Of a stretch of 64,000 nucleotides of DNA, positions 1-64,000 are shown piece by piece. Position 1 is the stretch's first letter. Every line of letters starts with the position of its first letter. Position numbers and translations under genes: made by a program. Origin of the DNA: Roseburia hominis A2-183 (GTDB lineage Bacteria; Bacillota; Clostridia; Lachnospirales; Lachnospiraceae); contig NC_015977.1 in the NCBI RefSeq assembly GCF_000225345.1, forward strand, positions 27,501 through 91,500, written 5' to 3'. Under the pieces are notes generated by a model. The model ran no database searches, was not told the origin of the DNA, and saw only the letters and a list, made by a program, of their open reading frames with translations.

Positions 1-166
1 CATACAGAAGATTTTGATGAAAATGATTTTTTATCAAGACATCCGAGAATATCGTAAACAAAGTTTACGACCAAACCAAACGAACGAAAGTTCAAGATCG
101 AAGCAATTCGATCCGCGTTATTAAACGCAAAGACCCAGTTTCTAACGCTATAGAAACTGTAAACGA
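1..166 (+). other. 3' part of 16S-23S intergenic spacer
   Basis: This stretch lies directly before the 23S rRNA. It has no tRNA in the visible part. It holds a string of perfect short hairpins: 52-59 with 63-70, 82-85 with 90-93, 96-102 with 107-113, 115-119 with 124-128, and 136-144 with 151-159. Its last bases lead into the 23S 5' end. The 16S gene itself lies outside the window. Confidence 0.8.
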
Positions 167-3053
<2,887 letters not shown>

Positions 3054-3110
3054 AAAAAGTTTGTTGGATGATTTCTGTATGAAGTTTTGAAGGTACAATT
3101 TAAAAAAGTA

Positions 3111-3139
3111 TTGCAATTATAACAATTTTGTTATATAGT
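3111..3139 (+). promoter_or_regulatory. candidate SigA promoter for tRNA genes
   Basis: TTGCAA (3111-3116), a 17-bp spacer and TATAGT (3134-3139) form a reasonable SigA-type promoter between the 23S gene and tRNA-Asn. A start about 3146 would lie inside the rRNA terminator hairpin, so its use is uncertain. The tRNAs could also be read from the rRNA operon. Confidence 0.4.
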
Positions 3140-3140
3140 A

Positions 3141-3166
3141 AATGACGTACTAGCTACGTCATTTTG
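3141..3166 (+). terminator. terminator after 23S rRNA
   Basis: A 9-bp stem, AATGACGTA (3141-3149) with TACGTCATT (3155-3163), has a 5-nt loop and is followed by a T-rich stretch. It fits the end of the rRNA operon. Confidence 0.6.
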
Positions 3167-3193
3167 TGTCATTTTGTATCTTTCAGTTAGTAT

Positions 3194-3266
3194 TCCTCGA
3201 TAGCTCAGTCGGTAGAGCACGCGGCTGTTAACCGCGCTGTCGTAGGTTCGAGTCCTACTCGGGGAG
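3194..3266 (+). tRNA. tRNA-Asn (GTT)
   Basis: A 73-nt tRNA. The acceptor arm TCCTCGA (3194-3200) pairs with TCGGGGA (3259-3265), followed by discriminator G. The anticodon GTT sits in the loop CTGTTAA. The T-arm has GTTCGAGTCC. CCA is not encoded. Confidence 0.97.
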
Positions 3267-3323
3267 TTTTTTTATCAGTAATTTTGTAAAGCGGGCATCA
3301 TTATTCTGTCCGTGCTTAAATAT

Positions 3324-3394
3324 GGCGACTTAGCCAAGTGGTAAGGCGTGGGACTGCAACTCCCTGATCGTCGGTTCAAATCCGTCAGTCGCCT
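3324..3394 (+). tRNA. tRNA-Cys (GCA), copy 1
   Basis: A 71-nt tRNA. The acceptor arm GGCGACT (3324-3330) pairs with AGTCGCC (3387-3393), with discriminator T as usual for cysteine. The anticodon is GCA in the loop CTGCAAC. It is identical to the copy at 7399-7469. Confidence 0.97.
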
Positions 3395-3398
3395 CTGT

Positions 3399-3432
3399 AA
3401 AGATCTCGAAGATTTTTTCGGGATCTTTTTTT
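3399..3432 (+). terminator. terminator after tRNA-Cys copy 1
   Basis: The stem AAAGATCTCGAA (3399-3410) pairs with TTCGGGATCTTT (3417-3428), with a 6-nt loop and a run of T to 3432. Confidence 0.85.
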
Positions 3433-3580
3433 GTTTAAAAATCACTCTGCATCTGGATTGTGTGGAAAACGGATCGCAAATTTTTTAGATTTGTTTATAA
3501 AAATATAATATGACACTGTTTAGAAACCGTGTTAAAATTATCACAATATATAAGAGAATAAACAGGAAAGGGGAGTCAGT

Positions 3581-5416
3581 ATGAATGAAGTAAAAACACC
3601 GAAAAAACCTCTGATCTTCTATTATGTTATGGTTTTTCTGCTGTTGATGATGCTGAATTTTATGGCGATTCCGTGGATGGCAGAGCGTCAGGTCAGGGAA
3701 GTGGACTATGGAACGTTTATGACCATGACGGAAGATAAAAAGATTGCAAAAGTCGAGATCGATGAGAGTGAGATCGTCTTTACGGACAAGGATGGAAATA
3801 TTTACAAGACGGGTCCGATGAATGATCCGGATCTGGTACAGCGGCTTCATGATTCCGGAGCGGAGTTTGCAAGTCAGATTGTAGAGCAGATGTCTCCGTT
3901 TTTAAGCGCATTGCTGGGCTGGATTGTGCCGATCGCCATTTTCATGATAATCGGCCAGGTTATGTACAAGCGTCTGATGGACAAAGCCGGCGGCGGCGGG
4001 AACGCGATGATGTTCGGTATGGGCAAGTCGAATGCCAAAGTATACGTAAAGTCTTCGGAGGGAATCAAGTTCACAGACGTGGCAGGCGAGGATGAAGCGA
4101 AGGAGAATCTGACGGAGATAGTGGATTATCTGCATAATCCGGACAAGTACCGGGAGATTGGTGCATCCATGCCAAAAGGTATTCTGCTTGTCGGCCCTCC
4201 GGGAACCGGTAAGACGATGCTGGCGAAGGCTGTCGCCGGAGAGGCGAACGTACCGTTTTTCTCGATGTCGGGATCTGAATTTGTGGAAATGTTTGTCGGC
4301 ATGGGCGCTTCAAAGGTGCGTGACCTGTTCCGCCAGGCGAAAGAGAAAGCACCATGTATCGTATTTATTGATGAGATTGACGCCATCGGCAAAAAGCGTG
4401 ACGGAAATATGGGCGGAAATGATGAGCGTGAGCAGACACTCAATCAGCTTCTCACGGAAATGGATGGTTTTGAGGGCAACACAGGAGTGATTATCCTGGC
4501 GGCAACGAACCGACCGGAGTCTCTGGACCCGGCACTGACGCGTCCGGGACGTTTTGACCGGCGTGTACCGGTAGAACTGCCGGATCTAAGCGGCAGAGAG
4601 GCAATTCTTAAGGTACATGCAAAGAAGATCAAAGTATCGGATAATGTGGATTTCAACAAGATTGCCAGAATGGCGTCCGGGGCATCCGGAGCGGAGCTGG
4701 CGAATATTGTAAATGAGGCTGCGCTGCGCGCGGTGCGTGATGGCAGAGCCTATGCGACACAGGCGGATCTGGAAGAGAGCATCGAAGTTGTCATTGCCGG
4801 TTATCAGAAGAAGAATGCGATTCTGACAGACAAGGAAAAATGGACGGTGGCTTATCACGAGATCGGTCATGCCCTTGTAGCGGCAAAGCAGACCAATTCC
4901 GCTCCGGTACAGAAGATCACGATTATTCCGAGAACTTCCGGTGCGTTGGGTTATACGATGCAGGTAGAGGAAGGTACACATTATCTCATGAATAAGGAAG
5001 AGATTGAGAACAAGATCGCAACGCTGACAGGCGGTCGTGCCGCGGAGGAAGTGGTATTTGATTGTGTTACAACAGGTGCTTCTAACGATATTGAGCAGGC
5101 GACCAAGCTGGCAAGGGCGATGATTACCCGTTATGGTATGAGTGAAGAATTCGATATGGTGGCGCTTGAGACAGTGACCAATCAGTACCTTGGCGGCGAT
5201 GCATCCCTGGCATGCTCAGCAGACACGCAGGCACAGATCGACAGAAAAGTAGTGGAACTGGTAAGGAAGCAGCATGAGAAGGCGGCGAAGATCCTTAAGG
5301 ACAACCGCGCAAAGCTGGATGAACTTGCGAAATATCTCTATGACAAGGAGACCATCACAGGGGAAGAATTTATGAGCATCTTAAATGCACAGGATGGGCA
5401 GACCGTGGAAAATTAG
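3581..5416 (+). CDS. ftsH: ATP-dependent zinc metalloprotease FtsH
   Basis: A 611-aa membrane-bound AAA+ protease that degrades misfolded and regulatory membrane or cytoplasmic proteins. Two N-terminal membrane segments (about 11-30 and 107-127) flank a small extracytoplasmic domain. The AAA domain has Walker A GPPGTGKT at 205-212, Walker B with DEID at 263-267 and the arginine-bearing second region of homology near 318-328. The peptidase domain carries the zinc motif HEIGH at 426-430. Length and domain order are normal for FtsH. The start is supported by an AGGAAAGGGGAG ribosome binding site. It is a single gene ended by a terminator shared with the convergent gene downstream. Confidence 0.97.
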
Positions 5417-5452
5417 AGAAGCTGCGGGAAAGAGCAGTAAATATTGCATAAT

Positions 5453-5507
5453 AAAAGCTGTCACAGGAATAGAACCGATAAAACGGGATACCTGCGGCAG
5501 CTTTTTT
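5453..5507. terminator. bidirectional terminator between ftsH and the CPBP gene
   Basis: AAAAGCTGTCACAGG (5453-5467) pairs with CCTGCGGCAGCTTTT (5491-5505) with small mismatches. T runs are present on the + strand and, by symmetry, on the minus strand. It serves two convergent genes. Confidence 0.75.
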
Positions 5508-5509
5508 CA

Positions 5510-6532
5510 TTATTGCAAGAGCTGTACAATGATTATCACGATCCAGACGATCATGTAGAGGGCCATTCCAACGTTTAACACGGTTGTGGAAAAGCGTTTT
5601 CCTTTCGGAATCGTGTTCATTCCAGGCAGGAAGCGGATTTTCTTCAGATTGACGATAAAGAGAATAATACCAGCAATCGCCACGCCGAGCAAAAGGAAAA
5701 TGTAAATAAAGTAAACGATCAGTTTTCCAAAGTTTCCTGTCATGTAGGACATCATGCCTGCAGGATCGGAAGCGATGGAGAGAAAATCATCTCCCAGCCA
5801 TTTCAAGATCGCCACACCGAGTACAGAGCCGAGGAAGTTCACCAGCATGTGTAACCCGATCGTGTAGCGGATATTGCCGGTTTTGACATAGATAAAGCCG
5901 AAGCACAGGCCGAGAACGAAAGCATAGACGAACTGGTTCAGATTTCCGTGAAACAGTCCGAACATCAGGCCGGAGAAAAGCACAGCTACGCCCTCGCCGT
6001 ACTGTACAAGGCGGTCAATGAGAAGCTTCCGGAAGATCAGCTCTTCGGCAACCGGGGCGCAGAGTACCATGATAAACAGATTCACCCAGAGATTGGAGCT
6101 TGTGGCGACTTCAAGCATGGTGTTTGTTACCGGGCTTCCCTTCAGGATACTGATCAACTGTGTCAGGACAAGACCGGTATAATTGCTCACATACATGGCA
6201 CCATAGCACATGAGAAAAGCGATCAGCCACTGACCGAAGGTCATGTGTTTTTTGGGAAGGGTCACAGCCGGAATCCTCTTGATCAGAAGTGCCATGACCG
6301 GCATGGCGATCACATACATAGGAATCATAACAATCAAAAGCGCGTAGCTCGTGCTGGAAAGCAGATCCGGATTGATCGCGTTTGCGATTCCGCTTGCGCC
6401 GAACTGAACTCCATAGATGAGCACGGTTCCAATCAGAAACATCAGACCGATGCGGGAAAATTGTCGTCTGGCATCTGCACAGACAGTATTGGGTGTGCCG
6501 GTCATATAATCCGGCGTCATTTCTTCGTTCAT
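5510..6532 (-). CDS. CPBP-family intramembrane metalloprotease
   Basis: A 340-aa multi-spanning membrane protein of the CPBP (CAAX protease and bacteriocin-processing, ABI) family. The family signatures are visible: EELIFRK (EExxxR motif), FGLFHGN (FxxxH motif) and a third His in GLHMLVNF. The N-terminal half has several further membrane spans. The start at 6532 was chosen because GGAGG stands 5 nt before it. An ORF reading 36 codons further upstream lacks a ribosome binding site. Family members process prenylated or other membrane substrates and can give bacteriocin immunity; the substrate here is unknown. It is driven by a consensus promoter carrying two operator palindromes (6644-6696). 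Confidence 0.9.
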   Translation of the reverse strand: MNEEMTPDYMTGTPNTVCADARRQFSRIGLMFLIGTVLIYGVQFGASGIANAINPDLLSSTSYALLIVMIPMYVIAMPVMALLIKRIPAVTLPKKHMTFGQWLIAFLMCYGAMYVSNYTGLVLTQLISILKGSPVTNTMLEVATSSNLWVNLFIMVLCAPVAEELIFRKLLIDRLVQYGEGVAVLFSGLMFGLFHGNLNQFVYAFVLGLCFGFIYVKTGNIRYTIGLHMLVNFLGSVLGVAILKWLGDDFLSIASDPAGMMSYMTGNFGKLIVYFIYIFLLLGVAIAGIILFIVNLKKIRFLPGMNTIPKGKRFSTTVLNVGMALYMIVWIVIIIVQLLQ

Positions 6533-6643
6533 ATAATCCTCCAATTCCGCAGACGTTGTGTGTTGAAGAAACCGGGAGCCAGAGCTTCCGTTCCATCGAC
6601 GGTTGAGGCTGCTTGTGACATCTGCGACACAAAGAGCCATGCA

Positions 6644-6696
6644 TTGACAACTTTACTTGTCAAAATAATTATATGTATGACAAGTAAAGTTGTCAA
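6644..6696 (-). promoter_or_regulatory. consensus promoter with twin palindromic operators (CPBP gene)
   Basis: On the minus strand there is a perfect SigA promoter: TTGACA (6691-6696), a 17-bp spacer and TATAAT (6668-6673), giving a start near 6661. The site is framed by a 19-bp perfect inverted repeat (6644-6662 and 6678-6696). Each arm is itself a palindrome, TGACAA-N6-TTGTCA. The two palindromes are centred 33 bp apart, about three helical turns. One covers the -35 box and the other covers the start site, which is the layout of a strongly repressed promoter. The repressor is not identifiable here; MarR-type sites look similar. Confidence 0.85.
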
Positions 6697-6720
6697 GTAA
6701 AATAAATAAGAAAATCTTTC

Positions 6721-6750
6721 GAGACAAACCATGCACTTATCGGTTATAAT
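6721..6750 (+). promoter_or_regulatory. candidate promoter for the lipoprotein gene
   Basis: GAGACA (6721-6726), an 18-bp spacer and TATAAT (6745-6750) lie 31 bp before the lipoprotein start. The -10 box is perfect and the -35 box matches at four positions. Confidence 0.5.
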
Positions 6751-6780
6751 AAAAAGGAAGACGTTATCGGAGGAAGATTC

Positions 6781-7248
6781 ATGAGAAAATTATGGATAAC
6801 AGGCTGTATCGCGATGATCTGCATGGGAATGCTGACAGCCTGCGGTGGAAATAAAACGGAGGTTGTACCGATCGAGGATACGGAGGAGGCAGAACGGGAA
6901 GTACCTTACGCAATGTACATCAACCGTGTGGAAGGCGGAAAGGCATCGGTTACGATCTCAAATTATACGGATGAGGAGATTCTGTACGGAACCGATTTTC
7001 ATCTGCAGAAATATATCGGGAGCGACTGGGTGGACGTGTCGACGCTGGTTCCCAATTACAGGTTTAACGAGGGGGTCTATTCCATTCCGGCGCACAGCAG
7101 CGTGGTCACGGATGTCAAATGGGAGTGGCTGTACAGCACGCTGACGGACGGGGAATATATGCTGACGAAGACAGTGCTTGATCCGAAGGAAGACGGAACT
7201 TACGATCAGGCAACGATGTATGTGACATTTGTTTTTGGAACGCCGTAG
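6781..7248 (+). CDS. lipoprotein with immunoglobulin-like domain
   Basis: A 155-aa exported lipoprotein. The N-terminus has a positive Met-Arg-Lys start, a hydrophobic core and the lipobox LTAC with the lipidated Cys at residue 21. The rest is beta-rich and resembles a bacterial Ig-like domain often found alone in Lachnospiraceae lipoproteins. It reads Tyr-Ala-Met-Tyr-x-Asn near its start and ends with a GEYMLTK strand. The ribosome binding site is GGAGGA. No catalytic motif is seen and the function is unknown. It stands alone between a divergent protease gene and a tRNA. Confidence 0.8.
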   Translation: MRKLWITGCIAMICMGMLTACGGNKTEVVPIEDTEEAEREVPYAMYINRVEGGKASVTISNYTDEEILYGTDFHLQKYIGSDWVDVSTLVPNYRFNEGVYSIPAHSSVVTDVKWEWLYSTLTDGEYMLTKTVLDPKEDGTYDQATMYVTFVFGTP

Positions 7249-7280
7249 GCGGCAGATGCTGTTTATTTTAAAAATATGAC

Positions 7281-7309
7281 TTGACGGGAGACAATGGTTT
7301 TGTTAAAAT
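7281..7309 (+). promoter_or_regulatory. candidate promoter for tRNA-Cys copy 2
   Basis: TTGACG (7281-7286), a 17-bp spacer and TAAAAT (7304-7309) form a near-consensus promoter about 90 bp before the tRNA. A stem GCTTCCCG (7330-7337) with CGGGAAGC (7362-7369) lies in the leader. A second TATAAT at 7374-7379 has only a weak -35 box. Confidence 0.55.
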
Positions 7310-7398
7310 CTCTGTGTGTCTGATGTGATGCTTCCCGGCAGAAGTGATCTGTCATAAATGACGGGAAGCTGCATATAATAGGCATATAAGAGAGATAG

Positions 7399-7469
7399 GG
7401 CGACTTAGCCAAGTGGTAAGGCGTGGGACTGCAACTCCCTGATCGTCGGTTCAAATCCGTCAGTCGCCT
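7399..7469 (+). tRNA. tRNA-Cys (GCA), copy 2
   Basis: A 71-nt tRNA, base for base identical to the copy at 3324-3394: acceptor GGCGACT with AGTCGCC, anticodon GCA, discriminator T. The flanks differ, so the duplication does not extend far. Confidence 0.97.
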
Positions 7470-7482
7470 TTGGGTCAGTAAT

Positions 7483-7509
7483 GGCGTACGAGAAATCGTA
7501 CGCCTTTTT
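7483..7509 (+). terminator. terminator after tRNA-Cys copy 2
   Basis: The perfect 8-bp stem GGCGTACG (7483-7490) with CGTACGCC (7497-7504) is followed by TTTTT. Confidence 0.9.
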
Positions 7510-7617
7510 ACATGTTATCTTATTTTACATCAAGATCAGAAAAAGAAATGACGTTGCGCCAGGGGATGCAATGTTTTTTGGAATACAATATATGGTACTT
7601 AAGATATAAGGAAAACC

Positions 7618-7646
7618 TTGAAAAAAAGACTTCAAATGTATATGAT
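7618..7646 (+). promoter_or_regulatory. promoter of the diguanylate cyclase gene
   Basis: TTGAAA (7618-7623), a 17-bp spacer and TATGAT (7641-7646), with an inferred start near 7653. It lies inside the longest possible ORF, which argues for the later start codon at 7692. Confidence 0.65.
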
Positions 7647-7691
7647 AGAACTATGGAGAAAGGACGGTTTTCTGGGGGAGGGGACTGTACT

Positions 7692-8777
7692 ATGGTGCAA
7701 AAGATAAAGGACTTTGTATTAAAAGACGTGCAGAGCGAGAACGAGACGAAGAAGACGGCGGTTACGCTACGGATCAGCGCATTGATGCTGTGTCTGTACT
7801 TTTTAAGCCTGTTTGCTGTATTCTGCGCGATTAAGGATATCCGTTCAGCGGTGATCTGCCTGGTGTGTATAGGATGTTATCTCGTATCTTTTTACACGAC
7901 CTATCTGAATCATACGAAGTTTGCATCGATATTTTCGCAGGCGCTGATGGCGCTATGGATTCTGATTTTTATCTGGGAGTATGGCTGGGACTGCGGTGTA
8001 CAACATTTTGTGTTTGTGCTTCTGGTTCTCAATTTTACCGTGAGCGCGGGAACGATGGGAATGAAGATCGGCGCTGCGGCACTGGCATGTGCGTACCGTA
8101 TTTTTCTGTATGCCTATACGAACAGGTATGATCCGGTGACAAATATTTCTGTGGATACCGGTGTTCTTTTTCAGATTATCAATACGCTTGCTATTTTTGC
8201 GGAATTGACGGCAATCATGATCGTGTTTACCAGAGATTCGCAGGAGATGGAATACAAGCTTGTAAAATATAATGAGAAGCTGGAACACATGGCGTCCATC
8301 GATCCGCTTACCGGCCTGTACAACCGCTGGAGCATGCGGTCGTATCTGGAGAAAATCGCCGGAAAATATGCGTCCGGAGAGATTGGATATGTGTCAGTTG
8401 CAATCGGCGACATCGATTTTTTCAAAAAGACAAACGATACCTACGGGCATGATGCCGGGGATATGGTGTTGAAAGAACTGGCAAAAGTTTTTCTGGAGGC
8501 GATGGAAAAGGAAGGAAAAGTCTGCCGCTGGGGCGGAGAGGAATTCCTGTTTGTATTTCAGAATAAAAACGGCGATCAGGCGAATGAGGTACTTCACGAT
8601 ATATTGAAGAGAATCCGCGGCATGGGCATTCCTTATCAGAGCGATTGGATTCATGTCACCATGACATTTGGACTGGAGGAGTATAGCGGAGAGAAGGATA
8701 TGGAAACGATCATCCGTGCTGCGGATCAGAAGCTTTATCATGGGAAAGAGAACGGGCGGAACCAGATTGTATATTAA
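7692..8777 (+). CDS. membrane-bound diguanylate cyclase (GGDEF)
   Basis: A 361-aa protein that should make cyclic di-GMP from two GTP. The first 180 residues hold about six hydrophobic membrane segments forming an unclassified sensor region. The GGDEF domain begins around residue 204 (DPLTGLYNR) and has the active-site motif GGEEF at 281-285, which is a functional variant. The product-inhibition site RxxD is not present five residues before it, so feedback control may be absent. The start at 7692 follows GGGGGAGGGG, and the promoter lies downstream of the alternative start. The esterase-like gene follows after 23 bp, so the two may be co-transcribed. Confidence 0.9.
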   Translation: MVQKIKDFVLKDVQSENETKKTAVTLRISALMLCLYFLSLFAVFCAIKDIRSAVICLVCIGCYLVSFYTTYLNHTKFASIFSQALMALWILIFIWEYGWDCGVQHFVFVLLVLNFTVSAGTMGMKIGAAALACAYRIFLYAYTNRYDPVTNISVDTGVLFQIINTLAIFAELTAIMIVFTRDSQEMEYKLVKYNEKLEHMASIDPLTGLYNRWSMRSYLEKIAGKYASGEIGYVSVAIGDIDFFKKTNDTYGHDAGDMVLKELAKVFLEAMEKEGKVCRWGGEEFLFVFQNKNGDQANEVLHDILKRIRGMGIPYQSDWIHVTMTFGLEEYSGEKDMETIIRAADQKLYHGKENGRNQIVY

Positions 8778-8800
8778 GAAAAGACGGGGAGAATAGACAG

Positions 8801-9646
8801 ATGCTGACAGAAACAATCACAATACAGGTGGAGGGATCCCAGCCGGGTGCAAGACTTTGTATCTACATTCAGGAAAAGAGCAGGGAGCTTCGGATTAAGG
8901 AGCGGCCGCTCATATTACTGTGTCCGGGAGGCGGATACGAATGGACCTCGGACCGGGAGGCGGAGCCGATGGCAGTACAGTTTCTCGCAATGGGATACCA
9001 TGTTGCCGTGCTGCGTTATTCCTGTGCGCCGGCGGTGTTCCCGACAGCGCTTTTAGAGTTGGCGGAGGCGATGAAGCTGATCCATGCACACGCTGCGGAA
9101 TGGGGTGTTAAGAAAGAGCAGATTTATGTAGAGGGATGCTCCGCGGGAGGTCATCTCGCGGCAAGTCTGGGCGTATTCTGGCACGAATCCTGGCTTTCCG
9201 AGAGAGCCGGCGTGGCAAATGAGATCCTGCGTCCGGCGGGACTGATTCTCTGCTATCCGGTTATCACGTCTGGCGAGTATGCACACAGGGGATCGTTTGA
9301 AGCTCTGTTAAAGGGACAGAAGACGGAGGAGATGATGGAAAAAGTCTCACTGGAGAAGCAGGTGACAGAGCACATGCCGCCGGTATTTTTATGGCACACG
9401 TTCACCGATGACTGTGTGCCGGTTGAGAATTCCCTGCTGCTTATCGCAGCGATGCGCAAGGTGAATGTGCCGGTGGAATTTCACATGTATCCAGCAGGCG
9501 GACACGGGTTATCGACCTGTACGGAGTTATCCATGAATGTGGATGGCTATGGTGTGCAGGAGCAGTGCCAGAGCTGGCTTCCGCTGGTGCGAACCTGGCT
9601 GGCAGAAAAAGTGCGTTGCAAAACTGAGACAAATATGTTAGGATAG
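8801..9646 (+). CDS. alpha/beta hydrolase, acetyl-esterase-like
   Basis: A 281-aa cytoplasmic alpha/beta hydrolase with no signal peptide. It has the oxyanion-hole motif PGGGY near residue 44, the nucleophile elbow GCSAGG near 111-116, a likely acidic residue in FTDDCVPVE near 203, and the His in GGHGLS near 234. This pattern is that of the BD-FAE/acetyl xylan esterase-like hydrolases that remove acetyl groups from sugars or oligosaccharides. The true substrate is not known. The ribosome binding site is GGGGAG. It lies 23 bp behind the diguanylate cyclase. Confidence 0.82.
   Translation: MLTETITIQVEGSQPGARLCIYIQEKSRELRIKERPLILLCPGGGYEWTSDREAEPMAVQFLAMGYHVAVLRYSCAPAVFPTALLELAEAMKLIHAHAAEWGVKKEQIYVEGCSAGGHLAASLGVFWHESWLSERAGVANEILRPAGLILCYPVITSGEYAHRGSFEALLKGQKTEEMMEKVSLEKQVTEHMPPVFLWHTFTDDCVPVENSLLLIAAMRKVNVPVEFHMYPAGGHGLSTCTELSMNVDGYGVQEQCQSWLPLVRTWLAEKVRCKTETNMLG
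9616..9644 (+). promoter_or_regulatory. candidate promoter of the mgtE leader
   Basis: TTGCAA (9616-9621), a 17-bp spacer and TAGGAT (9639-9644) predict a start near 9651. This would give a leader of about 320 nt before mgtE. It overlaps the 3' end of the hydrolase gene. Confidence 0.45.
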
Positions 9647-9678
9647 CAACGGATTAAAATAAGAATGGAGGTGGCAGC

Positions 9679-9759
9679 ATGACTGACGACAGTTGCGGAC
9701 GAAGTAATCATATTGTCTGTGGGGAAAGAATGAGCGGCAGTCTGCCTGCCATTTTTTGA
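9679..9759 (+). CDS. 26-aa candidate leader peptide upstream of mgtE
   Basis: A 26-codon ORF preceded by GGAGGTGG with good spacing, stronger than the ribosome binding site of mgtE itself. It begins Met-Thr-Asp-Asp and ends Leu-Pro-Ala-Ile-Phe. Its last codons lie inside a terminator-like hairpin and its TGA stop sits in the T run. This placement is typical of a leader peptide whose translation controls attenuation. No match to a known family is claimed. It could also be a chance ORF. Confidence 0.5.
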   Translation: MTDDSCGRSNHIVCGERMSGSLPAIF

Positions 9760-9818
9760 TCGAAGAACGATTATCGAGGATATCTTTTTTTCTTATGCTC
9801 TGTATTCACAGACAATAT
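9710..9818 (+). promoter_or_regulatory. structured leader with attenuator-like hairpin upstream of mgtE
   Basis: A 12-bp perfect long-range stem joins ATATTGTCTGTG (9710-9721) with CACAGACAATAT (9807-9818). Inside it a short hairpin, GGCAG (9736-9740) with CTGCC (9746-9750), is followed by ATTTTTT and looks like an intrinsic terminator. A further stem AGACAGC (9856-9862) with GCTGTCT (9868-9874) lies downstream. The 5' strand of the long stem is inside the 26-codon leader ORF, so a translating ribosome would disturb it. The M-box magnesium riboswitch consensus was not recognised. Control of mgtE by this leader is inferred from position. Confidence 0.6.
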
Positions 9819-9970
9819 TTCCAGACAACATAATCAAATCATGCCGAAAACAAGGAGACAGCCGTGCGCTGTCTGTATCAGAATGCCATAAATAACGTGG
9901 CGTTCGTTGTTTGCGTGCACATTTTGTCCCGGCAGAATGTGACAACATCGGAAAGGAAATGGTGGCTTGC

Positions 9971-11398
9971 ATGAAAGAGCAGATGACAGAGAAAAAGAAA
10001 CTGGAAGATGTGACGGAAGTTCAGATGAAATATCAAAAAGAGATCGAGGCGATTGTACGCGGAATGTCATCCCCGAAGGTGATGCGTGACAGACTTCTGG
10101 ATTATCATGAGAATGATATTGCGGCGGCGCTCGAAGACATGAATCCCACCGAGCGGCAGCGCCTGTACCGCATTCTAAATGCGGAGGAGATCTCGGAGGT
10201 TCTCTCCTACATCGATGAGGAGGAGATTCCGTTCTATCTGGAAGAGATGGATATGAAGAAAAAGGCAGCAGTCGTCTCGGAGATGGACGCAGATGAAATT
10301 GCCGATCTGCTGCGCCAGATGGACAAAAAAGAACGCGAGACGCTGACGGAGCTGCTCGATGAGGAGGTACGGCATAAGATCGATCTCATCGATTCTTTTG
10401 ATGAAGAGCAGATTGGAAACCGGATGTCCACCAACTATGTGGAGATTCCGTCTAATGTGACCGTAAAGCAGGCTATGCGCGAGTTGATCCGGCAGGCGGC
10501 AGACAATGACAACATATCCACACTTTACATTGTAGATGAGAACCGTATCTTCTGCGGTGCGATCAGTCTGAATGATCTCATCATCGCGCGGGAGGACACG
10601 AATCTGGAGGATCTGATCGTGGTGTCCTACCCGTTCGTCTATGCCACGGAGGAGATCGCGGACTGCATCGAATGGATCAAGGATTATTCCGAAGATTCCA
10701 TTCCAGTTCTGGACGAGGAGAACCGGATCATCGGAGTCATCACCTCGCAGGACATTGTTGAGGTGGTCGATGACGAGATGGGCGAGGATTATGCCATGCT
10801 CGCCGGTCTGACTGCGGAGGAAGATTTGGAAGAGCCGTTAAAAGACAGTATCAAAAAGCGTATGCCGTGGCTGATCGTGCTGCTCGGACTGGGACTGGTC
10901 GTGTCCTCCGTTGTGGGGATGTTCGAGCACGTGGTCGCAGAACTGACAATTGTCATGTGCTTTCAGTCGCTGATTCTCGATATGGCGGGAAATGTGGGAA
11001 CGCAGTCCCTGGCTGTGACGATCCGTGTGTTGATGGATGAAAATCTCACTGCCGGGCAGAAAGTGCACCTGGTCTTTAAGGAAGCACGCGTCGGACTTAG
11101 CAACGGTCTGATCCTTGGTATGATGTCAATTATCCTGATCGGGTGTTACATTTACTTTTTCAAGTCCGGCTCCCTGCAGTTCGCCTTTGCGGTGTCCGGC
11201 TGTATCGGAGCGGCGTTGATCCTTGCCATGCTGATCTCAAGCCTGGTGGGAACGCTGATCCCGATGTTTTTCCACAAAATTCATATTGATCCTGCCGTTG
11301 CATCCGGACCGCTCATCACGACGGTCAATGATCTGGTGGCGGTAGTGACATACTACGGGCTTGCGTGGCTCTTTTTGATCGAGATGCTGCACTATTGA
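9971..11398 (+). CDS. mgtE: magnesium transporter MgtE
   Basis: A 475-aa Mg2+ channel/transporter. It has the acidic N-terminal superhelical domain (about 1-135, rich in Asp and Glu), a pair of CBS domains (about 140-265), and a C-terminal membrane domain with five helices including the conserved region AGNVGTQSLA near 342-351. In this family the cytosolic domains sense Mg2+ and close the pore. Length and order are typical. The start at 9971 has GGTGG at good spacing; a start 12 nt earlier is possible. Leader sequences upstream suggest regulation at the RNA level. Confidence 0.93.
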   Translation: MKEQMTEKKKLEDVTEVQMKYQKEIEAIVRGMSSPKVMRDRLLDYHENDIAAALEDMNPTERQRLYRILNAEEISEVLSYIDEEEIPFYLEEMDMKKKAAVVSEMDADEIADLLRQMDKKERETLTELLDEEVRHKIDLIDSFDEEQIGNRMSTNYVEIPSNVTVKQAMRELIRQAADNDNISTLYIVDENRIFCGAISLNDLIIAREDTNLEDLIVVSYPFVYATEEIADCIEWIKDYSEDSIPVLDEENRIIGVITSQDIVEVVDDEMGEDYAMLAGLTAEEDLEEPLKDSIKKRMPWLIVLLGLGLVVSSVVGMFEHVVAELTIVMCFQSLILDMAGNVGTQSLAVTIRVLMDENLTAGQKVHLVFKEARVGLSNGLILGMMSIILIGCYIYFFKSGSLQFAFAVSGCIGAALILAMLISSLVGTLIPMFFHKIHIDPAVASGPLITTVNDLVAVVTYYGLAWLFLIEMLHY

Positions 11399-11418
11399 GG
11401 GGGACGAACCGGTCTTTA

Positions 11419-13287
11419 TCAGGAGAGCGGTTCGAACACAGCCTGGATATCGGCTCCGCTTTCGGGCAGAGTCACGCTGGTGGAAGGGTCTGTGATGTGT
11501 TCTCCGTTGATCAACCACTCCTTCAGCCGGTATCCATCCATTGGTTCTGCTGTGACAGTGACAGGATAGTCGGTGTAGTAGTTGCCGCTCCAGCTGCCGG
11601 AGGATAGATCCGGTGTGATCGTATTCAGCAGGATCTCTCCCATAGAGGCGTCATTGACCGAGAGGGTCACGGGCACGAGAGTGCCTGTCAGGGAAAAGGT
11701 TTCTGCGAGAGAGTCGTTGATATAAGCGGGGCGGTTGGCAAAGTATGCGTCCATCATATCAGGATCGTCGATATAGCCAAGACAGGTATCCATCGCCGCG
11801 CGCACGGTCGCGTAGGAAAAGTTCTGGTTTTCCAGGTCGAGGAAGGTCGTTACAAACTGTTGGCGGAAGGAGGCATTTGCGAGCAGGGATTTGAACATCG
11901 TCTCTTCCGTCTGGATTACGACAGCTGATTCTGTATCGGAAAAGCTGTTTGTGGCATAGTTTTCGACACCGCCGAAGGAAGTGAGAGACAGATCGACATC
12001 CATCAGGGAAAAACGCCATTTTCCATCGGCGTAGGGGTTTGCAGCATCGGTGCTGTCCGAACGCCACATGACCTGATTTTTCGATTCCGAAAAATCAAAG
12101 TTATTGATATAGATCTGGGTTGCATAATAATCAATATAACTCTGGATATCCAACTGTGAGCATACAGTATCATAGTTTTCTGAAATGCTTAGATCATTTG
12201 CATCCATATAAGCCAGAAGCTGTCTATAGTCTTCCAGAGAATATGCAGATCCCGAAAAAAGTTCCCCGTCTTTTAAAATCGTGACGTTGTCGTCATCGAC
12301 CTGGTAGTGCCCCGCCAGATAATCTGTATCATAACGCTCAATCATATAATAAATTCCCCAATATTCCCCATCAATAAATACAACACATGGAACATAATCC
12401 TGGGTTCCCATATTACGGTCGGCGACGAGCGAAGGAAGAAACTGATTAATAAATGTTCCTCGGCGCAGGATAACAGAGTTGGGATAGATGTTATTGCTGA
12501 AGATCGGGTAGGTGAACAGGCTGTTTCCGTCATATTTTTTTCGGGCATACAGGCGGAGACTTTTTCTGGAATCACCGCGGGAAGAGTTTCCGTTGATGCG
12601 GATTCCACCTTCCTGTGAAAAGGCATAGGTCTTATCCATATTAAAGTAGTCAATATGCACCGGACGTTCCCAGTCACTTCCCGTCTGCATAAAGTTGGCA
12701 TCCAGTTCATTTCCCGATTCGTAGTAGGAATCTCCCAGAACATAAATACCGGTTTTGGAATCGAACAGGTTGGAAGGATCCGTTATGAGTGATACAACGG
12801 AGTAACCGTCATAAAAGCCATCGTAGCCCACAAAATAGGTCTCGGTCACAACATCGGTTGATACACCGGCATCATTGATTCCAACTGCCCGGACGATATA
12901 AGCCTGGTCGGGCACATCGCCGGACACGTTGTTGCCATCAACGGAAAATATCGTCTGGTTTGCATACTTTTTTTCTGGGGAGGAAACGTTTGTGACGGCA
13001 AGCGGAGCCGTGTAGTGCTCGCTGGTCTCATCCGGAAGCGAGCCATCCAGCGTGTAGTAGATGGAAAAACCATCCGGTGCAGATAATGTCAGTGAAAAAT
13101 CATCATCGTAAAAGCCACTGGGGGCAGAAAAAGTGACGCAGTAGTCATCCACGTACTCTGTCTGTGAGCTTTCATCCGAAAGTGCGGGTGTTGCGTTTAA
13201 ATATTGTATTCCCATCAGAATTCCCACTAAGAGAAGAAACGCGGGGAGTACAAAAATATATTTTTTGATCTGATCAAATGATTTCAT
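11419..13287 (-). CDS. cotH: CotH kinase family protein, exported, catalytic residues present
   Basis: A 622-aa protein with an N-terminal membrane anchor (about 10-29). Next comes a beta-hexosaminidase C-terminal type domain with YYTLDGSLP near 77-85, then a CotH atypical kinase domain (about 160-560), and a C-terminal domain like the InlB B-repeat family (about 565-620). The kinase domain keeps a basic segment GNSSRGDSRKS near 233-243, Asp398 in NNFDFS and the metal-binding type motif DVDLS at 430-434. In Bacillus, CotH phosphorylates spore coat proteins. Here the protein should act outside the membrane. It is last in a four-gene operon with a polyphosphate polymerase, so its substrate may differ. 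The ribosome binding site is AGAGGA. Confidence 0.85.
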   Translation of the reverse strand: MKSFDQIKKYIFVLPAFLLLVGILMGIQYLNATPALSDESSQTEYVDDYCVTFSAPSGFYDDDFSLTLSAPDGFSIYYTLDGSLPDETSEHYTAPLAVTNVSSPEKKYANQTIFSVDGNNVSGDVPDQAYIVRAVGINDAGVSTDVVTETYFVGYDGFYDGYSVVSLITDPSNLFDSKTGIYVLGDSYYESGNELDANFMQTGSDWERPVHIDYFNMDKTYAFSQEGGIRINGNSSRGDSRKSLRLYARKKYDGNSLFTYPIFSNNIYPNSVILRRGTFINQFLPSLVADRNMGTQDYVPCVVFIDGEYWGIYYMIERYDTDYLAGHYQVDDDNVTILKDGELFSGSAYSLEDYRQLLAYMDANDLSISENYDTVCSQLDIQSYIDYYATQIYINNFDFSESKNQVMWRSDSTDAANPYADGKWRFSLMDVDLSLTSFGGVENYATNSFSDTESAVVIQTEETMFKSLLANASFRQQFVTTFLDLENQNFSYATVRAAMDTCLGYIDDPDMMDAYFANRPAYINDSLAETFSLTGTLVPVTLSVNDASMGEILLNTITPDLSSGSWSGNYYTDYPVTVTAEPMDGYRLKEWLINGEHITDPSTSVTLPESGADIQAVFEPLS

Positions 13288-13309
13288 AAGAGTATCCTCT
13301 TTCTCCTGT

Positions 13310-15046
13310 CTAATCGGAAAGTCCCTCTTCTGTGAGGAGATCTTCCAGGTAGCTTAAAATAAATACGGAGCGGTCGCGGAAGAACTGCGAAAATTCGCCT
13401 TCCAGATTGTCTGTATCCTCTTCCGGGTAAGTGGTGCCGGCAAGGAGTGCCTCTGCCGCAGCCTCGTTCAGCCGGTTTTCAGCAAGATCTGTGAAGTATT
13501 CCGAAAACCGGTCACGGAAATCGGGGTTCTGAAGGAGTACTTCAAACAGCGGATCAGTATCCTGCACGTGGGAAAATGTATTGGTCAGAGTATTGCTGTT
13601 TTGGGTAAAGAGAGCCCGGGACAGTCCGGTGATCTCATAATGCCATTTTCCATCGGAAAAGGTATTTCCCGGATCAACTGTTTCACTCCGCCAGACAAGG
13701 CAGGAGTCATAAGGTGAAAAATCATTGTCATTCAGAAGAATGTGCAGCACATAGTAGTTGATCAGGCTGTCAATATCGATCTTTTCACAGAAATTTTCAT
13801 AGGCAGCAGGATCGGTCAGACCGTTGGCTGTGGCATCTGCGATGAGTGCGCGGTATTCCAACAGTCCATAGGAAGAACCGTATGTCAGCTGGTTTTCGGT
13901 AAGTATGGTCAGATTCTTCCCGGAGACACCATAGGAAGACTTGAGATAGTTTTCATCGACAGGTTCTGCCAGATAATAGTTCCCGTAAAATGTGCCATTC
14001 AGGAAAACACTGCATGGGAGGAAGGAGACAGTCTGTATATTCTGCTGTGCCAGAAGCGTATAGAGCAGATACTGTTTATCTGCTCCGTGTAGAAGGAGCA
14101 GTCTGTCATGTTCTATACCATTACCGAAAAAATCTGTGGAAAACGTATCCGATCCATAGATATTCCGTGCATAAAGATTAAAATCCAGACACTGCAGATT
14201 ATTTGACCGCTTACTCACACGCAGTCCGCTGTAAAACGAACTCTCATTGGAACGATCCGGGGAGAAATAATCGACCTGGCATTCCCGTTCCGCTGTGCGG
14301 CCGGAGAGAGTTCTGTTTTCACTGAGAAAAATACCGTCATCGCCATAGAGAGAGTCCTCCGGGATGGAGATTGATAAAACGGCAGCATCGGCGGCTTCCG
14401 CAGGGAGTGACAGATCGGTTAACGGATAAGCGGGCTCTGCGGGCGCGTCATCCCTGTCCGCCCAGAAAGGAGCAGAGGCAGATGCGTTGTCCGTACAGGG
14501 AGTGCCGGTAAGAATTTTCCAGGTGTCCGCGCCGTCCGTCTCTCTGGCATACACGGTGTTGTAGGTGAGAGCAGGAACAGTCACGTAGTCGGTTGTTTTA
14601 TCGGAGGAATTGCGCAGATAGAGCGTGTCTCCATCTTTGGCGACAGAGCATGGGATTTCCAGAGAAAAGGAATCCTTCGGGGAGACGGTAATACTGGAAG
14701 TGTCTGTGTCGGATGCGGCATCATCCCTATGGATCAGCAGCACACGAGCCTGTGGTAACAGACGGATATCTCCAAAGGTGTACGTTCCTGAATCTTTTTT
14801 TCCGGTATGCAGGGTCCAGTTTAAAAGAGAAATGGTTGTATCGCCTGCATTATAGAGTTCAATATAATCAGCATATTTCCCGGCAGAATTTTCCACCAGA
14901 GAAAAATCGTTGCTGCACACTTCGTTGATCACGATCGTACGGGTATGTGATGCCTTGTGTGTTGCGATCAGGACAAGCAGAGTTGCAGCAACGAGCAACA
15001 GAAACAGAAAAAGTTCTTTTATATAGGTAGAAATCTTGAATTTCAT
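13310..15046 (-). CDS. lamin-tail domain plus degenerate CotH-like protein
   Basis: A 578-aa exported or membrane-anchored protein: N-terminal hydrophobic segment (about 10-28), lamin-tail domain (about 36-110, with VINEVCSND and YIELYN), then a CotH-like fold (about 250-560). Compared with its neighbour the kinase residues are lost. The segment matching the basic GNSSRGDSRKS stretch reads SKRSNNLQCL, and the position of DVDLS reads TGLSR. It is therefore a likely pseudokinase or scaffold. The start at 15046 follows GGAG; a start at 15064 would overlap the upstream stop codon. It sits 22 bp before the intact CotH gene. Confidence 0.8.
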   Translation of the reverse strand: MKFKISTYIKELFLFLLLVAATLLVLIATHKASHTRTIVINEVCSNDFSLVENSAGKYADYIELYNAGDTTISLLNWTLHTGKKDSGTYTFGDIRLLPQARVLLIHRDDAASDTDTSSITVSPKDSFSLEIPCSVAKDGDTLYLRNSSDKTTDYVTVPALTYNTVYARETDGADTWKILTGTPCTDNASASAPFWADRDDAPAEPAYPLTDLSLPAEAADAAVLSISIPEDSLYGDDGIFLSENRTLSGRTAERECQVDYFSPDRSNESSFYSGLRVSKRSNNLQCLDFNLYARNIYGSDTFSTDFFGNGIEHDRLLLLHGADKQYLLYTLLAQQNIQTVSFLPCSVFLNGTFYGNYYLAEPVDENYLKSSYGVSGKNLTILTENQLTYGSSYGLLEYRALIADATANGLTDPAAYENFCEKIDIDSLINYYVLHILLNDNDFSPYDSCLVWRSETVDPGNTFSDGKWHYEITGLSRALFTQNSNTLTNTFSHVQDTDPLFEVLLQNPDFRDRFSEYFTDLAENRLNEAAAEALLAGTTYPEEDTDNLEGEFSQFFRDRSVFILSYLEDLLTEEGLSD

Positions 15047-15063
15047 CGGAATCTCCAAAATCA

Positions 15064-15741
15064 TTAAAAACGGCGTTCTCCGTCATGGGACAGGATAGAA
15101 ACATGTGTAACATGGGAAAGTTCATGAAGTGTGGCAAGGAGCGTGGCATCTTCATTTTCTTTACACTTAAATTCGATCACAAGATCCAAACCGTCTTTCG
15201 TGAGACTTTTGGATTTTACATCAAAAGATTTGGTGTGGGACTTCACGAGATTTTCAATTTCGGAAAAAGTGTTGACATCGGAACTGTTGACGATTAGAAG
15301 TAACGCTGCCTTCGGTGTCGGAACCAGGTCGAGCAGGAATAAGAGAACAGTCAGGATCAGGGAAGCCACAAATGCGATCTCATAGAGTCCGGCGCCACAG
15401 ATGATACCAATACTGATGGACCAGAATAAAAAGACAAGATCCATAGAGCTTTTGATGGCATTCCGGAAACGGACGATTGAAAGTGCACCGACCATACCAA
15501 GTGAGATGACCAGGTTCGACTGCATGGCAAGCACGATGGCAGCAGTGATAACGGACATCAGGGCGATGGATTTGTTAAATTCTTTGGAATAGAAGCTGGA
15601 CTTCGTTGTCATCCGGTAGATATAAAAGATGTAAAGGGACAGTACAACGGCAAGTCCCAGGGAAATACATACCCTTGCCAGGGAAATGTCAGCGGTAAAA
15701 TTTTCAAGAACAGAATTCTTGATGATATCTTTGGTGCTCAT
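15064..15741 (-). CDS. DUF4956 domain membrane protein
   Basis: A 225-aa protein with about four membrane segments in the first 145 residues, including VVLSLYIFYIYR and conserved ALSIVRFRNAIK. A soluble C-terminal domain of about 75 residues follows. This matches the DUF4956 family, whose genes are often next to VTC-type polymerase and CotH genes. The biochemical role is unknown. Given the context, it could be the membrane partner of the polymerase or help move its product. The ribosome binding site AGGAGG is strong. It sits 23 bp after the polymerase gene, and the next gene starts close behind its stop. Confidence 0.82.
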   Translation of the reverse strand: MSTKDIIKNSVLENFTADISLARVCISLGLAVVLSLYIFYIYRMTTKSSFYSKEFNKSIALMSVITAAIVLAMQSNLVISLGMVGALSIVRFRNAIKSSMDLVFLFWSISIGIICGAGLYEIAFVASLILTVLLFLLDLVPTPKAALLLIVNSSDVNTFSEIENLVKSHTKSFDVKSKSLTKDGLDLVIEFKCKENEDATLLATLHELSHVTHVSILSHDGERRF

Positions 15742-15764
15742 AAATAACCTCCTCGTATGGATAC

Positions 15765-16454
15765 TTATAATTGGTTGGTAATATCACACGCCTGTCTGCA
15801 GAGAAAATATTTGGAGCAGGCGGTCTGGGTCAACGTGTCAAGCTCTAACAGCTGGGCAATGTGATCCGGCAGCAGTTCATCGTATTTTACTTCTAAAACA
15901 TGCTCATGTGTGGGCAGGACAGGGATGCGGGCATTTTGTGCCGAAAAGAAACCCGATGGATCTGCGATTGCGGAAATATTCCGGTCGAATGTAATACGTA
16001 CATTTCCGATCGGATAAGTAAACGCAGTACGCTCGTATTCGACGATGACGGCAGGGTGCAGAAACTGCAGGTGCTCTTTTAAGTAAATCTGACTGAGAAC
16101 GGAAGAATCATTATCTGCAGGTAGAAAGTGCCCGGCAATCAGATCCTCGCACTGACTGCGGGTGATCGGGACTGTAGATTTTTTCGTTTTTCCACGCAAT
16201 TTTTCTTTGATCTCAAACCGGATATTTGAATCAGAATGATCGTAAATACGGATACGATATTTTTTCCTGTCATCCACGCCGGCAGAATTTTCGTAATAGC
16301 ACTGATTGTCTGCGGTATCAAAATAGAGACTACTGATCGTATAGGATGAATCCTTCTGATGGACATCATAGGGAAGGATGGCTTTAAGCCGGTGTTTTAA
16401 GATCTCCAACTGATAGTCGGAACAGAAATATTTTCTCTCCTCACGGTATTCCAT
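15765..16454 (-). CDS. VTC-domain polyphosphate polymerase
   Basis: A 229-aa cytoplasmic protein of the VTC domain family, the tunnel fold that makes polyphosphate from ATP in eukaryotic VTC4. The charged tunnel residues are visible: the first-strand Lys in REERKYF, Arg-x-Arg in KKYRIRIY, FEIKEK, YERTAF, ITFDR and LEVKYDE near the end. The set looks complete, so an active enzyme is expected. The start at 16454 has a GGAG site. The longer ORF begins inside the -10 box of the promoter and is rejected. First gene of the operon with DUF4956 and two CotH-type proteins. Confidence 0.85.
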   Translation of the reverse strand: MEYREERKYFCSDYQLEILKHRLKAILPYDVHQKDSSYTISSLYFDTADNQCYYENSAGVDDRKKYRIRIYDHSDSNIRFEIKEKLRGKTKKSTVPITRSQCEDLIAGHFLPADNDSSVLSQIYLKEHLQFLHPAVIVEYERTAFTYPIGNVRITFDRNISAIADPSGFFSAQNARIPVLPTHEHVLEVKYDELLPDHIAQLLELDTLTQTACSKYFLCRQACDITNQL

Positions 16455-16522
16455 GACAGATACTCCTTTATCATTGAAAAAGAAGGGATATGCAAAATGC
16501 AGTCCCCTCTTTGTCTTGTTGT

Positions 16523-16551
16523 ATTCTAGCATGCACTATCTTATTTTACAA
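16523..16551 (-). promoter_or_regulatory. promoter of the VTC/DUF4956/CotH operon
   Basis: On the minus strand: TTGTAA (16546-16551), a 17-bp spacer and TAGAAT (16523-16528), with a start near 16516. The -35 box overlaps the 3' end of tyrS. It gives the four downstream genes their own promoter. Confidence 0.6.
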
Positions 16552-17767
16552 TGATTTTGACGAATTTCTTCTTGCCGCGTTTTACGACAAGACCGTCAGC
16601 ACCGAAGGAATCAGCGCTGTAGGTGGTCTTGATATCGGTGACCTTTGCATCTGCAACGCTCACGCCGCCCTGCTCAACGGCACGTCTTGCATCGGAGCGG
16701 GATGGAGCAAGCTCTGTCTTCACGAGAAGTGCAAGGATGTCGAGATCGCCCTCTGCAAAATCAGCAGCCGAAAGCTCTACGGTCGGCATGTGTGCGGAAT
16801 CTCTGCCGCCTGCAAAGAGTGCATGGGATGCCTCGCGTGCCTTGGCAGCTTCCTCCTCGCCGTGTACCAGCTTGGTCAGCTCGAAAGCTAAGATTTCTTT
16901 TGCCTGGTTTAACTGTGCGCCTTCCCAGCTCTCCATTGCGTCGATCTCCTCGAGCGGAAGGAAGGTCAGCATACGGATGCACTTTAAGACATCGGAGTCA
17001 GCCACGTTTCTCCAGTACTGGAAGAAATCGAATGGGGAGGTCTTCTCCGGATCAAGCCATACAGCGCCGGACTGCGTCTTACCCATCTTTTTGCCTTCGG
17101 AATTAAGGAGCAGGTTGATCGTCATGGCGTAAGCGTCTTTTCCGAGCTTACGGCGGATCAGCTCCGTACCGCCGAGCATGTTGCTCCACTGGTCGTCGCC
17201 GCCGAACTCCATGTTGCAGCCGTATTTCTGGAATAAGGTGTAGAAATCGTAGCTCTGCATAATCATGTAGTTGAACTCAAGGAAGCTTAAGCCCTTTTCC
17301 ATACGCTGCTTGTAGCACTCAGCGGTCAGCATGCGGTTTACGGAGAAATGAGCGCCGACCTCGCGCAGAACATCAATGTAATTTAAGTCCATCAGCCAGT
17401 CCGCGTTGTTGACCATGAGCGCTTTGCCGTCGGAAAAATCAATAAAGCGGCTCATCTGCTTCTTGAAGCAGTCGCAGTTGTGCTGGATGGTCTCCGGTGT
17501 CATCATCTGGCGCATGTCGGTACGGCCGGACGGATCACCGATCATGGCAGTACCGCCGCCGATTAAGGCGATCGGCTTGTTGCCTGCCTGCTGGAGGCGC
17601 TTCATTAAGCAGAGCGCCATGAAATGTCCGACATGCAGACTGTCTGCAGTCGGGTCAAACCCAATGTAGAAGGTTGCTTTTCCGTTGTTGATCAGTTCTT
17701 TGATCTCTTCTTCGTCTGTTACCTGCGCGATTAAGCCGCGGGCAACTAATTCATCGTATAATGTCAT
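16541..17767 (-). CDS. tyrS: tyrosyl-tRNA synthetase
   Basis: A 408-aa class I aminoacyl-tRNA synthetase that charges tRNA-Tyr. The Rossmann domain has the HIGH-type motif as HVGH near 46-49, the tyrosine-pocket region [12 protein letters not shown] near 68-79, QSYDFYTL near 175, GGDDQWSNM near 191 and the KMSKS-type motif KMGKT near 232. The C-terminal S4-like RNA-binding domain (about 340-408) includes SRSDARRAV. The start at 17767 has an AAGGAA site. Expression is controlled by the T-box upstream. Confidence 0.96.
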
Positions 17768-17860
17768 GATGTCAGTTCCTTTCTTTGTGGTTGTAGTTGT
17801 GGTTGTCTTTTTCTGGCGGCGGTACAACAGCCGAACAGTGCCGGACCGTTGCTGCCGCAC

Positions 17861-18161
17861 AAAAAACCCCCGTCCTTCAAAAAGGACGAGGGTATAAACT
17901 CGTGTTACCACCTTTGTTCACAGACCATTCACACGGTCTGCCTCTGCGAGTGTCCGACAACACTCAGGCGCTTGTAACGTGCGCCGCTACGTCACAGCCT
18001 ACTATCACATCACCGCAAAAAGAACGGTCATGCAAATTGGGTGTGAAGCTCGGGGATGTATTCGTAATAAGCTTTCCGTGCACCTCTCATCAGCCGGTTG
18101 CTTTCTGTTCGTTCCACTTATTCTTACTTCTTCCCGTCAAAGCCTGTGTTCTGCTCCGATT
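17861..18161 (-). promoter_or_regulatory. T-box leader of tyrS (tyrosine specifier)
   Basis: A leader of about 300 nt. It carries the T-box element AAAGGTGGTAACACG on the minus strand at about 17901-17915. This is followed by a terminator hairpin with stem CGTCCTT and AAGGACG and T6 ending at 17861. Upstream, GAATACA holds a likely specifier codon TAC (Tyr) at 18058-18060, followed by the usual purine. Uncharged tRNA-Tyr pairing there should favour antitermination. The identity of the downstream gene supports the specificity. Confidence 0.9.
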
Positions 18162-18167
18162 AACGCC

Positions 18168-18197
18168 ATTATAGACGCGGCCGTGCGCATTTGTCAA
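18168..18197 (-). promoter_or_regulatory. promoter of the tyrS T-box transcript
   Basis: A perfect SigA promoter on the minus strand: TTGACA (18192-18197), an 18-bp spacer and TATAAT (18168-18173). Confidence 0.85.
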
Positions 18198-18281
18198 CCG
18201 GAAAATAAATATTGTGTATAATTGCGAAACTTTTTCCCAATAATACCAGCATAGAAAAAAATAAGAAAAGAGGTAACAACG

Positions 18282-18737
18282 ATGGTATTAAGTGAAAAAG
18301 AGACAGCGGCGATCAAAGATCTCCAGACCCAGGAGAAAACCTGCGTGGAGAAGTATTCCCGATACAGCAAAGAGGCGAAGGATCCGGTTCTCGTGAACCT
18401 GTTCACCGATCTTCACAAGAAGGAGCAGCAGCACTTTGACTCGCTGGGACAGGTGTTAAACGGTACCGTGCCGAACTGCAACTGCAACGACAGCGATGGA
18501 AAGAATTATAACCCGACCGCCACCTACTCCCTCGCGGAGTCCGAGGACAAGAAAAACGACTGCTTCCTTGCGACTGACTGTATCGGTACCGAGAAGCTGG
18601 TGTCTTCCGAGTATAATACCGACGTGTTTGTATTTGCCGATCCGGGCGTCCGCAAACTGCTCGCAGACATTCAGGTGGAGGAGCAGAATCATGCGGAGAT
18701 GCTCTATAAGTATAAGACTGTCAACAGCATGTCATAA
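18282..18737 (+). CDS. CotF-like / ferritin-like spore coat protein
   Basis: A 151-aa mostly helical protein resembling the Coat F/ferritin-like family annotated as spore coat proteins in Clostridia. It has two helical hairpin regions (about 1-60 and 112-150) with repeated Glu-rich segments, KKEQQHFDSL and EEQNHAEML, separated by a Cys-containing loop (NCNCND). The acidic and His residues could bind metal, but this is not proven. A TATAAT at 18217-18222 lies 60 bp upstream, with a poor -35 box. The ribosome binding site is AGAGG. A strong terminator follows. Confidence 0.75.
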   Translation: MVLSEKETAAIKDLQTQEKTCVEKYSRYSKEAKDPVLVNLFTDLHKKEQQHFDSLGQVLNGTVPNCNCNDSDGKNYNPTATYSLAESEDKKNDCFLATDCIGTEKLVSSEYNTDVFVFADPGVRKLLADIQVEEQNHAEMLYKYKTVNSMS

Positions 18738-18763
18738 AGCAGACAAAGTATCATGTATAAGAG

Positions 18764-18803
18764 AAGTCCCGGTGCAAAGAGTTCCGCACGCGGGGCTTTT
18801 TTT
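18764..18803 (+). terminator. terminator after the CotF-like gene
   Basis: AAGTCCCGGTGC (18764-18775) pairs with GCACGCGGGGCTT (18786-18798) with small mismatches, followed by a T run. Confidence 0.85.
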
Positions 18804-18933
18804 AACTTATAGGATTGGGGTGTCAAAAGGTTTATAACCTTTGATATAAATTTGTACCTTGAAAGCTTAACACGATATGTAAAAACATTGGATTCTTTGG
18901 TAAAATGCAGGCAGCATTTTATGAGGTCATCCA

Positions 18934-19295
18934 TATGTCTTTTGTTAAAAATGATAATCAACAGCTTACTGTTTTAGACAGCACTTTTCATCTTACAGAC
19001 AGATAAAGTTGTTCCTGCTATTGATGAAAATATTTTTTCTGTTCTTTACAGTGAAAAAGCATCCAGACCTAATACTCCGGTCAATGTGATTGTTGGGCCA
19101 CTGATTCTTAAAGAAGCTCTTAATGTTACTGACGATGAGATCGTTGAAGCTAGGGTATTTGATATCCGCTATCAGTATGCGCTGCACACAACCAGTTTTG
19201 GAGAGCAGCCAATTAGTGACAGAACCCTCACCAGGTTTAGAGCAAGAGTTCTTTCTTACGAAACAGAGCATGATGTTGATCTTATTCATGAATGA
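18934..19295 (+). pseudogene. remnant of an IS1182-type transposase
   Basis: The N-terminal part of a transposase, broken and truncated. It begins MSFVKNDNQQL at 18934 and hits a stop after 23 codons at about 19003. It resumes in another frame with VPAIDENIFSVLYS, and ends near 19295 after TTSFGEQPISDRTLTRFRAR. These blocks match the N-terminal dimerisation and DNA-binding region of IS1182-like transposases common in Lachnospiraceae. The catalytic domain is absent and no terminal inverted repeats were identified. It is an old, inactive insertion. Confidence 0.75.
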
Positions 19296-19332
19296 GGGGT
19301 CAGGAGAGTTGAGAGTGTCGAGGGCACTTTTT

Positions 19333-20352
19333 TTATGTCAGTGGTCTGGTGCTTTCTCCCTGGATGATAACAGGAAGCGTTGTATAGCTTTGGATGAGAA
19401 GCTCCGGGTTCTGAAGCTTACGGATCATCATGGAGCCTGCCTGCACACCGGTATCATAGACATTGATATCTACAATGGTAAGCTGTGGGTCGATGATGCT
19501 GGAATATGGGTAGACGTCAAAGGTAAGTATGGCAATGTCATCCGGGATGGAAAGCTGCCGGTCTTTGACTGCCTGGATGACACCTAATGCGAGGGTGTTA
19601 TTTTCACATACAATAGCGCGAGGCGGTACAGGCTGTGTCAGCATATCAGAAGTAACAGAATAAGTGTGCTGCCAACTGGAATCGGTATTTCCGATACGGG
19701 CAGCCGGAATGTGAAAGCCTCTGTCTAACATGCCTGCCATAAATCCTTTTTGACGCTGGGCAGAAATATAATCGGTTTTGCGCTCTCCGATAAAGGCAAC
19801 ATCTGTATAACCACAGGCTATCATGTGGGCAGCGGCATATTCACCGGCAAGGGCGTGGTTGGTATCTACCCAGCATAAGCAGCTTTCAAAACTCGGATGT
19901 CCAATGATAATGTGTGGAAAGCCTGCATCCAGAATAAGATTTGCAATTTCTTTATTAATGGCAGAGCCGTGGATGATAAGACCATCGGAGGAACGGCTTG
20001 TGATAACTTCGCTGACTTTTTCTCCGGGATAGTGCTCTTCAGAAGTGTTGACAAGCGTTAGGGAATAGTTGTTTTCGGACAAGGTATGGTGTACGCCGCA
20101 CATAATGTCAAACATATGCGGATTCCGATAAGCAGTATCTTTCTCCAGATTGGTAAGATAGACAATATTGGAAGTAGCACCTTTTGCAAAGTTTACAGCC
20201 CGGGAGTTAGGGGTATAATGAAGCTTTTCAATTGCTGCATGAACCTTTTCCACAGTGGCTGGGGATATGGTGGTCCAGTGATTTAAAACTTTAGAAACAG
20301 TGGATTTGGAAACACCGGCTTCATTGGCAACATCATTGATGGTAACAGACAT
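19333..20352 (-). CDS. LacI-family transcriptional regulator
   Basis: A 339-aa repressor. The N-terminal LacI helix-turn-helix begins TINDVANEAGVSKSTVSKVL, followed by a hinge (residues 45-58) and a periplasmic-binding-protein-like sugar sensor domain. The start at 20352 has AGGAGG upstream; a longer ORF lacks any such site and would include the promoter. Divergent to the maltodextrin transporter and GH13 operon, which it most likely controls. Matching operator sequences lie in both promoters, so it probably also represses itself. Confidence 0.93.
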   Translation of the reverse strand: MSVTINDVANEAGVSKSTVSKVLNHWTTISPATVEKVHAAIEKLHYTPNSRAVNFAKGATSNIVYLTNLEKDTAYRNPHMFDIMCGVHHTLSENNYSLTLVNTSEEHYPGEKVSEVITSRSSDGLIIHGSAINKEIANLILDAGFPHIIIGHPSFESCLCWVDTNHALAGEYAAAHMIACGYTDVAFIGERKTDYISAQRQKGFMAGMLDRGFHIPAARIGNTDSSWQHTYSVTSDMLTQPVPPRAIVCENNTLALGVIQAVKDRQLSIPDDIAILTFDVYPYSSIIDPQLTIVDINVYDTGVQAGSMMIRKLQNPELLIQSYTTLPVIIQGESTRPLT

Positions 20353-20388
20353 AAAATACCTCCTAAAAAAATGTATAAATTTACAAAT

Positions 20389-20417
20389 ACAATATAGCGG
20401 TTTCCTAACAAAGTCAA
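20389..20417 (-). promoter_or_regulatory. LacI gene promoter with overlapping operator half
   Basis: On the minus strand: TTGACT (20412-20417), a 17-bp spacer and TATTGT (20389-20394). The spacer holds CGGTTTCCTAA (20398-20408, + strand), the same 11-mer as in the operator at 20517, which suggests autorepression. Confidence 0.6.
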
Positions 20418-20516
20418 TCATTTTTGACAAATAAACATTGTAAACAATGGGAAGAAGTGATAGATATAGACTTAGCAAGAGGAACAAATTGCATGAAAAA
20501 AAGAAAATAAAGAAAA

Positions 20517-20535
20517 CGGTTTCCTAAAGAAACCG
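20517..20535 (+). promoter_or_regulatory. LacI-type operator before the maltodextrin operon
   Basis: A perfect 19-bp palindrome with an odd centre: CGGTTTC-CTAAA-GAAACCG. It lies 19 bp before the binding-protein start codon, inside the leader. A possible promoter is TAAACA (20441-20446), an 18-bp spacer and TATAGA (20465-20470). CATTG-TAAA-CAATG (20436-20449) overlaps its -35 box. Confidence 0.7.
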
Positions 20536-20553
20536 GAAAACGGAGGTATTTTT

Positions 20554-21816
20554 ATGAAGAAAAGGGTGTTGAGTCTGTTGCTCTGTACCGCAATGACAAT
20601 CGGCGCATTATCCGGTTGTGGAAAAGATGCAGGAAAAGACGAAGGACAGACTACAGAAGTACTTGGAAATGATGCAGGGGATGAAATGACAGAAGTAAAA
20701 ATCTGGCATGATGGGGATGAGAATATCATGCAGACCATTGCAGATTGTGCGAATGAGAAACTGGCAGAGGATAATATCAAGGTTACCTTTGAAAAGAAGA
20801 GTGGTCTGACCGACCAGCTTCAGTTATATGGAAATGATGAATCCAACGGACCGGATATGTATCTTTATGCACATGATTCATTGGGAACATTTGCAGAAAT
20901 GGGAATTTTAGCTCCGATTACGGATGTTATCAGTGAGGATGTAATGGCAGATTTATTACCGATGACCGTAGAAGCAGGTAATTATAAGGATACCCAGTAC
21001 CTGCTGCCGGTTTATTATGAGACATTGCTCTTTATGTATAATAAGGCAAGATGGGAAGGTGATGTGCCGGAAACAACAGATGAACTGTATGATTATATGG
21101 TAGCACATACCGATGTGGATGCAGGAACTTATGCACTGGTAAATCAGCATTCTACCGCATACAATGTGGCACCGGTGATCAATGGTTTTGGTGGATATAT
21201 TATTGATAAGGATGCAGATCCTGGATTAAATACAAAGGAAACCAAGGATGCTATCGCGTACAATCAGAAATTTGCAGCATTGGAGGCAGATGGAGATTAC
21301 AACACAGTAACTGCATTATTCAATGAAGGTCAGGCAGCAGCAATCATCGGTGGACCATGGCTGGTATCCGGAATCAAGGCGGCGGGCATTGACCTTGGTA
21401 TTAAATCCTTAGCGGATTTTAAACTTCCGAATGGAAACGGACTGGCACCATATTCTGGTGTACAGAGCATTGGTGTCTTAAAATATGCAGCAGAAAATAA
21501 GAAAGAAGCAATTGCAAAAGCATTAGAGACAATTGCAAGCCCGGAAGTAGGTATTGCACTGGCGAATAAATCAAACTGTGCACCGGCAAACAGCAAAGCA
21601 TATGATGATGCAGATGTTGCTGCAAATGAGATGATTATGGCAATGAAAGCAACTGCAGAAACTGCACAGCCTATGCCAAACATTCCTCAGATGAGCGTTA
21701 TGTGGGGACCGGCAGAAGCATTTTTGGCGGCAGTCAACAAATCCGGGGAAGATATTGACACTGCAGCAGAAACTTATCAGCAGGAGGCATTGGATGCCAT
21801 TGCTGATATGCAGTAA
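20554..21816 (+). CDS. maltodextrin-type ABC transporter, solute-binding lipoprotein
   Basis: A 420-aa lipoprotein. The signal peptide ends at the lipobox LSGC with Cys23, followed by a Gly/Asp/Glu-rich linker. The rest is a family 1 (MalE/MdxE type) solute-binding fold with conserved stretches such as VKIWHDGDE near 49 and AAIIGGPWLVSGIKAAG near 260. It should catch maltose or maltodextrins outside the membrane and deliver them to the two permeases encoded behind it. No ATPase is in this operon, so a shared MsmX-type ATPase is likely. The ribosome binding site is GGAGG. Confidence 0.92.
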   Translation: MKKRVLSLLLCTAMTIGALSGCGKDAGKDEGQTTEVLGNDAGDEMTEVKIWHDGDENIMQTIADCANEKLAEDNIKVTFEKKSGLTDQLQLYGNDESNGPDMYLYAHDSLGTFAEMGILAPITDVISEDVMADLLPMTVEAGNYKDTQYLLPVYYETLLFMYNKARWEGDVPETTDELYDYMVAHTDVDAGTYALVNQHSTAYNVAPVINGFGGYIIDKDADPGLNTKETKDAIAYNQKFAALEADGDYNTVTALFNEGQAAAIIGGPWLVSGIKAAGIDLGIKSLADFKLPNGNGLAPYSGVQSIGVLKYAAENKKEAIAKALETIASPEVGIALANKSNCAPANSKAYDDADVAANEMIMAMKATAETAQPMPNIPQMSVMWGPAEAFLAAVNKSGEDIDTAAETYQQEALDAIADMQ

Positions 21817-21870
21817 GAAGGAGTTTATTTAGAAGCAATAAAGAGGAAAATCAGGAAGAGAAGTGTGTAT

Positions 21871-22764
21871 ATGAAGATCAAACGGAAATTAACACCATGG
21901 CTTTACAGTATGCCGGCGCTGATATTGATTGGAATGGTTATTGTATTCCCAATTATTTATACGGGTTATATATCACTGACCAATATGAATCTTTTTCACT
22001 GGTCAAATTATGAATTTATCGGACTATCCAACTATAGCAGGGCATTATTAAAGGCAGACTCCGGTTTCCTTGGAGCACTGTTTACAACATTACTTTGGAC
22101 CGCATTAAATATGGTGATACAGGTAGTTGTGGCATATTTTATTGCATTGGGATTTCAAGGAGAAGATTTCAAGGGAAAACGTGTATACAAGACCCTTTTG
22201 ATGTTTCCGTGGGCAATGCCTGCATATGTGTCCATTCTTTTGTGGAGAGTAGGCATTTATAACACAGAGTTTGGTCTTCTGAATAAGATTCTGGTGGCAC
22301 TTGGCTTTGGAAAGGTAAATTTCCTTTCCACCAATGTGCCGGCATTTCTCTCCTGTATGACCTTAAACCTGTGGATGGCATTGCCGTTTATGATTATGAT
22401 GATAGACGGTGCACTGTCCAGCATTGACCGCAGCTATTATGAAAGCGCAGAACTGGATGGAGCAGGTTTCTGGTCAAAGAACATCCATATTACCGTTCCG
22501 GCAATGAAAGGAATTATTGCACCGGCGGTTATTATGACGACATTTACCACATTTAAGCAGTTTGATATCGTATATCTTCTTACGATGCAGAAGGGAGCAT
22601 ATTCAGGAGCAACCTTACAAACCGTAATTACCTATGCACAGCAGAATGCGTTTGTTTCAAATAACTATGGGCTGTCCTCTGCGGTATCCATGATTATCTT
22701 TTTCCTCATCATGGTATTTTCGCTGTTTACCAATCGAGGGGTAAAGGAGAAAAATTATGACTAA
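21871..22764 (+). CDS. maltodextrin-type ABC permease, MalF-like
   Basis: A 297-aa membrane protein with six helices and the binding-protein-dependent transport signature EAA-like loop YYESAELDGAGFWSKN near 190. It is shorter than E. coli MalF, as normal for Gram-positive homologues. The ATG at 21871 was preferred over a GTG six bases upstream. It overlaps the next gene by 8 nt, which points to translational coupling and a 1:1 complex with the second permease. Confidence 0.92.
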   Translation: MKIKRKLTPWLYSMPALILIGMVIVFPIIYTGYISLTNMNLFHWSNYEFIGLSNYSRALLKADSGFLGALFTTLLWTALNMVIQVVVAYFIALGFQGEDFKGKRVYKTLLMFPWAMPAYVSILLWRVGIYNTEFGLLNKILVALGFGKVNFLSTNVPAFLSCMTLNLWMALPFMIMMIDGALSSIDRSYYESAELDGAGFWSKNIHITVPAMKGIIAPAVIMTTFTTFKQFDIVYLLTMQKGAYSGATLQTVITYAQQNAFVSNNYGLSSAVSMIIFFLIMVFSLFTNRGVKEKNYD

Positions 22765-23602
22765 GAAAAAGAGAAAACAGATTTTACAGCGTAGCGGATT
22801 ACATATTTTTTATATTATACTGTGTCTGCTGGCACTGGTGCCGATTTTATATGCGTTGAATCTTTCCTTTGAAAGGGGAAGTGGAGCATTGTCCTCTGGA
22901 TTATCTTTGTTTCCAAAGGAATTTACACTGGATAATTATAAAAATATACTGACGCAGAAGCCGTTTTTGCGGTGGTTTTATAACTCTGCCGTATTAAGCT
23001 TCTTTACAATGGTCATTGCTATCGGATTTGCCGTGGTGTCATCTTATGCATTTTCAAGATACCGTTTTAAAGGAAGAAATGGCATTTTAAAATTACTGCT
23101 TCTCTTAAATGCATTCCCACAGATCCTGTCCATGTTTGCATTATTCCGTCTTTTAAAACAGATGAATATGCTGGACACGAAACTGGGACTGGTGATTATT
23201 TATGCGGGAAGCATGTGCATCTTCTCTATCTGGAATATGAAGGGGTATTTTGATACCATTCCGGTAGAAATTGAAGAAGCATCGAAAATTGACGGTGCAT
23301 CGGATTTCCAGCTGCTGTGGAAGGTAGTAATGCCGCTGGCTCGTCCGGCAATCATTGTAACTTCTGTGATGGTACTTATTTTTGTATGGAATGAATATCT
23401 GTTTTCCACAACATTTCTACTGAATGAAAACAGTTATACACTGGCAGGTGGATTATATCAGTTACAGTCCAGCGATTACACCAGAAGCTGGGGAATGTTT
23501 TCCGCAGCCGCTATCCTGGTATCTGTTCCAGTGCTGATTATTTTCTTCTGTATACAAAAGTATATGGTATCCGGTCTTACTGCAGGTGGTGTGAAAGGAT
23601 AG
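22757..23602 (+). CDS. maltodextrin-type ABC permease, MalG-like
   Basis: A 281-aa permease with six membrane helices. The EAA loop reads EIEEASKIDGASDFQLLWKV near 174-193, which contacts the ATPase. The N-terminal extracellular part has FPKEFTLDNY, typical of MalG proteins. It starts within the end of the MalF-like gene and is followed after 7 bp by the GH13 enzyme. Confidence 0.92.
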   Translation: MTKKKRKQILQRSGLHIFYIILCLLALVPILYALNLSFERGSGALSSGLSLFPKEFTLDNYKNILTQKPFLRWFYNSAVLSFFTMVIAIGFAVVSSYAFSRYRFKGRNGILKLLLLLNAFPQILSMFALFRLLKQMNMLDTKLGLVIIYAGSMCIFSIWNMKGYFDTIPVEIEEASKIDGASDFQLLWKVVMPLARPAIIVTSVMVLIFVWNEYLFSTTFLLNENSYTLAGGLYQLQSSDYTRSWGMFSAAAILVSVPVLIIFFCIQKYMVSGLTAGGVKG

Positions 23603-23609
23603 AAATAAA

Positions 23610-25376
23610 ATGGAAAAAGAAGCAATTTTGCATATTCCACTGTCACAATTTGCCTTTGCAGAAAAAGAAGACCGGCTGGTAATAAGAATCCGTTGTAAAA
23701 AGGACGATTTAAAACGGTGCGTGCTGTATTGGGGAGACCGGGTGGCGATGGAAGAGCCACTTCCGGTGAAACAAAGTGAAATGGAACATGTGGCATCCGA
23801 TATGCTTTATGATTATTATGAAGTTAAGATTACATCTCCGTATACCAGGGTATGCTATTATTTCCGGTTAGAGGACGATACAGAAAGCCTTTATTATTAT
23901 GGAAGAGGATTTGCAGAGAAACTGTCCTGTGGCAGGGCAGAATATTTTCAGTTTCCATATATTCGAAGAGAGGATATTTTAGATATCCCGGAGTGGGCAG
24001 AAGACATTGTTATGTATCATATTTTCCCGGACAGTTTTGCAAATGACAGACGGGAACTGAAGGAAAAAGCGACAAGGCATATGCTTTTGCCGGATGAAAA
24101 AAGCGACAGCAATGGAAAAATTTTACCGGACCGGATTTGCAAGAATCATCTGGGTGGTACACTGAAAGGAATTTGTGAAAACCTTGACTATATCGAAAAG
24201 CTTGGAATTAACTGCATTTATCTGAATCCGATTTTTGAAGCGGCGTCTTATCATAAATATGATACCATTGATTATTTTGAAATCGACCCCTGTCTTGGAA
24301 ATAAAGTGGATTTAAAAGAACTGGTGCAGCAGTGCCACAAGAGAGGAATCCGTGTTATTTTAGATGGTGTATTTAATCATTGTGGAGCAGATTTCTTTGC
24401 ATTCCGGGATGTGCGGCAGAAGGGAAAAGCATCAAGATATTATAACTGGTTTTATTATCTGCCGGAAACGATACAGTACGCTGATCCGCCGGATTATGAG
24501 GCGTTTGCCTATGTAAAGGAAATGCCAAAGCTTAATACCGGAAATCCTGAAGTGGTGGAGTACCTTTGCAATGTTGGAACTTACTGGATTCGGGAAGCAG
24601 ACATTGACGGCTGGCGCTTGGATGTGGCAAATGAAATCAATCATGAATTCTGGAGAACCTTCCGTCATGCGGTGAGAGCAGTAAAAGAGGATTTATTTCT
24701 AATAGGCGAAATCTGGGAAGAAGCAGGCATCTGGCTTCAGGGAGACCAGTTTGATTCTACGATGAATTATACTTTTTCTTATCTGTGCCGGGATTTTTTT
24801 GGAAAGGGAGAACTTTCGGTCAGTGAATTTGATGCCCAGATGCAGCAGATGATTTACCGCTACCCATGGCAGGTGAGTCTGGCACAGATGAATTTTCTGG
24901 ATTCCCATGATATTCCGAGATTTTTAAGCTATTGCAATGGAAATAGAAAGAGAATGGAGCTGGCATTTTTCTATCTCTTTATGGGGGTGGGCGTGCCATC
25001 GGTATTCTATGGGGATGAAGTGTATATCGAGGGAATGAAAGAGCTGGAGTATCGGGCAGCCATGGACTGGCAGGCAGTAATGGAGCAGCAGATAGAAAAC
25101 AACAGATTACAGGGAAATCTGGCAGAGAAGTTCAGCTGCTGGATTGTACTCCGAAAAGAGCATGTGGCGTTACGCAAGGGCAATTACCGGACAATTTACT
25201 GCAATGATATTACAGGAGCATATGTATTTTCGCGTAGTTTTGGGGACGACAAAGTCCTGATATTTTTAAATACCGGCACCGGCAGTGTGACACTGACATC
25301 AGTGGAAGTTCCGCAGTTGCAGAAAAAAAAGATAATTCTTTCTTCCTATGAGGGAAAACTTTTGGCTGTTTTGTAA
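23610..25376 (+). CDS. GH13 glycosidase, neopullulanase/cyclomaltodextrinase type
   Basis: A 588-aa cytoplasmic alpha-glucan hydrolase. A beta-sandwich of about 125 residues (CBM34-like) precedes the catalytic barrel. All GH13 regions are present: DGVFNH at 252-257, GWRLDVANE with nucleophile Asp338, GEIW with acid/base Glu367, and DSHD with Asp434. The N-terminal domain and lack of a signal peptide point to a GH13_20-like maltogenic amylase or neopullulanase acting on imported maltodextrins. It is co-transcribed with the ABC importer. Exact linkage preference is unknown. Confidence 0.9.
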   Translation: MEKEAILHIPLSQFAFAEKEDRLVIRIRCKKDDLKRCVLYWGDRVAMEEPLPVKQSEMEHVASDMLYDYYEVKITSPYTRVCYYFRLEDDTESLYYYGRGFAEKLSCGRAEYFQFPYIRREDILDIPEWAEDIVMYHIFPDSFANDRRELKEKATRHMLLPDEKSDSNGKILPDRICKNHLGGTLKGICENLDYIEKLGINCIYLNPIFEAASYHKYDTIDYFEIDPCLGNKVDLKELVQQCHKRGIRVILDGVFNHCGADFFAFRDVRQKGKASRYYNWFYYLPETIQYADPPDYEAFAYVKEMPKLNTGNPEVVEYLCNVGTYWIREADIDGWRLDVANEINHEFWRTFRHAVRAVKEDLFLIGEIWEEAGIWLQGDQFDSTMNYTFSYLCRDFFGKGELSVSEFDAQMQQMIYRYPWQVSLAQMNFLDSHDIPRFLSYCNGNRKRMELAFFYLFMGVGVPSVFYGDEVYIEGMKELEYRAAMDWQAVMEQQIENNRLQGNLAEKFSCWIVLRKEHVALRKGNYRTIYCNDITGAYVFSRSFGDDKVLIFLNTGTGSVTLTSVEVPQLQKKKIILSSYEGKLLAVL

Positions 25377-25423
25377 AAACAAAAGATATTTCTATAAATA
25401 GTATCGTTCTTTAAAAAAGATAA

Positions 25424-25452
25424 GAGACATCTTTACATACGTGTGCTATACT
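25424..25452 (+). promoter_or_regulatory. candidate promoter of the DUF362 gene
   Basis: GAGACA (25424-25429), a 17-bp spacer and TATACT (25447-25452), with a start near 25459. It lies inside the longest ORF, so a later start codon is needed. Confidence 0.45.
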
Positions 25453-25559
25453 TTGGAAAAGAATACATGAAAGACAAATGGGGAATAGAAGTAACGGATA
25501 GAAATACGTTCCAAACAGCGATGTTGAAATCGAGTCAGGAGAAAGGCTGGATTCTGTAT

Positions 25560-26432
25560 ATGAGTGAAAAAGCAAAAGTATACTTTTCAAAAGAAATCAG
25601 CCCGGAGAAGGTATTAGAGATGTATCAGCTTCTCGGGAAGAAGCTGGACGGCAAAGTGGCGATCAAGCTTCACTCCGGTGAGGCGGGGAACCAGAATTTT
25701 TTAAAACCGGAATTCTGGAAGCCGGTCATTGATTACGTTGGCGGTACCGTTGTGGAATGCAACACTGCATACGAAGGCGAGCGTAATACAACCGCCAAGC
25801 ACAAAAAGACGCTGGAGGCACATGGATGGAGCCGGTACTTTAAAGTCGATCTTCTGGATGCGGAGGGACCGGATCTGGAGCTTGCGATCCCGAACGGCAA
25901 AGTCATTCAGAAGAACTTTGTAGGAAAAGACCTTGCGGATTATGATTCGCTTCTGGTTCTCTCCCATTTCAAGGGACATCCGATGGGAGGATACGGCGGA
26001 GCGCTCAAACAGCTTTCGATCGGCATTGCATCTTCCGCCGGCAAGGCATATATTCATGGTGCAGGAAAGCCGGAAGATATCTGGACGGCAGACCACGACT
26101 CTTTCCTGGAGTCTATGGCGGATGCGGCATCTTCCGTTGTCGATTACTTTAAGGGGAATGCAGTTTACGTCAATGTCATGAAAAATATGTCGGTTGACTG
26201 TGACTGCTGTGCAGTGGCGGAGGATCCGTGCATGGAGGATATGGGTATCCTGATTTCGACAGATCCGATTGCAATTGATCAGGCATGTCTTGATCTGGTC
26301 TATGCGAGTGACGATCCGGGCAGAGATCATCTGCTCGAGCGAATCGAATCCAGACATGGCGTACACACCATCGAGGCGGCCGCAGCCTTAGGTTTCGGAA
26401 CCCGCGAGTACGAACTGATCACGGTTGCCTAG
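25560..26432 (+). CDS. DUF362 domain protein
   Basis: A 290-aa protein of the DUF362 family, conserved in anaerobes. Conserved blocks are KLHSGEAGNQNFL near 38-50, VECNTAYEGERNTT near 68-81, SHFKGHPMGGYGGALKQLS and a Cys cluster CDCCAVAEDPC near 224-234 that could hold metal or an iron-sulfur cluster. The biochemical role is not established. The start at 25560 is where family similarity begins, but its ribosome binding site is weak; earlier in-frame starts overlap the candidate promoter. The next gene follows after 30 bp. Confidence 0.75.
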   Translation: MSEKAKVYFSKEISPEKVLEMYQLLGKKLDGKVAIKLHSGEAGNQNFLKPEFWKPVIDYVGGTVVECNTAYEGERNTTAKHKKTLEAHGWSRYFKVDLLDAEGPDLELAIPNGKVIQKNFVGKDLADYDSLLVLSHFKGHPMGGYGGALKQLSIGIASSAGKAYIHGAGKPEDIWTADHDSFLESMADAASSVVDYFKGNAVYVNVMKNMSVDCDCCAVAEDPCMEDMGILISTDPIAIDQACLDLVYASDDPGRDHLLERIESRHGVHTIEAAAALGFGTREYELITVA

Positions 26433-26462
26433 ACCGGGAATCAGCGAGGTGACGAGGCAGAT

Positions 26463-27374
26463 ATGGCTTCATTAAAAAAAGATACCGCATACTATCACCT
26501 TCCGGGGCTGTTTGAATTTTATGAATTGTATCGCGTGTTTCTGCCGCTGTTCTATGAGCACAGGGAATATTTTTACGACTGGTGCGACATCGGATCGATC
26601 TATGGTGCACCGGCGGACTGTCTCTGGGGCGGAGGCCGCGTCGGGTTCGGAGATCACGACTCCGCGGAGATTCTGGCGTTGCTGCGGGAGTACGGAATTT
26701 CTGCCCGGCTGACGTTCAGCAACTCTCTGCTGCGGGAGGAGCATCTCTCGGACCGGAAATGTAATGACCTGTGTGCCCTGTTTGAGGAAGGTGGGGATCA
26801 AAGAAACGGTGTGATCGTTCACTCGGATCTGTTGTTAGCGTATTTGAAGCAGCAGTATCCGGGGTTCTATTTTGTCTCCTCGACCACCAAGGTTCTGACG
26901 GATTTTGAGGATCTTCGCGGGGAGATCGACCGGGAGGATTTCCGCTATGTCGTGCCGGATTTCCGGCTGAATAAGGCGTTTGCGCAATGGGATACGCTGA
27001 CCGGATGGCAGAGGGACAAAGTGGAATTTCTGTGCAATGAATGCTGCTGGTTTGGCTGCAGGGACAGGAAGCGCTGTTACGAAGCCGTCAGTCGCAAAAA
27101 TCTCGGAGAAAGCGGCGGGGAGCATCACTGCGCGGCTCCGGATGCAGAGGGCGGCTATCTGTTTTCCAAAGCGATGGCTAATCCGGGATTTATCGGTACG
27201 GACGCCATAAAAAATGTCTACCTGCCCATGGGATTTTCCCAGTTCAAGATCGAGGGGCGGGGACTTGGCAGTGCGCTGATTCTGGAGTTCCTTCTCTACT
27301 ATATGACGAAACCCGGGTATCAGCTGCATGTCAGGGAAAAAATTTATCTGGACAATATGCTGGATCTGTTCTGA
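26463..27374 (+). CDS. uncharacterised protein with Cys cluster (possibly U32-like)
   Basis: A 303-aa soluble protein. It is not recognised with certainty. It has a Cys group NECCWFGCRDRKRC near 195-208 and a conserved-looking C-terminal segment FKIEGRGLGSALI near 261. A barrel-like pattern with a late Cys cluster and the sequence VVPDFRLNKAF resemble peptidase U32-type iron-sulfur proteins, but the match is weak. It lies 30 bp after the DUF362 gene with a GAGG ribosome binding site and is closed by a strong terminator. The two genes likely form an operon. Confidence 0.65.
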   Translation: MASLKKDTAYYHLPGLFEFYELYRVFLPLFYEHREYFYDWCDIGSIYGAPADCLWGGGRVGFGDHDSAEILALLREYGISARLTFSNSLLREEHLSDRKCNDLCALFEEGGDQRNGVIVHSDLLLAYLKQQYPGFYFVSSTTKVLTDFEDLRGEIDREDFRYVVPDFRLNKAFAQWDTLTGWQRDKVEFLCNECCWFGCRDRKRCYEAVSRKNLGESGGEHHCAAPDAEGGYLFSKAMANPGFIGTDAIKNVYLPMGFSQFKIEGRGLGSALILEFLLYYMTKPGYQLHVREKIYLDNMLDLF

Positions 27375-27403
27375 GTGGCAGCAATGGCGGCAGACGGGAA
27401 ATG

Positions 27404-27435
27404 GCACTGTTTTTCAAAAAAACAGTGCTTTTTTT
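27404..27435 (+). terminator. terminator after the DUF362 operon
   Basis: The perfect stem GCACTGTTTTT (27404-27414) pairs with AAAAACAGTGC (27418-27428), followed by T7. Confidence 0.92.
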
Positions 27436-27497
27436 GCGGGAAGATGTTAAGATGATCAGATAAACACAAAAGAGATCTTATAGAAGGAAAAGAACGT

Positions 27498-28889
27498 ATG
27501 AAGTTAGCAGAATTTAAGGAAAAATATATCGGAGACCGGGCGTTTTATAAAAGATATTTATATCTGGCGCTGCCCATGATTGTACAGAATGCGATCACGA
27601 ATCTCGTCAGCTTTCTGGATAACATCATGGTGGGACAGCTCGGCACGGAGCAGATGTCCGGGGTTGCCATCGTGAACCAGCTCATTTTTGTATACAATCT
27701 GGCGATTTTCGGCGCGGTTTCGGCAGCCAGTATTTTCGGGGCGCAGTATTACGGCAAGAGGAATCACAAGGGACATATGTATTCCTTCCGCTTTAAGCTA
27801 TATGCGGCGCTGCTTGTGACGGGGCTTACCATTCTGCTGTTTCTAACATGCGGGGACAATCTGATCTCGCTTTATCTGACGGATACCGCCGGAGACGGGG
27901 CGACGGATGTGGCGCTTGGGTATGGACTGCAGTATCTTGGGATCATGGTAGTGGGACTGGTTCCGTTTGCGGTCAACCAGGCGTATGCGACGAATATCAA
28001 GGAGACGGGACAGACGATGGTGCCGATGGTTGCGAGCTTTGTCGCTGTGGGAAGCAATGCGCTGTTAGATTATCTTCTGATCTTCGGAATCGGACCGTTC
28101 CCGGAGCTTGGTGTTGCCGGCGCCGCGCTTGCGACGGTGATTGCACGCTACATTGAGGCGTTCATCATTATTGTCTGGGCGCACAGCCATACCGGACAGA
28201 ACCTGTATTTAAAGGGCGCCTATACCGGATTTGGCATTCCGGGAGAGGAATTGAAGGCGATTATCGTGAAGGGATTTCCGCTGATGCTCAACGAGGTTCT
28301 GTGGGCGGCGGGTATGACAGCGGTCACACAGTGCTATTCCGTCCGCGGACTGGAGGTTGTGGCAGGACTGAATATCGCGACGACAATCACAAACCTGTTC
28401 AACATCATCTATCTGCAGCTTGGTTCCTGCATCAGTATCGTGGTCGGACAGTATCTGGGCGCCGGCGAGCTGGAAGAAGCAAAGGACGCAGACAACAAGA
28501 TGATCGTGTTCAGTGTGTTCTGCTGCGTGATCGTGGCAGGTCTTATGCTGGTGGTCGGAGGATTTTTCCCACAGATCTACAATACAACGGAGGAGATCAA
28601 GGCGCTTGCGACAAGCTTCATCGCCGTATCGGCGATGATCATGCCGTTCTGTTCATTCAGCCATGCGTCGTACTTTACGCTGCGATCGGGCGGAAAGACG
28701 ATGGTTACGTTCCTGTTTGACTCTGTTTTCACGTGGATCGTTGTCGTGCCGGCCGCGTTTGTACTGGCACGTTTTACAGGACTTGGCATTGTGAGCGTGT
28801 ACTTTCTGGTGCAGGCGACCGAGCTGATTAAGGTGGCGATCGGATACCGCATGGTGCGGAGCAATGTATGGCTGGTGCAGATGGTGTAG
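27498..28889 (+). CDS. MATE-family efflux transporter
   Basis: A 463-aa membrane protein with twelve predicted helices in two halves, the multidrug and toxic compound extrusion fold. The first helix region reads LPMIVQNAITNLVSFLDNIMVGQLG, typical of the family (quoted here as a landmark near residues 26-50). It exports cationic drugs or metabolites using a Na+ or H+ gradient; the substrate is unknown. It has an AGAAGGAAAAG-type ribosome binding site and stands between two strong boundaries, likely monocistronic. Confidence 0.93.
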   Translation: MKLAEFKEKYIGDRAFYKRYLYLALPMIVQNAITNLVSFLDNIMVGQLGTEQMSGVAIVNQLIFVYNLAIFGAVSAASIFGAQYYGKRNHKGHMYSFRFKLYAALLVTGLTILLFLTCGDNLISLYLTDTAGDGATDVALGYGLQYLGIMVVGLVPFAVNQAYATNIKETGQTMVPMVASFVAVGSNALLDYLLIFGIGPFPELGVAGAALATVIARYIEAFIIIVWAHSHTGQNLYLKGAYTGFGIPGEELKAIIVKGFPLMLNEVLWAAGMTAVTQCYSVRGLEVVAGLNIATTITNLFNIIYLQLGSCISIVVGQYLGAGELEEAKDADNKMIVFSVFCCVIVAGLMLVVGGFFPQIYNTTEEIKALATSFIAVSAMIMPFCSFSHASYFTLRSGGKTMVTFLFDSVFTWIVVVPAAFVLARFTGLGIVSVYFLVQATELIKVAIGYRMVRSNVWLVQMV

Positions 28890-28959
28890 CTGCCCGGGCG
28901 GAGAAGAAATCCGCGCAGAAAAGCAGTGAAAAATAACGGGAGCAGGTGAGACAGGATTT

Positions 28960-29628
28960 ATGCCGGATATTATTATTGTAGAAGATAACAGGGAAATAGG
29001 TACGCTTTTATGTGATTTCCTCAGAAAAGAAAATTATACGGTCAGCCTTGCAGACACGGGAGAAAAGGCGCTTGATATTTTTGAACGGTACGGTGCTAAT
29101 CTGCTGGTGCTCGACATCGGTCTGCCGGGAGTGGACGGTTTTTCTGTCTGCGCAAGGATCCGGGAGAACTCGAATACGCACATCCTGATTGCCAGTGCCA
29201 GAACGGATAAGGAGAGCACATTAAAGGGGTTGCAGATAGGCGCGGACGACTATATCAGCAAACCCTACGATATTGATATTCTGCTTGCGAAGATCAACGG
29301 GATTTTTAAGCGGAAATATGCACTGGATGAAATCGTCTGCGACCATCTGCGGTTAAACAGTGTTACACAGACACTTACGGTCGATGGCATGCCGGTTAAT
29401 GTCACAGAAAAAGAGTTTCAGCTGTTAAAGCTTTTGATAGAAAACAGGGGAACCACGTTGAAGAAGGAATATCTGTTCAACCGTATCTGGGGCAGCGACA
29501 GTGAGTCTGAGATGCAGACGCTTACTGTCCATATCAAATGGCTGCGGGAGAAAATCGAGCAGGATCCGAAAAATCCAAAACATATTATTACGGTCTGGGG
29601 GACAGGATACCGGTATGAAGCATTATAA
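28960..29628 (+). CDS. response regulator, OmpR/PhoB type
   Basis: A 222-aa regulator. The receiver domain (1-115) has acidic pair Glu7-Asp8, phospho-acceptor Asp47 in LLVLDIGLPG, conserved Thr/Ser region ASART and Lys near 99 in YISKPYD. A winged-helix DNA-binding domain follows (125-222), with LTVHIKWLREKIE. It is translationally coupled to the histidine kinase, which overlaps it by 14 nt. With the ABC exporter downstream, the set looks like a BceRS/BceAB-style peptide-sensing module. Confidence 0.93.
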   Translation: MPDIIIVEDNREIGTLLCDFLRKENYTVSLADTGEKALDIFERYGANLLVLDIGLPGVDGFSVCARIRENSNTHILIASARTDKESTLKGLQIGADDYISKPYDIDILLAKINGIFKRKYALDEIVCDHLRLNSVTQTLTVDGMPVNVTEKEFQLLKLLIENRGTTLKKEYLFNRIWGSDSESEMQTLTVHIKWLREKIEQDPKNPKHIITVWGTGYRYEAL

Positions 29629-30703
29629 AAAATTGGCGGCGGGGGTTCTTGGCATAGAACTTTTTTTCATCATGGCGGCGAATGTGTTCTATTATATGGC
29701 AGCAGTGACCCGGGAACCGCGTATTGAGAGAGCGCAGGAAAAAACAGATACCATCTATAAAATTATTTACACACAAACAGACTACGGAACATGGATTTTC
29801 ATGGATATCGTCCTGGGAATCATGTTTTTGTTGTCTGTTTTTTTCGTATGTTACGTTGGAGAGAAAGTGATAAGACCGTTTCAGAATATGCAGAATCTGA
29901 CGGAGGAACTGGCAAAAGGAAACCTTTCTACGCCAATCAAGGCAGAGAAAAGCAGGTTCTTCGGCAGGTTCCTCTGGGGAATGGATATGCTGCGGGATAC
30001 GTTAGAGAGCAACAGGAAGAAAGAACTGGAGCTGCAAAAAGAGAAAAAGACCCTGGTTTTATCGCTGACGCATGATATTAACACTCCGCTGTCCGCCATC
30101 CGCCTGTACACAAGGGCTTTGGCGGAAGGTTTGTATACAGAGGAAGATAAACGTATGGAAGCATATCGGGGAATTGAGAAGAATGTAACAGATATTGAGA
30201 AATACGTGAATGAGATTACCGTTGCATCAAGGGAGGATTTCCTTTATCTGACCGTAAATCTGACAGAAGTGTATCTGTCAGATGTGATAGAAGCAATCAG
30301 GAAACTTTATATGGATAAATTCGGCAGTCTGCATACGGTATTTGAGATGGAACCCTATACGGACTGTCTGCTAAAAGGTGATGCAGACCGATTGATCGAA
30401 GTGATGCAGAATCTTTTGGAGAATGCATTGAAATACGGAGACGGGAAAAGGATTATTGTTTCTTTTTCGGAGGAAGAGGACTGCCGGCTGATTACAGTCA
30501 CAAATTCCGGCTGTACATTAAAACAGGAGGAACTTGTGAATATATTTGATTCATTTTACCGCGGAAGTAATGTAGAAGCGGGAAATGGTTCCGGACTTGG
30601 ACTGTATATCAGCAGACAGCTGATGCATAAGATGGATGGCGAAGTGTATGCAGAGATCAGAGACGATGATTTCTGTGCGACGGTAGTTGTGCGGAAGGCA
30701 TAA
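29615..30703 (+). CDS. sensor histidine kinase
   Basis: A 362-aa membrane sensor kinase. Two membrane segments (about 6-28 and 61-84) enclose a short extracytoplasmic loop. They are followed by a HAMP-like region, the phospho-acceptor box SLTHDINTPLSAIR with the His near 154, and an ATPase domain with N-box NLLENALKYG and G-box GNGSGLGLYIS. The start at 29615 overlaps the response regulator and has GACAGGAT upstream; the longer ORF has none. The short sensor loop is like kinases that sense through their partner ABC transporter. Confidence 0.9.
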   Translation: MKHYKKLAAGVLGIELFFIMAANVFYYMAAVTREPRIERAQEKTDTIYKIIYTQTDYGTWIFMDIVLGIMFLLSVFFVCYVGEKVIRPFQNMQNLTEELAKGNLSTPIKAEKSRFFGRFLWGMDMLRDTLESNRKKELELQKEKKTLVLSLTHDINTPLSAIRLYTRALAEGLYTEEDKRMEAYRGIEKNVTDIEKYVNEITVASREDFLYLTVNLTEVYLSDVIEAIRKLYMDKFGSLHTVFEMEPYTDCLLKGDADRLIEVMQNLLENALKYGDGKRIIVSFSEEEDCRLITVTNSGCTLKQEELVNIFDSFYRGSNVEAGNGSGLGLYISRQLMHKMDGEVYAEIRDDDFCATVVVRKA

Positions 30704-30763
30704 CGACATTTAAGGATTGTTTAATAAATTCTCCTGTAAGATGAGTACATCAAATAAAGGTGA

Positions 30764-30830
30764 GGAAAACAAGGAGGAAAATCCTCTGCTCACCAGAGGG
30801 TTCGCATTTTCCTTCGGAAAACAAGGAGGA
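30764..30830 (+). promoter_or_regulatory. leader hairpin between repeated ribosome binding sites
   Basis: Two copies of GGAAAACAAGGAGGA (30764-30778 and 30816-30830) flank a hairpin. GGAAAATCCTCTG (30776-30788) pairs with CAGAGG (30794-30799) and ATTTTCC (30806-30812). The second copy supplies the ribosome binding site of the permease. The first lies partly in the hairpin. A role in translational control of the permease is possible. Confidence 0.5.
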
Positions 30831-30834
30831 TTAG

Positions 30835-33210
30835 ATGTTTTTTCGTATTTTGAAGAAAGACTTAAAAAGAAAAAAGGCGATGAATGCCGTTATGCTTTCC
30901 TTTATTCTGCTGGCGACAATGTTTGTGGCGAGCGGAATCAGCAATGTCGTTTCTGTCACGAACGGAATCGACTCTTATCTGGATAAGGCGGGCATCGGAG
31001 ATTATGTTGTAATCTCTATGGGAACGGACAGCGGGGCGGCACTGGATGAGATGCTGCGTACGGAGGAGAAGGTCATAGAATACCGCACGGAGCCGGTCGT
31101 CTGGGGCGACAAATCCAATCTCAAGGATGTGGACGGAAAAGAATTGGAGGCTAAGAACTCGGTGGTCTACCAGGCCGTAGAAGACAGCCGGCTCAAATTT
31201 TTTGACAAAAACAATGAGCAGATTACGGAGATTGAACCGGGACATGCCTATGCAACCGGAGATTTTATGGAAAAGAATCATCTGAAGCCGGGCGATCAGA
31301 TTACCATTACGCATCATAGCGTATCGTTTTCTGTGACGTTAGACGGCATGGCAAAGGATGCGCTGCTCGGATCCAGCATGATGGGAAACAGCCGTTTTCT
31401 GTTTAACAAAGCGGAGATTGAGCAGCTGCTTTCCGATGACAGTATCCGCAATGGATATCAGGGACAGATCTGTTACATTGATCTGGCAGATGATACCTCA
31501 TTGTCTGATATTGCATCCCTGATAGCCGGGGTTCCGGAGATTATGTTTTCCGGAACGCGTTCCATGATAAAAATGTGTTATGTCTTGGATATGATCGTGG
31601 CATTCACGATGTTAGTTCTTAGTATCTGTCTGATTCTGGTATCCTTTGTGGTACTGAAATTCTCCATTACATTTACGATTTCGGAGGAATTCCGTGAAAT
31701 CGGCGTGATGAAGGCAATCGGAATCAGCAGCTTCAAGATTCGCAGTCTGTATCTGGCAAAATATCTGATGCTCGCAGTGGCAGGAGCTGTTGCGGGGTTT
31801 TTGCTCAGTATTCCGTTTTCCAATCTGATGCTACGGTCAGTCAGCAACAACATTGTGCTTGGAGCGGACAATCATTTTGGACTTTCTGTGCTTGGAGCGG
31901 TTCTGGTCATTGTTGTGATTCTTCTTTTTGCATTCCGGTGTACCGGCCTGGTGAAGAAGTCTTCCCCTATCGATGCAATCCGCTCCGGTCAGACAGGGGA
32001 GCGTTACAAGAAAAAATCGTCTGTCCGGCTGGGGAAAAGTCATGGAAGCACGAGTATGTTTCTGGCAGTCAATGATGTGCTTAGTGCGCCGCGGCGGTAT
32101 GCAACGATTGTGATTACATTTTTTATCTGTACCCTGTTTGTGCTGGTGTTTGTCAATCTCATCTCAACAATGCGGAGTGACACATGTATCACGACATTCG
32201 GATCCCGGAGTGATCTGTATTATACCGATCTGGCGGAAGCGATGAGCAGTATGAATCCGGACGGGTTAGAGCGGGTCGAGAACTATCTCAGGGATACGGA
32301 AAATCTGCTGGAAGCGAATGGAATGCCGGCAAAGATGTGTGTGGAGGCGCAGTACAAATATAAGGTGCGTGTGGATGGAAACGATTATTCTATCGTCTGC
32401 GAGCAGGGAATTGATGTCGGTGCGTCAGATTATGAATACACGGAAGGTATTGTCCCACAGAGCAGGAACGAGATTGCGATCACACCGACGATTTCAAAAC
32501 TGACGGGGGCAAAAATGGGAGATACGGTAACAATTGATTTTGGAACCGAAACGCTGGATTGTATCGTAGTGGCATACTTCCAGAGTATGAATCAGCTTGG
32601 AGCCGTGATACGGCTTCATGAGGATGCACCGACGGATTTTTCCTATATTGCAAGTCTGATGTCCTATCAGATTAACTTTACCGATCATCCGTCTGCAAAA
32701 GAGGTTGAGATCCGCAAGGATAAGATAAAACAGCTTTTTGATAATGATAAGGTAATGAATGCCGCAGAATACTGTGATGACTGTATGGGAGCGGCGTCAA
32801 CGATCGAATCCGTACAGTATCTTCTGCTTGGAATTACACTCATTGTGGTGCTGCTGGTGTGTATTCTGATGGAACAGTCATTTCTTGCAGATGAGAGAAG
32901 CCAGATTGCAATTTTAAAGGCGATTGGCTTTTCAAATAGCAGAGTGATAAGATGGCATGTGATCCGGTTTGGCATAGTCACGCTTGCGGCGGTATTTCTG
33001 GCGGGAATCTGTTCCATTCCTGCAACGTATCTGATTGGAAATCCGATTTTTGGCATGATGGGGGCGGTAGAGGTTTCTTATGTCATCAACACGTGGAAGA
33101 TTTTCCTGTTGTATCCGGGAATCATTTTCCTTATGACGCTTCTGGCATCGGGAATCACGGCATTGCAGATCCGGACAATTAAGAGCAGCGATACTGCAAA
33201 TATAGAGTAA
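30835..33210 (+). CDS. FtsX-type ABC transporter permease
   Basis: A 791-aa permease with two FtsX domains and two MacB-type extracytoplasmic domains. Membrane segments occur near 20-40, 245-275, 300-320, 345-365, 420-440, 665-690, 720-740 and 760-780. The repeated coupling motifs EFREIGVMKAIG near 286 and SQIAILKAIGFS near 688 are typical of lipoprotein/antimicrobial-peptide exporters of the SalY/MacB type. It partners the ATPase 22 bp downstream. Context with the two-component system suggests defence against a cell-envelope peptide or antibiotic. Confidence 0.9.
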   Translation: MFFRILKKDLKRKKAMNAVMLSFILLATMFVASGISNVVSVTNGIDSYLDKAGIGDYVVISMGTDSGAALDEMLRTEEKVIEYRTEPVVWGDKSNLKDVDGKELEAKNSVVYQAVEDSRLKFFDKNNEQITEIEPGHAYATGDFMEKNHLKPGDQITITHHSVSFSVTLDGMAKDALLGSSMMGNSRFLFNKAEIEQLLSDDSIRNGYQGQICYIDLADDTSLSDIASLIAGVPEIMFSGTRSMIKMCYVLDMIVAFTMLVLSICLILVSFVVLKFSITFTISEEFREIGVMKAIGISSFKIRSLYLAKYLMLAVAGAVAGFLLSIPFSNLMLRSVSNNIVLGADNHFGLSVLGAVLVIVVILLFAFRCTGLVKKSSPIDAIRSGQTGERYKKKSSVRLGKSHGSTSMFLAVNDVLSAPRRYATIVITFFICTLFVLVFVNLISTMRSDTCITTFGSRSDLYYTDLAEAMSSMNPDGLERVENYLRDTENLLEANGMPAKMCVEAQYKYKVRVDGNDYSIVCEQGIDVGASDYEYTEGIVPQSRNEIAITPTISKLTGAKMGDTVTIDFGTETLDCIVVAYFQSMNQLGAVIRLHEDAPTDFSYIASLMSYQINFTDHPSAKEVEIRKDKIKQLFDNDKVMNAAEYCDDCMGAASTIESVQYLLLGITLIVVLLVCILMEQSFLADERSQIAILKAIGFSNSRVIRWHVIRFGIVTLAAVFLAGICSIPATYLIGNPIFGMMGAVEVSYVINTWKIFLLYPGIIFLMTLLASGITALQIRTIKSSDTANIE

Positions 33211-33232
33211 AAATAAAATGGAGGAACATCAT

Positions 33233-33994
33233 ATGGCAGCATTACTTTGTGCAAAGGATCTTTGCAAAACATATGTAATTGATAAAAGGCAGAATAACGT
33301 ATTAAAAAATGTAAATCTTGAGGTAAATGAGGGGGAGATGGTGGCGATCATGGGACCGTCCGGCTCCGGAAAATCTACACTTTTGTATGCCATTTCGGGC
33401 ATGGACCGGGCAACGAGCGGACAGGTGCTCTTTGAGGGGCAGGATCTGACGAAGCTTGGAGAAAAAGATCTGGCAAAGCTCCGTCTGGATGAAATGGGAT
33501 TCATTTTTCAACAGATGTATATGATGAAGAATCTGACGATTCTGGATAACATCGTGCTCCCGGCAGTGGAAAGCAGGAAATCAAAGGAGAGCAGGGAAGA
33601 GAAGCAGGCAAGAGGCGAGCAGCTGATGCGTAAGCTCGGAATTATCGAAATTGCAGATAATGATATGAACGAGGTGTCCGGCGGACAGCTTCAGCGGGCA
33701 TGTATATGCAGAAGTATGATGAACCGCCCCAGACTGTTGTTTGCGGATGAGCCGACAGGTGCATTGAACCGCACATCCTCCAATGAGGTTATGGATGAAC
33801 TTGTGAAGTTAAACGGCGAGGGGACAACGATTGTCATGGTGACGCATGATGCGAAAGTTGCCGCAAAATGCGGCAGAGTCCTCTTTATCGTAGACGGCAA
33901 TATCAAAGGGGAGTATACCAATTTGAAAAATATTACCGACGAAAAGGAACGGGAAAGAGGACTGAATAACTGGCTGCTGGATCTGGGATGGTAG
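33233..33994 (+). CDS. ABC transporter ATPase of the LolD/MacB/BceA type
   Basis: A 253-aa ATPase. Walker A is GPSGSGKST near 40-48, the Q-loop FQQMYMMKNL follows near 90, the signature is VSGGQLQRA near 147-155, Walker B is LLFADEPTGAL, and the switch His is in VTHD. These are standard for ATPases of FtsX-type exporters. The start at 33233 has GGAGG at 8 nt; an ATG 15 nt earlier would place that site inside the gene. It ends the operon of kinase, regulator and exporter. Confidence 0.94.
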   Translation: MAALLCAKDLCKTYVIDKRQNNVLKNVNLEVNEGEMVAIMGPSGSGKSTLLYAISGMDRATSGQVLFEGQDLTKLGEKDLAKLRLDEMGFIFQQMYMMKNLTILDNIVLPAVESRKSKESREEKQARGEQLMRKLGIIEIADNDMNEVSGGQLQRACICRSMMNRPRLLFADEPTGALNRTSSNEVMDELVKLNGEGTTIVMVTHDAKVAAKCGRVLFIVDGNIKGEYTNLKNITDEKERERGLNNWLLDLGW

Positions 33995-34016
33995 CAGATT
34001 CCTTTTAAAAGTGTGT

Positions 34017-34169
34017 TACCGCTTAACCTATGACATGCTGCGCAGAACGAAGAACTGCCGGGAGATTATCGAATCCGCTTCCAGACCGAATGAAAATCTG
34101 GACAAACGATTGACGTTCGACGGTTTTCAGGCGTGGTATCTGGAGCGGGCAGGGCTTTTAGGGGAATAG
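34017..34169 (+). pseudogene. C-terminal gene fragment, unrecognised
   Basis: An open frame of 50 codons ending at TAG 34167-34169. It encodes a polar segment with TYDMLRRTKNCREII, then LTFDGFQAWYLERAGLLGE. There is no ribosome binding site for its only internal ATG (34029). It reads like the C-terminal end of a larger protein whose front was lost. The family could not be identified. Confidence 0.35.
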
Positions 34170-34184
34170 CGTGGAAAGGGATTT

Positions 34185-34625
34185 ATGATGATCAGCAGAT
34201 TACAGAGTGAATACACAGGCAGAGTTGCCGAGATATGGTTAGAGGGTAATTTAAACGCCCATTGTTTTATTCCGGCTCAATACTGGAGGGATAACTTTGA
34301 ACTGGTAAAGGAACTGTTGGGACAGGCAGAGGTTTACGTATATGAGGATGCCCGGCAGATACAGGGATTCATCGGATTAAATGATGAATATATTGAGGGT
34401 ATTTTCGTTTCTGATGATATGCGGTCGCAGGGAATCGGAAAACTTTTACTGGATTTTGTGAAAAACAGAAAAGCAAAGCTAAGCTTAAATGTGTATCAAA
34501 AGAACACACGGGCGATCCATTTTTATCAGCGGGAAGGCTTTGCGATCCGGTGTGAAGGGGTGGATGAAGCTACCAGTGAAAAGGAGTATGTGATGACGTG
34601 GGAAAATTTCTATAATCAGAGATGA
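34185..34625 (+). CDS. GNAT-family N-acetyltransferase
   Basis: A 146-aa acetyltransferase. The acetyl-CoA binding region is IEGIFVSDDMRSQGIGKLLL, with the RxxGxG/A motif RSQGIG near 85-90, then SLNVYQKNTRAIHFYQREGF, typical of the GNAT C-terminal strand and helix. The acceptor substrate is unknown. Its stop overlaps the start region of the next gene (ATGA), so the two are likely co-translated. Confidence 0.88.
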   Translation: MMISRLQSEYTGRVAEIWLEGNLNAHCFIPAQYWRDNFELVKELLGQAEVYVYEDARQIQGFIGLNDEYIEGIFVSDDMRSQGIGKLLLDFVKNRKAKLSLNVYQKNTRAIHFYQREGFAIRCEGVDEATSEKEYVMTWENFYNQR

Positions 34626-34636
34626 TGGAGGGGTGT

Positions 34637-35383
34637 ATGGTACTTGATTTTTACTATTTTTCATATCAATGTCCGTTGAATGACAACATGATCCGGCTGT
34701 TAAATGAATATCGGGATAAAATAGATATCAATCTATATGACATTTCCAACAATCATTTATTGGCGGGGGAAATGAAGATGTTTTTTCCCACACTGATTGT
34801 TCTGGATAAGAAAAAAAGATACTATAGTCCGCTCAGGAAGTCTTTTCTGGAGCAGGCAGCAAACGGAATATATCCGGAGGAGAAACCTTTTTTACCAACA
34901 ATATCCAGAAATTTTACCAAAGGGATCATAGAGCCGCTCTCCTTAGACAAGTTCGACATCGCCTGTGAGTGCTGTGGGGACAAAACGTCTGAAAATTGTA
35001 AAAAGAAAATAGAATTTCTAAAACAGTACGAGCTGGATATCTATGGTTTTATTCATAAAAACGGGAAGGGAGAGCTCGTTGGCGGTGTGGAATACCTGCC
35101 TGCGAAGGTCATTCCATACGACATTCCACACGATGATGATATAGCGTTTCTGACTTGTGTATACATGACGGATGCAGCCTATGATTATAAAAGTGCTCCC
35201 CTTATGAAACTGGAAAAATATTTAGCGGGCGAATATAAAAGAATCCTTGCAATATCCGATGAAAAAGGCGTCTTTCCAAATGGGGATTTGGACTTTTTTA
35301 TCAGCAATGGATTTCAGGATGAAGGTGTCATTTTTGAAGATGAAAATTATTGCAGATTACATTTGGTGACGAAAAAACTGTGA
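34637..35383 (+). CDS. thioredoxin-like/GNAT-associated protein, unrecognised
   Basis: A 248-aa soluble protein. The N-terminus VLDFYYFSYQCPLNDNMI and a segment MKMFFPTLIVLD look like a thioredoxin fold with a single Cys and the cis-Pro strand. The middle has Cys residues CECCGDKTSENC near 109-120. The C-terminal half, with ISNGFQDEGVIFEDE, resembles the end of a GNAT domain. YoaP-type proteins combine such parts, but this is only a suggestion. The start at 34637 follows GGAGGGG; it is coupled to the acetyltransferase before it. Confidence 0.6.
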   Translation: MVLDFYYFSYQCPLNDNMIRLLNEYRDKIDINLYDISNNHLLAGEMKMFFPTLIVLDKKKRYYSPLRKSFLEQAANGIYPEEKPFLPTISRNFTKGIIEPLSLDKFDIACECCGDKTSENCKKKIEFLKQYELDIYGFIHKNGKGELVGGVEYLPAKVIPYDIPHDDDIAFLTCVYMTDAAYDYKSAPLMKLEKYLAGEYKRILAISDEKGVFPNGDLDFFISNGFQDEGVIFEDENYCRLHLVTKKL

Positions 35384-35562
35384 TGAAGAGGTTAAAGCAG
35401 CAGGTTTGAGGGCGGTGTCAGACGCTCCGTAGATTTCTCACAGACTGCATAGTAGAAATAGTGCAATTTTTGCATGATATTATACAAGAAATATATGCAG
35501 ATATATCGTATTATTGATAATATAGATTATATTAGCATCTAAGGAGCATCTGAGGAGAAAAT

Positions 35563-36885
35563 ATGGCAGCTGAAAGAAAAACATTGACACAGCTATTTGT
35601 GCCAATATGTGTAGAGACTTTATTTTATATGCTTTCAGGCATGGTTGATACACTTATGTTATCATCTGTAAGTGACCAGGCTGTGGGAGCTGTTGGAACA
35701 GCAAATACATATATAGGCGTTTTTATCATCATGTTCGGCGTAATATCATCAGGTATGGTAGCGGTTATGTCACAAAATATCGGAGCGGGAAGACCTGGAG
35801 TTGCATATCAGGCCAGACAGCTTGGACTGATGTTTAATGCAGTGATGGGCATCCTGATGTCTGTTATTCTTGCTGTTTTTTCTGGTGGAATACTTAGAAT
35901 AGTAAGTATTGCCCCGGCTTTGTTTGAACCGGCGGAAACATATCTTAAAATTGTTGGAGGCGCATGTTTTTTAAATGCACTGATTCCTATTTATTCCAGT
36001 TATCTGAGAGTGTTTGGATATACAAAGCACTCACTGATAGGAACGGTTGTTGGAAATCTCATTAATATAATACTTAATTCGGTATTTTTGTTTGTGTTTA
36101 ACTGGGGAGTAATGGGAGTTGCCGCTGCCACAGTTATTTCAAGGGTTGTAAATCTACTGATTGTAGCAGGCATGGGCGCGGTACTTATAAAAGCAAAGCA
36201 GAGCCCGGAGCGAATTCCGTCCCGGAAGATACTTGCGCAGATCGTTAAGATAGGTTTTCCTTCTGCATTAGAAACAGCGCTTTATAATGTGGCAATGACA
36301 CTGATAGTACGATTTATGAATCAGATGGATGCGGACGGAATGAATGTTACAGCACGTTCGTATACTATGCAGATAGCAAATTTCTCGTACTGTATAGGAG
36401 CTGCACTTGCACAGGCCAATGCTATTATGACTGGCTGGAGAATTGGGGCAAAGGAGTTTGAAGAATGTGACAGGGGGACACGAAAAGCTGTGATATATGG
36501 TCTTATAACAGCAACGTGCTTCTCTGCGGCATTTGCAATGTCCGGACATTTTATCATTCATATATTTACGGATGACACACAAATGATAAATCTTGTGGTA
36601 AAGCTGTTGATAGTAGATATATTTCTTGAGTTTGGAAGGGTGACAAATCTTGTATATGGACAGGCGTTAAAAACCAGTGGAGATGCAATTTTCCCGGTTA
36701 TTATGGGTGCGATATTTATGTACCTGTTTGCAGTTGGCGGAACGTATTTTCTTGGAATACATATGGGACTTCAGGCTGTAGGAGCATATATTGCCATGGC
36801 AGCGGATGAGTGTGCGAGAGCTGTTGGAATGGTGTTTAGATGGAAAAGCGGAAAATGGAAAAGTAAGAGTCTTGTAGAACTGTAG
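35563..36885 (+). CDS. MATE-family efflux transporter (second)
   Basis: A 440-aa membrane protein with about twelve helices. It opens with FVPICVETLFYMLSGMVDTLML (first helix, residues 12-33), matching the MATE fold. It is only distantly similar to the transporter at 27498-28889, and its codon use is richer in A/T than its neighbours. The AraC regulator follows after 8 bp, so the two are probably co-transcribed and linked in function. The substrate is unknown. The upstream 178 bp are A/T-rich with no clear promoter. Confidence 0.9.
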   Translation: MAAERKTLTQLFVPICVETLFYMLSGMVDTLMLSSVSDQAVGAVGTANTYIGVFIIMFGVISSGMVAVMSQNIGAGRPGVAYQARQLGLMFNAVMGILMSVILAVFSGGILRIVSIAPALFEPAETYLKIVGGACFLNALIPIYSSYLRVFGYTKHSLIGTVVGNLINIILNSVFLFVFNWGVMGVAAATVISRVVNLLIVAGMGAVLIKAKQSPERIPSRKILAQIVKIGFPSALETALYNVAMTLIVRFMNQMDADGMNVTARSYTMQIANFSYCIGAALAQANAIMTGWRIGAKEFEECDRGTRKAVIYGLITATCFSAAFAMSGHFIIHIFTDDTQMINLVVKLLIVDIFLEFGRVTNLVYGQALKTSGDAIFPVIMGAIFMYLFAVGGTYFLGIHMGLQAVGAYIAMAADECARAVGMVFRWKSGKWKSKSLVEL

Positions 36886-36893
36886 GAGAGAAT

Positions 36894-37757
36894 ATGTACT
36901 TTGAATTGAAGGAAAACAAACCACATGGCACAAAGGACGATCCATTTAGCACATATCATATAGAGAATGCGGGGCGCTCATTTCAGATACCGGTACATTG
37001 GCATGATGAATTTGAAATTATATATGTAAGAAGCGGTTTTCTGGCGGTAAGTATATCCGGAGAGAGCTATATTGGAAAAACAGGAGATGCGTTTGTGGTG
37101 TCGCCGGGCAATCTGCATCTTATGGGATCACAGACCGGTACTGTGGATTATTATACCTTCCTATTTCCGTTAAAGTATATATCTTTTCGTACAGATGACA
37201 TGTTAGATGAAAAATTGCTTGAACCATTAAATAGCGGTCACTTGATGATATGTCCAAGAGTAAAGGATACAGCAAAAGAACTGTGTGAACAGCTGATTGA
37301 GATATATGAGGCAAAAAAGGATGAAAGTGAATCGAAAATAACGACACAGGTCAGGACAAAAATAATTCTTTTACAATTTATTCTTGAAATGTGGAAGAAA
37401 GGATTTGTAATAGAAAATGATACAAGTGGCAGAAATACAGTAGAAAAAGAGATGGTTTCCTATATACAGCAGAATTTTACAGGAAAGATATCGCTGAGGG
37501 AATTTGGGGAACAGTTTCATCTCTCGGAAAAATATATATCGAGGTATTTTAAGGAACATTTTCATATTACACTGTCACAATATGTAACATACCTGCGGTT
37601 GGAGCATGCAAAGCAGCTGTTACAGGACACCGATATCCCGGTTACGGATGTAGCCATGCAGAGCGGGTATCAGAATGTAAGCTATTTTATCAGAAGTTTC
37701 CAGAAGGCATATGCGGTATCACCGCTGAAATATAGAAAAAATAATTATAGCAGATAA
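36894..37757 (+). CDS. AraC-family transcriptional regulator
   Basis: A 287-aa regulator. The N-terminal cupin sensor domain has PVHWHDEFEIIYVRSG near 34-49. The C-terminal double helix-turn-helix (about 185-285) carries FHLSEKYISRYFK and DVAMQSGYQNVSYFIRSFQK, followed by SPLKYRK, the AraC signature. It lies 8 bp behind the MATE pump and probably controls it. A/T-rich codon use matches the pump, suggesting both arrived together. Confidence 0.9.
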   Translation: MYFELKENKPHGTKDDPFSTYHIENAGRSFQIPVHWHDEFEIIYVRSGFLAVSISGESYIGKTGDAFVVSPGNLHLMGSQTGTVDYYTFLFPLKYISFRTDDMLDEKLLEPLNSGHLMICPRVKDTAKELCEQLIEIYEAKKDESESKITTQVRTKIILLQFILEMWKKGFVIENDTSGRNTVEKEMVSYIQQNFTGKISLREFGEQFHLSEKYISRYFKEHFHITLSQYVTYLRLEHAKQLLQDTDIPVTDVAMQSGYQNVSYFIRSFQKAYAVSPLKYRKNNYSR

Positions 37758-37758
37758 A

Positions 37759-37866
37759 TTGATACAGGAAGCACAGCAGAGTTTCTATGATGCCACGATC
37801 ATTGATAAATATACGATCGGGTGCAAGAACAGCAGCCGATCCGGCGGCTATATGAAGGACAGGTAA
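37759..37866 (+). pseudogene. short gene remnant, unrecognised
   Basis: An open frame of 35 codons directly after the AraC gene, ending TAA at 37864-37866. It encodes EAQQSFYDATIIDKYTIGC and then a Ser/Arg/Gly segment. It has no start codon with a ribosome binding site and looks like the tail of a lost gene. The family could not be recognised. Confidence 0.25.
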
Positions 37867-37984
37867 GGTGGGAGTCGAAAAAATAAAGATACTTTTTTTC
37901 CATATAACGTTTAAAATAGCTTGATTCCATCCCCAAAACAACATATCATGTACATAAAAGCAATCGTGAAGAGGACAGGAAAAT

Positions 37985-38827
37985 ATGAGCGCAGAAATGA
38001 TAAATAACCATAAAAAAGTGGTGTTTCTGGATGTGGACGGCACGATGGTCAATGACCGGGGAGAGATACCGGAATCTACCAAAGAGGCGGTCCGCAGGGC
38101 GAAGGCGAACGGTCACAAGATGGTCGTCTGTACGGGAAGAAGCCGTTTCCAGATTTATGATGAGCTGCTGGAACTTGGGTTTTCCGGGATTGTCGGCGCG
38201 GCAGGCGTGTTTGTGATCGCCGATGGGAAGGAAATTTATCACGCATATATTGATGAAGAGCACAGGAAGAGCGTTTACGATTATCTGGAGGGCAACGGAT
38301 TCCTGTTTTGCTATCAGGCGGACGACGGTGTGGTGTTGAACCGCCGCAGCAGTGAAGGAATCTTAGAGATCTACCGAAAGATGGGGATGAGCGAGGAGCG
38401 CCTTGTGCGTCTGACCGGAAATATGCATCTGACAGAAGAGCCTTGGAAGAATCCGAGAAATGAAAAGCTTCTATATTATAATGCGCCGTTTCCGGTGGCG
38501 AAGGTACATGCAGATCTGGAGCCTTACTTTGACACGGTGGCGATCAGCCTGGAAGGTATGGGAGAATATGCGGGCGAGATCGGCATCAACGGAATCAATA
38601 AGGCAACCGGCATGGAGCGATATCTGAAGGCGGCCGGCATTGCGAGAGAGGATTCCATTGCCGTGGGAGACGGTCCGAATGATCTTCAGATGATGGAATA
38701 CGCAGGAATCGGTATTGCGATGGGCAACGCGCGAGAAGAAGTCAAGGAACGGGCGGACATGGTTACATCGTCCATCGACGACGATGGAATTTATCGGGCA
38801 TTTGAAACATTGGGATTGCTGGCATAG
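37985..38827 (+). CDS. HAD-superfamily hydrolase, Cof type
   Basis: A 280-aa phosphatase. Motif I is FLDVDGTMV near 15-23, motif II is VVCTGRSR near 51-58 and motif III/IV is the run AVGDGPNDLQMMEYAGIGIAMGNA near 218-241. A Cof-type (C2B) cap lies between. These enzymes dephosphorylate small molecules such as sugar phosphates or flavin and vitamin precursors; the substrate cannot be told from sequence. A GGACAGG ribosome binding site precedes the start. Confidence 0.92.
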   Translation: MSAEMINNHKKVVFLDVDGTMVNDRGEIPESTKEAVRRAKANGHKMVVCTGRSRFQIYDELLELGFSGIVGAAGVFVIADGKEIYHAYIDEEHRKSVYDYLEGNGFLFCYQADDGVVLNRRSSEGILEIYRKMGMSEERLVRLTGNMHLTEEPWKNPRNEKLLYYNAPFPVAKVHADLEPYFDTVAISLEGMGEYAGEIGINGINKATGMERYLKAAGIAREDSIAVGDGPNDLQMMEYAGIGIAMGNAREEVKERADMVTSSIDDDGIYRAFETLGLLA

Positions 38828-38838
38828 AGGATAGTGCT

Positions 38839-39699
38839 ATGGAAAAAAGAAAGCTGCGGATACTGACAGTCGTTGTATTTGCCGGTGTGCTGATATTTGG
38901 CGCACTGCGTCAGAACAGTACGGGAAGAGGAGAACTCGGAGAGATTCAGGTTGCCATGTGGAATTTGGGAAAAGTGGACAATCTGCAGCTTTCCTATGAA
39001 TATCGCTGGAAGCAGAACGGAAGCGCCGGAGGAGAGACGATGCATGCCTGGGCGGATATGCTGACAGGTGACTGGATAAGCGAACACTACACGACGGATG
39101 AGGACGGGACAAGACTCTATTTAAAGCAGTTCTGTGACGGGAGGAATCTGTATCATTACATTGACTGGAGTGGTGAGTGGGAGCAGATACTGCCACAGCA
39201 GCGGGAGAACACCGTCATTCCTGATTATGAAATGGTGACAGATCTGGGTTACGACGGGACAGATGTGGAAGACCTGGAGCGTGTCACAGAGGACGGGGCT
39301 GTGGAGATTACCTGCTCTTTTACGCAGGAATATTTAGAGGAGGCATGGGAGAATCAGGTGGCACAGGTGGAGAAGTCCTATGCTTTTTATGAAAAAAGCG
39401 GGGCAGACGAGAACGCCGTGAAGACGGCGGCGCTATCCGTCCAGCAGCACAAGCAGGCACATTACGAGGATATGACGGCGACCTATGTGATCGATGAGAA
39501 TCAGATTCTGCGAAGCATTGAATATCAGATTACGCTGATTATGCCGGAGATCACACAGGATCTTTCCGGCAATAAGATGCTTGGAAAAGACCGCAAGATG
39601 CAGATTACGGTGACGGCGGAAGTCGACCGCTACAATCAGGGCGGGATTGCCAATAAGGTGCAGCAGTATAAGACGCTGGTGCAGGAATATATGGAGTAG
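38839..39699 (+). CDS. membrane-anchored exported protein, unknown function
   Basis: A 286-aa protein with an N-terminal signal anchor (about 8-24). The remaining part is polar and acidic, with strands such as LQLSYEYRWKQNGS and DGRNLYHYIDWSGEWEQ. This suggests a LolA/LppX-like or similar lipid- or peptide-binding beta fold, but no family was recognised. It starts 12 bp after the HAD gene with a poor ribosome binding site, so it depends on upstream translation. A strong terminator follows. Confidence 0.7.
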   Translation: MEKRKLRILTVVVFAGVLIFGALRQNSTGRGELGEIQVAMWNLGKVDNLQLSYEYRWKQNGSAGGETMHAWADMLTGDWISEHYTTDEDGTRLYLKQFCDGRNLYHYIDWSGEWEQILPQQRENTVIPDYEMVTDLGYDGTDVEDLERVTEDGAVEITCSFTQEYLEEAWENQVAQVEKSYAFYEKSGADENAVKTAALSVQQHKQAHYEDMTATYVIDENQILRSIEYQITLIMPEITQDLSGNKMLGKDRKMQITVTAEVDRYNQGGIANKVQQYKTLVQEYME

Positions 39700-39702
39700 G
39701 AG

Positions 39703-39742
39703 AAAAAGCCGCGCAGGGAGATAATCTACGCGGCTTTCTTTG
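39703..39742 (+). terminator. terminator after the HAD/exported protein operon
   Basis: AAAGCCGCG (39705-39713) pairs with CGCGGCTTT (39729-39737), followed by CTTTGCTTT. Confidence 0.8.
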
Positions 39743-39887
39743 CTTTATAGAGCGTATTCTACGGTGAAGGGATTGCACTTTACGGGTCGGTGAACTAAGG
39801 TGTAGCTATAAAGCTGCAGCTTTACAAAAGCATGACAGGTCCCTCGGAACGGTGGACAGCGACCTGTTCGGAAAATGGAGGAAGTAT

Positions 39888-40556
39888 ATGGATCAGACGA
39901 GGATCGGAACATTTATCGCAGTATTGAGAAAGGAAAAAGGTTTGACGCAGAAAGAACTGGCAGAACAGATTGGCATCAGTGACAAGACGGTATCCAAGTG
40001 GGAGACCGGGAACGGGATGCCGGACATAGCATATCTGTCGCCGCTCTGTGAGGTGCTGGACATCAATGTAAACGAACTTCTGTCGGGTGAGAAGCTTCCT
40101 TCCGAAGAATATCTTGGAAAGGCGGAAGAAAATATGAAACATTTAATGCAGGAGAATCAGAATAATAAAAATGCAGGCAGATGGCAGGGGCTGGTGGGAA
40201 TCGCATTGCTCGCAGTGGCAGTCTTTCTGACATTTGGTTTGTCGCAGGCGAAGATCGGGTGGTATGTGGATTGCCCGTCCATCATCCTTATAGTATGTAT
40301 CTGTGCGGCGTGCGTGCTTTTCAGTGGCTGCCGGACAAAATATGAGGTGGTTCATTTCTTAAGGAAAACAGTGCTGCCCGCCGGTCTGGTGGTTATGGTC
40401 ATCATGGTTCCGGCATTACTTCATTCTCTTTCAGATCCAGCTGCCATCGGACCGAATATTGCTGTGATGGTACTCACGCTTTTGTATGCGGCGGTGGCAT
40501 ATCTTGTACTTTACGTTGCAGAGACACGTATGGAGCGCAGGAGGAAGCAGAACTAG
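39888..40556 (+). CDS. XRE-family regulator with membrane domain
   Basis: A 222-aa protein. The N-terminal Cro/CI helix-turn-helix (about 6-60) reads LTQKELAEQIGISDKTVSKWE. A linker of about 45 residues is followed by four membrane helices (about 106-125, 130-150, 165-185, 190-210). Such membrane-tethered XRE proteins are common in Clostridia and may sense membrane state; targets are unknown. The start at 39888 has GGAGGAAG; an ATG-like start 36 nt earlier has none. Confidence 0.87.
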   Translation: MDQTRIGTFIAVLRKEKGLTQKELAEQIGISDKTVSKWETGNGMPDIAYLSPLCEVLDINVNELLSGEKLPSEEYLGKAEENMKHLMQENQNNKNAGRWQGLVGIALLAVAVFLTFGLSQAKIGWYVDCPSIILIVCICAACVLFSGCRTKYEVVHFLRKTVLPAGLVVMVIMVPALLHSLSDPAAIGPNIAVMVLTLLYAAVAYLVLYVAETRMERRRKQN

Positions 40557-40620
40557 CGCGCCGTCTCTGCGGCTATGGGAAGAGAGCCCCTGGTGGCTCT
40601 CCGTTTCACAGACAATATAA

Positions 40621-40706
40621 AACCGCGCGAACCGAACTCGCCGGCATCTGCTATTGAAAACAGGGTAGATGCCGACTCAGACATCGGCTTCGCGCGGTTA
40701 TGTTTT
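40621..40706 (+). other. large composite hairpin in a gene-free stretch
   Basis: The gene-free stretch 40557-40950 contains an 80-nt composite hairpin. The outer stem is AACCGCGCGAA (40621-40631) with TTCGCGCGGTT (40689-40699). The inner stem is CGGCATCT (40642-40649) with AGATGCCG (40667-40674). A T-rich tail follows, so it may terminate the XRE gene. Its size and two-level design are unusual for a simple terminator. The rest of the stretch holds only A/T-rich sequence and a TGATAG/CTATCA repeat near 40892-40925. Confidence 0.6.
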
Positions 40707-40950
40707 GTTAGACAACAGGTGGCGTATAGTAAGCGGGGCTGGGCAGTTATTGTAATAGCCAGTCAGATATGGTATGGTAAAACCGTTTAAAAATCCGGAT
40801 TTGTTGTTTTATTAATTTACATATATGCCTTTTACATAAAAAAGTGTTATTTTAGTTCCGCAACCGTTCGCAACCAAAGAAATATCGTGATAGTTGGTGG
40901 TAGCAACCATGAAATTTCGCTATCATGAAGTCACGAAAGGAGGTAATTAA

Positions 40951-41310
40951 GTGAAATATGATTTTTTAGGAGTTATTGTTTTTGGTATTGTACTGCTAAT
41001 CGGGGTGGCGGTGATAGCGGCATTTATCACTGTGGGAATTTTCCTCATAAGAGCATTGAGTAGATATGTCAAATCAGGCAATGTCAGAAAAGAAAAGTCC
41101 AGCATCAAGAAATCTCTCGGTGAGGTTTTGAAGCAGCATCGTGAAGAGTGTAAGATGACGCAGGAGTTTGTTGCAGAATCTATCGGCGTAAGCAGGCAGG
41201 CTGTCTCTAAATGGGAGACCGGAGCATCTGACCCAAGCACTTCCAATCTGCTTACACTTGCAAAATTGTTCAACACTACGGCAGAAGAACTATTACGTGA
41301 AGTACAATAA
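40951..41310 (+). CDS. small membrane protein with XRE helix-turn-helix
   Basis: A 119-aa protein with one N-terminal membrane segment (about 6-33) and a C-terminal Cro/CI-type DNA-binding domain (about 52-115) reading TQEFVAESIGVSRQAVSKWE. It starts with GTG behind AAAGGAGGT, a very strong ribosome binding site. The order of membrane helix before DNA-binding domain is the reverse of the XRE protein just upstream. The target is probably local; an erythromycin-esterase family gene follows after 51 bp. Confidence 0.85.
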   Translation: MKYDFLGVIVFGIVLLIGVAVIAAFITVGIFLIRALSRYVKSGNVRKEKSSIKKSLGEVLKQHREECKMTQEFVAESIGVSRQAVSKWETGASDPSTSNLLTLAKLFNTTAEELLREVQ

Positions 41311-41361
41311 GCGTGGAAAACGGATGTAAGACAACTGATTCATTATAAAGGGCTATCAGAT

Positions 41362-42615
41362 ATGAAGAATAAGAAGACAAGAAGATTTAAGATAAGATAT
41401 ATCGTTTTTGGATTATTAGGTGTTATGGCTTTAGCGGCACTTGTATTTATGCGTTTTGGAGGTTTTGGCACAGGAAAAAATGTGAATCCAGAAGAGTTTT
41501 TAGCTTATGCTGAACCCGTGGAAAATATAACTGTGCCTGAAAGTGCAAAAATAATTGCATTGGGAGAAGCTACTCACGGAAATGCAGAATTTCAGCAGTT
41601 GAAGCTGGAAGTGTTCAAGCAGATGGTAAAAAATAATGGTGTTAGGGCGTTTGCCCTTGAAGGTGACTACGGCGGCTGCGAGCAGGTAAACCGATATATA
41701 CACGGCGGTGAGGGGACAGCACAGGAAGCAGCCGCAGCGATTGGATTTTCCATTTATAGAACGGAAGAGATGGCAGAACTTATCTCCTATATGCGCCAGT
41801 ACAATGAAAGTGCATTGGAAGGCGAAGACCTTCGCTTTTACGGTTTTGATATGCAGAGGATTTCTTACAGCATGAGGTTTTTGAAAGAATCCTGTAAAGA
41901 ACTGGAAGTGGACACAACAAACTTGCAGAAACTTGTGGAAGGTGAAAACTGGAGCAGTGAATGCGATTTATCTACTCGAATTGAAACCCTTACGCAAGTG
42001 AAGAAAGAATTGGAAAGCAAGAACGGTTCGGAAAATGCAATTCACTTTGTAGATATTTTAATGCAGCATTCCGAGCTTCAAACTCTGACAAATGCTGATG
42101 GTGCTACATTAAGAGATCAATTTATGGCAGAAAATGTACAGTGGATTTTACAGCAGGAGCAGCGAAATGGGCATGAAAAAATCTTTGTGACAGGTCACAA
42201 CAGCCATGTCGCAAAATGGGGCAGTTCTGACTCGATGGGTAAACTTCTTTCCAAGGACGCAGCAAATGGTTACTATGTCATTGGTACCGATTTTTATAAA
42301 ACCCATTGCAATATGCCGACCCGTTCGCCTGAAAAGCGTACAATTCAGGTGTTTTATTCCCATGACCCTTTAGCAAAGGCGGCAAAACTGGCGGGATTTG
42401 ATATTTGTTGGTTGGATTTTACTAAAGTCCCGGAAAATTCTGAACTAGGTAGGCAGGCTTCTGAATACACCTATATGGGAACACTTGGAGAAAGCTACTC
42501 AATCATTATGCGACTTCTTCCTCCAAGTTATCGAATGTTTCAACCTCCTGCGGTGCTTTATGATAGTATGATATTTGTAACGGATGCGAACCCTACAAAA
42601 ATATTAGAAGAATAA
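41362..42615 (+). CDS. erythromycin esterase family protein
   Basis: A 417-aa protein with an N-terminal membrane segment (about 10-30) that should place the enzyme outside the membrane. The family blocks are ALGEATHGNAEF near 67-78, FALEGDYGG near 97-105, RFYGFDMQ near 155-162 and VTGHNSHVA near 271-279. These hold the conserved Glu and His residues of the EreA/EreB-type fold. True macrolide esterases are soluble, so this anchored form more likely acts on another substrate, and antibiotic resistance should not be assumed. Confidence 0.87.
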   Translation: MKNKKTRRFKIRYIVFGLLGVMALAALVFMRFGGFGTGKNVNPEEFLAYAEPVENITVPESAKIIALGEATHGNAEFQQLKLEVFKQMVKNNGVRAFALEGDYGGCEQVNRYIHGGEGTAQEAAAAIGFSIYRTEEMAELISYMRQYNESALEGEDLRFYGFDMQRISYSMRFLKESCKELEVDTTNLQKLVEGENWSSECDLSTRIETLTQVKKELESKNGSENAIHFVDILMQHSELQTLTNADGATLRDQFMAENVQWILQQEQRNGHEKIFVTGHNSHVAKWGSSDSMGKLLSKDAANGYYVIGTDFYKTHCNMPTRSPEKRTIQVFYSHDPLAKAAKLAGFDICWLDFTKVPENSELGRQASEYTYMGTLGESYSIIMRLLPPSYRMFQPPAVLYDSMIFVTDANPTKILEE

Positions 42616-42691
42616 CGTATGCAAAACTTCCAGTTTGCAGAGCGAATGGAAACACAGGATGAAGAAAAGAAAATATGGGGAGAGGTAATAT

Positions 42692-43606
42692 ATGAAAAAA
42701 GCAATCTATCTGCTGGTATTAGTGTTAAGCATGGGAATTTATACCGGATGTGGTAAAGAGAATACAGAAATCGAAAATTCCCGCATGGAAGAACAAACTA
42801 CACCTGAGAACAGTGAAAACGATGAGATTCATTTGGAGGATGGACTGAAAATAGACTTTACCCGCGATTATTCTGAGAATATTAAGGAAGATGTAGACGA
42901 TGTAGTAGCGGATTCCACATCTCTGCAGGAAGAATTGACGAATATGGAGAAGGTTACACAAAAGTATACCCCATTAGCTGAGGCGGCACAAACGCAGGGC
43001 GAAATGAATGTAGCCGCGCAATGGCTTTATACGATATGGGATACGGAACTGAATAATCTTTGGGGCAGATTGAGTAGTTCAGCGGACCGGCAGATGAAGG
43101 AGAATCTTCTGGCAGAGCAGAGAAACTGGATAGATCTGAAAGAAGAAGTGACTTTATTAAATATTGGTTCCAGAGAAGAAAATGGTAGTATGTATCCGCT
43201 TTTACAGGACTCTTATCTGGAGGAAATTACAAAAAACAGGGCGTATGTTCTTGCAAGAGAGCTGGCGAAGATAAAAGAGGAAGACTTTGTTATGCCGGAA
43301 GTTTCCGCAAAGTACGGAACCTTTGTAGATAATCAGGGAACCGGTGATATATACAGTTCCCTGATCATCAGACAGAATTGGGAAGGAAAAGATGAAGCGG
43401 TGATCTCTATTTACAGACAGGGGGAAATGGAAGGAAGCTTTGTGGATCATGGAAATGGAGAACTGAGCTTTACATCAGAAGACGGAAGTGTAAAAGGAAT
43501 GATCAAAATCGACGGATGGAATGGCGCAAGTTTTAAAGTTACGGAAATATACGGGGAATTTCCATTTTCTGTAGGAGAAGAGTTCGAATTTCCTTTTGCC
43601 TTTTGA
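42692..43606 (+). CDS. lipoprotein with LprI-type lysozyme-inhibitor domain
   Basis: A 304-aa lipoprotein. The lipobox is YTGC with Cys20, then an acidic linker. The central part (about 75-195) matches the LprI/DUF1311 region, including LYTIWDTELNNLWGRL and LLAEQRNWIDLKEE. In Mycobacterium LprI inhibits lysozyme. The C-terminal 100 residues form a beta-rich domain starting SAKYGTFVDN. It may protect the wall from host lysozyme, but this is only by family. The ribosome binding site is GGGGAGAGG. Confidence 0.8.
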   Translation: MKKAIYLLVLVLSMGIYTGCGKENTEIENSRMEEQTTPENSENDEIHLEDGLKIDFTRDYSENIKEDVDDVVADSTSLQEELTNMEKVTQKYTPLAEAAQTQGEMNVAAQWLYTIWDTELNNLWGRLSSSADRQMKENLLAEQRNWIDLKEEVTLLNIGSREENGSMYPLLQDSYLEEITKNRAYVLARELAKIKEEDFVMPEVSAKYGTFVDNQGTGDIYSSLIIRQNWEGKDEAVISIYRQGEMEGSFVDHGNGELSFTSEDGSVKGMIKIDGWNGASFKVTEIYGEFPFSVGEEFEFPFAF

Positions 43607-43705
43607 TTTGTGATGCTCCGTGTCTATCTGGGCTTTGAGCGCTCCGCGGGTGTGTCCGCAGAGTGTCAAAGCGTGGCAAGAGACATGGAATGATATGGGG
43701 AGCGC

Positions 43706-43732
43706 GGCAGGAAGAAATTCCTGTCCTTTTTA
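43706..43732 (+). terminator. terminator after the LprI lipoprotein gene
   Basis: CAGGAA (43708-43713) pairs with TTCCTG (43718-43723), followed by TCCTTTTT. The spacer from 43607 to 43705 shows no further gene. Confidence 0.65.
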
Positions 43733-43795
43733 ATTACCGGTCTGGCTATGAGCTTCCGGACACAGCATCCCGCCGACCGGATTCTCTCTGTGTGC

Positions 43796-46147
43796 CTACA
43801 GAAGCGGATGCTCGGCACGCGCTCTAAGACGGGCGTAGCGCCGGTCGATCTCTTTTTGGATCTCTTCGGCCACGGAGCGGTACTCCTCCTTCAGCAGATG
43901 CCTGGTGCGTCCCATCATACCCAGCCATTCTGTGACAGGGATTTTCTTATTGCTCGAAGCAGGATCATAATTCAGCGCTGTGATACCACGCTCAATTTCG
44001 TAGAGCGGAAAATAACAGCAGTCTACGGCGGCAGCAATGACGCTCCGCTCCAGATTGGGCTTATCATTCCAGTTTAACGGACAGGCGGACAGCGCCTTGA
44101 TATAGGCAGTGCCAAACTCCCTGGAATAGGCGGCGGCTTTTGCCGCTTTCCGGATAAAATCGGTCGGATTCGATTCTGCGACCGTGGCGACATAGGGAAT
44201 GTGGGTTGCGGCCATCAGCTCCGGTGTGTCCTTGTGGAAGAAGTTCTTGCCGTACTGCGTCTTTCCGACATGGGAAGTAGAACTCTTTGCGCCGAGCGGT
44301 GTGGAGTAGGAGAGCTGGTAGCCGGTATTCATGTAGCCGCCGTTATCGTACTCAAAAATGATCAGCTTATGACCGCGCAGGGCGGTGCCGAGTGCCGATC
44401 CCATACCGATATCCATGCCGCCGTCACCGCTCACCATCACAAAGGTAATCTCGCCGTCCGGATATTCCCCGCGCTTCTGGCGCTGGTGAAACGCCTCCAC
44501 AACGCCGCTTAGGGTCGCCGCGCCGTTCTGAAACAGATTGTGCAGAAATGGAACGCGGAACGCGGTTTTGGGGTAGCCGGTTGTCACTACCATGCCGCAG
44601 CCGGTCTGAAACAGCAGGACGACATTTCCCTCGATGCCCTTTAACAGGAGGTTCACATTGATCGGAATGCCGCAGCCCGGGCAGGCACCGTGTCCCGGTG
44701 CGACGCGCATCGGCATGGCGGTCGTATCTTTTACGGAGCCGCCGGAGACTTTCATTTCCCCGGTTGTGGGATCGAAGGTGCAGGTGGTAAGACCCGGTGT
44801 GGATTCTTCCTTTGTGACAGGCTTAAAATATTGCGGCTGCATCGCAGAAACCGCCATCGCCGGGTCAGCTCTGCCGGAAGTGCCTGAAGTCTCCTCATCC
44901 GAAGCTTCCGTGCCCGCAGTGACGCCGTAGTAATCGAACGCCGGAGCGTCCGGCGAGAGTGCCTCTTTAAAGAGGGCAAGGGCGTCCTCCACGAAAAAGT
45001 CCTTGCCGCCGAGACCGTAGATCCGGCTTAAAATGCGCGGCGGGTGCGGCAGGGAAGAGAGAGCGGCCTTTAATTCAAGCGACATGTTGCCGCCCCCGGC
45101 GCCGTAGCTGTCCTGCCGGTCTGCAACAAGAATCGTGAAAGCATTGTGGCAGAGGACGCGAAGTTCCTTAGCGGGGAACGGGCGCAGAACGTAGAGGGTG
45201 ATCACGCCTGCCGCTACGCCGTCCTGCCGCAGCCGGTCGACGGCTTCCATGGCGGTGTGGTAGGAGGAACCGAGCACAAAGAGCAGCACCTCGGCGTCCT
45301 CGTGCCGGTAGGCACCGCAGAGGGAAAGTTCCCTGCCGGAGAGGGCAGCATATTCCGTAAACAGCTCCGGCAGCTTGTTTCTCGCGGCTTCCATGGCGAG
45401 ATGGAGCTGGTAGCGGTTATTGATGACATCCGGCTCGTTCATATAGGAACCGATGGAAACCGGATGCGCGAGATCTAAGACGCTGGCGTAGGGAAGCTCT
45501 GCGGCGGTGCCGCAGGTGCCGGTGCCGGCAAATGCGGAGACCTTCGGGTTGTCACAGGAAAGCTTTTCCCCGATATAGCGGGTGACGGTGTCATCATTCT
45601 CAAATACAAGGCACTTGCGCTTCTGATGGCTCGTAAAAAAGCCGTCGAACGCGACTGCGACCGGGAGACGGACAGCCTCGGCAAGCTTTAGACCGAGCAG
45701 GTTAAAATCATAGACTTTCTGCGGTTCATCGGCAAAAAGAATGATCCAGCCGGTGTTGAGCAGATACATGACGTCGCTGTGATCGCCTTTGATGCACAAA
45801 GGGCCGGAAACCGTGCGGCATGCAACATTCATGACCATCGGCATGCGTGTGCCGGACTGCACCGGAAACTGTTCTAAGGCGTACAAAAGCCCGTTGGCGC
45901 TGGTGGCATTAAATACACGGCCTCCAGCGGCTGAGGCGCCGTAGCAGATGCCGGCGGCGCTGTGTTCTCCCTCGGCGGCGATCAGGGCAATGTCGTGAAG
46001 CCCCTCCGCGCCCATGACATCCAGATTTTCCGCAATCTGTGTAGAGGGCGTGATCGGATAATACCCCATGACGTGATAGTTGATCTGCTTTGCGGCAAAT
46101 GCAGCAAGCTCATTGCCGCTGTCATACATAATTTTTTGTTTTTCCAT
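43796..46147 (-). CDS. 2-oxoacid:ferredoxin oxidoreductase, fused alpha-beta subunits
   Basis: A 783-aa fusion. The alpha part (about 1-400) has the opening YYPITPSTQI, the EGEHSAAG block and the C-terminal transketolase-like domain. A Ser/Thr/Gly-rich linker (about 405-480) connects to the beta part (about 483-783), which binds thiamine pyrophosphate: HGACPGCGIP with two Cys near 489-492, GDGGMDIG and DNGGYMNTG. The enzyme oxidises a 2-oxoacid to an acyl-CoA and reduces ferredoxin. The substrate is unknown. The start at 46147 follows GGAG; one 12 nt upstream is possible. It forms an operon with the gamma-delta gene. Confidence 0.87.
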   Translation of the reverse strand: MEKQKIMYDSGNELAAFAAKQINYHVMGYYPITPSTQIAENLDVMGAEGLHDIALIAAEGEHSAAGICYGASAAGGRVFNATSANGLLYALEQFPVQSGTRMPMVMNVACRTVSGPLCIKGDHSDVMYLLNTGWIILFADEPQKVYDFNLLGLKLAEAVRLPVAVAFDGFFTSHQKRKCLVFENDDTVTRYIGEKLSCDNPKVSAFAGTGTCGTAAELPYASVLDLAHPVSIGSYMNEPDVINNRYQLHLAMEAARNKLPELFTEYAALSGRELSLCGAYRHEDAEVLLFVLGSSYHTAMEAVDRLRQDGVAAGVITLYVLRPFPAKELRVLCHNAFTILVADRQDSYGAGGGNMSLELKAALSSLPHPPRILSRIYGLGGKDFFVEDALALFKEALSPDAPAFDYYGVTAGTEASDEETSGTSGRADPAMAVSAMQPQYFKPVTKEESTPGLTTCTFDPTTGEMKVSGGSVKDTTAMPMRVAPGHGACPGCGIPINVNLLLKGIEGNVVLLFQTGCGMVVTTGYPKTAFRVPFLHNLFQNGAATLSGVVEAFHQRQKRGEYPDGEITFVMVSGDGGMDIGMGSALGTALRGHKLIIFEYDNGGYMNTGYQLSYSTPLGAKSSTSHVGKTQYGKNFFHKDTPELMAATHIPYVATVAESNPTDFIRKAAKAAAYSREFGTAYIKALSACPLNWNDKPNLERSVIAAAVDCCYFPLYEIERGITALNYDPASSNKKIPVTEWLGMMGRTRHLLKEEYRSVAEEIQKEIDRRYARLRARAEHPLL

Positions 46148-46205
46148 ATCATTCTCCATTCTGCAGACGCTGTGCGCCGGTACGATTCACGGGTGCTGCC
46201 TGCAT

Positions 46206-47297
46206 TTATACGACGCCTCCGTCGACCCGCTTTTCGTCGGTAAAAGAATCGCTTGTGATCCAGGAATTCGCACCGACGGTCTGATAGCGGATGGCGTCGG
46301 GCAGCAGATGCTGATTCGGAAGAAAATGCGGTTTTTCCGGGTAATCTTTTTCGAGTGCCGGCACGAGTGCGCCGGTGGGGCAGACTTCCACACAGCGCAG
46401 GCAGCCCTTGCAGTGATAGTAGTCAAGCCCCCGGTTGACCATGCAGTTTTTTCCGCGGTAGGTGCCGGGAGCAAACTGGAAGACCATATCCGGGCATGCC
46501 GTGTCACACAGTCCGCAGTTGATACATTTTTCCTGAATAAAAAGGGGAATGTACCCTTCGCGCGAGGCGGTCAGATCGTTGGAGACGGTGCTTCCGATCC
46601 GCGGATTGACGCCGCCGATCGGAGCGTTGGCATAGCCCCAAGCATACCGGTCCGCCGGGGCGTCCGGCAGAGGGGCGAGGTTGCGGTCGCCCTGAGCCAT
46701 TTTGACATTTTCATATCCCAGGCGCAGACCCGCGAGATTGGCTTCGATGAGTGCGGGATATTTTTTCCCGATCGTATCGCGGCAGAGCGTTTCGGCAGCT
46801 TCCGGCGGGATAAATCCGCTGGCGCGCACCAGAGCACCGAGCATGACCATGTTGATGCGGGAATGACTTTCCATCGCAAGTACGAGCGCATCCAGACAAT
46901 AGAGTTCTCCGATGGAAATATGGTATTTATCTGCCGCCTCGTCAGCGGACAAGGGGGTATTTAATACGATTTTGGTGTCTACGGTGACGCCCTCCAAGAC
47001 CGGGTAGGTGCCGATCAGTCCCCCGTGAAAGATGCCAAGCAGATGCGGCCGGGTCACGGGGCTGTTGACGCGCAGCGGGCGGTCATCGGCGCACCAGCGG
47101 ACATACGCCTTGACCGGTGAACCGCGCTTTTCGGAGCCGTAGCTGGAAAAGCTTAAGGAATTGAGCGAAAGCGACAGTGCGCCGAGCTCCCCGAGCATTT
47201 TTCCGCAGAGATTGGCGCCCAGCCCGCCGATGCTCTCCAGGCGGATCTCATAGGAGCCGTTTTCATTTGTGACAGGTAAGGATAATGTATTTTTCAC
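46206..47297 (-). CDS. 2-oxoacid:ferredoxin oxidoreductase, fused gamma-delta subunits
   Basis: A 363-aa protein. The gamma domain (about 1-190) starts with RLESIGGLGANLCGKMLGE and has SSYGSEKRGSPV. A delta ferredoxin domain near the C-terminus carries two [4Fe-4S] motifs, CINCGLCDTACP and CKGCLRCVEVCP, which pass electrons to ferredoxin. The GTG at 47297 was chosen because TGGAG stands 6 nt before it; ATG at 47309 or 47348 is possible. It is 58 bp upstream of the fused alpha-beta gene and completes the four-subunit enzyme. Confidence 0.85.
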   Translation of the reverse strand: MKNTLSLPVTNENGSYEIRLESIGGLGANLCGKMLGELGALSLSLNSLSFSSYGSEKRGSPVKAYVRWCADDRPLRVNSPVTRPHLLGIFHGGLIGTYPVLEGVTVDTKIVLNTPLSADEAADKYHISIGELYCLDALVLAMESHSRINMVMLGALVRASGFIPPEAAETLCRDTIGKKYPALIEANLAGLRLGYENVKMAQGDRNLAPLPDAPADRYAWGYANAPIGGVNPRIGSTVSNDLTASREGYIPLFIQEKCINCGLCDTACPDMVFQFAPGTYRGKNCMVNRGLDYYHCKGCLRCVEVCPTGALVPALEKDYPEKPHFLPNQHLLPDAIRYQTVGANSWITSDSFTDEKRVDGGVV

Positions 47298-47476
47298 GTA
47301 AATCTCCATTCCTGCGCGGGCAGCTGTGCATGGGAAAATGACAGGCACCGGCTGTGCGCATACAGCGATAACAGGCTATCTTGTGGTAGTATGCCGCATT
47401 TTCAGAAAAAAATCCTATGCAAGTGCAAAAAAGAGAAGTAAAATAGGAAAGGAATTTTTACAATGAAACAGAAAAG

Positions 47477-48617
47477 ATGATGGACAACATGTTGCAGAAG
47501 ATCACAGATTTTATAAAAAAAGAAACGGTACTCACGATCGCCACAGCCTTCGCTGTGGCATCGGCATTCTGGGTGCACCCGGGTCCGCAGTACGTGGGCT
47601 ACATTGACTGGCGCGTGCTCGGCATTTTGCTGTCGCTGATGCTGATTGTGGCAGGATTTCAGAGCAACGGACTGTTCGATGCGATCGGCAGCCGGCTTCT
47701 GGCAAAGACCAAAAATACCGCGCAGCTGATGCTGGTGCTTGTTTTTTTTGTGCTTTTTTTCCAGTATGTTTATCACAAACGACGTCGCACTTCTGACGTT
47801 TGTGCCGTTTGCGTGCACGATCCTGCAGAAATGCCACCAGGAGCGGCTGATTGTGACAACGTTTGTGCTGCAGACGCTTGCAGCGAATCTGGGGAGCATG
47901 CTGACGCCGGTCGGGAATCCGCAGAATCTGTATCTTTACAGCATCTCCGGTGCCGGGCTGGGTGAATTTATCGGATGGATGGCGCCGTATACGCTCGTGT
48001 CAGGTGTGCTTCTGCTGCTTGTCGTGTTCGTGCTCAGTGCGGGAAAATGCCGGATCTCGCTGGAGACCGGTTCGCTTTTGCAGGTGTCCAGCGCATCCGG
48101 CAGGAAGAAAAACGGGATTTATCTGGCGCTCTTTGCATTAAGCCTGTTTTCGGTAGCGCGGGTGCTTCCGTGGGAGCTGATGCTCGCCGTGGTGCTCATT
48201 GTGCTCATTTTTACGGATCGTGCGGTGTTTTTGCAGGTGGATTACTGTCTGCTGTTTACGTTTATCAGTTTCTTCATCTTCATCGGCAATATGGGGAATA
48301 TCGAGGCGGTACGGTCTGTCCTGCAAAGTCTTGTGGCGGGCAGGGAACTGGCGGTTGGCATCGGGGCGAGCCAGATCATCAGCAATGTTCCTGCAGCTCT
48401 GCTTCTGGCGGATTTTACGCACGATCTGAAAAATCTTGCGATCGGCGTGAATCTGGGCGGACTGGGAACGCTCATCGCGTCGATGGCGAGCCTGATCTCT
48501 TATAAGATCTACGCGCACAATTATAATAAGACGAAAGGGCACTACCTCCTGTGGTTTACGATCGCAAACGTACTGTTTCTGGCAGTACTTGTGCTGGTCT
48601 ATGTTTTCATTTCATAG
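47477..48617 (+). pseudogene. anion/Na+ symporter-type permease, frameshifted
   Basis: A permease of the SLC13/ArsB (ion transporter) superfamily of about 379 aa, split in two frames. Residues up to VLVF (47477 to about 47745) are in one frame. The rest, with CFFSSMFITNDVALLTFVPF and a second ISNVPAALLL half-repeat, continues in the next frame to 48617. The shift falls in a run of eight T at 47742-47749; seven T would restore one reading frame. It may be a true mutation, a slippery tract or a sequencing error. A good ribosome binding site (AAAGGAA) serves only a five-codon ORF at 47463. Confidence 0.75.
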
Positions 48618-48632
48618 GAAGCGGCGGATGCA

Positions 48633-48697
48633 CGGATGGGAGAATACGGCAGAAGCGCGGATGGAGAATACGACAGAAACCCGGATGGGAGAAATGG
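48633..48697 (+). repeat. imperfect tandem repeat of about 25 bp spanning the start region of the DMT gene
   Basis: Two full units (48633-48657 and 48658-48681) and part of a third (48682-48697), each beginning CGGATGG(G)AGAA. Each unit carries a copy of GGGAG or GGAG, the ribosome binding site of the next gene. It looks like a local duplication of the translation start region. Confidence 0.75.
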
Positions 48698-48699
48698 AT

Positions 48700-49554
48700 A
48701 TGAGTGATAGAAAAATGAATGTGGAAAGCCTGAGGGGAACAGTCTGCGTGCTGCTATCGGCAGTCTGTTTCAGCACCGGAGGCGTTTTAATCAAATCGAT
48801 CCCGTGGTCGTCGGTGACGATCCAGGGAGCGCGCAGTATCTTCTCGGCGCTGGTTGTGGGATGTTACATGCTTCTGCGCCGCCAGAAGTTCGTGTGGAAT
48901 AAGACGGTGTTCTTCGGCGCGGTGTGCAATACGGTGATGGCGTTTGCCTTTGTGGCGGCGACCAAGCTCACGACAGCCGCCAACGCGATTGTGCTGCAGT
49001 TCACGGAGCCGGTGTTTGTCATTCTTCTGATGTGGCTGATCTTTCACAAAAAGCCGGGGCGGGATGCGGTGTTTGCCTGCGCGGGAGTCTTTGCCGGGAT
49101 TTTCTGCTTCTTTTATACGTCGCTGGATGCCGGAGCCATGGCGGGGAATCTGCTCGCGATTCTCTCAGGTCTTGCCTATGCGCTTGTGATGATGCAGAAA
49201 AAATTCCGCGGAGCGGACTTTGAATCGTCGCTTCTGGTGTCCTGTGCGCTGAGCGCGGCGATCGGAATCCCGTTTTACGGGCAGGAGAGCGAAATGTCAC
49301 TGCATATCTGGTTCTTCGTGCTGCTGCTCGGCGTGGTACAGTTCGGTCTGTCCTATGTGTTCCTGTCGCGGGGACTGGATGCAGTCTCTCCGGTCACAGC
49401 GTCTCTGACCTCGACGATCGAGCCAATCTTAAATCCGGTTCTGGTGGCTGTTTTTTATGGGGAGACAATCGGTGCAACCGCTGTTATCGGTGCCCTGCTG
49501 GTGGTTGGTTCGGCAACGGTCTACAATGTAAGGCAGGCAAAAAACGCTGCCTGA
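48700..49554 (+). CDS. DMT-superfamily transporter (EamA)
   Basis: A 284-aa membrane protein with ten helices formed by two EamA repeats. The first repeat opens with VLLSAVCFSTGGVLIKSIPW. Family members export amino acids or other small metabolites. The start at 48700 follows GGGAG; the open frame runs 37 codons further upstream through the tandem repeat. It lies 82 bp after the broken permease and is followed by the eut leader. The substrate is unknown. Confidence 0.88.
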   Translation: MSDRKMNVESLRGTVCVLLSAVCFSTGGVLIKSIPWSSVTIQGARSIFSALVVGCYMLLRRQKFVWNKTVFFGAVCNTVMAFAFVAATKLTTAANAIVLQFTEPVFVILLMWLIFHKKPGRDAVFACAGVFAGIFCFFYTSLDAGAMAGNLLAILSGLAYALVMMQKKFRGADFESSLLVSCALSAAIGIPFYGQESEMSLHIWFFVLLLGVVQFGLSYVFLSRGLDAVSPVTASLTSTIEPILNPVLVAVFYGETIGATAVIGALLVVGSATVYNVRQAKNAA

Positions 49555-49647
49555 ATCCGTACAAAAAGGCTGGAAGAAGTCATACAAAAGGTACAAAAAA
49601 GACAAAAATATATGAGCAGCCGGTAAAATATTTGTTAAAAAAGGAAA

Positions 49648-49676
49648 TTGCTGAACAAAAAGTGTCATGCTATAAT
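49648..49676 (+). promoter_or_regulatory. promoter of the eut leader transcript
   Basis: TTGCTG (49648-49653), a 17-bp spacer and TATAAT (49671-49676). The inferred start near 49683 is only about 30 nt before a terminator hairpin. Confidence 0.6.
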
Positions 49677-49705
49677 AACTTCTAAATTCAGATATCAGAT
49701 GACAT

Positions 49706-49747
49706 GTGCAAGGGAGCACCGCGGTAGCGGCTGCTCTCTTTTTTTTT
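49706..49747 (+). terminator. attenuator-type terminator in the eut leader
   Basis: GGGAGCACCGC (49712-49722) pairs with GCGGCTGCTCTC (49727-49738, one bulge), followed by nine T. It overlaps a mutually exclusive small hairpin, GTGC (49706-49709) with GCAC (49716-49719), whose six-base loop AAGGGA has A at position 1 and G at position 4. That is the loop rule of ANTAR-protein target hairpins, known from EutV-controlled eut leaders. Only one such hairpin is visible and no EutV or EutW gene is in the window, so the control protein is inferred. Confidence 0.7.
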
Positions 49748-49800
49748 GTAATTAGGAAACTTCGTTCCTATTACATAAAAAAGCTCCCCGGGGATGCGCA

Positions 49801-49966
49801 CTGCGGCGGAGACGAAAGATGTCGCAAGAGCGACCCGCCGCAGGCGGAGAATCCTGCAGGCAGGGTTCTTATTTATTCCATAGGAAATACCAGATTGCAC
49901 TAAGATGTAAAAGCCGGGCTGCCGCAGATAAAAAACCACCGCGCAATTATATGGTGAGCGGCAGAC
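49801..49966 (+). promoter_or_regulatory. structured eut leader, distal part
   Basis: After the attenuator the leader runs 250 nt further without a gene. CTGCGGCGG (49801-49809) pairs perfectly with CCGCCGCAG (49835-49843) and encloses GTCGC-AAGA-GCGAC (49821-49834). A second hairpin, CTGCCGC with GCGGCAG (about 49919-49962), stands just before the eutA ribosome binding site. No cobalamin riboswitch consensus was recognised. The elements may be regulatory RNA or a dispersed palindromic repeat. Confidence 0.5.
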
Positions 49967-50003
49967 ACAGACAAAAAAGAACAGTTTTTGGAGGAGGAGA
50001 AGA

Positions 50004-51428
50004 ATGCAGACGGAAGAGATTTTAAGTGCCGGAATTGATATTGGAACGTCGACGACGCAGCTTGTGTTCAGCAGGATGATTCTCCAGAACACAGGCGGAT
50101 TTGGCAGAATTCCACAGATCAAGGTAGTGTCCAAGGAGGTCATTTACGAGAGTGAGATTTATTTTACACCGCTGTCATCCCGGGAGGAGATTGATGGGGA
50201 GCGCGTGCATGAGATTATAAAAAAGGAGTATGAGAAGGCGGGCGTTTGTCCGGCAGATCTTGCAACCGGAGCCGTCATCATCACGGGGGAGACTTCCCGG
50301 AAAAGAAATGCCGAGTCGGTAGTACGGGCGATTGCCGACGTGGCGGGAGAGTTTGTCGTGGCGACAGCGGGAGCGGATCTGGAGTCTGTTTTGGCAGGAA
50401 AAGGTGCGGGAGCCGCAGATTTGTCCCAAAAGACGGGGAAGCGGGTAGTCAATCTGGATATCGGCGGCGGCACGACAAATATCTGTGTCTTTGAGGACGG
50501 AAATATGGTTGATACGGCATGCCTCGACATCGGCGGCAGACTGATCCGCGTGAAGGACGGCAGAGTGATCTACATGGCGCCAAAGCTGCAATGGCTGTGC
50601 GGCAGGCTTGAGATTGATCTTGCGGAGGGCGGGACGGCAGAACCGGAAAAGCTGCGCAGACTCACCGCTGCGATGGCGGAACTTCTTGCGGAGGCAGTGC
50701 ATCTGGCGCCGGAGGCAGCAGAGCTTTCCTACATGCAGACCAACCATCTTCTGGCGGATGGCACGCCGTCCGATATTGTGATGTTCTCCGGCGGGGTGGC
50801 GGCATGCTTCGGGGAAGAGGAGGATCTGTTCCGCTATGGGGACATCGGAATCCTTTTGGCGCAGGCGATCCGGAAGAACGAAGCGTTTCGCCGGGCGGCA
50901 GTGACGGATGCGCGGGAAACCATGCGGGCGACGGTGATCGGCGCAGGAAACTACAGCATGAACATTTCCGGAAGTACGATTGAGTACACGACGAAACCGT
51001 TTCCGTTAAAAAATATTCCGGTGGTGAAGCTTCCACTGGAGCGTGAGGAAGAGATTGAAAAACTGCCGGAAAACATGCACCGGGCGCTTCTGCTTTACCG
51101 GGAGGATCAGGAAAAAGACCGGCAGGTGGCGCTTGCCATGAAGGGGTTAAAGTGCCCTACTTTCGCACAGGTACAAAGAATAGCAGAACTGATTGCAGAC
51201 CAGTATGTCAGGGAGTGCGGCATGGACAGGCATCTGATCCTGGTGCTTGAGGAGGATATCGGAAAAGCAATCGGGCAGGCGCTGCATCACAGACTGAAAG
51301 AGAAGTGCAGCGTTATCTGCATCGATGGAATCAGCTGCGGGAGCGGAGATTTTATTGATCTGGGCGAACCGGTTGCATCGGGTAACGTCATTCCCGTGAT
51401 AGTAAAGACATTGATATTTAATGGTTAG
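50004..51428 (+). CDS. eutA: ethanolamine ammonia-lyase reactivating factor EutA
   Basis: A 474-aa ASKHA-fold ATPase that replaces damaged cobalamin on ethanolamine ammonia-lyase. The phosphate-binding loops are visible: AGIDIGTSTTQLVF near 9-22 and VNLDIGGGTTNICVF near 148-162, and ATVIGAGNYSMN near 310. Length is typical. GGAGGAGG precedes the start. It leads the operon and is followed after 9 bp by eutB. No microcompartment shell gene accompanies it. Confidence 0.95.
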   Translation: MQTEEILSAGIDIGTSTTQLVFSRMILQNTGGFGRIPQIKVVSKEVIYESEIYFTPLSSREEIDGERVHEIIKKEYEKAGVCPADLATGAVIITGETSRKRNAESVVRAIADVAGEFVVATAGADLESVLAGKGAGAADLSQKTGKRVVNLDIGGGTTNICVFEDGNMVDTACLDIGGRLIRVKDGRVIYMAPKLQWLCGRLEIDLAEGGTAEPEKLRRLTAAMAELLAEAVHLAPEAAELSYMQTNHLLADGTPSDIVMFSGGVAACFGEEEDLFRYGDIGILLAQAIRKNEAFRRAAVTDARETMRATVIGAGNYSMNISGSTIEYTTKPFPLKNIPVVKLPLEREEEIEKLPENMHRALLLYREDQEKDRQVALAMKGLKCPTFAQVQRIAELIADQYVRECGMDRHLILVLEEDIGKAIGQALHHRLKEKCSVICIDGISCGSGDFIDLGEPVASGNVIPVIVKTLIFNG

Positions 51429-51437
51429 GAGCAGCTT

Positions 51438-52805
51438 ATGATATTAAAGACACGGATGCTGGGGCAGACCTATGAATTTAAGGATGTAAAAGATGTGCTG
51501 GCAAAGGCGAGCGAGAAAAAATCGGGAGACGAGCTGGCAGGCGTCGGGGCGGAGAGCGCCTTAGAGCGGATTGCCGCCAAGGAGGTGCTGGCGCAGCTGA
51601 CCGTGGCAGATTTAACAGAGCATCCTGTAGTGCCCTACGAGGAGGATGCGGTGACGCGGATCATTCAGGATGATATCGATGAAACGGTCTACGGCACGAT
51701 CAAGGACAGAACGATCCAGGAGATGCGGGAGTGGATTCTCTGTGACGCCACAGACAGCGGGGCGCTGATGCGCGCAAGCCGGGGAATGACCAGCGAAGTG
51801 ATTGCCGGGATTTCCAAGATTATGAGCAATATGGATCTGATTCTTGCCGGAAGCAAGATCCGGGTGACGGCGACCTGCAATACCACGATCGGCACGGAAA
51901 ACGTGCTTGCGTCGAGACTGCAGCCCAATCATCCGGTGGATGATGTGGAAGGCGTGGCAGCCAGCACCTTAGAGGGACTCAGCTACGGCATCGGTGACGC
52001 CGTCATCGGACTGAATCCGGCAATTGATACGGTGGACAGCACACTTGCGATCTGGAAAGTGCTCGGGGACATCCGGGATAAATATGAGATTCCGACACAG
52101 ACCTGTGTGCTCTCACATGTGACAACACAGATGGAAGCGCTTAGAACCGGGCAGGGAAGCGCCGATCTGTGTTTCCAGTCGATTGCGGGATCGGAGGCGG
52201 CGCTCTCGGCGTTTGGCATCAATACCGGGATGCTGTCGGAGGCGGAGATGCTGTTTCGGGAGGAGGGACCGGCAAAGGGTCCCAACGTCATGTATTTTGA
52301 GACCGGGCAGGGTTCGGAACTGTCATCCTCGGCGGCGTTTGGCAGCGATCAGCAGACGATGGAATGCAGATGTTACGGTCTGGCACGGCACTATCACCCG
52401 TTTCTGGTGAACACGGTGGTAGGTTTCATGGGACCGGAGTATATCTACGACACCAAGCAGCTCACGAGGGCGGCGCTCGAGGACGTCTTCTGTGGGCATC
52501 TGCACGGACTGCCGATGGGATGCGACGTATGTTATACGAACCACATGCCGACCGATCAGAACGACTCGGAGACGATCCTGACACTTCTGGGAACGGCGGG
52601 CGTTCACTATGTGATGGGACTGCCGCAGGCGGATGATATTATGCTGATGTATCAGTCCACCAGCTATCACGATGTGGCGAGTATCCGGCAGCTGCTGAAA
52701 AAGGAGCCGATACCGGAGTTTAAAGCATGGCTTGAAAAACGGGGCATCTGGGAAAACGGGCATCTCGGTCCGAACGCCGGAGACCCGTCCATATTCTTTA
52801 AATAG
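51438..52805 (+). CDS. eutB: ethanolamine ammonia-lyase large subunit EutB
   Basis: A 455-aa barrel subunit that binds adenosylcobalamin with EutC and converts ethanolamine to acetaldehyde and ammonia. Recognisable blocks are VTATCNTTIGTENVL near 136, RLQPNHPVDDVEG near 154, NPAIDT near 193 and CDVCYTNHMPTDQND near 362. Length matches the family. It ends 14 bp before eutC, giving stoichiometric expression. Confidence 0.97.
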   Translation: MILKTRMLGQTYEFKDVKDVLAKASEKKSGDELAGVGAESALERIAAKEVLAQLTVADLTEHPVVPYEEDAVTRIIQDDIDETVYGTIKDRTIQEMREWILCDATDSGALMRASRGMTSEVIAGISKIMSNMDLILAGSKIRVTATCNTTIGTENVLASRLQPNHPVDDVEGVAASTLEGLSYGIGDAVIGLNPAIDTVDSTLAIWKVLGDIRDKYEIPTQTCVLSHVTTQMEALRTGQGSADLCFQSIAGSEAALSAFGINTGMLSEAEMLFREEGPAKGPNVMYFETGQGSELSSSAAFGSDQQTMECRCYGLARHYHPFLVNTVVGFMGPEYIYDTKQLTRAALEDVFCGHLHGLPMGCDVCYTNHMPTDQNDSETILTLLGTAGVHYVMGLPQADDIMLMYQSTSYHDVASIRQLLKKEPIPEFKAWLEKRGIWENGHLGPNAGDPSIFFK

Positions 52806-52819
52806 GAGGAACGGGATTT

Positions 52820-53605
52820 ATGAGTGAAAAAGAGACCGCCTGCCTCCGCGATATTACAGAGACAGACATTATGGAATATATGCAGGTGGAGCACCCGCAC
52901 AATGAAAAGGAACTCTGGAAGATGAAGCATGCGACGCCCGCGCGGATCGGGATCGGACGGTGCGGCGCACGCTATACGACCGAGGCACAGCTCCGGTTTC
53001 TGGCGGCGCATGCGGCGGCAAACGACGCGGTGTTCAATGAAGTGCCAAAGGAAGTGGTAAAGGAACTTGGCGTTTTTGAGGTGCGGACAAGATGTTCCAA
53101 TAAAAACGAAATGCTTCTCCGCCCGGACTGGGGCAGGGAGTTTTTGCCGGATGCCAGACAAAAAATTGCGGAAAACTGCATTCACCATCCGCAGGTTCAG
53201 ATTTATTTTGGCGACGGTCTGTGCTCGCCGTCCATCAAGGCGAACATTCCGGATCTGTTTCCAACCATAAAAATGGGTCTGGAGGATAAGGGAATTACCG
53301 TCGGGACGCCGTTTTTCGTGCGGTATTGCAGAGTGAATACCGCGCGGACGATCGGACCGCTCCTGGATGCGGAGGTGACCTGCGTGCTCATCGGAGAGCG
53401 CCCGGGTCTTCTGACGTCGGAGAGCATGTCGGCATATATCGCCTACCATGCGAGACCGGACATGCTTGAGTCGGAGTATACGGTCGTATCGAATATCAGC
53501 AGGCACGGTGTGCCGCCGGTGGAGGCAGCCGCACATATTGCGGATCTGATCGCACAGATCCTGGAAAAGAAAAAAAGCGGTGTAGAATTTTCAAAAGCAG
53601 AATAA
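52820..53605 (+). CDS. eutC: ethanolamine ammonia-lyase small subunit EutC
   Basis: A 261-aa small subunit, which together with EutB forms the cobalamin pocket. Blocks typical of EutC are ARIGIGRCGARYTTEAQLRF near 41-60, VFEVRTRCSNKNEM and IGERPGLLTSESMSAYI. It lacks the N-terminal extension that targets some homologues to a microcompartment shell: the conserved core begins close to the start. This agrees with the absence of shell genes. The ribosome binding site is AGGAGG. A terminator follows. Confidence 0.95.
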   Translation: MSEKETACLRDITETDIMEYMQVEHPHNEKELWKMKHATPARIGIGRCGARYTTEAQLRFLAAHAAANDAVFNEVPKEVVKELGVFEVRTRCSNKNEMLLRPDWGREFLPDARQKIAENCIHHPQVQIYFGDGLCSPSIKANIPDLFPTIKMGLEDKGITVGTPFFVRYCRVNTARTIGPLLDAEVTCVLIGERPGLLTSESMSAYIAYHARPDMLESEYTVVSNISRHGVPPVEAAAHIADLIAQILEKKKSGVEFSKAE

Positions 53606-53621
53606 AGACATGGTTGCGAAG

Positions 53622-53651
53622 GAGCACAGGCGGGACGTCTGTGCTCTTTTT
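53622..53651 (+). terminator. terminator after eutC
   Basis: GAGCACAG (53622-53629) pairs with CTGTGCTC (53639-53646), followed by TTTTTCT. It partly separates eutABC from the permease and amidohydrolase. Confidence 0.88.
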
Positions 53652-53688
53652 CTATAGGAGCAGCAAGACAGACAAAGGAGGATACGTT

Positions 53689-55170
53689 ATGGAGAAAAAC
53701 GAAGGAGGTCAGCTGGTGCGTGCTCTCGGACTGAAAGAGTCGATCAGTATGACGATAGGAACGGTAGTAGGAGTGGGACTGTTTACCTGTGGTTCCTCAC
53801 AGATTGGATATGTCGGATCGGGGATTATTGTAATTACATTTTTATCCCTGCTCATCTCGATCTGGCCCTGTCTGATCTACGGCGAGATGTCGGCGGCACT
53901 TCCGTGTGCCGGAGGTACTTACAATTATGCGAAGCGCGGACTCAACCGGGTCTGGGCGAACCTGGCAGGCTGGCATTACATCATTTCTGTGGTCGGCATC
54001 GGTGCGGGTGAGACACTGGCATTTTCCAATTATTTTAAAATTCTGTTTGGAGAACTCGGCATCAATATCGAGGGCGTGGATTCGCGGATCATTGCGATTG
54101 TTCTGGTCCTGTTTTTCCTGATCTTAAACTTCCGGGGAATTGAGATGTCCGGAAAAGCGCAGACGGGATTCATTTTCTTCTTCTGGGGCTGTGCCGTGGC
54201 ATGGTTCTTATATATGATACCGCGCATCCACCTGGACTATTTCGGCGGGATTGCCATGGATTCCCTGCCGCCGTTTAAGGAAATGATGTACATTTTCGGG
54301 CTGGTATGGTGGTGTTATACCGGATTTGAGACCTGTGTATCGATGGGGGCGGAGACGAAATATCCGCAGTATACGCTTCCGAGAGCGTTAAAAGTATCGG
54401 TATTCCTTGTATTTGCAGTCAACGCGTTATTCCAGTGGTTTCTTGCCGGACTGGTGCCGCACGAGTTTTACCACATCCTTGCAGTGGCAGACGCACCGTA
54501 TGCGGAGGGACTCCGGGCGGCCGGACTGGTGGGCTTTCCGATCATTCTGCTCTGCATCGGCATTGCATTCGGCGGCGATCTCTCCACCATCAATCCGGGA
54601 ATTGCCGCACCGGCGCGCTACATTTACACGATGGCGGAGGACGGTTCCCTGCCGAAGTTTTTGTGCAAGGTACATCCGAAGTATAAGACGCCGTATATGG
54701 CGGTTCTTGTGGTCGGCATCATCAATATTATCCTGATTGCAACCGGGTCGATCAATTATATCGCGTCGGTATCGCTGATCTCACTCGCGGTATGTTATAT
54801 GATCGGCTGTCTGGCTTACCTTGGCTTAAAGAAGCACTATCCGGATATGAACCGGCCGTACAGGGCGCCGGCAGGAACGGTCGGATGCTATGTCACGATC
54901 GCAGCCTACACCATTATTCTGATTTTTGCAGACCGCATAGCGCTTCTGACGGCGGCGGTTGTGACTGTGGCGGCGATTGTCTACTGGGCGCTTTTCACCA
55001 GAAAGCATGAGAATAAGATTCCGTCCATCGAGGAGGAGATCGGTATCCTCGAGGAGCCGTCCCCCCAGGAAAAGGCAAAGATGGACAAGGAGTACCGGAT
55101 CTGGAAAGCCGGCACGATTCTTGTGACGGTGATAGCACTTGGCATTTACATTATTCCGGTCTTATTTTAA
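53689..55170 (+). CDS. APC-family permease, probable ethanolamine importer
   Basis: A 493-aa transporter with twelve helices of the amino acid-polyamine-cation superfamily. The first helix has SISMTIGTVVGVGLFTCGS with the unwound glycine motif. CAGGTYNYAKRGL follows in helix 3. The substrate is inferred from its place between eutC and the amidohydrolase; homologous permeases import ethanolamine. The start at 53689 has GGAGG upstream; the longer ORF begins in the terminator. The amidohydrolase follows after 28 bp. Confidence 0.85.
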   Translation: MEKNEGGQLVRALGLKESISMTIGTVVGVGLFTCGSSQIGYVGSGIIVITFLSLLISIWPCLIYGEMSAALPCAGGTYNYAKRGLNRVWANLAGWHYIISVVGIGAGETLAFSNYFKILFGELGINIEGVDSRIIAIVLVLFFLILNFRGIEMSGKAQTGFIFFFWGCAVAWFLYMIPRIHLDYFGGIAMDSLPPFKEMMYIFGLVWWCYTGFETCVSMGAETKYPQYTLPRALKVSVFLVFAVNALFQWFLAGLVPHEFYHILAVADAPYAEGLRAAGLVGFPIILLCIGIAFGGDLSTINPGIAAPARYIYTMAEDGSLPKFLCKVHPKYKTPYMAVLVVGIINIILIATGSINYIASVSLISLAVCYMIGCLAYLGLKKHYPDMNRPYRAPAGTVGCYVTIAAYTIILIFADRIALLTAAVVTVAAIVYWALFTRKHENKIPSIEEEIGILEEPSPQEKAKMDKEYRIWKAGTILVTVIALGIYIIPVLF

Positions 55171-55198
55171 AATTTAAGGGATTGGAAAGGAGCACGGT

Positions 55199-56761
55199 AT
55201 GAGACTTTATGAGGGTAACATTTTAACCTGTGACAAAGAGAACCGGATTGCACATTATCTGTTGGAGGATCAGGGGAAAATCCTTTACTGTGGGGACGTG
55301 CTGCCGGCCGGCTGTGTGGCGGCGGAGCGCGTGTCCACCGGGGAGGGGGCATTGATTCCGCCGTTTGTGGACAGTCATATCCATTTCGCAAGTTACGCGA
55401 CGTTTCATGCCGGGCTCAATGTCATGAATGCGCAGAGCAATGAGGAGATTCTTCAGATGCTCCGGGAGCATGTGAAGAAAACGAAGGAAAAGCTGGTGAT
55501 CGGGTTTGGCGCATCGCCGTATTCCGTGTCAGACGGACATCTGGTGCGCAGGGTGCAGCTGGATGAGGTGTGTCCCGACAAACCGCTCTTTCTGGTAAAG
55601 TACGACGGTCACGCGTGTGTCGTCAACACGGTGCTGTTAAACGAAGTGCGCGGCAAGGTGCAGCATCTGCGCGGTTTTCATGAGGATACCGGGGAGATGA
55701 ACCAGGAGGCATTTTTCGCCGTCTCGGATTATATCACAGCTTCGCTCTCTACGGTGCAGCTGGTGGCGCACATGCAGAAGGCGCTGGACGATCTGGCTGC
55801 GCGCGGCATCGGCATGATCCATACGGTCAGCGGCGTCGGCTTTGCGAGAGATCTGGACGTCGATCTGGAGCGTTTTTTTGCGCGCGGCATCACAAACGGC
55901 ATGCAGATGCGCGTGTTTATGCAGACGCTCGATGTGAATAAGGCGGTAAAGCGGAAGCTTCCGAGAATCGGGGGCTGTTTTGAGACAGCGCTTGACGGAT
56001 GCTTCGGTTCCATGGATGCGGCACTGCTCTCGCCGTATGAAAACACGTCGGACTGCGGCGTACTCTACTATTCGGATGAAAAAGTGACGGAATTCTGTAA
56101 GGCGGCAAACCGCGCCGGTCTGCAGATCGAGATGCACGCGATCGGCGATAAGGCGTTTGTGCAGGCGGTGCGTGCCATCAAGGCGGCGCTTGACGATCTG
56201 CCCAGAGAAGATCACAGACATACGATCATCCATGCATGTCTGCCGACTGCGGAGGAGATTGCGGTCTGTGAGCGGTATCACATCAATCTGGCAGTGCAGA
56301 CGGTGTTCATTGACTGGCCGCAGGAGCCGGACAGCTATCTGGAGCAGATCCTTGGAGAGCGTGCGGGCAGGCTGAATCCGATCCGCACATTCTGCGAACA
56401 CGGACTGATTTTAAGTGCGGGATCGGACGGACCCTGCACAGATCCGGACCCGCTTTTATGGATGTATAAGGCATGCAATCACAGCAATCCGGCAGAATCC
56501 ATCTCCGTGCAGCAGGCGCTGCGCATGTGTACCTACAACGGATATTACACGACCTTTGATGAGAGGGAGCGCGGAAGTCTGGAAGCGGGAAAAATAGCGG
56601 ACATGGTGTTGCTGGACCGCAATCCTTACGACATCCCGAAGGAGGAACTGGCTTCCGTCAAAGTGAAGCAGCTCTACCTGCGGGGGCAGGAATATAAAAA
56701 AGGAAACGGCGGCGGAGCCGCACAGATTCTGCGCGGAATGATAAAGCGGGGAAAATGCTGA
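55199..56761 (+). CDS. YtcJ-type amidohydrolase
   Basis: A 520-aa metal-dependent amidohydrolase of the family 3 (YtcJ/LAF3) group. The first metal motif is DSHIH near 59-63. Further metal ligands are in EMHAIGDKA near 314, IIHA near 346 and the Asp in SAGSDGPCTDP near 409. The enzyme should hydrolyse an amide or cyclic amide in the cytoplasm. In this operon it might release ethanolamine from an N-acyl or carbamoyl form, but nothing in the sequence fixes the substrate. The ribosome binding site is AAAGGAG. Confidence 0.83.
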   Translation: MRLYEGNILTCDKENRIAHYLLEDQGKILYCGDVLPAGCVAAERVSTGEGALIPPFVDSHIHFASYATFHAGLNVMNAQSNEEILQMLREHVKKTKEKLVIGFGASPYSVSDGHLVRRVQLDEVCPDKPLFLVKYDGHACVVNTVLLNEVRGKVQHLRGFHEDTGEMNQEAFFAVSDYITASLSTVQLVAHMQKALDDLAARGIGMIHTVSGVGFARDLDVDLERFFARGITNGMQMRVFMQTLDVNKAVKRKLPRIGGCFETALDGCFGSMDAALLSPYENTSDCGVLYYSDEKVTEFCKAANRAGLQIEMHAIGDKAFVQAVRAIKAALDDLPREDHRHTIIHACLPTAEEIAVCERYHINLAVQTVFIDWPQEPDSYLEQILGERAGRLNPIRTFCEHGLILSAGSDGPCTDPDPLLWMYKACNHSNPAESISVQQALRMCTYNGYYTTFDERERGSLEAGKIADMVLLDRNPYDIPKEELASVKVKQLYLRGQEYKKGNGGGAAQILRGMIKRGKC

Positions 56762-56787
56762 CCGGCATTTTTCCCAGTTAGGGTGAT

Positions 56788-56862
56788 CTTACAGATATTT
56801 TACATATCCCTTCTAAATTTTACACAACGCACCCGAACAATTTTACAAACCTCCGATATGAT
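56788..56862 (+). promoter_or_regulatory. Pho-box-like promoter of the GDPD operon
   Basis: CTTACA (56788-56793), TTTACA (56799-56804), TTTACA (56819-56824) and TTTACA (56843-56848) stand before TATGAT (56857-56862). The first two are 11 bp apart. Repeats of TTHACA with 11-bp period are the known PhoP sites of Bacillus. The same repeat pattern precedes pstS. The inferred transcript start lies near 56869. Confidence 0.65.
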
Positions 56863-56895
56863 AGAAGAAATAAGAAGCTATCATATCGGAGGTTT
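56847..56895 (+). terminator. 18-bp perfect hairpin holding the GDPD ribosome binding site
   Basis: AAACCTCCGATATGATAG (56847-56864) pairs perfectly with CTATCATATCGGAGGTTT (56878-56895), with a 13-nt loop, followed by two more T. It can terminate read-through from the amidohydrolase gene. Its 3' arm contains GGAGG, the ribosome binding site for the start at 56904. Its 5' arm contains the -10 box of the candidate Pho promoter. Confidence 0.85.
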
Positions 56896-56903
56896 TTGTA
56901 TAC

Positions 56904-57704
56904 ATGGAAAAACAGACATTGGTATGGGCGCACCGCGGCGCAAGCGGCTACGCGCCTGAAAATACACTGGAGGCATTCCGGAAAGCGGTTGAGATGGGCG
57001 CGGACGGCGTGGAGCTGGATGTACAGCTCACAAAGGATGGAGAACTGGTTGTCATCCACGACGAGACGGTTGACCGTACCAGCGACGGCAGCGGCTGGGT
57101 CAAAGATTTTACATACGCGAGAATTTCCAGATTTAATTACAACCGGACGCATAAGGAAGGGTACGAGCGGGCGATGATCCCGACGCTTGAGGAAGTCTAT
57201 GAGCTGTTAAAGCCGACGGGACTTACGATCAATGTGGAATTGAAGACCGGCGTGGTCTTTTATCCGGAGATCGAAGAGCGCGTGCTTGACCTGACCGCCC
57301 GCATGGGACTGGAGGAGCGCGTGTGGTACTCGTCGTTTAACCACTACACGGTGCAGCGCATCAAGGAGCTGAATCCGCAGGCGAAGACCGGCATGCTCTA
57401 CTGTGACGGCATTGTCAATCCGGTCAGCTATGGCGCGCTTGTCGTGGGCGCAGACGCCATGCATCCGGCGCTCTACAATCTGCAGTATCCGAATTACATG
57501 GAAGACTGTAAGAAGCACGGAAAGCGCGTACACGTCTGGACGGTGAACGAGGAGCAGTACATGCGCATGGTGTGCGAGATGCAGGTGGACGCCATGATTA
57601 CGAATTATCCGGACGTGGGCAGGCGGATCGCTGCCGAGTATCTGGACGGAACGCTGACACCGGAGCTGGTGCGCGTGATAAAGAAGCAGGGGAAGCAGGG
57701 ATGA
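56904..57704 (+). CDS. glycerophosphodiester phosphodiesterase
   Basis: A 266-aa cytoplasmic phosphodiesterase (no signal peptide) that splits glycerophosphodiesters such as glycerophosphoethanolamine into glycerol 3-phosphate and an alcohol. The catalytic signature is complete: HRGASGYAPENTLEAF with His and Glu near residues 11-26, ELDVQLTKDGELVVIHDETVDR with Glu, Asp and His near 40-61, and NVELKT near 112. Its promoter carries Pho-box repeats, which fits phosphate scavenging. It overlaps the following hydrolase start by 4 nt. Confidence 0.93.
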   Translation: MEKQTLVWAHRGASGYAPENTLEAFRKAVEMGADGVELDVQLTKDGELVVIHDETVDRTSDGSGWVKDFTYARISRFNYNRTHKEGYERAMIPTLEEVYELLKPTGLTINVELKTGVVFYPEIEERVLDLTARMGLEERVWYSSFNHYTVQRIKELNPQAKTGMLYCDGIVNPVSYGALVVGADAMHPALYNLQYPNYMEDCKKHGKRVHVWTVNEEQYMRMVCEMQVDAMITNYPDVGRRIAAEYLDGTLTPELVRVIKKQGKQG

Positions 57705-58741
57705 TGCCGGAGGATAGAAGCTGTGCGAAAGAGGAGAAGACTGCTTATGCCGTCTGGATGGCGGAGACGGTAGAGCCTTATCTGAAAGAGCACGGCGAGA
57801 AGGGCTATCTTAAGATGGAAGATGGCATGTCGATCGCTTACCGGCGCTATTTTCTGCCGGATGCGGGGAAATGTGTTGTGATTTCCCACGGGTTTTGCGA
57901 ATTCGCGGAAAAATATAACGAAGTCGCATACCGTTTTCTGCAGGCGGGATACTCGGTCTATGTGCCGGAACACCGGGGACACGGGTATTCCGGGCGCGAG
58001 GTGGATGACCCGGAACTGGTGCATGTGCAAAGTTATGACTGCTATGCCGCAGATCTCGCGCGGTTTGTGGAGACGGTCGTAAGTCCCGGGGAGGAACACC
58101 GGATCGTGTTTGCACATTCGATGGGAGGCGCCATTGCAATCCTTGCACTGGAACGTTATCCGCAGTTGTTTGAGGCGGCAGTCCTCTCCGCGCCGATGTG
58201 TGCCATGCAGACCGGAAAATATCCGCGGTTTCTGGCAAAACTGCTGGCGGAGTTCTGCTGTCTGACCGGAAAAGGAAAATGCTTTGCCACACTGGCGGGA
58301 CAGCAGGGCTTTTCAGAGACGCCGCAGTTTGAGGGGAGCAGCTGCCTTTCAAAAGAGCGTTATGACTATATGTTTCAAAAGCGGCTCTTAGATGAACATT
58401 ACCGCACCTACGGCGGAAGTTATGCCTGGGTCCGCGCAGGGCTTCGCGCCAGCCGTAAGCTGATGCGGCGGGAGAATCTGGCAAAGATCAAGGTGCCGGT
58501 GCTGCTTTTTGCAGCAGGTCGTGACCACATGGTGGATAACGATGCGATCGCGCGGTTTGCGGAGGAGACGGAGCGGACAAAGCTTTTCTTTATGCCGGAT
58601 TCCAGACATGAGATTTTTAATGCGGATGAGCGGACGCGTGCGAAATATTATGATGAAATATTCCGCTTTATTAAGGAAGAAGAGGTAAAAGATTATGAAA
58701 ACGAAAATGAGCAGACTCGAAAAATTCTGGGTACTGTATGA
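57701..58741 (+). CDS. alpha/beta hydrolase, lysophospholipase/monoacylglycerol lipase-like
   Basis: A 346-aa serine hydrolase of the PldB/monoglyceride lipase group. It has SHGFCEFAEKY with the oxyanion hole near 64, EHRGHGYS near 92, the nucleophile elbow AHSMGG near 131-136, Asp in AAGRDHMVDND near 271 and His in DSRHEIFN near 301. It may deacylate lysophospholipids, giving glycerophosphodiesters for the enzyme encoded before it. It starts inside the stop of that gene (ATGA) and its own end overlaps the transporter gene by 47 nt. Confidence 0.85.
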   Translation: MMPEDRSCAKEEKTAYAVWMAETVEPYLKEHGEKGYLKMEDGMSIAYRRYFLPDAGKCVVISHGFCEFAEKYNEVAYRFLQAGYSVYVPEHRGHGYSGREVDDPELVHVQSYDCYAADLARFVETVVSPGEEHRIVFAHSMGGAIAILALERYPQLFEAAVLSAPMCAMQTGKYPRFLAKLLAEFCCLTGKGKCFATLAGQQGFSETPQFEGSSCLSKERYDYMFQKRLLDEHYRTYGGSYAWVRAGLRASRKLMRRENLAKIKVPVLLFAAGRDHMVDNDAIARFAEETERTKLFFMPDSRHEIFNADERTRAKYYDEIFRFIKEEEVKDYENENEQTRKILGTV

Positions 58742-59984
58742 TGTCGGAAATTCGGCGTTCACACTGCTGGTGTCGACGATTATACCGATCTATTACAAAA
58801 ACATGGCGTCTGCAAACGGCATCAGCGCATCGGACTCCACCGCATATCTAAGCTACGCCATCTCGATCTCCACGCTGATCGTGGCGGTTTTAGGACCGGT
58901 GCTTGGTGCGGTCGCCGACAATAAGAACCGCAAGAAGCCGCTGTTTACATTTTTCATGATGATGGGAGTGCTCGGCTGTGCGGCGCTTGCGATTCCAAGG
59001 ACCTGGATTCTGTTCCTTGCCATTTTCGTAATTGCAAAAGTCGGATTCTCCGGAAGTCTCATTTTCTACGATTCCATGCTTGTGGATGTCACGACGGATG
59101 AGCGGATGGATGAGGTGTCCTCCCAGGGCTATGCGTGGGGATACATCGGAAGCTGCGTGCCGTTTGTGGCGAGCCTCGGTCTGATCCTCGGCGCGGACGC
59201 GATCGGCATCTCCGGCACGGTTGCGATGATGATTGCATTTTTTATCAACGCGGCATGGTGGGTGGTTGTGACACTTCCGCTGCTGCGGAACTATCAACAG
59301 AAATACTATGTGGAAGCGGGCGGCACCAATGTGCGCGAGATCTTTTCCAGACTCGGCAAAGTCTTTGCGGAGATCCGGGATGACAAAAAGGTGCTGTGGT
59401 TTCTGGCAGCGTTTTTCTTCTATATTGATGGCGTGTATACCATCATCGAGATGGCGACTTCCTACGGAAAAGACGTCGGAATCAGCGACACCAGCCTTCT
59501 GATGGCATTGCTGCTCACGCAGGTCGTCGCATTCCCGTGCGCGATTCTGTTCGGAAAACTGACCCAGCGCTTTGCATCTTCAAAACTCATTTCGGTATGC
59601 ATCGGCGCTTACTTTGTGGTTGCAGTTTATGCACTCTGGCTGGATGCGGCGTGGAAATTCTGGATGATGGCAACGTTTGTCGGTGTATTTCAGGGAGCCA
59701 TCCAGGCGCTCTCCCGTTCCTACTATGCCAAGATCATCCCGAAGGAAAAGTCGACGGAGTATTTCGGCATCTTCGATATTTTTGGAAAAGGAGCTTCCTT
59801 TATGGGAACGATGCTGATGGGAATCACCACACAGCTGTTTGATACGTCAAGAGCCGGTGTGGCAGCGATCGCCGCCATGTTTGTTGTGGGATTTATCTGT
59901 TTCCAGATGCAGCGCCGGTGCATGGCAGGGGAGACGTCACAGAGCGGTGCGATGGGAGGCGCAGCGGGTTTTGCCAAAGAATGA
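58695..59984 (+). CDS. UMF1/Atg22-like MFS transporter
   Basis: A 429-aa membrane protein with twelve helices. The opening EKFWVLYDVGNSAFTLLV matches the UMF1 (Atg22-like) branch of the major facilitator superfamily. Other members move amino acids or unknown metabolites. Here it sits with a phosphodiesterase and a lipase, so import of glycerophosphodiesters or export of their products is possible. It starts behind AGAGG within the last 47 nt of the lipase gene, an unusually long overlap. The alarmone synthetase follows. Confidence 0.85.
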   Translation: MKTKMSRLEKFWVLYDVGNSAFTLLVSTIIPIYYKNMASANGISASDSTAYLSYAISISTLIVAVLGPVLGAVADNKNRKKPLFTFFMMMGVLGCAALAIPRTWILFLAIFVIAKVGFSGSLIFYDSMLVDVTTDERMDEVSSQGYAWGYIGSCVPFVASLGLILGADAIGISGTVAMMIAFFINAAWWVVVTLPLLRNYQQKYYVEAGGTNVREIFSRLGKVFAEIRDDKKVLWFLAAFFFYIDGVYTIIEMATSYGKDVGISDTSLLMALLLTQVVAFPCAILFGKLTQRFASSKLISVCIGAYFVVAVYALWLDAAWKFWMMATFVGVFQGAIQALSRSYYAKIIPKEKSTEYFGIFDIFGKGASFMGTMLMGITTQLFDTSRAGVAAIAAMFVVGFICFQMQRRCMAGETSQSGAMGGAAGFAKE

Positions 59985-60042
59985 TTCTAAAAAGAAAAAG
60001 AAGCGAATAGAAATAAAGGAAAAACAAAACGGAGAACAAAAA

Positions 60043-60666
60043 TTGCCGAATGAAGACCTGTTGAGTGAGAAACTGTTACAGCCGATGGTGCAGCTATCCT
60101 ATGCCGCCGCCATGGATCTCGTACAGGCACGATTAAGACTGATCAATGCTGACCTGACGGAACAATGCCACCGCCAGGTCATTCGCAATATGTCCTGCCG
60201 CATCAAGACGCCGGACAGCGTCATCAAAAAGCTCAAAAAGAAAGGGCGGGAAGTCTCCTTTGAGGAGGCGGTGCAGACACTCAATGACATCGCCGGCATC
60301 CGGGTCGTGTGCTTTTTCTGTGACGACATCTACCGGATAGCGGATGTCATCAAGAAGCAGAAGGATTTTCACATTATCAAAGAAAAGGATTATGTGAAAA
60401 ATCCCAAGAAGAGCGGCTATCAGAGTATTCATGTGATTGCGGGTGTTCCGGTGACGTACAATGACACGGTCACGGAGATCCGGGTGGAGATTCAGATCCG
60501 CTCGTTTGCGATGGATTACTGGGCAGAGCTGGACACGCAGATGTGTTATAAGAAAGATGCCGGCCAGATCGCCAATGTGGAGCGCGAGACGCGCGGCTAC
60601 TCGGACGTGATCGCAAAGGTGGACAATAAGATGTTAGAGCTGCGCCGGCAGATTGAAATGATGTGA
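60043..60666 (+). CDS. relQ: small alarmone synthetase, RelQ-like
   Basis: A 207-aa stand-alone (p)ppGpp synthetase. The RelA/SpoT synthetase domain has RIKTPDSVIKKLKKKG near 50, LNDIAGIRVVCFF near 77-89, KNPKKSGYQSIHV near 115-127 and RVEIQIRSFAMDYWAELD near 143-160. There is no hydrolase domain. TTG at 60043 was chosen as the start because GGAG stands 8 nt before it and no in-frame ATG or GTG has a good site. It follows the transporter after 58 bp and precedes the pst Pho boxes, linking nutrient stress signalling with phosphate genes. Confidence 0.88.
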   Translation: MPNEDLLSEKLLQPMVQLSYAAAMDLVQARLRLINADLTEQCHRQVIRNMSCRIKTPDSVIKKLKKKGREVSFEEAVQTLNDIAGIRVVCFFCDDIYRIADVIKKQKDFHIIKEKDYVKNPKKSGYQSIHVIAGVPVTYNDTVTEIRVEIQIRSFAMDYWAELDTQMCYKKDAGQIANVERETRGYSDVIAKVDNKMLELRRQIEMM

Positions 60667-60673
60667 CAGGATT

Positions 60674-60728
60674 TTTACACAGGTTTTACATAAGTGCTCT
60701 TCTGCATTTTACATTCCTCCCGTAAAGT
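60674..60728 (+). promoter_or_regulatory. Pho-box-like promoter of the pst operon
   Basis: TTTACA (60674-60679), TTTACA (60685-60690) and TTTACA (60708-60713) precede TAAAGT (60723-60728). The spacing is 11 bp and then 23 bp, on one face of the helix. This matches the PhoP-site design and resembles the site at 56788-56862. The pst operon is a classic Pho regulon member. Confidence 0.75.
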
Positions 60729-60802
60729 AAACCATGTTCTAAGAAACGAGGTAAAAGAAAAAACGGAGAAGAAATTCCGTAAAATTGAATGGAGGATTCA
60801 AA

Positions 60803-61771
60803 ATGAAGAAGAAAGTAATGTGTATGTTATTGACAGGTGTTATGGCAGCGAGCATGTTCGCAGGATGCGGCAGCAGTGATACAGCAGACACCACCACAGA
60901 TGCAGCAGCAACCACAGATGCAGCAACCACCGCAGACGCAGCAGATACCACAAGCGAAGCTGCACCGGCAGAGAATGCAGATTTCGATCATACATCAGCA
61001 ATCGCCGTATATTCCCGTGAGGATGGTTCCGGCACAAGAGGAGCATTCATCGAGCTGTTCGGTGTGGAAGAAAAAGATGAGAGCGGCGAGAAAGTGGATA
61101 ATACCACAGAGGAAGCGATCATCACCAACAGCACGGACGTTATGCTCACATCGGTAGCAGGTGATACCTACGCAATCGGTTATGTATCTCTCGGTTCCTT
61201 AAACGACACGGTAAAGGCAGTGAAGATCGACGGAGCAGAGGCTACCGTAGAGAACATCAAGAGCGGCACCTACAAGATCGCAAGACCGTTCAATATTGCA
61301 ACAAAGGGCGAGGTCAGCGAGGCTGCACAGGATTTCATCAACTACATCATGAGCGGTGACGGACAGAAAGTAATCTCCGACAACGGTTATATCGGAGATG
61401 ATTCCGCAGCAGCATTCGAGTCCAACGGAGCAGAAGGCAAAGTCGTAGTCGGCGGTTCCTCTTCCGTATCTCCGGTAATGGAGAAACTGATCGAGGCTTA
61501 CAAGGCAGTTAATGCAAACGTGGAGATCGAGCTTCAGACAAGTGATTCTACCACAGGTATGACCGGCGCAGCAGACGGCACACTTGACATCGGTATGGCT
61601 TCCCGCGAGTTAAAGGATTCCGAGACAGAGGAAGGACTTACCGCAACGAAGATCGCCATGGACGGTATCGCAGTGATCGTAAATCAGGAGAACCCGGTAG
61701 AGGATCTCTCCTCCGACACCGTAAAGGGTATCTTCACGGGCGAGACAACAACCTGGGATGCAGCAAACTAG
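60803..61771 (+). CDS. pstS: phosphate-binding lipoprotein PstS (permuted order)
   Basis: A 322-aa phosphate-binding protein. The signal peptide ends at the lipobox FAGC (Cys22) and is followed by a low-complexity Thr/Ala/Asp linker (about 25-58). The order of the two halves is unusual. The phosphate motif SREDGSGTRGAF comes first (near 71-82). The segment that is N-terminal in classical PstS, VVVGGSSSVSPVMEKL, comes second (near 216-231), and the protein ends at TTTWDAAN. The start at 60803 has GGAGG. It should deliver phosphate to PstC-PstA-PstB, encoded next. Confidence 0.92.
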   Translation: MKKKVMCMLLTGVMAASMFAGCGSSDTADTTTDAAATTDAATTADAADTTSEAAPAENADFDHTSAIAVYSREDGSGTRGAFIELFGVEEKDESGEKVDNTTEEAIITNSTDVMLTSVAGDTYAIGYVSLGSLNDTVKAVKIDGAEATVENIKSGTYKIARPFNIATKGEVSEAAQDFINYIMSGDGQKVISDNGYIGDDSAAAFESNGAEGKVVVGGSSSVSPVMEKLIEAYKAVNANVEIELQTSDSTTGMTGAADGTLDIGMASRELKDSETEEGLTATKIAMDGIAVIVNQENPVEDLSSDTVKGIFTGETTTWDAAN

Positions 61772-61801
61772 GACGGACAGCTGAAAATAGCATAGCAGGA
61801 C

Positions 61802-61835
61802 GGACCGGGGGAACAGAATGTTCTTCCGGTCCTTT
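61802..61835 (+). terminator. hairpin between pstS and pstC
   Basis: GGACCGG (61802-61808) pairs with CCGGTCC (61826-61832), extended by GAAC/GTTC inside, with TTTC after it. It may act as a partial terminator or stabiliser that raises pstS levels over pstCAB, as is usual for binding-protein genes. Confidence 0.7.
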
Positions 61836-61883
61836 CGTGGAACATACACGTTATTTAGGAAAAACCTGTAAATGGAGGCTCTG

Positions 61884-62735
61884 ATGAAAAAAAGAGAGAA
61901 GATCATGGAATATGTATTTCTGCTGGCTGCGGTCATCTCCATCGTGGCGGTGGCGCTGATCTGCATATTCCTGTTTGCAAACGGAATCCCGGCAATGAAG
62001 AAAATCGGATTTGTGGAATTCCTGACCGGAACCAAGTGGAAGCCGGGAAACAATAAATTCGGTATCTTCCCGATGATACTGGGAAGTATCTACGTCACCG
62101 GAGGCGCGCTGATCATCGGTGTGCCGGTCGGTGTGCTGACATCTATATTTATGGCAAGATTCTGTCCGGAAGGACTGTACAAGCTCTTAAAGCCGGTCGT
62201 GAACCTGCTCGCGGGCATTCCGTCTATCGTATACGGATTTTTCGGACTGGTTGTGCTCGTGCCGTTTATCCGGGAACATTTTAAGAACAGCAACGGACAG
62301 AGTATTCTCTGTGCGTCGATTCTTCTGGGAATCATGATCCTGCCGACCATCATCGGAGCGTCTGAACCGACGATCCGCGCGGTGGAGCAGAGTTACTACG
62401 AGGGAGCCCTGGCGCTCGGGGCAACGCATGAGCGAAGCGTTTTTACCGTCGTGGTACCGGCGGCAAAATCCGGCATTCTGGCGGCGGTCATCCTCGGCGT
62501 CGGACGTGCACTCGGAGAGACGATGGCAGTCATGATGGTTGTGGGCAACCAGCCGCGAGTACCAAACAGTATTCTGCAGGGCGTCCGCACACTGACGACG
62601 AACATTGTCATGGAGATGGGCTATGCGACGGATCTGCACCGGGAGGCGCTGATCGCCACCGGCGTGGTGCTGTTCGCGTTTATCCTGATTATCAATCTGT
62701 GCTTCTCGGCAATCAAGCGAAGCGGAAAGGAGTAG
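61884..62735 (+). CDS. pstC: phosphate ABC transporter permease PstC
   Basis: A 283-aa permease with six helices. It has LTGTKWKPGNNKFGIFPMILGS near the start and the permease loop EGALALGATHERSVFTVVVP near 175-194. The start at 61884 has GGAGG at 5 nt; an ATG 12 nt earlier is less likely. It forms the membrane channel with PstA, whose gene follows after 3 bp. Confidence 0.95.
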   Translation: MKKREKIMEYVFLLAAVISIVAVALICIFLFANGIPAMKKIGFVEFLTGTKWKPGNNKFGIFPMILGSIYVTGGALIIGVPVGVLTSIFMARFCPEGLYKLLKPVVNLLAGIPSIVYGFFGLVVLVPFIREHFKNSNGQSILCASILLGIMILPTIIGASEPTIRAVEQSYYEGALALGATHERSVFTVVVPAAKSGILAAVILGVGRALGETMAVMMVVGNQPRVPNSILQGVRTLTTNIVMEMGYATDLHREALIATGVVLFAFILIINLCFSAIKRSGKE

Positions 62736-62738
62736 GGG

Positions 62739-63617
62739 ATGGAGCAGATAAATCCAATTAACAAAGTAACATTGAAAGATAAAATGAAATCCTATACCAG
62801 ACATCCCGGCTCTTTGATCCTGCTGCTTCTGGTTCTGATTGCAGCCGCGCTCACGGTGGTGACGCTGCTTTTCCTGGTGGGCTACATTCTCATCAGCGGC
62901 ATTCCGTACTTAAAGCCGAGCCTGTTTGCGTTACATTATAATTCGGACAACGTGTCCATGCTCCCCGCCATCATCAACACGGTGGAGATGGTTGTGGTCT
63001 CGCTGCTGTTTTCCGTGCCATTTGGTGTGGGGGCGGCAATCTACATGATCGAATATGCCAGAAAGGGCAATAAATTCGTGGAGGTTGTTCGTCTGACTGC
63101 GGAGACGCTGACCGGTATTCCTTCCATTATCTATGGTCTGTTCGGTATGCTGTTTTTCAACATTGCACTACACTGGCGCTATTCCATGCTCTCCGGAGCG
63201 GCGACGCTCGCCATCATGGTGCTGCCGACGATTATGAGAACCACGGAGGAGGCGCTTTTATGTGTGCCGGATTCCTACAGAGAGGGAAGCTTCGGACTGG
63301 GCGCCGGAAAACTGCGGACAATTTTTAAGATTGTGCTTCCGGCAGCAATCCCGGGAATTCTATCCGGTATTATTCTCTCGATTGGACGTATCGTCGGAGA
63401 GACCGCAGCGCTCATCTACACGGCGGGTACCGTGACCGGTGTGGCGGGACTTATGGATTCCGGGCGTACGCTCGCCATCCATATGTATGTGCTTTCTAAT
63501 GAAGGTTTACATAAAAATGAAGCAAATGCGACTGCAGTGGTGCTGCTTGTCATTGTCCTTCTGATAAATGGAGTCTCATCCTTGATCGCGAAGCGGTTTG
63601 AGGCAGTGAAAGAATAG
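62739..63617 (+). CDS. pstA: phosphate ABC transporter permease PstA
   Basis: A 292-aa permease with six helices. It has [17 protein letters not shown] near 124-140 and the permease loop [21 protein letters not shown] near 184. It has the usual PstA length and order. AAGGAG precedes the start; pstB follows after 25 bp. Confidence 0.95.
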
Positions 63618-63642
63618 CGCGAAGCGCGGAAATGAGGAAAAC

Positions 63643-64000
63643 ATGGGAGAAAAGTTTAATATATCGAATCTGAATCTGTATTACGGCGATTTCCACGCGC
63701 TCAAGGACGTGGATCTGTCCATTAACGAAAAAGAAATTACCGCATTTATCGGTCCGTCCGGCTGTGGAAAATCCACCTTTTTAAAATGCTTAAACCGCAT
63801 GAACGACCTGGTACAGGGATGTAAGATCACAGGACAGGTGCTGCTCGACGGGGAAGACATCTACAGCGGCATGGACGTGAACCTGCTGCGCAAGCGTGTC
63901 GGCATGGTATTCCAGAAGCCGAATCCGTTCCCGATGAGCATTTATGACAACATCGCATACGGACCGCGCACGCACGGCATCCGCTCCAAGGCAAAACTGG
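63643..64000 (+). CDS. pstB: phosphate ABC transporter ATPase PstB, partial
   Basis: The first 119 codons of PstB, cut by the window end. The reading frame starts Met-Gly-Glu-Lys behind GAGGAAAAC and has [14 protein letters not shown], Walker [10 protein letters not shown] near 38-46, the PstB-typical KCLNRMNDL and the Q-loop region [11 protein letters not shown] near 90. It powers the PstC-PstA channel. The signature and Walker B motifs lie outside the window. Confidence 0.95.

Follow-up and report, generated by a model that had tools for sequence, protein, structure and literature searches.

A VTC–DUF4956–CotH operon of Roseburia hominis A2-183, possibly a free-standing copy of a widespread envelope module

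Introduction

Genes for CotH, a polyphosphate polymerase and DUF4956 have been described together as accessory genes of Gram-positive Pel loci (PMC7112168), and the Pel context of this trio has been published before (PMC7112168, PMC12345266). A 2025 paper did not find the trio outside Pel loci and argued from this absence that the trio is relevant to Pel. The operon described here lies in a 64,000-nucleotide stretch of the Roseburia hominis A2-183 genome (the window) and brings these three families together in a tight cluster. It differs from the described accessory genes (pelDEADAFG loci; cotH, PPP, DUF4956 and DUF4832; SIR_1591-1594 in Streptococcus intermedius) in having no adjoining pel genes, in that DUF4832 lies outside the operon, in an extra, degenerate LTD-CotH gene, and in a VTC protein placed outside the sampled Pel-linked clade.

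Three other systems are comparable. The yeast and protist VTC complex (Vtc1/3/4) shares the catalytic tunnel fold and a membrane part, whereas in the window a protein of its own, MgtC-like, provides the membrane part, the VTC chain has neither a transmembrane nor an SPX domain, and no organelle is involved. In the part of the Clostridium perfringens NELoc-2 description available to us (CP4_0460-0465), the genes are given as VTC, “tubulin/FtsZ GTPase”, resolvase, VTC, “tubulin” and CotH. VTC there adjoins a 222–226 aa membrane protein, which adjoins CotH, and from their size, membrane location and place the “tubulin” genes are probably DUF4956. NELoc-2 differs in its two VTC copies, its resolvase and a chitin-synthase-like gene. 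Finally, VTC-DUF4956-Cthe_2159 operons (Type B, below) share the two-gene core and carry a secreted carbohydrate-binding protein in place of CotH.

Organization of the operon

The four co-directional, tightly spaced genes noted in an earlier sequence-only reading (VTC, DUF4956, LTD-CotH and CotH) agree with the open reading frames and with Pfam (Table 1). Their successive junctions are a 23 bp gap, a 1-bp overlap (TAATG) and a 22 bp gap, and ribosome-binding-like sites precede VTC, DUF4956 and the second CotH. DUF4956 is found in every one of the 80 related loci retained and CotH in 72 of them, so the grouping exceeds chance.

Table 1. Features of the operon and its upstream region (window positions).
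Feature	Position	Strand	Details
VTC-type polyphosphate polymerase (predicted)	15765-16454	minus	229 aa from ATG, AAAGGAG site before start; longer ORF from ATG at 16532 also possible
DUF4956 membrane protein	15064-15741	minus	225 aa
LTD + degenerate CotH protein	13310-15064	minus	584 aa
CotH, predicted kinase (second CotH)	11419-13287	minus	622 aa
Sigma-70-like site	16523-16551	minus	9/12 base matches; indistinguishable from chance
Hairpin with U-rich arm	16479-16512	minus	in the gap separating the tyrosyl-tRNA synthetase gene from VTC

The same reading had also given the operon its own promoter, a proposal that the sequence does not support: the sigma-70-like site is matched no better than in shuffled sequence, and 13 such sites turned up in a scan of positions 11300-18300, where shuffled sequence gives 9.2 ± 3.1. 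The tyrosyl-tRNA synthetase stop is separated from the VTC start by 86 bases (folding z −2.5 for this whole stretch; 2 of 200 shuffles equally stable). They contain a hairpin that is possibly the synthetase terminator or a leader element of the operon. It is absent from the list produced by a terminator scan. A riboswitch before the operon was sought with Rfam at gathering thresholds; the sole hits across the window were one rRNA and three tRNAs.

Predicted gene products

The VTC protein (Pfam VTC, E 1.1e-39) is predicted to be a polyphosphate polymerase with intact catalytic residues. The AF2 model (pLDDT 92) has yeast Vtc4 as its best PDB matches (E 3.7e-14) and contains the triphosphate tunnel fold. 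The basic and acidic tunnel residues R4, E6, K8, R67, R69, K83, K92, R142, R153, D157, E188, K190 and K215 are invariant in 20 of 20 aligned rows, that of the window included, so that the tunnel residues are retained on alignment. The correspondence with Vtc4 was made by profile at positions 11–165 and through Pfam coverage in the remainder, where we take the tunnel residues to match, as we do their roles. The chain contains no hydrophobic segment and no SPX match in Pfam, and is taken to be a tunnel domain alone, located in the cytoplasm. No close VTC relatives were confirmed in viral contigs.

The DUF4956 protein (Pfam, E 2.4e-12) appears to be an MgtC/ACT-like membrane protein with five helices and an ACT/ferredoxin-like C-terminal domain. 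Five hydrophobic segments are present, and fold matches of the C-terminal domain in the AF2 model (pLDDT 85.5) include ACT domains and 2lqj, the C-terminal domain of MgtC. The motif SLGMVGALSI-RFR-A-K is invariant in 35 rows. The match to Pfam MgtC (21.8 bits) falls under the curated cut-off of 31.4, sequence searches gave no convincing PDB relatives, and none of the 50 fold matches listed relates the membrane part to a channel.

The second CotH (Pfam CotH, E 2.2e-30, with CHB_HEX_C_1, Fn3_assoc and Flg_new_2) has carbohydrate-binding-like and InlB-B-repeat-like domains and a hydrophobic segment at 11–27. It retains K242, E317, D398, N404, D430 and D432, of which D398, N404 and D430 are equivalent to PKA D166, N171 and D184 (columns counted on chain 5jd9); PKA-equivalent residues in CotH are reported in the part of PMC12189002 consulted. 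Sequence and structure prediction thus point to a membrane-anchored kinase, taken to be surface-facing. Residue 405 is Q, the conserved Asn being 404. Met429, which is not aromatic, occupies the position of the ATP-stacking Trp245 of B. cereus CotH, a column that reads W in 87, Y in 19 and F in 14 of the 130 CotH rows with a letter there, those of the window included. With this protein as query, plasmid records yielded one remote match only (Deinococcus, 28%).

LTD-CotH (Pfam CotH, E 9.9e-16; LTD, E 6.5e-13) has L, S, G and S at the positions of K242, N404, D430 and D432 and retains those of E317 and D398. With its hydrophobic segment at 18–34, it is predicted to be a membrane-anchored pseudokinase and is likewise taken to face the surface. 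Of the two kinase-like proteins first proposed, therefore, the second CotH keeps its catalytic residues while LTD-CotH appears catalytically dead. Across 130 CotH rows, which include the window's own two (the catalytic-residue comparison leaves these out, giving 128), 121 have an N-terminal hydrophobic segment and 22 have one past residue 100.

Distribution of VTC, DUF4956 and their partners

Among 120 genomes of one bacterial family, 91 contain VTC and 29 do not. DUF4956 is found in 89 of the 91 VTC genomes and in none of the 29 others. Of 130 VTC places, a total that includes fragments (G011:C12, G015:C53 and G025:C6), 124 have DUF4956 no more than 5 kb away. CotH, among the matches listed, is found in 57/91 VTC genomes versus 3/29 non-VTC genomes; 10 of these 29 have CotH or Cthe_2159 on the same basis. 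Within 6 kb of the 124 VTC-DUF4956 places, the matches listed place CotH at no fewer than 54, Cthe_2159 at no fewer than 41, both at none and neither at 29. At least 57 of 142 listed CotH genes lie within 10 kb of VTC; for Cthe_2159 the figure is at least 42 of 94 genes at a 6 kb limit. The VTC-DUF4956-CotH neighbourhood is thus conserved across genomes. VTC and DUF4956 are also found in the same 3 of 14 control genomes, those of C. glutamicum and M. acetivorans, which have CotH, and Bacteroides ihuae, which has Cthe_2159. B. subtilis has CotH and lacks VTC.

The VTC tree and the DUF4956 tree agree in separating two types. Type A is accompanied by CotH in 38 of 40 cases and by Cthe_2159 in none; Type B (n = 18) has Cthe_2159 in 9, no partner in 8 and CotH in 1. 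Two-component genes are often near the VTC-DUF4956-Cthe_2159 operons. Types were assigned by hand from the VTC tree, leaving out L135, L197 and L204, in which no full VTC was called. Stretches were picked by CotH linkage, so that the proportions of the two types are by design and the agreement of the trees is not. Partners were counted from Pfam places rather than with a home-made CotH profile, which missed Pfam-found CotH in L119, L121, L122, L125, L130, L179 and L191. In this family, the comparison shows that the partner follows the VTC-DUF4956 lineage: CotH accompanies one deeply split lineage, and the other occurs with the secreted Cthe_2159 carbohydrate-binding protein or alone. A freely exchangeable partner was considered and dropped, since the trees show that the partner tracks the lineage. 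This rule offers a simple handle on the function of the VTC-DUF4956 core.

Proposed function

Our best explanation, to which we give even weight for and against, is that the operon represents an envelope module of wide occurrence, here in a free-standing copy not linked to Pel, in which a polyphosphate synthase coupled to the membrane serves a surface kinase. VTC would dock on DUF4956 and, at the membrane's inner face, use ATP to make polyphosphate; the conserved basic loop of DUF4956 (RFR-A-K) would point into the cytoplasm. Besides anchoring VTC, DUF4956 would probably lead the growing polymer into or across the membrane, a role proposed for the yeast VTC transmembrane domains; the part of PMC10657179 consulted gives yeast VTC as a precedent for coupled polyphosphate synthesis and transit. 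Outside the cell, CotH would phosphorylate a surface protein or glycan, with the degenerate LTD-CotH as its scaffold or activator. That the polymer is made at the membrane, as first suggested, is well supported because the coupling of VTC to DUF4956 is near-absolute; it may also be moved across the membrane and used or sensed by CotH, with polyphosphate as a candidate phosphate donor outside. In the literature searched we found no biochemistry on the bacterial VTC-DUF4956 pair.

Several observations count against this best explanation: the 29 of 124 pairs with neither partner within 6 kb (among the matches listed), the PPK1 also encoded in the genome, the B. subtilis CotH without VTC, the many CotH and Cthe_2159 genes unlinked to VTC, the 10 of 29 VTC-less genomes that have one of these two, Met429 of the second CotH, the lack of a channel among the 50 listed fold matches where the membrane part of DUF4956 is concerned, and the 22 CotH rows with a hydrophobic segment past residue 100. 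With SIR_1593 (polymerase) deleted, S. intermedius retained aggregation and Pel, whereas loss of SIR_1592 (MgtC/ACT; presumably DUF4956) or SIR_1594 (CotH) altered both (PMC12345266); this does not favour a single obligate pathway. A bolder version, which we consider improbable, would make VTC-DUF4956 a synthase-exporter and the polymer, rather than ATP (scarce outside), the phosphoryl donor or substrate of surface CotH. The Type B core would then serve Cthe_2159, the Pel link would be one later recruitment, and in the window a pseudokinase-kinase pair would replace the single CotH. The operon makes testable a neglected question, the phosphate donor of bacterial kinases anchored outside the cell.

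Alternatively, and in our judgement rather unlikely, DUF4956 could be an MgtC-like regulator of the phosphate, Mg2+ or ATP economy, with VTC as a phosphate sink, CotH as a regulatory or surface add-on, and no polymer crossing the membrane. The resemblance of DUF4956 to the MgtC family and its ACT-like C-terminal domain are consistent with this, as is the higher Pel output after deletion of SIR_1592 in S. intermedius; phosphate metabolism is discussed by the same authors (PMC12345266). A regulatory role nevertheless leaves unexplained how closely the nearby secreted partner tracks the VTC lineage.

Relation to Pel loci

The operon could also be a Pel accessory set that has become separated from its pel locus but still acts on Pel in trans, which we regard as improbable. 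The three families are published Pel accessory genes. A pel-like locus surrounds the only PelG match (Pfam) of the genome (C1:1908522) and includes DUF2194 and two DUF4832 proteins; it is 1.7–1.9 Mb from the window (C1:27501-91500), which holds the only VTC, DUF4956 and CotH matches of the genome. The nearest VTC relative, L010, shows the Pel-type order CotH-VTC-DUF4956, and an argument against Pel from gene order was therefore dropped. Against action in trans, all 8 Pel-linked VTCs, together with 10 unlinked ones, lie across a 99/97 branch from the window VTC in a tree that carries a long-branch warning (L118 among the sequences concerned). VTC and PelG are not associated across genomes (23/91 versus 3/29, p 0.12). 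Of the 54 trio places among the matches listed in the 120 family genomes, 46 lie more than 10 kb from any PelG, and at least 37 of these belong to 26 genomes in which PelG has no match, although contig ends in draft genomes may conceal linkage. These counts contradict the claimed absence of the trio outside Pel loci. PelF and PelD in L006 were named by position and resemblance, not by Pfam.

Other alternatives and surface-glycan neighbours

That the operon is decaying, or was acquired recently, and does little seems quite improbable. In favour of this view, LTD-CotH has lost catalytic residues, the best VTC identity across 29 other genomes of the genus is 35% (versus 50% in a Roseburia MAG), and the GC3 of the operon is 0.48–0.53 versus 0.66–0.67 in the flanking MgtE and tyrosyl-tRNA synthetase genes. 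However, all four frames are open, the invariant residues are kept in VTC, DUF4956 and the second CotH, other nearby genes are equal or lower in GC3 (0.36–0.53), and pseudokinase partners are a known design. A spore-coat function, with CotH acting on coat proteins and polyphosphate in the spore, has in its favour the Coat_F protein at 18282-18737 and the Bacillus CotH described as a spore-coat kinase in the part of PMC12189002 consulted, but is highly improbable given that the set also occurs in non-sporulating streptococci and bifidobacteria and that the N-terminal membrane anchors of CotH suggest an outside location.

The scanned part of the window contains no surface-glycan neighbours of the GT2, Bac_transf, LCP or GtrA kind. 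Among CotH-side stretches generally, there is a faint hint of a surface-glycan neighbourhood: GT2 occurs in 7/20 versus 4/40 background stretches (p 0.03), Bac_transf and LCP each in 3/20 versus 0/40 (p 0.03), and GtrA in 2/20 versus 1/40 (not significant), where the p values are uncorrected for multiple tests or kinship, background stretches were placed arbitrarily, and two of the 20 (L192 and L197) are not clean trios.

Organization and conservation of the operon

As in the sequence-only reading, the operon comprises four minus-strand genes whose Pfam matches are listed in the table; they are joined by 23 bp, then a 1-bp overlap, then 22 bp. When GTDB contigs were scanned with the VTC alignment, the neighborhood proved to be conserved across genomes. 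Among the best 80 loci, retained from at least 581 relatives, DUF4956 is found in all 80 and CotH in the flank of 72. By the printed positions DUF4956 adjoins VTC in 78, and CotH intervenes in L024 and L033. L024 is a contig titled Muribaculum (Bacteroidota) whose VTC groups with that of Acetatifactor (Lachnospiraceae; 100/97), reflecting contamination or transfer.

A survey of 120 genomes, each another genus of the family, found VTC in 91, DUF4956 in 89, CotH in 60 and PelG in 26. DUF4956 is present in 89/91 VTC genomes versus 0/29 without VTC (p 8e-26), and CotH in 57/91 versus 3/29 (p 9e-7; kinship ignored in both). At 124 of 130 VTC places DUF4956 lies within 5 kb; the six others include three with DUF4956 on another contig and two VTC fragments. 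CotH is not tied to VTC, 57 of the 142 listed CotH genes being within 10 kb of one.

Coordinates of the features discussed (window positions unless a locus or contig is named)
Feature	Location	Strand	Content
VTC gene	15765-16454	minus	Pfam VTC
DUF4956 gene	15064-15741	minus	Pfam DUF4956
LTD-CotH gene	13310-15064	minus	CotH with LTD
Second CotH gene	11419-13287	minus	CotH with carbohydrate-binding-like domains
GGDEF diguanylate cyclase gene	7512-8777
Coat_F/ferritin-like protein gene	18282-18737
Pel-like locus, L006	G000:C1:1897000-1916999		PelG (Pfam), presumed PelF, PelD-epimerase; further genes: DUF2194, Stealth, NTP_transf_5, polysaccharide flippase-like, 829-aa protein without Pfam match, two DUF4832/DUF4874
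CotH with altered catalytic positions	L041:10799-12331
Split DUF4956 genes	L031:10702-11373; L050:6930-7698
VTC-DUF4956 with Cthe_2159	L202, L203, L205-L209, L212, L217

Two lineages with alternative partners

The partner of the VTC-DUF4956 pair tracks its lineage. Among the matches listed, 124 such places have CotH (54), the secreted carbohydrate-binding protein Cthe_2159 (41) or neither (29), and never both (p 4e-14). Trees of VTC (76 rows) and DUF4956 (58 rows), both quick searches, divide into the same two types, with an SH-aLRT of 100 at the split in each. Type A has CotH at 38 of 40 places and neither partner at 2, while the 18 type B places comprise 9 with Cthe_2159, 8 without a partner and 1 with CotH on the opposite strand; 11 genomes hold one of each type. 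CotH or Cthe_2159 occurs somewhere in 89/91 VTC genomes versus 10/29 without VTC. This rule is based on one family and 14 control genomes. Among the controls, VTC and DUF4956 are confined to the same three; CotH is present in two of them, C. glutamicum and M. acetivorans, and Cthe_2159 in the third, Bacteroides ihuae. The B. subtilis control has CotH alone.

When 20 stretches surrounding CotH-free VTC places were compared, 9 proved to have Cthe_2159 (PF14262; E 2e-79 for the one protein scanned), which immediately follows DUF4956 in 8 cases. Response regulator and histidine kinase genes are near in 7 of the 9, L212 having the response regulator alone and L209 neither. A histidine kinase family occurs in 11/20 stretches without CotH, versus 3/20 on the CotH side and 4/40 in the background.

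Features of the encoded proteins

The predicted VTC model (pLDDT 92) has yeast Vtc4 as its top PDB match (3g3r, E 3.7e-14, TM 0.73 by query length). The profile aligns VTC positions 11–165 with Vtc4, the match outside this range being one of Pfam coverage. Loss of the tunnel residues had been raised as a possible objection; instead, the basic and acidic columns presumed to belong to the tunnel are invariant in 20 sequences including the window VTC. No hydrophobic segment was found in VTC. The genome also has PPK1.

The window DUF4956 has five hydrophobic segments; among 86 homologues there are five in 44, four in 37 and three in 5. Its C-terminal domain is ACT/ferredoxin-like in the predicted model, with fold matches including ACT domains and the MgtC C-terminal domain. 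The most conserved stretch is SLGMVGALSI-RFR-A-K (35 rows); if the C-terminal domain is placed inside, the number of helices would turn the basic end of this stretch towards the cytoplasm. Two loci have a DUF4956 gene divided between two frames (see table).

Each CotH protein has one N-terminal hydrophobic segment, and both are taken to face outside. The CotH profile matches the B. cereus-type CotH 5jd9 (E 2.3e-22), and equivalents of PKA residues are described for CotH in the portions available of PMC12189002. With these columns placed by counting along the 5jd9 chain, the second CotH retains D398, N404 and D430 (PKA D166, N171 and D184) and has Met at the position of the ATP-stacking Trp245, a column with aromatic residues in 120 of the 130 ungapped rows. 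LTD-CotH keeps E317 and D398 and has lost the equivalents of K242, N404, D430 and D432, D430 being kept in 123 of 128 other aligned CotH proteins; it is a predicted pseudokinase. Such an active/inactive pairing is unusual in our sample: across the 80 loci, tandem CotH pairs number 19, of which one includes a clearly degenerate copy (L041) and one a truncated frame (L009). The L041 copy stands within three tandem CotH genes. The two window proteins are mutually nearest (163.5 bits, versus 111.5 for the best match of the second CotH elsewhere in 397 genomes).

Relation to the Pel accessory genes

The same families are known beside pel genes: cotH, polyphosphate polymerase, DUF4956 and DUF4832 are described as pel-locus accessory genes of streptococci and clostridia (Whitfield et al. 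2020; PMC7112168, in part). In the available part of a 2025 S. intermedius study (PMC12345266), which deleted each accessory gene, loss of SIR_1594 (CotH) lowered Pel and aggregation, loss of SIR_1592 (MgtC/ACT protein, which we infer to be DUF4956) raised Pel and lowered aggregation, and both persisted without SIR_1593 (polymerase). That text reports that its analyses found no syntenic trio outside the Pel locus. Our survey, among the matches listed, counts the trio at 54 places spread over 38 genomes. PelG lies no more than 10 kb away at 8 of them and not at the other 46; contig ends may hide some linkage. Of the 46, 37 belong to 26 genomes that lack a PelG match. PelG occurs in 23/91 VTC genomes versus 3/29 without (p 0.12, kinship ignored).

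The single PelG of the window genome lies 1.7–1.9 Mb from the operon in a pel-like locus (L006), whose PelF and PelD names follow from place and resemblance and which has no CotH, VTC or DUF4956. Its PelG and presumed PelF as queries gave no match in the 80 loci at the thresholds used, many flanks being under 10 kb; a separate PelF search gave weak matches to glycosyltransferases in L031. A phylogeny of 107 VTC sequences places all 8 that are Pel-linked, together with 10 unlinked ones, across a branch (99/97) from the window VTC, which adjoins that of a Roseburia MAG (100/97); the long branches that drew a warning include one Pel-linked row. By ancestry, then, the operon is unlikely to be a Pel set that has moved.

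Proposed mechanism

Most likely the operon encodes a polyphosphate synthase that is coupled to the membrane on its inner side and serves a kinase on the outer side. The families, residues, VTC-DUF4956 coupling and lineage rule in this scheme are observed. VTC would synthesize polyphosphate at the inner membrane face, DUF4956 would let it transit the membrane, CotH would use it outside, and LTD-CotH would act as a scaffold. The yeast complex makes the polymer at the cytosolic face of its organelle, from where the chain is thought to transit the membrane domains of the complex (PMC10657179, in part); DUF4956 would be the bacterial stand-in for these. Polyphosphate as a CotH donor is not proposed in the available portions of PMC7112168, PMC2879425 and PMC12345266. 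In the literature collection searched, no paper mentions "polyphosphate polymerase" together with "carbohydrate-binding domain-containing protein", and wider terms gave none with CotH among the matches listed. In C. perfringens, CP4_0461 and CP4_0464 (222–226 aa) are annotated as "tubulin/FtsZ GTPase" beside VTC (PMC2879425, in part); they are probably DUF4956 proteins because of their size, place and membrane location.

Upstream region and adjacent genes

The promoter earlier assigned to the operon is a weak claim, its site matching at 9 of 12 positions, the chance rate of the region. Between this site and the VTC start lies a hairpin with a U-rich arm, which is absent from the list of the terminator scan and could be the terminator of the upstream tyrosyl-tRNA synthetase gene. 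The operon is patchy in the genus (best VTC in 29 other genomes, 35% identical), and its GC3 is lower than that of both flanking genes but not than that of other window genes; these observations fit, without proving, acquisition from elsewhere. Judged by its relatives, the window would belong near Lachnospiraceae.

A gene for a GGDEF diguanylate cyclase is found within several kb of the operon, and the genome also has the pel-like locus; c-di-GMP controls Pel in B. cereus, according to the part available of PMC7112168. A Coat_F/ferritin-like protein gene is also found near the CotH operon.
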